From IMG/VR virus record IMGVR_UViG_3300038468_000121, positions 1 to 23,802 of that record: a stretch of DNA of 23,802 nucleotides. One strand, given 5' to 3'. Every line of letters begins with the position of its first letter. The stretch's first letter is position 1. Shown in pieces: positions 1 through 23,802 of the stretch. The notes under the pieces were generated by a model. It searched no databases and had not been told where the DNA came from. It saw only the letters and a program-made list of their open reading frames with translations. This stretch comes from a virus. The position numbers and the translations under genes are program-made.

Positions 1-122
1 GTGGGGGTGGCAGGGTCGGGCCCTCCGCACGCCTGGAGGGCCCCCACGATGGCCAGCCCCGCGGTCGCCAAGAGCAGGGCCCCGACGAAGAGGGCTGCGA
101 AGTGGAGCGAGCGCCGAATCAC
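1..122 (-). CDS. Truncated lipoprotein, outer-spanin candidate (cut by left edge)
   Basis: GTG at 122 overlaps the holin-candidate stop (GTGA); the frame runs off the window after 40 codons. The visible part reads as a signal peptide with two Arg near the start, a hydrophobic stretch (HFAALFVGALLLATAGLAIV) and a lipobox LQAC with Cys at 32, followed by GGPDPATP. A lipoprotein that is Pro-rich after its Cys and follows a holin is the pattern of Rz1-type outer spanins, which fuse outer and inner membranes at lysis. A different lipoprotein or a lipid-anchored endolysin is possible because the rest is missing. Confidence 0.55.
   Translation of the reverse strand, partial: MIRRSLHFAALFVGALLLATAGLAIVGALQACGGPDPATP
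18..43. repeat. 9-bp perfect inverted repeat in lipoprotein gene
   Basis: gggccctcc (18-26) and ggagggccc (35-43) are perfect complements around eight bases (gcacgcct). The stem is nearly all G-C. It covers the codons around the lipobox Cys. No T-run follows on either strand, so it does not look like an intrinsic terminator. Confidence 0.8.
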
Positions 123-343
123 GGCGCACCGTCCTTCGGCGGCAGCGCCGGCGCCGGCGCGCGAATCGGCGTGGGCGTGAAGAGCCCCGCGATCCAGCCC
201 GTGACGAGCGACACGAGCCCCGTCACCGCCACCGAAACCGATTCCGCGGGCAGCACCCCGCGCCACGCGAGCACGACGATCGTCGCGCAGAGCAGCGCGA
301 TCGACGTCACGATCAGAGTCACCTTTTTCCAGTCGAGCGCCAT
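119..343 (-). CDS. Holin candidate, two membrane segments
   Basis: 74 residues, ATG preceded by AAGGAGGT, the best ribosome-binding site in the window. Two hydrophobic segments are visible: about 8-27 (TLIVTSIALLCATIVVLAW) and about 35-55 (VSVAVTGLVSLVTGWIAGLF). A short charged N-terminus and a Pro/Ala-rich C-terminal tail follow. Size and two spans suit a class II holin, which forms membrane holes at lysis. Holin families are poorly conserved, so this is by topology and position near a lipoprotein and another membrane gene. No endolysin is seen inside the window. Confidence 0.6.
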   Translation of the reverse strand: MALDWKKVTLIVTSIALLCATIVVLAWRGVLPAESVSVAVTGLVSLVTGWIAGLFTPTPIRAPAPALPPKDGAP

Positions 344-345
344 GT

Positions 346-849
346 CTACCTCCTTGCGGCCACGGACGGCGTGGGCGCTTCGGCCTGAGAGTGCTTGCCG
401 ACGGCGACGCCGAAGGCGTATGCCGCCAGCGCTGCGACGACGCCGATCGCCACCACCGCGAAGATGCCCACCACCCATCGCGTCCAGTAGCGCCGGGTCT
501 CGTCGCGCTCCTTGCGTAGCTCGCGCGCCTCCGCCTCGAGCTTCTCCGCGGCCGCCTTCGCCGCCGCCACCTCGCGCTGGGCGGTGCTTTCGGCGAGGTC
601 CTCCACCGTGCCGGCGATCTCCTCGACGTCTGCGAGACTGCCGCGGAGCTGGCGTTGGATCTCCTTCAGCTGCACGTGCAGCGTGCCGCGGACGAAGGCG
701 TCTAGCCCGGCCACCACGCCCTCTATGGTGGCCACCTTGTCGGCCGTGTGGTGCCCGAGCTGGTGAGCCTCGAGCGCGTGGTCGTGCGCCCGCACGAGCA
801 GCGCCCGATCGCTGAGGTGGTCGATGTCTCTCGTCAGGGGGGTGGGCAC
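346..849 (-). CDS. Coiled-coil membrane protein, possible lysis-module component
   Basis: 167 residues from GTG, three bases after the previous stop. The N-terminal ~55 residues are helical and His-rich (ALEAHQLGHHTADK). A coiled coil spans about 56-120. One membrane span lies at about 124-148 (VVGIFAVVAIGVVAALAAYAFG) just after a basic RKERDETRRYW, and a short Ala/Pro-rich tail follows. Such a layout occurs in spanin-like or antiholin-like proteins, but a C-terminal span with a cytoplasmic coil is not the usual Rz form (N-terminal span). Its gene is next to a holin candidate. Confidence 0.55.
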   Translation of the reverse strand: MPTPLTRDIDHLSDRALLVRAHDHALEAHQLGHHTADKVATIEGVVAGLDAFVRGTLHVQLKEIQRQLRGSLADVEEIAGTVEDLAESTAQREVAAAKAAAEKLEAEARELRKERDETRRYWTRWVVGIFAVVAIGVVAALAAYAFGVAVGKHSQAEAPTPSVAARR

Positions 850-852
850 GCG

Positions 853-1305
853 TCACCCGCCCTTCGCCGGCGCAGCTTCGGCCGCCGCCTGCTTCGCTGC
901 GATCTCGGCGTCGAGCGCGTCGATCTGCGCCTGCTTCGCCTTGACCTCCGCGTCGGCGGCGTCATTCGCGCTCGCAATCTCGGCGGCTCGCGCCTTGGCC
1001 GCGGCCTCGGCGTCGGCCGCTGCTCGTGCCTTCGCCTCGGCGTCGGCCGCTGCCGCGATGCGCGTTGCGATCGCGCCCGGCTCGGAGACGTCGGCAGCGC
1101 GCGCGTCAAGGTGATCGTGGAGCAGGCCGAGCGCTCCCTTGACTGATGCGACGATCGTGAGCGCGTCGGCGTCCACGAGCGTGTCGCGTCCCTCCACGCC
1201 GCCGTCGACGAACTCGACCGCAACCGCGGCGACGTTCGTGAACGAGAGGTTCACGTAAATGCCCGTGATGACCCTAGAACCGCGCTTCTGATTCTCGTGT
1301 GCCAT
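853..1305 (-). CDS. Ala-rich coiled-coil protein, unknown role
   Basis: 150 residues; ATG after GAGAGG. The first ~75 residues look like a small globular domain (GIYVNLSFTNVAAVAVEFVDG). Residues 80-145 are an almost pure Ala/Glu/Lys/Asp coiled coil, partly encoded by a 19-base direct repeat (1005-1023 and 1035-1053, 30 bases apart). There is no signal peptide. Coiled coils of this kind occur in fibre-associated and lysis-associated proteins; context does not choose between them. It starts nine bases after the previous stop. Confidence 0.6.
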   Translation of the reverse strand: MAHENQKRGSRVITGIYVNLSFTNVAAVAVEFVDGGVEGRDTLVDADALTIVASVKGALGLLHDHLDARAADVSEPGAIATRIAAAADAEAKARAAADAEAAAKARAAEIASANDAADAEVKAKQAQIDALDAEIAAKQAAAEAAPAKGG

Positions 1306-1314
1306 GTCTGCCTC

Positions 1315-1572
1315 TCAGGGATCCCACCCGGTGCCCTTGTTTCGTTCACGCGTCCGGCCGGTGACCTGGACGTGCATGTCGACCGTAGAGAACCACACCG
1401 GATGGGCGTAGGTGTCCGAGCCGCCTGGGGTCCTATAGAGGCGGAACTCGACGATCGCGTCCGTCTCCAGGTTCGCGATCGCGGCCGATAGATCGCGAAA
1501 TAGTCGTCCCACCCCTCCTCGGTACGACGCGTCCACAAGCCTCCAACCGATCGGGTCCACGCCATGGATCAA
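1315..1572 (-). CDS. Small hypothetical protein next to fibre
   Basis: 85 residues from a TTG that overlaps the fibre stop as TTGA; a GTG at codon 5 is the alternative. The sequence is mixed alpha/beta with no signal or membrane segment: a helix GRLFRDLSAAIANLE, a strand pair AIVEFRLYRT and STVDMHVQVTG. The tight coupling to the fibre gene suggests a fibre chaperone or minor tail role. I do not recognise it. Confidence 0.55.
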   Translation of the reverse strand: MIHGVDPIGWRLVDASYRGGVGRLFRDLSAAIANLETDAIVEFRLYRTPGGSDTYAHPVWFSTVDMHVQVTGRTRERNKGTGWDP

Positions 1573-3053
1573 TACTCCGCCGGATCCACGCCGTCAGGAG
1601 TGATCGACGCCAGCACCGCACCGCCGCCAGGGACAAGCAGCTCGTGTCCCGTGCCCGTCGAGAACGTCGTGTCGTGCGTCGGTTCGGCCACGAGCAGCTT
1701 GGTATAGCTCGCCGTCTCCGACGCAGGGTGCGGCAGGCCCGACATCTTGTGCGCGGCGGTCCAGACACCGCCCTGGACCGCGATCACGAACATCGCATAC
1801 TCGGCCGCGACGAGCGAGTCATCCGCATCGCTCGCGGGTGTGACCTTCGCGCGGCCGTGCACGCCGTAGGGACTCGATGACGTCGTATGGCCGACGATCG
1901 GTTTTCCGAAGGCTACTGACGCCGATGTTGCGACCCACGCGTAGCCGGCGCCGATACCACAGGTATGCGAGGTCGTGGCGTTGTAGTTTGTGGCATAGGC
2001 ATCCAACTGGAGATTCATGTTCACATCGCCGAGCGTCCACTGCGCGGCGGCGTGCTTCAGGCCGTTCCAATTGCCCGTGTCCGAGTTGTTCCGGATCGCG
2101 ATGACCGTCTGAGTCGTGTAGTTAAGGCGGATCAGCCCCGCATCCGCACGCGGCGTGGAGACAGACCCGAGGCCGATGTATCCGGTGGTCAGGATACCGC
2201 GCGCGCCCGCGTCGACATTGGTCGCGTTGACCACGAAGCTTCCGAACGTCATCGACGCTTGAAGCAGCGTGAGGAAGGTCCCGCCCTGCACACCCGCGGA
2301 CACCTGCGCGCCCGCGTCGTCGGTGCCGGCCGTGAGCGTCACGTTCTCGGCGGCCGTCGCGGACACCGCGCCGCCCGACGACGTCGCTTGCAGCGCGACG
2401 CTGCCGCCGCCCGTGGCGGAGACGGTCACATCGTCGCCATCGGCCGTCAGCGCCGCCGCACCGCCGGACGCCTCGAGCACGAGATCGGACCCATCGGCGT
2501 GCGCCGTCACGCCGCCGCCGCCCTGCGCCTCAAGGTAGCTGGATCCGTTGTTGTCCCCGGCGAGCCGCGCGGTCTTGGTCAGCGCGGACTTGAGGATGAT
2601 GCCGCCCGAGCCATCGTCCGCCGCCACGACCGGGGCCGCCGTTCCCGAGATCGCGCCTGCGCCGTTCGCCACGACGACGGCGCCTGCGGCGCCGCTCACT
2701 GCGACGCTGCTGGCGCTATCCGCCTGCGCGAGGACGATATTCGTCCCGTCGGCGACGACCTGCGCGGTCTTGCCGCTGGCGATCGTGATCCCCGTCCCCG
2801 TCTTGCCGATGACGCGAATGCTCTGCCCCCCGGTCGTGTCGTTCCGCACCGCGAAGACGTTCCGGACGGTGAGCGGGATCGTGAGGTCGCGCGTCGCCGT
2901 CAGGGTCACCGCGCTCGTGATGTGCACGGTAACGAGCGGCTGGACCTGGTCGTAGACGTCCGGCGGGAGCGTCTGGTTTGCGTCCGTCGGGATCTCGTAG
3001 TCGATGGGCGTCGGCTCCGAGATGAAGTAGCGGTCCAACCACGACAGGCTCAT
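1569..3053 (-). CDS. Tail fibre / receptor-binding protein
   Basis: ATG overlapping the preceding stop (ATGA) gives 494 residues. Residues 1-130 form an attachment region with beta pattern (VFAVRNDTTGGQSIRVIGKTG). Residues 140-260 are very Gly/Ala/Ser/Thr/Asp-rich, with an irregular repeat of short strands and turns (ISGTAAPVVAADDG, VTAHADGSDLVLEAS, LTADGDDVTVSATG, VALQATSSGG), suggesting a beta-helix or triple-stranded shaft. The last ~230 residues are more mixed, with aromatic and Asn-rich segments (GNWNGLKHAAAQ), a likely receptor-binding head. Homology of such tips is rarely visible, so function is from architecture and position. A possible fibre assembly gene may be one of the small genes after it. 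Confidence 0.7.
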   Translation of the reverse strand: MSLSWLDRYFISEPTPIDYEIPTDANQTLPPDVYDQVQPLVTVHITSAVTLTATRDLTIPLTVRNVFAVRNDTTGGQSIRVIGKTGTGITIASGKTAQVVADGTNIVLAQADSASSVAVSGAAGAVVVANGAGAISGTAAPVVAADDGSGGIILKSALTKTARLAGDNNGSSYLEAQGGGGVTAHADGSDLVLEASGGAAALTADGDDVTVSATGGGSVALQATSSGGAVSATAAENVTLTAGTDDAGAQVSAGVQGGTFLTLLQASMTFGSFVVNATNVDAGARGILTTGYIGLGSVSTPRADAGLIRLNYTTQTVIAIRNNSDTGNWNGLKHAAAQWTLGDVNMNLQLDAYATNYNATTSHTCGIGAGYAWVATSASVAFGKPIVGHTTSSSPYGVHGRAKVTPASDADDSLVAAEYAMFVIAVQGGVWTAAHKMSGLPHPASETASYTKLLVAEPTHDTTFSTGTGHELLVPGGGAVLASITPDGVDPAEY

Positions 3054-3673
3054 GACGGCCTCCAGACGTTGGCGATGCACGTCCACCCGTCATCGATCTC
3101 CGTAGCTGGCGTGTCTGTTACTGCGGAGACGCGCCCGTTGAGCGCGACGGCGAAGTTGTTCACGATGCCGGTGAGCGTCACGCGGAAATGGAAGGTGGCT
3201 CGCGTGCCCATCCGCTCCCCGCTCAGTACCTCGCACGCGGAACACCAGACGGACCCGGGTACCTGCGCCCAGGTGGCGCCGTCCTGCTGCACGAAGGGAC
3301 GCACCGTCCCGAATGTTGCCACCGATGCGGCGGCCTTCGTCGCTGACAGGTTGCACGTCAGCACGATCTCCACGTCGTCATCCGTTACGGGCACGAGCGG
3401 GACAGAGAGCGAGATGATGTTGTAAAGGTTGGCGTCGCTGTAGGTCGTCGCGGTCCACGACTTGAGCAGCGCGGGCGCCACATCGGACGCCGGTTCCTGC
3501 GTCGCGATCTGCGTCCCAACGAGGTAGTGCGACGAGCGGTCCTTGAAGTAGGCAGTTCGATCGGCGAGCTGCTCGATGGGCGTGTCGAAGACGCTCGCGT
3601 CGATCGGGTCACCGTCATCGGGCACCAGGATCGTAGCCGGGTAGGTCGCCGCGCCTGCGTAGTTCGATCCCAT
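3050..3673 (-). CDS. Fibre/baseplate-attached tail protein
   Basis: 207 residues, starting in the previous stop (TGATG). The N-terminal segment has DDGDPIDASVFDTPIEQLADRTAYF, a type of sequence seen at the virion-attached ends of fibre-region tail proteins (kept short here: residues ~19-43). The rest is a beta sandwich-like region (LYNIISLSVPLVPV, DDVEIVLTCN, FHFRVTLTG) ending with Cys and Trp. No enzyme motif is seen. I suspect a fibre support or short tail fibre; the family is not known to me. Confidence 0.5.
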   Translation of the reverse strand: MGSNYAGAATYPATILVPDDGDPIDASVFDTPIEQLADRTAYFKDRSSHYLVGTQIATQEPASDVAPALLKSWTATTYSDANLYNIISLSVPLVPVTDDDVEIVLTCNLSATKAAASVATFGTVRPFVQQDGATWAQVPGSVWCSACEVLSGERMGTRATFHFRVTLTGIVNNFAVALNGRVSAVTDTPATEIDDGWTCIANVWRPS

Positions 3674-4464
3674 CAGGTCACTCCGTTTGGATGCCAGTAG
3701 CGGCTCGTGGACGTGTCTCGGTCACTGACTCCGGTCCCCGAATGCCATTGACCCCAATTGCCATTTGGCAGACTCGCCGGCGTCGCGGGGTCGAACCGAG
3801 ACGCATCTGAGGTCCAGATCACCGCGCGTACAATCGAGTGCGCGCTCTTCCACTGCTCGAGCAGCCCTTTCACCGCATCGAACTCGACTCGCGTGACGTC
3901 GTGTCCAAGGCCAAGCGCGTCCCCTCCGACCGTGTCACCACCGCCGAACTCGCCGCGCACCGCCCATTGTGTGGGGTAGACGATTATCCACTGATCCCAC
4001 CAGTACCCGGAGCGCTCCGGGTTCGATGACGAGTCCCAATCCCACGCGCATGTGGTCGTGGTGATTGTCCCGTCCGTGTCGACCGTGGTCATGAAGCCGG
4101 CGCGGTTCACCACGCGCACGCGCGGCCCGTTGCCGAGGTACTCGTGCAGCGCCACGGCGATCGCTCGCTGCGTCCCCGCGTCGCGCCAATAGTCGAGCCA
4201 CCGCCGCAGCTTCTCTGCGTACGTCGCATGAGTGTCGGCCTGCCCGCGGATGATGCCGCGCGAACGCCCGATCATGGGGAGCGCGCTCGGCGTCCCGATG
4301 CCAGGCCAAGCGGCTTGCAGCCCTTGGAGCATCACATCGGCGAAGGCGTCGAGCATCGCGATTAGCGTCCACACGACACGGTAGCCGACGGTGCGGCCGG
4401 GCCGGTCGGCGAGCCACCACGGCACACGGAAGATGTCGCGGAAGCGGAGGGGAGCGCTGGCCAT
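3673..4464 (-). CDS. Tail protein at gp48 / tail protein I position
   Basis: ATG overlapping the J gene stop by one base (TGATG); 263 residues. Early residues are helical (TLIAMLDAFADVMLQGLQ), then LPMIGRSRGIIRGQADTH, a helix YAEKLRRWLDYWRDAGTQ, and LHEYLGNGPRVRVVNRAG, a beta-rich region, and many Trp residues throughout (about 16). The helix EKLRRWLDYWRDAGT is followed by a conserved-looking short Gly loop. This resembles tail proteins of Mu-like and myxobacterial prophages that link baseplate to fibre. Its role in wedge or fibre attachment is inferred from position after the J gene. Confidence 0.6.
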   Translation of the reverse strand: MASAPLRFRDIFRVPWWLADRPGRTVGYRVVWTLIAMLDAFADVMLQGLQAAWPGIGTPSALPMIGRSRGIIRGQADTHATYAEKLRRWLDYWRDAGTQRAIAVALHEYLGNGPRVRVVNRAGFMTTVDTDGTITTTTCAWDWDSSSNPERSGYWWDQWIIVYPTQWAVRGEFGGGDTVGGDALGLGHDVTRVEFDAVKGLLEQWKSAHSIVRAVIWTSDASRFDPATPASLPNGNWGQWHSGTGVSDRDTSTSRYWHPNGVT

Positions 4465-5600
4465 CAGACGAGCCTCACGTCGATGGTGGCGGAGAGCGTC
4501 GCCACCTGGCCAGCGGTCAGGACGTGATCGACCGCGCCATCCACGGCGTAGATCGAGACGTGGGCGGATTGCGCCGCGCCCACCGTCTCTGAGCCGAAGA
4601 GATAGTATGTTGTCGCGGGCGTCTTCGCGAGCCCGCCGATCGGGTAGTCGCGTATCATCGCTTCGAGCGCGGCCTCCACAAGCGCCTGCAGGCCCGCAGC
4701 ATCGAGCCCCGCCGCCGCCGACTTGCGCGCCCACACCGTGAGGCTGTCGGTCAGAGCCACCGGGGACGCAGCGAGCGTGGTCGCCGTCACGGTGTCGGGT
4801 CGGGCGAGAGCTTCGATCGAGTCGGCGACCGCGGTGACGTCCGCCGCCACCGGCGCACCGGACGGCGACGCGACGTAGATCGTGATCACCCCCGTCGTCG
4901 TGCTCGGCGTCAGCGAGAAGCGGTTGATGTCGACCGGCGACCCGTCGATGCGCGTCGCCGAGCGGATCGCGTACTCGTACGCGCTGCGAGGGCCCTTTCC
5001 TCCGAGCACGCCAAGGCGCGCAAGGCACCTCGCACGAAGATCGGCGTCGAGCTCCTCGTCGGAGCCGATCACCGCCGCCGCGTTCGAACACGTGACGCTC
5101 GGAAGCGACGTGACGAGCGTGTCGATCGTCGTCGCCGGTGCGCTGCTCGCGCTCCCGATCTCCAGCGCTTGGATGTCGACGCCGACGGTGTCCCCCGCAC
5201 CGAGGCTGATCGACGCGGTGTTCGTGAAGCTCTTCCCCGTGGTGCTCGACTTGACGACCAGCTCGCCAATACCGAGCAAGAAGACCCCGCCGCCGGCATT
5301 GACGAGCGTCACCGTCCCGGTCGCGAACGTCGCTGGGATCCTCGTCACGCCGTAGACGCTCAGCGCCATCGCCGTGAGGAACGTCCCGGTCGCTGTTTCG
5401 AGGAAGCCGGCCCCGATGAAGAGCCGCATGATCGCCACGAAGCTCGCGTAGGTGATCGCTACGACGCGCAGGATCGTCCGGTACACGCCACCGGCGCGCC
5501 ATGATTTCGCGGGCACACCAAGCGCCTCGAGTGCGTCGAGGAACTTCGCGAGGATCTCGTCCGCCGTGACCTCCGCGAGGAGCTCGTTGATGTCGATCAT
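4464..5600 (-). CDS. Baseplate J-like wedge protein (Mu gp47-like)
   Basis: 378 residues, ATG overlapping the preceding stop (ATGA). The protein has the Baseplate_J layout: an N-terminal helical bundle (GVYRTILRVVAITYASFV), GAGFLETATG.FL followed by MALSVYGVTRIPATFATGTV, then two beta domains with VVKSSTTGKSFTNTAS, and a middle region with DADLRARCLARLGVLGGKG.RSAYEYAIRSA. This last is typical of the family, where a helix-loop precedes the domain swap. The C-terminus is beta with VTAGQVATLSATIDVRLV. It forms the wedge that holds the hub. Length suits Mu gp47 (about 360). Confidence 0.85.
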   Translation of the reverse strand: MIDINELLAEVTADEILAKFLDALEALGVPAKSWRAGGVYRTILRVVAITYASFVAIMRLFIGAGFLETATGTFLTAMALSVYGVTRIPATFATGTVTLVNAGGGVFLLGIGELVVKSSTTGKSFTNTASISLGAGDTVGVDIQALEIGSASSAPATTIDTLVTSLPSVTCSNAAAVIGSDEELDADLRARCLARLGVLGGKGPRSAYEYAIRSATRIDGSPVDINRFSLTPSTTTGVITIYVASPSGAPVAADVTAVADSIEALARPDTVTATTLAASPVALTDSLTVWARKSAAAGLDAAGLQALVEAALEAMIRDYPIGGLAKTPATTYYLFGSETVGAAQSAHVSIYAVDGAVDHVLTAGQVATLSATIDVRLV

Positions 5601-5962
5601 ACCGCCCTCCGCACGTTGCCGGCGCCGTCCACTTCGAGGGCGATCCCGAGCGTGCCTTCATCGACCGCGATCTCCAGGTCGAGCCGGTATATCCGCGCGT
5701 CGAGCGGCGTCACCGTGACGCGCGCGTTGGCGATCCGATCGTCGCGTCGGAGCGCCTGTTCGATGCTGCGCGCGACCGCGTTCGGATCGCTCGACGACGA
5801 GAGCATGTCGTTGAGCCCGATGCTCCGCTCGAGCGCGTCCGGGTTGCTCTGATAGCTCTCGAGCAGCATGTGCACGACGTCCTGATCGAGCTCTGCAAGC
5901 GGGTCGTCGAGCTCGCGGCCGTACAGGTCCAGATCGTCGAAGGCCAGGCCGTCCACGCTCAC
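5597..5962 (-). CDS. Baseplate wedge-like protein (gp46 / GPW-gp25 type)
   Basis: GTG start overlapping the hub stop as GTGA gives 121 residues. The N-terminal half is acidic and helical (LAELDQDVVHMLLES). The second half matches the pattern of small wedge proteins: helix AVARSIEQALRRDDRIANA followed by strands RVTVTPLDAR and IYRLDLEIAV with a final LGIALEVDG. The order hub, gp46-like, J-like is that of Mu gp45-gp46-gp47. The ATG of the next gene overlaps its stop. The order gives most of the confidence. Confidence 0.62.
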   Translation of the reverse strand: MSVDGLAFDDLDLYGRELDDPLAELDQDVVHMLLESYQSNPDALERSIGLNDMLSSSSDPNAVARSIEQALRRDDRIANARVTVTPLDARIYRLDLEIAVDEGTLGIALEVDGAGNVRRAV

Positions 5963-7260
5963 CCCACCAAGATCCCCGGGCAGCCGAGGCCCGGCTTCGT
6001 GCCGTTCGTGTCCGGCGCCTTCCCGCCGAGCGCCGAGTCGATCGCGCCTTTGACCGTCGCGTCCAGCGTCGCCCCCGCGGCCACGCCGAGCAGGGCGGCG
6101 ACGGCCGGCGCCCTCAGCGTCCCGTCGGTGAGAGCGTTCAGCGCCGTCGCGAAGGCCGCAGCGCCCGATGCTCCGCCGACGCCCCCGCAGAGCGCCGCCA
6201 GGGCCGCGATCAAAGCATCGACAACCGCCGCCGTCGCCTCGGCCGTCGTCGCGTGCTCGGTGGCCAGCATCAGGCGCGCGGCGAGCGCGATCGCGAGGGG
6301 GGAGGGGGAGGCATCGAAGGCGACGACGCGGGGGAGCGTTCGATCGCCGTCGAGGAATTCCACGCCGACCTGCGTCCCCGGCGTCAGAGTGAGGGTTGCC
6401 CCAGCGATCCCAGCCCATACCGGCACGAGCGAGAGGAAGGCGGGCGCGCCCGAATCCTTCGCCACGAGCTGCAGGTTGCAGCGCCCGTCCAGCGCCTGGG
6501 TGATCAGGCGGTAGCGGTAGACCCGCAGGCGCGCGACCCCCGCGGCGTCGGCCGCCAGGGCCGCCAGGGCGCGCGCGGCGCGTGTTCCCGGCAGGCGCTC
6601 GGCGACGGGGCCCTCAGCCGCACACCACGCCGTCGCGCGCCCTCCGGTGGCCGAGAAGACCTGCTCGACGTCTCGCACGACCATCGCGCCGTCAAAGCGC
6701 GGATCCACGATCACCGCGCCCGGCTGCAGGAGCTCGTCGCATGCGAGCTCCGCGGTCCGGGTGCGCGGATCCCACGATAGGACGTCCACTGTCGGGGGGA
6801 GGGGCGCAGGCGGCCTCGGGCCCACCACGGTCACACCGAGCGGTGTAACCCACCATTCCAGGCCGTCGAGCACCGTGCTCGCAGCGCCCGCCGTGCGCAC
6901 GTAGTCGGCCCCCAGACGCGCCGGCGCGATCTCGGTGACCGTCTCCCCGACCTCCGCGGCCGTCGTGGCGTAGACCTCGGTGGAGAGCACGCCAGCGTCA
7001 TTGTGGTACGCCTGCGGGCGTACCGGCTTGTCCCACCCGCCGCCGCCGCCGGCGACATGCACGCGCGAGAGTGCGCCCGTCCGCCCCGTTGCACGCGGAT
7101 CGGCCGTCCCGACGAGCACCGCCGCGCCGATCGTGATCGTCACCGGCCCCGCCGGCGCGATCGTGTCGTCGGTGTCCACGTCGGCGCGCCACACGCCCCG
7201 CGCCGGCGTCACGATCCGGACGGTGCGAGCGGGAGAGCCATTGAGGAGCAGGGGGCCCAT
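5959..7260 (-). CDS. Baseplate hub/spike protein with OB-like domain
   Basis: A 433-residue protein with ATG preceded by AGGTGA. The first ~230 residues are beta-rich and resemble hub domains (gpP/gp44 type: short strands such as RTVRIVTPARGVW and VDVLSWDPRTRTAEL). Residues 255-318 look like the OB-fold of spike assembly proteins (gpV/gp45 type): LVPVWAG, LTLTPGTQVGVEFLDGDRTLP, RVVAFD. An Ala-rich helical part (320-400) follows, then a Gly/Pro/Cys ending (KAPDTNGTKPGLGCPG). Mu makes hub and spike as separate gp44 and gp45; here both roles may be in one chain. Other parts of a tail tip are not seen nearby. Confidence 0.65.
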   Translation of the reverse strand: MGPLLLNGSPARTVRIVTPARGVWRADVDTDDTIAPAGPVTITIGAAVLVGTADPRATGRTGALSRVHVAGGGGGWDKPVRPQAYHNDAGVLSTEVYATTAAEVGETVTEIAPARLGADYVRTAGAASTVLDGLEWWVTPLGVTVVGPRPPAPLPPTVDVLSWDPRTRTAELACDELLQPGAVIVDPRFDGAMVVRDVEQVFSATGGRATAWCAAEGPVAERLPGTRAARALAALAADAAGVARLRVYRYRLITQALDGRCNLQLVAKDSGAPAFLSLVPVWAGIAGATLTLTPGTQVGVEFLDGDRTLPRVVAFDASPSPLAIALAARLMLATEHATTAEATAAVVDALIAALAALCGGVGGASGAAAFATALNALTDGTLRAPAVAALLGVAAGATLDATVKGAIDSALGGKAPDTNGTKPGLGCPGILVG

Positions 7261-7263
7261 CGA

Positions 7264-7821
7264 TCACCTACTCAGCGCGTTCACGCTCTGCGTGAGCTGC
7301 TCGATCTGGAGCTCCTGCGCGCTCTTCGGCGCCACGTCCGCACCTGGCGCTCCCGGGGGGCCCTCAAGGGGCTTCACGACGAAGAGCGGCCTCACGGGAC
7401 GGTACTGCTGCAGGGGGATCGAGCCAGTCCACAAGCCCTGTTCGTCCTGCTCGAGCAGTGGGATCCCACCGTCCACGACCACCTGAGTGATCCCGTACGG
7501 CGGCGCGTTGAGGAGCGCGTGCACGATGCTCATCGATGTCGGGCGCGCGCCGAACGCGGGGGGCTGCAGCTTCGCCGCGGCAAACGCCAGCCACGCGAGG
7601 TACTGCGCCGGCTCCCAAAGCATGAACTCCCACGTGAGCTTCGCGAGCCCCATGCTGGTGAACACGATCCCCGTAGAGAGACCGTAGCCTTGGCGCTCAT
7701 CCCACTTCTGACCTGGACCGGTCCCCTTCACGCGCCCGACACCAGGCGAGGACATGCCGTCGAGCACGATGACGTTGTCGCGCTCGCCGCGCGGGAAGTC
7801 GGTCGGCAGGGAGAGGGTCAA
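7264..7821 (-). CDS. Tail/baseplate-associated protein of unknown family
   Basis: I chose the TTG start that overlaps the tape measure stop as TTGA, giving 185 residues, because the same overlap type recurs all through the block and a longer frame would lie inside the tape measure gene. The centre has a compact hydrophobic region (LTWEFMLWEPAQYLAWLAFAA), then VVVDGGIPLLEQDEQGLWTG. The final 25 residues look like a short coiled coil (AQELQIEQLTQSVNALSR). It occupies the place of Mu gpN (DNA circularisation/tail protein) between tape measure and hub but I do not see gpN features. A tail-tip or baseplate connector role is likely only from position. Confidence 0.6.
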   Translation of the reverse strand: MTLSLPTDFPRGERDNVIVLDGMSSPGVGRVKGTGPGQKWDERQGYGLSTGIVFTSMGLAKLTWEFMLWEPAQYLAWLAFAAAKLQPPAFGARPTSMSIVHALLNAPPYGITQVVVDGGIPLLEQDEQGLWTGSIPLQQYRPVRPLFVVKPLEGPPGAPGADVAPKSAQELQIEQLTQSVNALSR

Positions 7822-9824
7822 GTCTCGACCTCCACGCCCGCGCCGCGCGCCATGGTCACGAGCGCCTCGGTGAGCTTCTTCGTGAACGCGCGATCGGTCA
7901 GCGCGTCGGCGAGGGCCGCCGCATCGCCGCTGCCGGCCTGGATCACGATGGCGCCGGGGGCGATCGTGATGCTCGGCCCGCTCGCCGCGGCGCGCGCGCC
8001 GTAGGCCCCCATCGCGTTGCGCGCCATCCGCTCGACCGCCGCCGCTGCCGACGGCGCCTCGGCGTCGATACCGCTCGCCGCGCCCTGCGGAGCGCTGCGG
8101 CCGATCCGCTCGAAGGCCTTCGATGGCGAGTGCGCGTCCCACACCTCCTTGAGCGCCTTCTTCGCGTCGTCGCCGATCTTCTTCACCGAATCGATCACGT
8201 CCGACGCGCCGGATCGGATGCCCGCCGCGAGCCCGCCGACGAGATCCTTTCCGAGCGAGATCCACGACGTGAGCGCCGTCTTGACCTGCGCGCCCGCGTC
8301 GAGCACGGATCGCACCGCGCCGACGAGGAGGAGCGTCACGCGGAGGAAGGTCACGATCGCCGTCACCGCCCCGCGCGCCGCGAGCGCGATCGTGTTCAGG
8401 ACGTTCCCCAGCTGCGTCCCCACCGCGCCGAAGATGTCGATCTCCCCCTTGATCCCAAGCTCTCGCGCGAAGGCGCGGATCGCGTTGCGCACCTGCAGGA
8501 ACGCGATCTGCAGCGTCAACCCCACGATCACCATGCCGAGGAATGCTTCCTTCAGCGGCGGCACCGCGCGCTTGGCCACGTCGGAAATTGCGTTGCCGAT
8601 CGACGTGACAATCGCCTTGATCGCCTTGCCGCTCACGGTGCTCGTATCGAAGAGCTGCGCGAGCTCGTGCAGCCCATTGAGGAGCGGCTCGAGGTCCACA
8701 TCACTCGCCAGGCGCGCGAGGCTCTCCTTGAACTTCGCCGCGATGTTCGGGAGCGAGAGCATCTGCTTCGCGTTGATCGCGCCGAACTTCTTCTCCACCG
8801 CGCTCCGGAGCGCGGCCGCGCCGTCCGCGAGCTTCACGCGCCCGTCGAGCAGCGCGAGCCTCGCCTCAGCCACGCCCTTCTGCGTCGCGCCGCCGAGCGC
8901 CCGGGCCACTTCGTCGAACGTGACGCCTGTCCCGATCAGCTCCTGGGGGTTCAGCCGCAGCCGGCCGAATTGTCGTCCACGCTCGATGAAGCTCCTCAGC
9001 TTCGCGCCCGCATCGTCGCCGAGGGCCGCCGCGGCGTGCGCCACCGCGGTCATCGTGTCCACCCAGGTCTGCCCGCCGATGTTCTGCTTCGCGAGCCCCT
9101 TCCCGAGCTCGTCCAGCTGCGCCTTCGTGAGCGGAACCTTGCGCGCGAGCAGATCCACCTGATCGCCGAAGTTCTTCCCCCACTGCTCGTTGCCGAACGC
9201 GGCATCTCGAAGCAACCGCGCCGACCTCGCCGCGTCTGCGGTCACGACGATCCACTTGATGAGGCTCACCGCGCCTTCGGCGACCGTCTGCGCGAGCTTC
9301 GCCGTGATCGCCACGAGGGCGCCGATCGCGAACACCGCGACGCCCGCCGCGCCAGACACGCCGTCACCCATCAGCTCCTTCAACGAGGAGAACTGCGCAG
9401 AGAGCCCCGCGAGCGGCCCCCCGGCCTTGCCGATCGCCGCGTTGAGGCTCCCCATCGCGTCGGCGGCCTGCTTCTCCCCGCCGTTCTTCGTCGCCGCCGT
9501 GAGCTTGCTCTTCTCCGAGGCCGCGCGCTTCGCCTGCGCCGATAGCCCCTCGTACGTGCGCCCCTGCTTCAGGATCGCGAGGTTCGCCGCGCTGATAGAG
9601 TCGCGCTCAGCGCCGATCTTCGCCTTCAGGTCCGCGCGCGCGCTCTTCACCTCGTTGGTGTCGCCGCGGAGCGAGCGCTGGGCGGCGCTCATGCGCTTCA
9701 TCGCAGCGGTGGAGGAATCGATCTGCTGACGAAGACGGTCGAGCTCACCGGCCATCGCGCCGGCGTCGGCCGTCGAGCCGTCGTCGTCGAATTTGACCGT
9801 GAACGTCGCTGCCTTGTCCGCCAC
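7818..9824 (-). CDS. Tail tape measure protein
   Basis: The 668-residue protein is the longest in the tail block and follows the chaperone by three bases (GTG start with AAGGGG before it). N-terminal residues 25-110 form a coiled coil (GELDRLRQQIDSS, KSARADLKAKIGAERDS). Hydrophobic helices lie at 157-195 and 428-445, with another amphipathic/hydrophobic set at 475-505. A HSPSKAF motif (565-571), seen near the C-terminus of many tape measures, precedes an Ala-rich tail. At roughly 0.15 nm per residue it predicts a tail of about 100 nm. The protein sets tail length and is ejected during infection. Its stop overlaps the next start (TTGA). Confidence 0.88.
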   Translation of the reverse strand: MADKAATFTVKFDDDGSTADAGAMAGELDRLRQQIDSSTAAMKRMSAAQRSLRGDTNEVKSARADLKAKIGAERDSISAANLAILKQGRTYEGLSAQAKRAASEKSKLTAATKNGGEKQAADAMGSLNAAIGKAGGPLAGLSAQFSSLKELMGDGVSGAAGVAVFAIGALVAITAKLAQTVAEGAVSLIKWIVVTADAARSARLLRDAAFGNEQWGKNFGDQVDLLARKVPLTKAQLDELGKGLAKQNIGGQTWVDTMTAVAHAAAALGDDAGAKLRSFIERGRQFGRLRLNPQELIGTGVTFDEVARALGGATQKGVAEARLALLDGRVKLADGAAALRSAVEKKFGAINAKQMLSLPNIAAKFKESLARLASDVDLEPLLNGLHELAQLFDTSTVSGKAIKAIVTSIGNAISDVAKRAVPPLKEAFLGMVIVGLTLQIAFLQVRNAIRAFARELGIKGEIDIFGAVGTQLGNVLNTIALAARGAVTAIVTFLRVTLLLVGAVRSVLDAGAQVKTALTSWISLGKDLVGGLAAGIRSGASDVIDSVKKIGDDAKKALKEVWDAHSPSKAFERIGRSAPQGAASGIDAEAPSAAAAVERMARNAMGAYGARAAASGPSITIAPGAIVIQAGSGDAAALADALTDRAFTKKLTEALVTMARGAGVEVET

Positions 9825-9827
9825 CGC

Positions 9828-10486
9828 TTACCCCTTCGGCGACCTCGCGTCCGTCACCTGCTTGATCCCGAGCCACCCGCGCACCGCCGCGGCCACGGTC
9901 CGGTGGTCGTCGATGAGCTCCGCGATCAGCCGCGCGACCACCGACCTACGGACGTCCTCCTCGTCGCCGGGGAGGAGCGCCTCGATGCACTCCGCCTCGT
10001 ACTGCCGGTCCGCCCGTGCTCGGCGGACGAGCTCTAGAATTTTCCCTCTTCCCTATCGCGCCTCCCCGTCGCGAGGTAGTTCGCCGCGTCGACCACGCGT
10101 CCGACGACGCCGGGATGCTTCGCTGCGAGCCCGTTGAACTCCTCGCGGGCCGGGTGCGCGATGCACGTCGCGGCGTAGGCGTGCATCTCGGCTGTGTCGA
10201 TCCCCTGCTCCTTGATCACCGCGCGCTGCAGGGCGGCCTGATACCGCTTGTGCGGCGCGAGCTCGGGCGGCTTCACCACGATCCACCCGCGGCCGATCGG
10301 CCCGCAGTCCACGAGAGCGAACGCGCGCCCTAGCGCGCCAAGCTCCTCCTCGAAGCGATCCACGAGCTCCAGGCGCGCAAGCTCGTGCCCCTTCGCTTCG
10401 GCGTCGCGTTTCTCCTCGCGCGCCGCCTGCTTCGCCTGAAGCTCGGCGATCCGAGCGGCCACCGGATCCGGCCCCGTGCCGTTCAC
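9828..10486 (-). CDS. Tail assembly chaperone, -1 frameshift long form (gpGT-type)
   Basis: If ribosomes slip back one base on GGGAAAA (10046-10040), codons GGA AAA are re-read as GGG AAA and translation continues with ATT CTA GAG to TAA at 9828-9830. The fusion has 219 residues: 149 of the short form plus 70 more. The extra part is helical and charged (QYEAECIEALLPG, SVVARLIAELIDDHRTVAAA) and stays open up to four bases before the tape measure start. It has no start codon of its own near its beginning, no ribosome-binding site, and would otherwise be a 200-base gap in a genome with almost none. Those facts support frameshift expression as in lambda GT. Confidence 0.78.
10008..10028 (-). promoter_or_regulatory. 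Frameshift-stimulating hairpin candidate
   Basis: Eleven bases after the slippery heptamer, GTCCGCC pairs perfectly with GGCGGAC around the seven-base loop GAGCACG. The stem is almost all G-C. The spacer is slightly longer than the usual 5-9 bases, but a stable stem at this point is the expected stimulator. It also contains the stop codon region of the short form upstream. Confidence 0.65.
10034..10486 (-). CDS. Tail assembly chaperone, short form (gpG-type)
   Basis: A 150-residue protein from a GTG overlapping the tube stop. It is mostly helical and charged (for example AREEKRDAEAKGHELARLEL), with a small folded centre (FALVDCGPIGRGWIVVKPPE). It lies between the tube and tape measure genes, the fixed location of the two-product tail chaperone gene of long-tailed phages (lambda G/GT). 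Four codons before its TAG the heptamer GGGAAAA begins in phase for -1 slippage, as described for the long form. The short product binds tape measure and helps build the tail, and is not in the virion. Confidence 0.75.
   Translation of the reverse strand: MNGTGPDPVAARIAELQAKQAAREEKRDAEAKGHELARLELVDRFEEELGALGRAFALVDCGPIGRGWIVVKPPELAPHKRYQAALQRAVIKEQGIDTAEMHAYAATCIAHPAREEFNGLAAKHPGVVGRVVDAANYLATGRRDREEGKF
10040..10046 (-). promoter_or_regulatory. Slippery heptamer for -1 frameshift
   Basis: GGGAAAA on the minus strand, phased G GGA AAA (X XXY YYZ) relative to the chaperone frame. It ends three bases before the TAG codon. The lambda G/GT site is GGGAAAG; this is an accepted variant that allows both tRNAs to re-pair. 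Confidence 0.8.
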
Positions 10487-10983
10487 AGCGCCCTCGTCGG
10501 ATCGTACAGGGTCATCCCGTTGCGGGAGACGCCGAGCGTGCCGATCGTGAACTCGGTCAAGAGCTCGCCGGTGCTTTCGTCTTGGGTTTCGCTCACACCA
10601 TCGACCGTGCAGCCCACCGCCACGGTCGTATCGACCGGCAGCCCCACGCCCGTGGGGATTGGCTCCGCGACCTGGAGCTGCATCGAGAACTCCGCCGACC
10701 CGTACGAGCCTCCGCCCTGCGTCAGCGCGAGCGCGGTGAGCTGCATCATGACCTCGCGGGCAGAGTCCCGCAGCATCGTCAGCTTGATCTTCGGCGGCTT
10801 GTACTTGCCGCTCGGCTTGCCCACCGGGCGGCCATCCTTCTTCATCACGTGCACGGGCTCTCGCTCGCGCGCCTCGTCGCTGACCTCGAACGCCTTGATC
10901 CCGTTGTACGGGATCATCTCGAGCAGGAAGGAGCACGATTGCCAGCTGTAGATCTTGTCCTGGATCCGGATGATGTCGGTCAC
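10483..10983 (-). CDS. Tail tube protein
   Basis: The 166-residue protein follows the sheath gene by 13 bases. GAGGAG stands seven bases before GTG, a strong site that suits an abundant protein. It has the tube-protein style: a short N-terminal part (DIIRIQDKIYSWQSCSF), a beta-rich body (PKIKLTMLRDSA, EFSMQLQVAEPI), and paired strands at the end (TEFTIGTLGVSRNGMTLYD). Length suits Mu gpM-like and other myophage tube proteins (120-180). Its stop overlaps the chaperone start as GTGA. Identification is by position and composition; no catalytic motif exists in this family. Confidence 0.72.
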   Translation of the reverse strand: MTDIIRIQDKIYSWQSCSFLLEMIPYNGIKAFEVSDEAREREPVHVMKKDGRPVGKPSGKYKPPKIKLTMLRDSAREVMMQLTALALTQGGGSYGSAEFSMQLQVAEPIPTGVGLPVDTTVAVGCTVDGVSETQDESTGELLTEFTIGTLGVSRNGMTLYDPTRAL

Positions 10984-10996
10984 GATCCCGCTCCTC

Positions 10997-12460
10997 TCAG
11001 CCGCCCACCGGGCCGCTGGTGATCGTCTTCACGTACTTCGCGGCGACGTCCCACCCCTTGACATAGGCGAGCGCCACGACCTCGAGATCCGCCTTCACGA
11101 TCGCCCCGCCGTTGCTCGAGATGTCGTCGTCTCGGTGAAGCGTGACGCGCACCTCGCTCACACGACCCTTGGACGGGTTCAGCAAGGCCGCGTTGATGTC
11201 GCCCTCGATCGCCTGCGCGTCGGTCTCGGCGATGTAGCGCTCGCCCTTCGGCCCCGTCGTTTTGCTCTTCGCGACGCCGCGCGAGAGGTTCTGATCGAAC
11301 CGCTGACGCGCGACCTCGGCGAGGCGATTCATCACGCGCGCGTGCTGCCAGTAGACGTAGTCGCTCCCCGACGGGGAGATCAGGTTCGCGTTGTTCACGT
11401 AGGCCCCCGTCTGGCCGTCGAAGCTGCGCAGCGCGGTCGCCTGCTGATCGTCGGCCCCGGGGTACAGCGCCTCGTCGTGGTAGAGTGGGTTCTTCCGCGA
11501 GTCCTTGATGACGCAGTTGGGGAGCGGGCCGAGCGCGACGTAGGCCACGTCCGTGGCGATGTCGACCGCCATGCCGCGCGCGGCTACGTGCAGGCCCGCG
11601 GGGCGGAAGAGCGCGACGCCGAGGAAGCGATCTACCGCATCCCCGCCGTCGTAGCAGAGCACGATCCCCAGGCTCGACACCTGGCTCCGCACCGCCGTGT
11701 ACGCGGTGAGATAGTCCGCGCGGCTCTCGCCGTCCGCGCGTCGTCGGAAGGACATGATCGCCGTCTTGTACTTGCCCTGATCTTCGAGCGTCGTGAGCCA
11801 CGAGGAGACGAGCGAGATCGCCGCCGCGCTGGAGTCGCCGTCGATGAGCACTGCCTCCCACGGCTGCGACGTGACGCGCAACGCCTCGAGAGAGGCCACG
11901 AGGTCGGCCGAGGTCGGCCGAGGTCCCGTCGTCGTGCAGCTGATCTCGTCGTCGGCCACGAGGGTGTCGACCGTGAGGTTGATCTTTACGCCGGTGTTGG
12001 CGATCTCGATGTACGTCGCCGAACCGAGCGCGGTCACCGGGCCGTAGGTCACGCCGTCGTCCACGCTCGTCTGGTACGTGATCCCAGGCGTGCCGACGGT
12101 GCCGCCGGCGACGATGAGGATCCTCACCAGAAAGTCGTCGAAGGGGAGGCTCGTGCCGTCCGCCGTCGGCGTGCTCGCGCCGGTGCCGCTCAGCGTGACC
12201 GCGCCGTAGGCACCCGCCGTCGAGCACGCGGTGCGGTTCAGCAGCACGGGCTTCTTGGCGGTCGCGAGGTCATGCGCGCCGAAGGACGTGAGCCGGCCGT
12301 ACCCGAGATCGTCGGGGATCAGCGTGTCGCGGGTGTAGCTCGACGGCGTGTCGAGCGCGCCCGTCGACGATCCGGCGAGGATCGCCAGGATTCCCTCGGA
12401 CCCCGGCCGCACCACACCGGTCTGGCCGTCCACCTTCGTGATCGTCGTCTTCGGGGTCAT
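10997..12460 (-). CDS. Tail sheath protein
   Basis: The 487-residue protein is the contractile sheath, which marks this as a myophage. It begins in the terminator stop codon (ATGA). Features of sheath proteins: an N-terminal GPVRPGSEGILAILAGS-like region, a long variable beta domain (about 90-185), then the conserved core with WEAVLIDGDSS, YKTAIMSFRRR, DYVYWQHARVMNRLAEVARQ, and a terminal domain in which basic and hydrophobic beta strands alternate (EVRVTLHRDDDI, DLEVVALAYVKG). It sits immediately before the tube gene, as in Mu (L, M) and P2 (FI, FII). A short 10-base tandem repeat lies inside the gene at 11901-11925. Confidence 0.85.
   Translation of the reverse strand: MTPKTTITKVDGQTGVVRPGSEGILAILAGSSTGALDTPSSYTRDTLIPDDLGYGRLTSFGAHDLATAKKPVLLNRTACSTAGAYGAVTLSGTGASTPTADGTSLPFDDFLVRILIVAGGTVGTPGITYQTSVDDGVTYGPVTALGSATYIEIANTGVKINLTVDTLVADDEISCTTTGPRPTSADLVASLEALRVTSQPWEAVLIDGDSSAAAISLVSSWLTTLEDQGKYKTAIMSFRRRADGESRADYLTAYTAVRSQVSSLGIVLCYDGGDAVDRFLGVALFRPAGLHVAARGMAVDIATDVAYVALGPLPNCVIKDSRKNPLYHDEALYPGADDQQATALRSFDGQTGAYVNNANLISPSGSDYVYWQHARVMNRLAEVARQRFDQNLSRGVAKSKTTGPKGERYIAETDAQAIEGDINAALLNPSKGRVSEVRVTLHRDDDISSNGGAIVKADLEVVALAYVKGWDVAAKYVKTITSGPVGG
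11901..11925. repeat. 10-bp tandem repeat within sheath gene
   Basis: aggtcggccg is repeated twice in tandem and followed by aggtc. Because ten is not a multiple of three, loss or gain of a unit would shift the sheath frame. The present frame is intact, and the repeat encodes a Pro/Thr/Ser/Ala segment of the variable domain. Confidence 0.85.
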
Positions 12461-13029
12461 GCCGTCAGCTCCTTCGTCAACTCGCCATTCGGGTACGTGA
12501 CCTCGACGGGCTCCTCGTAGATCGGCGTATCGAGCACGAGCTCAGCGCTCAGCTCGCGCCCAAAGGAGAGCTCGACGGGGCTCTTCGTCCACCGCGCTTT
12601 GCCCCACACCGCGTTGGCCGTCGCGGCATGTTGGACGGCGCGCACGACGAGCTCGAAGAGCGCATCGGTCGCCTCGATCTGCGCCTCCTCGTCGGTGGGG
12701 CGCTCCGAATCGACCGCCCACACGCTCACGAGGAGCAGCCGCTTCCAGCTGCGCAGCGCGCGCACGGTCCCCACGCGCACCGAGTTGCCGTCCACGATGT
12801 CGCGCGGGCCGGGCCGCGACGGCTGGAGGATGTCCCCCCCCTTGCCGTCGTCGTCGCACGGCGTGATTACCACGCGCGCGGCGCGGCGCTCGCCTTGGTT
12901 CGTCTGTTCCGTTCTATCACGGAAGCCGAGCCTCACGCTCACGCCGAGCGGCGCGAGCTCGGCGCGCACGGCGTCGCGGAGCGCCACGAGGCCGGAACGC
13001 AGGCGGAAGGGGGGCGCCGCGGTGATCAT
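12457..13029 (-). CDS. Putative tail terminator / neck protein
   Basis: ATG start in ATGA overlap with the previous stop; 190 residues. The alpha/beta composition (helix LVALRDAVRAEL, strand RVVITPCDD, then SWKRLLLVSVWAVDSE, a helix DEEAQIEATDALFELVV, and a terminal beta part with PVEVTYPNG) resembles tail terminator proteins that cap the tail tube. It sits between tail completion and sheath genes, as terminators do (Mu gp37 region). No specific motif is diagnostic, so the name is inferred mostly from order and fold-like pattern. Confidence 0.5.
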   Translation of the reverse strand: MITAAPPFRLRSGLVALRDAVRAELAPLGVSVRLGFRDRTEQTNQGERRAARVVITPCDDDGKGGDILQPSRPGPRDIVDGNSVRVGTVRALRSWKRLLLVSVWAVDSERPTDEEAQIEATDALFELVVRAVQHAATANAVWGKARWTKSPVELSFGRELSAELVLDTPIYEEPVEVTYPNGELTKELTA

Positions 13030-13427
13030 GCGCCGGCCCCCATCAGGCGCGCCCAGACCCGGCGCGCGGCAACGAGGCAGCCCTCGGCGATCTTCGGGGG
13101 GACCCCCGCGCCGCCGTCGGGGAGGATCTTGCGCTTCGGTACGCCCGCGCCGAGGTGGTGGAAGACTTCGACGCCGGTCAGCGTCACGCGCACCGAGGCG
13201 CCGACGGCCGCCGCGCTCACCGCCGATGCCGCGTTCGCAAGCGCGCGCCCGCCGTCACGCTTGCGCGGCGCCCACGCCTCGCCGTCTGGCGTCGTGCCTG
13301 CCGCCGCCGTCGCCTTGACCGCCTGCTCCACGAGCGGGGCGGCCTCGCGCGCGAGCTCCGCCGGCATCGTGCCCACTCGGCGCAGGCGCGCTGCCATGTC
13401 GCGGAGGAGAGCCTCGGCGCCGCTCAC
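13026..13427 (-). CDS. Virion morphogenesis / tail completion protein (gpG/gpS-like)
   Basis: GTG start overlapping the preceding stop (GTGA); 133 residues. The pattern matches phage virion morphogenesis proteins: two N-terminal helices (ALLRDMAARLRRVG), then a conserved GEAWAPRKRDGGRAL segment, a beta part with VTLTGVEVFHHLGAGV and the basic-Pro ending PKRKILPDG and PPKIAEG. This family includes Mu gpG and P2 gpS, which join tail to head. In Mu the gene stands before the capsid genes; here it is after them, next to the connector genes, as in many lambda-like arrangements. Confidence 0.72.
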   Translation of the reverse strand: MSGAEALLRDMAARLRRVGTMPAELAREAAPLVEQAVKATAAAGTTPDGEAWAPRKRDGGRALANAASAVSAAAVGASVRVTLTGVEVFHHLGAGVPKRKILPDGGAGVPPKIAEGCLVAARRVWARLMGAGA

Positions 13428-14260
13428 CGCCAGCCCTCCTCGTCGGCGACTCGCTCACGCTGCACGTCGGTCCACGCGTAGGCGCTCGCCTCGGAGTAGC
13501 CGAAGGTCGACGACTTGGAGATCGCGCTTGCGTCGGGCGAGTCGAGGATCGGAAGGTCGAAAAGCCCTTCGTTCGAATCGGCCGCCTCCTTGATCTCGAG
13601 CTTCGCGTCCTCGGCGGCCTTCACGATCTCTGCGTCCTGCGCCGAGCTCGGATTGAAGCCGCGCCTCTTGAAGCAGGCGAGCGTGACGAGCGCCTCTTGC
13701 CAACCGAGCACGATCTCAGGCGTCGCGTCGATGATCTGCTTCGTGTTGTAGCGCTTGCGCAGGCGCGCAAGGATCCACGAAGCCGCCGTGTCGAGCCGTC
13801 GCTCAACGAAGTTCGGCGTCGACTGAACGGACAGGTCGAACGCCGGAACGATCACACCAGCACCGCTCTTCGTGATCTCCGCCGTCACCTCGTCGCCGGC
13901 GAGCACGGTCGCCGACGCGATCACGAGCGCCAGGTGGACGTCGCGCGCCCAGCTCCCCGCCCCGCCGCCGCTGATCGTCTTCGTGGTGAGCGTCGCCACG
14001 AGTGACCGTGCTCCGCCTGCGGTGCGCTTGTAGACGTTCACCGTCGCGAAAGCGGAGTCGTCGGCCACGAGCGCGGCGAGCGGACGCAGAAGCACCGCCG
14101 AGGCTGTCCCGGACTCCACGATCTCCCCGACGAGTGTCTCCCCGAGGATATCGCCGGACGCCACGTCGGCGAGCTCCCTGCGCCACCGCAGGCGCACCAG
14201 CGCGTCGATGTCCTCGGCGGGCATCACGGAACGCGCCTTGAAGCTGGCCAGTGTCAGCAC
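13424..14260 (-). CDS. Head-tail connector / adaptor, partly Mu gp36-like
   Basis: This 278-residue protein starts with GTG after TAGGAG and lies directly after the capsid gene, where Mu has gp35 and gp36 head completion proteins. The C-terminal ~120 residues (helices such as DTAASWILARLRKRYNT, IVLGWQEALVTLACFKRRG and a segment ending GLFDLPILD) resemble DUF1320-type helical connectors. The N-terminal ~150 residues are a different, beta-rich region (TVNVYKRTAGGARSLVATL) that does not belong to that family and may be an inserted or fused domain. The assignment rests mainly on position and on the C-terminal helices. Confidence 0.55.
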   Translation of the reverse strand: MLTLASFKARSVMPAEDIDALVRLRWRRELADVASGDILGETLVGEIVESGTASAVLLRPLAALVADDSAFATVNVYKRTAGGARSLVATLTTKTISGGGAGSWARDVHLALVIASATVLAGDEVTAEITKSGAGVIVPAFDLSVQSTPNFVERRLDTAASWILARLRKRYNTKQIIDATPEIVLGWQEALVTLACFKRRGFNPSSAQDAEIVKAAEDAKLEIKEAADSNEGLFDLPILDSPDASAISKSSTFGYSEASAYAWTDVQRERVADEEGWR

Positions 14261-14336
14261 TGATCTCCTACGACCCCAGGCCCGGGGCTCGACGCTCTCG
14301 CGCCGTCCTACCGGGCCGGAGCCACCCCTGAAGCGA
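14261..14336. other. Spacer after capsid gene with weak hairpin
   Basis: Seventy-six bases separate the capsid stop from the next start. ggcccgg (14279-14285) pairs with ccgggcc (14311-14317) across a 25-base loop, and ggctc/gagcc (14286-14290/14319-14323) offers an alternative pairing. There is no T-run. It may partly attenuate transcription or protect the abundant capsid mRNA end. The left edge (14261-14270) holds TAGGAG, the ribosome-binding site of the next gene. Confidence 0.35.
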
Positions 14337-15302
14337 TCAGGTCGGCTCGACGCGGAAGAAGAGGTAGGGGTGCCCGTACGCGGTTGTGTTGCGTCCGCGA
14401 AGGTGCCACTCGAACTCGTTGATCCGATCGAGCTCCGCCTGGGTCATGCCGGTGTAGCTCGTGAGCTCGAACGGTTTACGCTCCTGATAGATGAACGCCC
14501 CTTGAAGGGCGTCCTCGTTTGCCTCGCACCCGACGTACCAGACGCCCGCCTCGTTCGCGAACTCGGGCACGACGATCGGCTCGCCGAAGGCGTACTTCCG
14601 CTTGATGATGTTCGTCACGGCCGCGGGGTTAGTCGCGCCGCTCACCGGATCGGAGATCAACTCCGCGTCGGTGACCGTCTGCGCCGTGAGCTGGTTGCTC
14701 GGGTCCACGAGGAGGAGTCGAGGCTTCAGGTACCTCGGCGCGTCGCCTGGGTGCTTGATCGCGAGGATGCTCGCGACGACCGACGCGACGTTGGCCGCGG
14801 TGAGCGGCTTCCCGGTGAATAGGTTCGCGTAGGTCCCGAGCGTGTCGTCGTAGGGGTTGACCGGGTGGCTGGAGCTGAAGAAGTTGACGCCGTCGTAGCC
14901 CTTCTTCGTCGTCCCCGCCTGGATCAGCTCGACGATCTTGCGCTGCGGCCAGTAGCCCGCCGCCTCGCCCACGTCTGCCGCCCACTTCGCCGCGCGGTCG
15001 TAGCGGTTGTCCTCGAAGGAGTTGCGGTCGATCTTCAGGCCCGTACCGAAGTTCTCGTTGGTGATCGAGTGGCTGATCGCGACCAGATCCTCGAAGTCGA
15101 GCTCCTTGCCCTTCGACCCCGTGCTCCGGATCTGCGCGGTCTCGAGCATCCACTCGTAGATCTCCTCGAGCGCCGACGAGGGGTTGGTGATCGCGACCGA
15201 CTTCCACCACTGGCCCGCCATCGTGCGGGCCCACGCGTTGGAGAAGCGCAGGTTCAGGTTGCGCTGGAAGTCGAACTGGAACAGCGGCGTGATCTCGGCC
15301 AT
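14337..15302 (-). CDS. Major capsid protein (Mu gpT-like)
   Basis: The 321-residue product matches the Mu-like major head subunit: an N-terminal FDFQRNLNLRFSNAWA, the segment DFEDLVAISHSITNENFG (a glycine-ended loop region), WAADVGEAAGYWPQRKIVELI, the FFSSSHPVNP stretch, LLLVDPSNQ, and VPEFANEAGVWYVGCEA with QERKPFEL near the C-terminus ahead of a conserved aromatic ending (FFRVEPT). The length is as expected (Mu gpT about 305). A strong GGAGG lies eight bases before ATG, matching high expression. A 76-base spacer with possible hairpins follows its stop, one of only two large spacers in the window. Confidence 0.93.
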   Translation of the reverse strand: MAEITPLFQFDFQRNLNLRFSNAWARTMAGQWWKSVAITNPSSALEEIYEWMLETAQIRSTGSKGKELDFEDLVAISHSITNENFGTGLKIDRNSFEDNRYDRAAKWAADVGEAAGYWPQRKIVELIQAGTTKKGYDGVNFFSSSHPVNPYDDTLGTYANLFTGKPLTAANVASVVASILAIKHPGDAPRYLKPRLLLVDPSNQLTAQTVTDAELISDPVSGATNPAAVTNIIKRKYAFGEPIVVPEFANEAGVWYVGCEANEDALQGAFIYQERKPFELTSYTGMTQAELDRINEFEWHLRGRNTTAYGHPYLFFRVEPT

Positions 15303-15305
15303 GGC

Positions 15306-15725
15306 TCAGACCTCCACCCAGACGGTCTGGATGCTGTTGGCGGTCTCCAGTCTCCACACGGTGCCCGCCGCCGTCGCGCCCGCGCTCGTGGTGGTGACGG
15401 TCTGGTCGTCCTTCAGGTAGGCGACGCCGCCGACGTTCGCCTGCGCGAACTCTCCGTTGTACCCGACGAAAGGAAACATCGTCTTCTCCTTGAGGAAGTC
15501 GACGTGGCACATCTCCTCGCCGCCGATCGTGCCGTCGGTGTTGTCGACTTGCGTGCTCGCGCGGCCGACCAGCGTCAGGCCCGTCGCCGTCTCTCCGGGC
15601 TCGAGGTACCCGGCCGAGAGGACGCAGAACGCGCCCTTGTAGATCTTCTTCCCCGCCGCCACAGGGAGATCGATCCCCTCGATCTTCTTGAAGCGAGCGC
15701 TCCGATCCTTGAGAAGAGCCGTCAT
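15306..15725 (-). CDS. Head decoration (capsid cement) protein
   Basis: A 139-residue protein between the protease and the major capsid gene, the usual place of decoration proteins. It has the pattern of the decoration family seen in Mu-like prophages: an N-terminal LPVAAGKKIYKGAF, then TGLTLVGRAS.QVDN, a central FVGYNGEFAQANVGG, YLKDDQTV, then AGTVW and a final VWVEV. These are beta-rich and predict a small all-beta trimer that locks the expanded capsid. The ATG lies three bases after the protease stop, and GGAAAGG is available upstream. The single Cys pair (34, 73) is unlikely to matter. Role follows from family resemblance and position. Confidence 0.8.
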   Translation of the reverse strand: MTALLKDRSARFKKIEGIDLPVAAGKKIYKGAFCVLSAGYLEPGETATGLTLVGRASTQVDNTDGTIGGEEMCHVDFLKEKTMFPFVGYNGEFAQANVGGVAYLKDDQTVTTTSAGATAAGTVWRLETANSIQTVWVEV

Positions 15726-15728
15726 GAC

Positions 15729-16442
15729 TCAGGCCTTTCCGCCGGCCGACGGCCGCGCGAGGTGAGACGCCCGGATCGTGCCGTTCGGGCGCGTGGTGAT
15801 CTGCTCAGTCGGACGCATCTCCGTACCGAACACTCGGGCCATGTGGCGCTGCGTTTCCTTGTCGAGTTCCCCCTCGGGGCGCCCGCTTTCGTCGCCCTGG
15901 GTGTCGCCCTGCGTCCGCTTCGCCGCGGCACGGACGCCGCCGACCTTCGCGTGCGCGGCGATCGAGGCCTTGATCTCCGGCACGTTGCAGAAGGAGGAGA
16001 ACTGCTCGTCGGTGAGACCCTGCGCGTGCGCTCGGAGCGACTCGGGGAGGATCTCGCCTCGCGCGGCAATGCGCGCCTGCTCCTCGCGCTCGCGCCGTTG
16101 CGCGTTTTCCGTCTCGAGGACGGCGAGCCGCTTCACGACCTCGGGGACCGGGACCACGGCGAGCGGCGCCCGGCACTTCATCGGATCCGCCGCCGCGGCG
16201 GCCTTCTTCTTCGCCTCGTCGCCGTCCGGCTCGCCCGCGCCCGGTGGCACGTCCGGCGCCGCCGCGGCTTGCTCCGGGGGAGGCGTTCCGCCTCCAGGCG
16301 CGGCGCCGCCGTCGGCGCCATCGCTGGCACCCGCGGCCTTTTCGATCTCCGCGATCAGGTTCTGGATGCCGGCCTTGGCCGTCTCCGGATCCTCCGCCGT
16401 GAGGGCGGCTTTGAGAGCCGCGAGGATCAGCGCCAGGTTCAT
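15729..16442 (-). CDS. Nested scaffolding protein (Mu gpZ-like), internal start
   Basis: Inside the protease gene, codon 161 is an ATG preceded by AGGGAG with an eight-base spacer, a much better ribosome-binding site than that of the full-length gene. Initiation there would yield 237 residues that begin MNLALILAALKAALTAEDPE and comprise exactly the helical, acidic and coiled-coil scaffold part without protease. Nested scaffold genes in the same frame are well known for Mu I/Z and lambda C/Nu3. The match between a strong internal site and the domain boundary is the evidence; expression has not been shown. Confidence 0.72.
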   Translation of the reverse strand: MNLALILAALKAALTAEDPETAKAGIQNLIAEIEKAAGASDGADGGAAPGGGTPPPEQAAAAPDVPPGAGEPDGDEAKKKAAAAADPMKCRAPLAVVPVPEVVKRLAVLETENAQRREREEQARIAARGEILPESLRAHAQGLTDEQFSSFCNVPEIKASIAAHAKVGGVRAAAKRTQGDTQGDESGRPEGELDKETQRHMARVFGTEMRPTEQITTRPNGTIRASHLARPSAGGKA

Positions 16443-16922
16443 CGATTCGTCTCCCTGTTGAGCGGCCGCGGCCGCGATTCGTGCGAGCTGCCTCGCGTGG
16501 TGCGTCCCCGGATCGCCCACGAGGGAGACCCGTACGAGCCGGACGATCTCGCCTGTCGCCTTGTCGACGTCGTATTCGGGCGAGAGAAAGAGCCTCTGCC
16601 GCGTCGTGATCTGCTTGACCGCGTACGCGCTCCAGTCGAAGACGAGCCACGGCTCCCCCGCCCGCAGCTCGAGCCGCGCATAGCCGCCAGTGGGCGGCGG
16701 GGCCGACGGATCGGGCTCCTTCGCGCCGCCGTGCTCCACGTCGATCTGCAGCGGGTTGCCGCGCCCGCGGTAGATGGCGAAGACCTCGCGCGCGCTGCGC
16801 TCCGTCCAGTAGTGGACGCCGTAGTCCGTGGCGTTCCCTCCGAGGTTCCACAGCTGGATTTCCGCCGGCGGGACCGCGGCCTCGAAGGCGTAGGCCAGAA
16901 CGGCGAGCCGTGCGCGCTTCAC
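15729..16922 (-). CDS. Prohead protease with C-terminal scaffold (Mu gpI-like)
   Basis: The GTG start overlaps the portal stop (GTGA); 397 residues. The N-terminal ~145 residues resemble the Mu I-type protease: IDVEHGG (60-66) with candidate catalytic His64, then LFLSPEYDVD (111-120), GEIVRLVRVSLVGDPGTH with a candidate Ser133. After residue 160 the protein changes character to scaffold: Ala/Glu helices, an acidic Gly/Pro-rich linker (about 198-240), a coiled-coil (about 258-295), and a charged, glutamine-containing C-terminal region. In Mu, gene I encodes protease plus scaffold and gene Z encodes scaffold alone from an internal start; this gene shows the same plan, with a strong internal start at 16442. 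It processes and shapes the prohead and is then lost. Catalytic assignments are by pattern only. Confidence 0.88.
   Translation of the reverse strand: MKRARLAVLAYAFEAAVPPAEIQLWNLGGNATDYGVHYWTERSAREVFAIYRGRGNPLQIDVEHGGAKEPDPSAPPPTGGYARLELRAGEPWLVFDWSAYAVKQITTRQRLFLSPEYDVDKATGEIVRLVRVSLVGDPGTHHARQLARIAAAAAQQGDESMNLALILAALKAALTAEDPETAKAGIQNLIAEIEKAAGASDGADGGAAPGGGTPPPEQAAAAPDVPPGAGEPDGDEAKKKAAAAADPMKCRAPLAVVPVPEVVKRLAVLETENAQRREREEQARIAARGEILPESLRAHAQGLTDEQFSSFCNVPEIKASIAAHAKVGGVRAAAKRTQGDTQGDESGRPEGELDKETQRHMARVFGTEMRPTEQITTRPNGTIRASHLARPSAGGKA
16451..16456 (-). promoter_or_regulatory. Internal Shine-Dalgarno for nested scaffold
   Basis: On the minus strand AGGGAG stands eight bases before ATG 16442-16440. 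It falls inside the protease coding sequence at the protease/scaffold boundary (codons for QQGDES), so it decides the start of the nested gene. Confidence 0.7.
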
Positions 16923-18289
16923 GCGGCCTCCTTGATCGGCGCGCGTTGGGCTGGCACGTCCGGCACTGCATCGCCGTTGCGATCGCCCTGGATCGGCACC
17001 GTGAACTGCGACGCGAGCGACGCCACGTCAGGCTCGAGACCGTGTGCCCTCAGCGTCGCGGTGAGCGCGTCAATCGCCGCGGACGCAGCGGAGAGCGATT
17101 CGGCCGCGGCCTTGAGATCCGCGGGGGGCCGTGTGTCCCATGCGACGCGCGCCTCTTCGCCGGCACCGCACAGGTCGTGCACCACAGCGGGGATCGCCTG
17201 CGCGTTCAACGTGTCGGCGAGCGCGTTGCCGTCGCCTTGGATGATGTCCGAGCGGATCGTCGCGTGAATGTTCGCGTTGGCGAAGCCTGCGCCGCCGGTC
17301 ACGGTGACCACCTGGCCGGCGATCGAGATCATGAACTCGCGATCGCTGGTCTCGATGATCTCCTTGAAGACCTCGTAGCCGCGGCCGTTGCTCTCGAGCA
17401 GCTTGACGTCGTAGCCGGGGGTGACCCCGAAGACCGTGTTGACCCCCCAGGCCATCACCTGACGCCACCACGTTTGCTTCTGCGCCTCGCCGGCACCCTG
17501 CGGCGCGACCGCGACGCGCGCGGGGTTGGCGAGCTTCCCCGCGTAGTTCTCCCGGTAGAGGAACGCTGCTTCCTTCGAGATGTACGAGCGGCCACTGCAC
17601 TGCCACAGCGCCCGGTTCCACGGCTCGTATCGGCCGCTCGGCGTGTGGAGCACCCACCTGCCGTCCCCAGGGGTGATCGGAAGCAAGCCGTCGAGCGAGC
17701 GGTAGTACCAGCGATCCTCGCTCCAGCGGTAGACCAGGAACTCCGGATCGAGCCGGACGAGCGTCGGGTGAGCGTCGCCTTCGCCCTGTACGAACTCCGC
17801 GACGGCGATCCCCACCATGATCCCGTCGGCGTGAAGTTGCTGGAGCTCGGCTTGCGGGAAGTAGCGCTCGAACGCCCCCGGCTTCCCGCCCTCGCCCTCG
17901 AGGGCCGCGACGGCGCGTGGGGTGCCGCTGAACCGCTTCGGGAGCCTCACAAGACCGCCTGTGCGCGTGCCGAGGAGACCCTGCAGCGTCCCATCTCGTT
18001 GGAAGGTCCGGTACAGCTGCCCGACGAGGGTCAGGTCGCCGGAGCCCGCACGCTGCGCCGCCGACTCGACATCGGCCTGCAGCCACCGCGTCTGACTGAC
18101 CGGGAGAGGTGAGGTGCGCGGCCGGCGCTTCGTCTTTTGGCGCGGGCGCGTGCCCGCGGCGGGGACCTGCGGTTGCTCGGCGGCGGAGACGTCGTTCGGG
18201 CGCGGCGACGGCGGCAGGTACACGTCGATCGCCGCTATGCCAGCGACGAGGACGGACCGGAGCCGGTCGGCGAGTGCCACAGATCGCAC
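16919..18289 (-). CDS. Portal protein, DUF935 / Mu gp29-like
   Basis: The 456-residue protein would form the dodecameric portal through which DNA enters and leaves the head. The middle and C-terminal part match the DUF935 pattern: EAQKQTWWRQVMAWG, a segment with YEVFKEIIETSDREF, and the signature HATIRSDIIQGDGNALADTL followed by NAQAIPAVV. The N-terminal 65 residues are Pro/Arg/Lys-rich and lack clear domain features. The start is GTG, the first start codon after an in-frame stop at 18344-18346; no good ribosome-binding site precedes it, so GTG at codon 4 is also possible. The length is a little below Mu gp29. The protease gene begins in its stop codon (GTGA); no Mu gpF-type minor head gene intervenes. 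Confidence 0.9.
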   Translation of the reverse strand: MRSVALADRLRSVLVAGIAAIDVYLPPSPRPNDVSAAEQPQVPAAGTRPRQKTKRRPRTSPLPVSQTRWLQADVESAAQRAGSGDLTLVGQLYRTFQRDGTLQGLLGTRTGGLVRLPKRFSGTPRAVAALEGEGGKPGAFERYFPQAELQQLHADGIMVGIAVAEFVQGEGDAHPTLVRLDPEFLVYRWSEDRWYYRSLDGLLPITPGDGRWVLHTPSGRYEPWNRALWQCSGRSYISKEAAFLYRENYAGKLANPARVAVAPQGAGEAQKQTWWRQVMAWGVNTVFGVTPGYDVKLLESNGRGYEVFKEIIETSDREFMISIAGQVVTVTGGAGFANANIHATIRSDIIQGDGNALADTLNAQAIPAVVHDLCGAGEEARVAWDTRPPADLKAAAESLSAASAAIDALTATLRAHGLEPDVASLASQFTVPIQGDRNGDAVPDVPAQRAPIKEAA

Positions 18290-18366
18290 GCTGACACGTG
18301 CGCGCGAGTCGCCTGGTTTGCAAAGTTGGTTACGGTCAGCCGGTTACGGTCGATTGCAAACCGAGG
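18290..18366. promoter_or_regulatory. Terminase-portal spacer with inverted and direct repeats
   Basis: This is the longest non-coding spacer in the window (77 bases) and is less GC-rich than its surroundings. A perfect 9-base inverted repeat, ggtttgcaa (18315-18323) and ttgcaaacc (18354-18362), encloses two copies of ggttacggtc (18328-18337 and 18342-18351), spaced by 14 bases. The arms are separated by 30 bases and no T-run follows, so a simple intrinsic terminator is unlikely. Paired direct repeats inside an inverted repeat look like a protein-binding site: an operator or activator site for the structural genes, or part of a packaging (pac) site beside the terminase genes. Which of these is not decidable here. 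I see no convincing -35/-10 pair. Confidence 0.6.
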
Positions 18367-20001
18367 TCACAAGTCCTCGTTCTCGCCCCAACCGACCCCC
18401 GCATAGGGATTGATCGGACGCGCGTACGGCGTGATCTCCGCGTCCGTCGCCTCAGAAGATTTCGACGCGCGCGGCGGCTTTGGTGGCCCCGGCGCCTCTT
18501 CCTGCCACGCCGCAAGATCCCACACCGCGAGCGCCACCGCGTCGGCGCGATCCGGTGATCGCCCGAGCCGTTTCTTGAGCACGTCCTTCGGCGTCGCCTT
18601 CAGCTTTCCGCTTAGCTGTCCCTCCCACTCCGGCGAATGGAGCTCCTTCGCGAGCTTCGTGTCCTCGACGATCGCACCGCCGGCGCGAATCCACCGCGCG
18701 AGGTTGGCCCAGAGCTCATCGCGCACGCGGTCGTAGAGGTGCGGCTCTCGAAACGCCTTGTCGCTCGACCGAACCGCCACCACCTCGAAGTCCTGCGGGC
18801 GCGCGGCCGCGTGCGCGCGGAAGGCCGCGAGCACGTCGGTCCCGATCGGCCCCTCGCGATCGATCTTCACGAGCGGGACCTCGTCGCCCGGCTTGCGGTG
18901 CTCCGTCAGTATGCCCAGCGCATGGGCGAGTATCGCGCCCTCGGAAAGCCCCCTCATCGCCACTAGGCCGAGGATCTTCTGACCGCGCCGCGCGGCGAAC
19001 GCGGTCTCGTCCCCCGCGAGCCCGGGGCCGGAGGGGTCGAGACCAAGATGCAGACGGCCGATCGCAGGCGTGTCGTCCCACAGGATCTCAGCCTGTTGGA
19101 TCGCGTGCACTGAGAGGATTTTTCCCTCCTCGGCGAGGACGTGGACACCTTTGACGCGGATCTTGAAGAGCGGGCTGTCCTCGCCCCACTCGCGCTTCTT
19201 CTCTTCGATCCACGCGCGCTCGGCGAGGCCCGGGATCACTTCGCGCCCGGCGACGACGTTCGGGCTCTCCTCGCTCGAGATCGTGAACGTCTTGTAGAAC
19301 TCGGTCTTCGTGTCGAACGCCTCGAAGAACTCCCCCTCAGTCCTCGTCGGGTTGCTGAACAGGCCGACGCGCGCGCCGCCGGCGCGGTTGCCCTCGATCG
19401 CCTCGAAGATCGCATCGGGGACGCCGCTCGCCTCGTCCACGAGGTAGAGCAGGTTTCGTCCGCTCACGCCGGCGACCGCTTCGGCCTCGCGCGCGGTGAA
19501 GCCGACGATCTCGCGAAAGTCCTCCGAGGTGATTCCGCTCCGCGCGAGCTCGTGCACCTCGCCGCGGATCGGCCGCTTCGCCCGCGCGATGAGCTTTCGG
19601 ATCTCCCTCCACAAGATCTTGTCGACCTGCCGCGAGGTGACCGCGGTGAGGACGACGCGCGCGTCGTCGAAGCAGTCGTAGAACCACAAGGCGAGGATGC
19701 CGGCCGTGTGGCTCTTCGACACCTTGTGGCCGGATCGCACCGCCACCCGCTTGTGGTCGCGCACCGCGAAGAGGATCTCGATCTGCTTCGCCCACGGACG
19801 CACGCCGAGCACGTCCGTCGCGTACGCGTCCGGGTGCTCGCGGTAGTGCGCCCGCTCCGCGGCCGTGAGGTACCCCGTGCCATCCGTCGCATGCTCGGCC
19901 GCGACGCGCTCGCACACGATCGCGAGATCTCCGTACGGTGTGCGTGGGCGTTCGGCGCGGGGCTTCCGACGTGAGGCCTCTTCCGCCTTCGAGGTCGTCA
20001 T
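18367..20001 (-). CDS. Terminase large subunit
   Basis: ATP-driven DNA packaging motor with nuclease. The 544-residue reading starts at the ATG overlapping the small-subunit stop (ATGA). The ATPase half carries a variant Walker A, SGHKVSKSH (90-98), Walker B LLYLVDE (184-190) and the coupling segment FSNPTR (215-220). The C-terminal RNase H-like nuclease half shows acidic residues in the expected order: LGLDPSG (D322), VKIDREG (D381) and RSPDRADA (D484/D487). The SPDRADA ending is typical of phage large terminases. It lies where Mu gp28 sits relative to portal. About 45 residues after the nuclease domain are Pro/Ser-rich and probably disordered. A 77-base spacer with repeats follows before the portal. 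Confidence 0.95.
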   Translation of the reverse strand: MTTSKAEEASRRKPRAERPRTPYGDLAIVCERVAAEHATDGTGYLTAAERAHYREHPDAYATDVLGVRPWAKQIEILFAVRDHKRVAVRSGHKVSKSHTAGILALWFYDCFDDARVVLTAVTSRQVDKILWREIRKLIARAKRPIRGEVHELARSGITSEDFREIVGFTAREAEAVAGVSGRNLLYLVDEASGVPDAIFEAIEGNRAGGARVGLFSNPTRTEGEFFEAFDTKTEFYKTFTISSEESPNVVAGREVIPGLAERAWIEEKKREWGEDSPLFKIRVKGVHVLAEEGKILSVHAIQQAEILWDDTPAIGRLHLGLDPSGPGLAGDETAFAARRGQKILGLVAMRGLSEGAILAHALGILTEHRKPGDEVPLVKIDREGPIGTDVLAAFRAHAAARPQDFEVVAVRSSDKAFREPHLYDRVRDELWANLARWIRAGGAIVEDTKLAKELHSPEWEGQLSGKLKATPKDVLKKRLGRSPDRADAVALAVWDLAAWQEEAPGPPKPPRASKSSEATDAEITPYARPINPYAGVGWGENEDL

Positions 20002-20552
20002 CGGGTGCGCTCCTCCTCCAGCGCGCGAAGCTCCCGCGCGACCGCCGCGGCGGCCTCGGGATGCGGCTGCAGCGCGCGCTCGAGCGCCCGCTTGATGCGC
20101 GACCAGACCGCGGTCCGCATCACGTGGGCGCCCACGAGGAACTCGAGCTGCACCACCTGTCGAAGCGTCACGGCGATCGAGGCCATGACCTTCGCTTTCT
20201 CGAGCGGTGTGCTCGCCGCCTCGAGCCTCAGGGAGGCGAGGAGCCCGTTGGCCATTTGCTCGAGCTCCGCCGCGCGCGCGAGGACGTCCGGCGGCGCGCT
20301 CGCCACCGGCTTCGATGTTGCGAGCGCGGTGCGCTGGCGTGTCGCGGCCTCCTCCCACCAGGCCGGCTCGATCGCGAAGTGCTTCTCCAGGATCTCGCGC
20401 TTGTCGGCAGTCGGCTTCGACGCCCCTGAGAGCCACTTGCACACGGCGACGCGAGAGACCGACGCGCACGCGGCGATCTCGTCCTGCGTCTTGCCAGTTC
20501 GCGCGAGCGCGATAGCAGCCCGTGTCCGTGACTCCGGGCGGGCGCGGCTCAC
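19998..20552 (-). CDS. Putative terminase small subunit (HTH DNA-binding)
   Basis: GTG start in a GTGA overlap with the glycosyltransferase stop gives 184 residues. Residues 10-44 form a helix-turn-helix: KTQDEIAACASVSRVAVCKW reads as a recognition unit of the XRE/terminase type. The remainder is helical, with Leu/Ala-rich amphipathic stretches at 85-140 that could oligomerise, and a charged C-terminal tail ending EEERTR. Small terminase subunits bind pac DNA through an N-terminal HTH, form rings through a helical core and sit immediately before the large subunit; size, domain order and position all fit. The next gene starts in its stop codon (ATGA). It could instead be a late regulator, because sequence conservation of small terminases is poor. 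Confidence 0.7.
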   Translation of the reverse strand: MSRARPESRTRAAIALARTGKTQDEIAACASVSRVAVCKWLSGASKPTADKREILEKHFAIEPAWWEEAATRQRTALATSKPVASAPPDVLARAAELEQMANGLLASLRLEAASTPLEKAKVMASIAVTLRQVVQLEFLVGAHVMRTAVWSRIKRALERALQPHPEAAAAVARELRALEEERTR

Positions 20553-22312
20553 GCGAGCCTCCTCCGCAGCCCGAAGCTCTCGAGCCTGCCCCGGTGCGTG
20601 ATCGAGCCGTGGTGGTTCACCGGCGAGCCTGGGCCAAGGTACATGTGCACCTTGCCGCCCAGGCGCCGCCACCGCTCGCAGAACGCGTAGTCCTCGCCGA
20701 GCATGTGCCCACGACGAATCGGAAGGAGGAAGAGCGCCACGTGCTGACGCGACGTCTGCTCGTCCGCGAAGGTGAGCGACGGGTCGGCTTCCTCGTCGAG
20801 GTACCCCAACACCCGCCGGATCGCGCCCGCGAGCTCTCGATCTTCCATGCGCTCGGCGTGCTGCCTCAGAAGCCTCCGCTCGGCGACGAGGCGCTCGCGA
20901 TAGAATGCGACCATGCGCTCGATCGCGCTGCGTTGGATGAGCGCGCACCCGAGCGCAATCCGCTCGACCTCGACGCACTGCTGTTCGTCAACCCTTCGAT
21001 CGGCATCGGGGAGATAGACCACGGGATAGTTCCACGCCGGCGCATCGGGTGGGTCCCCGGCAGCGAGCACCTCTCCGCCAGCGCGCGCGACCGCCGCGAA
21101 GTTCACCTGGCCGCGCCGCGGGTACGGTGCCGCGACGACCTCCTTCCCGGCGGCGAGCATGTGGAAGAGCAGCTCCGGCCCGAAGGAGACATCCGCGTCG
21201 ACGAAGAAGAGATGCGACGCGTCTGAGTCGAGGAACGACGTCACCAGCCGCGACCGCGCGCGGACCAGATCCATCCGCTCCTGCGCGACGTAGTCCACCT
21301 CCACAGGGACCATGAGGTCCGCGAACTCCGCGCCCTGAAGGCGCAGCAGTGTCGTCGTGTGCTCCGGGTGATGCCCCTCTCGCGTCGGCGTCGCGACGAA
21401 GACACGCGGGGGCGGGTCGCCGTTGGCGCGGAGCGCGCGCGCCCGCTGGGCGTACCCGAGCGAGCGGATCAAGTTGCGCCCGTTGTCGCGCTGCCAGCGC
21501 TGCACGTCCTCCTCGGTCACCCCTCTGACCCACCGTCGCGCGAGGTGTGGCGTCGCCTCATAAAACCGCCCGACGTGCGGCGGCGCGACATCGGTCCGCC
21601 AGGCGGCGGCGGCAGCGAGGACGGGCGCGCGCGCGTCAGTGTCCCACCGCACGAGCGGGCGTCGGTTCGGGTGCCCGTCGTTCGCGTAGGTGCTCGCGAT
21701 CTCCGTGTCGTGGTCGATGATCGTCGGGAGCGGGTGCCAGATCCGCTCGCCGGTCACGAGACACCAGACCGCGATCAGCGTGTCCTCGGTGAGCGCCGGT
21801 TGCCCATTCGGGCCCGGCGTCCGCCAGCCGTCGAGCAGCTCGGACGCGCGCCACGAGAGGAAGGCAGTGAGCTTCGCTCGGGGGACCACGTAGCCCACGC
21901 CGACCAAGCAGTCTGCCGTGGTGAACCATCGGTGCCCCTCGGCGGCGAGCGCGGTCGCGGCGTGATGCACGACCTCGAGGCCGATCACCGCCTCGGGCTG
22001 CGCCTGCACCATTGCGGTGAGCTCGGACCAGAACGACGGTGAGACGCGCGCGTCGTCCTGCAGGAAGATGCAGTGGCTCGCCTGCGTCCCCGCGGCCCAC
22101 TGCCACATGTGTTCGCTCCAGACGTCGTTGGTCGCTCGCTCAGTGATCTCGCACGAGCGCAGCAGCGCATCGCTGGATCGCGCGTGAGATTGAAACCAAG
22201 TCTCAGCGCCTGGCCGGACATGAAGATCGGCGCGCAGCCGCGCCATGCTCGCGGCCCGCTCGGGTACCCACGGCGTGTGCGAGATCGCGAGCGCGAAGGT
22301 GGTCGCACTCAC
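20549..22312 (-). CDS. Two-domain glycosyltransferase (GT-A-like halves)
   Basis: The GTG start overlaps the lipoprotein stop as GTGA, giving 587 residues; a longer frame upstream would run through the lipoprotein gene and has no support. The first half (about 1-240) looks like a nucleotide-diphospho-sugar transferase domain: a FLQDDARVSP segment (84-92) carries the acidic metal-binding cluster, and EDT lies at 176-178. The second half (about 300-587) starts VFVATPTREGHHPEH, has the DxD-type motif FFVDADVSF (369-377), then GEDYAFCERWR (539-549) and NHHGS (566-570), resembling Anp1-like/family-2 glycosyltransferases found in phages. No membrane segment is seen, so it should be cytoplasmic. It overlaps the terminase small subunit gene by four bases. 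Acceptor could be virion protein, DNA or host surface glycan; sequence does not say. Confidence 0.8.
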   Translation of the reverse strand: MSATTFALAISHTPWVPERAASMARLRADLHVRPGAETWFQSHARSSDALLRSCEITERATNDVWSEHMWQWAAGTQASHCIFLQDDARVSPSFWSELTAMVQAQPEAVIGLEVVHHAATALAAEGHRWFTTADCLVGVGYVVPRAKLTAFLSWRASELLDGWRTPGPNGQPALTEDTLIAVWCLVTGERIWHPLPTIIDHDTEIASTYANDGHPNRRPLVRWDTDARAPVLAAAAAWRTDVAPPHVGRFYEATPHLARRWVRGVTEEDVQRWQRDNGRNLIRSLGYAQRARALRANGDPPPRVFVATPTREGHHPEHTTTLLRLQGAEFADLMVPVEVDYVAQERMDLVRARSRLVTSFLDSDASHLFFVDADVSFGPELLFHMLAAGKEVVAAPYPRRGQVNFAAVARAGGEVLAAGDPPDAPAWNYPVVYLPDADRRVDEQQCVEVERIALGCALIQRSAIERMVAFYRERLVAERRLLRQHAERMEDRELAGAIRRVLGYLDEEADPSLTFADEQTSRQHVALFLLPIRRGHMLGEDYAFCERWRRLGGKVHMYLGPGSPVNHHGSITHRGRLESFGLRRRLA

Positions 22313-22671
22313 TGGACACCTCGCCCGCAGACGATCCGCCCGCACACCGCGCCGGCGCCGGTACAGCGCACCGTCGTGTCGCTCGGCTCTTCCGTCACCT
22401 CCACGGGCGAGTAGCATTCCGACTCCAGTCGGACCGCTCCGCCGGCGACCTCGGCGCGACACGCGAAGAGCAGCGAGGCGCTTGGCGCTGAGATGCACTC
22501 GCATTGCACGTACCCGGAGCCGGACGGCGAGAGGAACACCAGCGATTTGCTCGAGCACCTCGGGTAGGCCGCGAGCGCCGAGTCGGCCCCGGCGTCGTCG
22601 GGCGGCGGTGCATTGACCGCGCTGCTACAGCCGGCGACGAGGATGGCGCCCGTGATCGCGAGCGCCCTCAC
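22309..22671 (-). CDS. Cys-rich predicted lipoprotein
   Basis: The chosen GTG start forms a GTGA overlap with the epimerase stop, and the stop forms another GTGA with the glycosyltransferase start, so the 120-residue gene exactly fills the space between them. The N-terminus is a short signal peptide ending in a lipobox, LVAGC, with the acylated Cys at position 15. A flexible linker rich in Pro, Asp, Ala and Gly follows (residues 21-36), a style common in Myxococcota secreted proteins. The remaining domain holds eight further cysteines (39, 57, 59, 71, 86, 103, 110, 115), suggesting a disulphide-bonded fold outside the cytoplasm. I do not recognise the family. A phage-encoded surface lipoprotein could block superinfection, as T5 Llp does, but that is inference from location only. 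Residue +2 is Ser, which in enterobacteria would favour outer-membrane sorting. Confidence 0.75.
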   Translation of the reverse strand: MRALAITGAILVAGCSSAVNAPPPDDAGADSALAAYPRCSSKSLVFLSPSGSGYVQCECISAPSASLLFACRAEVAGGAVRLESECYSPVEVTEEPSDTTVRCTGAGAVCGRIVCGRGVQ

Positions 22672-23603
22672 GCTGCCCTCGGCGGCGGCTCGGGTCGCGT
22701 CCACCCGAGGTGCTCGAGCGCTTCTCGGATCCCATCGCGGATCGGGCGACGAGGACGGTAGTACGGGGCCAGCTTCTCCCCCGAGCACCAGAGGTCCACT
22801 GGGTCCCCCACCGCGCCTCCCGCTCGACTCTCGAAGGTCACCGCGTCGCGAGAGAACCCCATCTCCTCCACCACGTCCCACCACGAGACTCGTTCCTCGC
22901 TCGTCACGGTGTAGCAGCCGCGCTGCGGTGCCGTGCCATGATCGAGCAGCCGGACCACCGCGCCCGCCACATCGGACGCGTGGACCCACGACTTGCGTTG
23001 CACCCCGTCGTCGGCCGCATGGATGCGCCGGTTCTCCGTAGCCATGCGCACGAAGTCACCGATCACCCCGTGGCGCGTTCGCGCGCCCACGACGTTCACG
23101 AGCCGGAGCGCCCACCACGGATAGCCGCGCTTGTGCGCGTACGCCGCGACCATCGCCTCGCACGCCAGCTTGCTCGCGGCGTACGGGCTCTCCGACGTCT
23201 CCGGCGACGCGTCGGTCTCGCGGACCGGCCGCAAGAGGCGCTGCCGGCCGTAGACGCTGGCGGTCGACAGGAACACGAGCGGCACGCCTGGCATCTGCTC
23301 GAGCAGCGCGCGTGTGCAGTCCACGTTGTCGGTGTAGAGCCTGGACCGCTGCCCGACGCTCACCCAATTGTGACGCAGGTCCGCGTACGCCGCGGCGTGC
23401 ACGATCGCGTCCGCGTCGGCGAGGTGCCCGGCGAGCGCTTGCGTTGTCACGTCCACGCGCCGCAGTTCGGCGCCCGAGTTGACGTTCTCTTCGCGCCCCG
23501 TGCGCAGATCGTCAAGCACTCGCACCGCATGCCCACGCGCGATCAGCGCGTCCACAATGTGGCTCCCCACGAACCCGGCTCCGCCCGTCACCACGATTCG
23601 CAT
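22668..23603 (-). CDS. NAD-dependent nucleotide-sugar epimerase/dehydratase (extended SDR)
   Basis: This 311-residue protein has the hallmarks of extended short-chain dehydrogenases that act on nucleotide sugars, such as UDP-glucose 4-epimerase and dTDP-glucose dehydratase. The N-terminus is a Rossmann strand with TGGAGFVGSH (GxxGxxG at residues 7-13). An acidic DD at 31-32 ends the second strand, as expected for NAD rather than NADP. The catalytic region shows STASVYG (113-119) and the YxxxK pair Y141/K145 in SPYAASK. Length is normal for the family. The ATG follows GGGAGG by five bases. The 3' end overlaps the lipoprotein gene by four bases (GTGA). Product sugar cannot be read from sequence. 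Together with the glycosyltransferase downstream it suggests making and attaching a sugar during the late phase of infection. Confidence 0.9.
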   Translation of the reverse strand: MRIVVTGGAGFVGSHIVDALIARGHAVRVLDDLRTGREENVNSGAELRRVDVTTQALAGHLADADAIVHAAAYADLRHNWVSVGQRSRLYTDNVDCTRALLEQMPGVPLVFLSTASVYGRQRLLRPVRETDASPETSESPYAASKLACEAMVAAYAHKRGYPWWALRLVNVVGARTRHGVIGDFVRMATENRRIHAADDGVQRKSWVHASDVAGAVVRLLDHGTAPQRGCYTVTSEERVSWWDVVEEMGFSRDAVTFESRAGGAVGDPVDLWCSGEKLAPYYRPRRPIRDGIREALEHLGWTRPEPPPRAA

Positions 23604-23604
23604 C

Positions 23605-23802
23605 TCAGCCTCCCTCGCGTTTCGATGCTTCTAGTCGCTTCTTCGCCCGCCACTTCCGATTCGCCTCGCGCTTCTTCGCGCGACCCTCCTCGGTGGCCAG
23701 CCACTTCCGCTCCGCCTCGCGCTTCTTCGCGCGACCCTCCTCGGTGGCCAGCCACTTCCGCTTCGCCTCGCGCTTCTTCGCGCGACCCTCCTCCAACCAC
23801 AT
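23605..23802 (-). CDS. Basic 17-residue repeat protein (5' end at window edge)
   Basis: The reading frame begins with ATG on the last base of the window, so the true start may lie outside; 65 residues are visible. The protein is almost wholly a tandem 17-residue repeat whose core reads EEGRAKKREAERKWLAT, present nearly three times and followed by a Lys/Arg-rich tail. It is strongly charged, probably helical, and has no hydrophobic segment. Similar short basic repeats with an aromatic residue and 'EGR..KR' occur next to HNH-type nucleases and other DNA-binding phage proteins, so nucleic-acid binding is plausible but inferred. It ends one base before the epimerase start, and its last codons carry the GGGAGG ribosome-binding site of that gene, which fits a real gene of the same operon. 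A second frame through the repeat is also open, so the coding frame rests on this junction and on the upstream ATG. Confidence 0.5.
   Translation of the reverse strand: MWLEEGRAKKREAKRKWLATEEGRAKKREAERKWLATEEGRAKKREANRKWRAKKRLEASKREGG
23653..23796. repeat. 51-bp tandem direct repeat, about 2.8 copies
   Basis: The block beginning cttccg recurs at 23653, 23704 and 23755, exactly 51 bases apart. The core cttcttcgcgcgaccctcct is found at 23671, 23722 and 23773. Copies are nearly identical; the third diverges after the cctcct. The period is 17 codons, so the repeat preserves the reading frame of the overlapping small basic protein, and copy number could change without a frameshift. There are no spacers, so this is not a CRISPR array. 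Confidence 0.9.

Follow-up and report, generated by a model that had tools for sequence, protein, structure and literature searches.

A putative -1 frameshift site joining two halves of a tail-assembly chaperone gene in a contractile-tailed phage, probably of myxobacteria

The window, meaning the whole stretch of DNA that was analysed, is a complete IMG/VR record (23.8 kb, linear, metagenomic viral) and is probably a phage genome fragment. From its sequence, and from comparison with related loci, we infer with a probability of about 0.94 that a lambda G/GT-type programmed -1 frameshift joins the two halves of a tail-assembly chaperone encoded on the minus strand. The 0-frame half is located at 10034..10486 (GTG at 10486 to TAG at 10036-10034; 150 aa; counterpart of lambda gpG). 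The -1 frame extension of 70 residues is located at 9828..10040 (ATT at 10040-10038 to the last codon, then TAA at 9830-9828; counterpart of the lambda T domain). The slippery heptamer GGGAAAA, in the phase G_GGA_AAA, is located at 10040..10046.

The candidate gene sits in the position expected of a G/GT-type chaperone, in the order tube, chaperone, tape measure, all on the minus strand. The tape measure protein (7818..9824, minus strand; 668 aa, GTG start) was identified by matches to phrog_58 and others (1.5e-15), and the contractile tail sheath (10997..12460, minus strand; 487 aa) by matches to DUF2586 and phrog_907 (1.4e-20 and 8.5e-22, with the DUF2586 E at 8.5e-22). The probable tail tube protein (10483..10983, minus strand; 166 aa) was placed by position alone, with the DUF2586 sheath on one side and the chaperone on the other, and family searches with this protein returned no match. 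Farther upstream on the minus strand are a Mu-like major head protein, a portal and a large terminase. Because of the DUF2586 sheath and the Mu-like major head protein, the phage is classified by gene content as contractile-tailed with a Mu-like head and not as a lambda-like siphovirus; its hosts are bacteria, probably myxobacteria. Adjoining the terminase, a 669-aa glycosyltransferase-like protein (phrog_854, phrog_1574) is encoded on the minus strand at 20549-22558, and a nucleotide-sugar epimerase (phrog_540) is encoded in the same neighbourhood at 22668-23603, also on the minus strand. These two genes perhaps form a phage surface-sugar cassette.

The last codons of the chaperone read GAG GGA AAA TTC TAG, and the heptamer (10046-10040) falls exactly in X_XXY_YYZ phase at the end of the 150-residue frame, as an earlier note on this DNA had claimed; it lies 10 nt from the TAG. 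After a slip the AAA of the heptamer would be re-read at 10043-10041, and decoding would continue as ATT CTA GAG CTC through 70 residues to the TAA, which yields the 70-codon open frame and the 219-residue product (149 + 70) that had been proposed. The -1 frame is bounded by a TAG at 10055-10053 (nine bases 5' of the heptamer) and by the TAA at 9830-9828; three bases, rather than the four first reported, lie between that TAA and the tape-measure GTG at 9824. In this frame the first ATG, GTG or TTG lies 105 nt beyond the start of the heptamer, consistent with the claim that it has no start of its own. Given the upstream TAG and the lack of a start before +105 nt, a shift is possible only within about five codons around GGGAAAA. 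Across the 23.8 kb, the heptamer occurs twice on the minus strand and zero times on the opposite strand. The second copy (19126-19120, minus strand), which is in phase in the large terminase frame, was rejected as a frameshift candidate, its -1 frame being open for only 12 codons. Lambda G was used as a positive control and gave GGGAAAG in phase, 22 nt before the stop.

By itself, an open -1 frame is poor evidence: in DNA this rich in GC, non-coding frames often run for hundreds of bases without a stop. The -1 extensions of relatives, with the window left out, were combined into a profile, which was searched against all 403 six-frame window peptides of at least 25 aa. The sole significant match was minus 10052-9831 (E 1.8e-9), and the runner-up was at 0.56. 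GC content by codon position in the -1 frame of the extension (0.78/0.46/0.94) resembled that of coding frames of this phage, and AF2 predicted three helices (pLDDT 80). By these measures the extension is a genuine protein segment. Its frame reaches to the tape measure gene without a conserved start of its own, as in G/GT-type genes.

Alternatively, ribosomes could re-initiate after the TAG at a start belonging to the extension, either the rare ATT (10040) or a later GTG, and make the extension as a small protein in its own right. The purine-rich stretch at 10055-10041 that precedes the ATT would suit such a start, and the second part is annotated as its own CDS in the Mx4, Riverbug and Mushu records. 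However, ATG, GTG and TTG are missing for 105 nt, the relatives' candidate starts are at unrelated positions with no independent start conserved among them, homology of the extension reaches the heptamer, and the codon after the shift is often not a start. We regard separate translation as very improbable, though it is the least improbable of the rivals to frameshifting. The same records bear on the expectation that annotation tools would miss the second part: a gap is left in MMP17, but the second part is called as a short hypothetical CDS of its own in Mx4, Riverbug and FP_Mushu. No paper on frameshifting in Mx4 was found in a literature search.

Neither a tblastn search of annotated phages with the window chaperone nor a direct nucleotide-pattern search of viral contigs with chaperone or tube protein returned a match. 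Relatives were found through the sheath, since the chaperone gave no direct match. The sheath yielded one viral contig and then nine matches in a second viral scan (one being the same contig, two identical here and one cut off), a truncated Labilithrix metagenome bin, and annotated phages including Mx4, Riverbug, MMP7/MMP17 and FP_Mushu. Within the phylum to which the Labilithrix bin belongs (Myxococcota), 22 of 379 genomes also gave sheath matches. A small gene was present between tube and tape measure in every examined locus of sufficient length. Chaperone identity to the window was 22-35% in the closest group and about 20-35% in the relatives that keep the heptamer and the -1 extension. Loci L050 and L051 have gaps of approximately 445 and 636 bases from the end of the extension to the tape measure, longer than in other loci with a -1 extension, and these gaps contain additional ORFs (e.g. 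146 aa in L050).

For the site, conservation among these relatives is decisive. In five viral contigs (L007, L008, L011, L012 and L013) G_GGA_AAA was found 7-10 nt before the stop; GGGAAAA was unique on both strands of the ~9-kb locus in L007, L008, L011 and L013, and occurred twice in L012. Among the Myxococcota genomes, five carried G_GGA_AAA (L050, L053, L055, L057, L059), four carried lambda's own heptamer G_GGA_AAG (L048, L049, L060, L062), and others had A_AAA_AAA (L051, L054), A_AAT_TTT (L056) or A_AAA_AAG (L061). The sites in Mx4 and FP_Mushu were A_AAA_AAA and A_AAT_TTG. Over 25 loci (the window, viral contigs and Myxococcota genomes), an in-phase A/T-type heptamer starting no more than 31 nt from the stop was present in 19, mostly as G_GGA_AAA or G_GGA_AAG; L061 is counted among the 19, though its extension is in another frame. 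The control rate, taken from the rest of the chaperone and from the tape-measure frame of the compared loci, was 8 in-phase heptamers of this type in 19,387 codons. The nominal binomial tail of ~1e-41 is overstated, as the loci share ancestry and are not independent (L048 and L049 are close relatives). Both heptamer and frame were nevertheless kept at ~20-35% chaperone identity, and the heptamer was thus retained while the surrounding chaperone protein changed. The frameshift is taken to be real because the site persists in relatives whose proteins are very different. The two outcomes that the earlier note named as refuting its reading, an independent start for the extension and a lack of conservation of heptamer and frame, were both looked for among the relatives and not found.

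Slippage of RNA polymerase on an A-run could also give mixed mRNAs from which both products would be made, with the ribosome not responsible. Transcriptional slippage normally requires about eight or more identical bases. Runs of eight A in some relatives (Mx4, L054) make this plausible there, but in the window, as in most relatives, three G are followed by only four A, and what is conserved is a codon-phased heptamer rather than a long A-run; for the window we give this explanation a very small chance, slightly below that of a separate start. Least credible of all is a broken gene, in which an assembly error or recent indel split one continuous chaperone, as might be suspected of a metagenomic viral record, since the same split, direction and heptamer recur in independent assemblies and genomes and since L008 and L009, from different samples, are identical over 1169 compared bases.

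Possible stimulators of a ribosomal slip were also considered. The perfect 7-bp hairpin described in the earlier note is present 11 nt past the heptamer (GTCCGCC at 10028-10022 and GGCGGAC at 10014-10008, with a 7-nt loop). In the folded minimum it forms the core of a possible stimulatory stem-loop of 10 bp with one 1x1 internal loop (10004..10032, minus strand), which begins 7 nt past the heptamer; a spacing of about 5-9 nt is typical of structures that accompany -1 frameshift signals. Folding z values ranged from about -1.2 (101 nt) to -1.6 (55 nt), and a 7-bp hairpin at similar spacing was found in 4.6% of shuffles and at 9.5% of window positions. The stems at the site varied among relatives and the folds were mixed, so conservation of the hairpin was not established. 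The hairpin is barely above chance, many GC-rich places being its equal, and it carries little weight as evidence; it was set aside on the z of -1.6, the equal perfect stem in 4.6% of shuffles and the mixed folds. Upstream of the site, strong anti-Shine-Dalgarno pairing at 3-18 nt was in excess across the 24 loci that carry a -1 site (Fisher p 7e-6, in a post hoc, exploratory comparison), and Shine-Dalgarno-like pairing was strongest in loci such as L046, L047, L051, L011 and L013. A dnaX-like upstream Shine-Dalgarno stimulator is not claimed for the window site, where the pairing was unremarkable (0.26).

Several relatives depart from the full heptamer. In L002 (5061-5072), L015 (6662-6673) and L047 (near 2472-2481) the -1 extension is kept with only A_AAA at the A-site, the P-site triplet not fully matching; these reduced sites are C_GCA_AAA, C_GAA_AAA and C_GGA_AAA (L002, L015, L047). 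L046 (reversed, near 2405-2414) carries GGGGAAATAG, one base out of phase. In L046 and L047 a strong Shine-Dalgarno-like sequence is immediately upstream of the site. Because the sites of L002, L015 and L047 are incomplete and that of L046 is out of phase, a canonical heptamer is not strictly required in this family; the PRFect paper likewise describes many annotated frameshifts as having no classic heptamer (PMC10885494). In five further loci (L058, L061, L063, L004, which is Riverbug, and L005, which is MMP17) the homologous extension lies in the alternative frame (+1 or -2 from that of the chaperone), and L061 has an A run (AAAAAAAG) just before the stop that could serve for a -2 slip.

The identity of the 0-frame protein was approached through its relatives, since no direct match to Pfam, PHROG or NCBIfam was obtained with the window protein itself. 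Homologues A3/A6 were found for it. A family profile of the aligned relatives matched PDB 3fgx (RBSTP2171, uncharacterised) with E 5.5e-12, and DUF6848 was matched at E no greater than 0.1 by 12 of the 26 aligned members. Matches to DUF6848 were found in the homologous genes of FP_Mushu, Thermus and Myxococcota relatives, the best being FP_Mushu gp38 (E 2.9e-41). A profile of the window group, compared with one of Mx4, the Thermus phages and FP_Mushu, gave an hhalign probability of 95.8 (E 7.6e-9). The AF2 model of the window chaperone (pLDDT 92) aligned with 3fgx at Z 10.0 and with the HK97 tail-assembly chaperone 2ob9 at Z 5.8. In a Foldseek search of the PDB, 2ob9 was the top match yet a weak one (E 0.14, probability 0.80), and in a viral structure library several matches reached a probability of at least 0.9, with two of the seven best named tail assembly chaperones. 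Gene position, profiles and predicted fold thus support the assignment of the window protein as a putative tail-assembly chaperone.

The window protein had no match to DUF6848 (PF20941) at E no greater than 1, below the Pfam cut-off for membership, and it differs from DUF6848/3fgx in an extra 40-residue N-terminal helix; its profile matches place it near DUF6848 through intermediates, not as a strict member. No paper on DUF6848 was found in a literature search. DUF6848/3fgx probably represents the zero-frame portion of the tail chaperone described here. A broader reading, which takes in the chaperone family as carried by contractile-tailed phages with Myxococcota and other bacteria as hosts, would be that its recoding signal drifted repeatedly (full -1, reduced -1, +1/-2) while the extension was kept, with DUF6848/3fgx as the zero-frame half; we put this combined reading at even odds. 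Variation of frameshift type is already documented for tail chaperones.

Under the programmed -1 frameshift that we favour, the majority of ribosomes would end at the TAG (10036-10034) and release the 150-aa chaperone. A minority, with tRNA-Gly and tRNA-Lys on G_GGA_AAA, would slip back one base, re-pair on GGG_AAA and add 70 residues up to the TAA, giving the 219-aa fusion. The lambda gpG/gpGT pair suggests, by analogy, that the N-terminal part common to both products would coat the tape measure and that tube subunits would be recruited by the extension, which few copies carry. If the two forms play those lambda-like roles, the ratio of products set by the efficiency of the slip would matter for tail length and assembly.

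Tail-chaperone frameshifts of this sort are already well known, and the window adds another case. By comparison, it extends them to little-studied contractile-tailed phages, probably of myxobacteria, and it defines a precise 219-aa product where gene callers split or miss it. DUF6848/3fgx, an unannotated domain whose structure has been solved, also gains a suggested function, and the related sites (-1 full, -1 reduced, +1/-2) offer a natural series in which recoding signals change and the product is kept.

A conserved -1, -2 or +1 frameshift is found between the major tail and tape-measure genes (PMC5009743, PMC2628397), and tailed phages differ in which of these shifts is used, Mu using -2 (PMC5009743). 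PMC2628397 treats Mu-like and P2 phages in a passage that summarises Xu et al. 2004. In the lambda model, many copies of the short form bind the tape measure, and the additional domain of the rarer frameshifted form brings tube subunits (PMC5009743). The window resembles lambda G/GT in having the gene between the major tail protein and the tape measure, in carrying G_GGA_AAR in the same phase just before the stop, in an extension that ends beside the tape-measure start, and in the low-level fusion that would be expected. It differs from lambda in that the window phage is contractile-tailed, its heptamer has A rather than G as the last base (four relatives have the G-ending form of lambda) and its extension is ~70 aa compared with ~140. 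Comparison by hhalign of a 26-row profile with lambda gpG or Mu gp41 gave a probability below 1%, the targets being single sequences and the comparison insensitive. With Mu and P2 the window phage shares a contractile tail and with Mu the order sheath, tube, chaperone, tape measure; as for Mu gp41 and P2 E/E', the frame changes late in the chaperone gene (PMC5009743, PMC2628397), whereas the shift is -2 in Mu and -1 in the window. The earlier comparison with lambda G/GT is supported as to type of frameshift, but the nearest described precedents, given the DUF2586 sheath and contractile tail, are Mu and P2.
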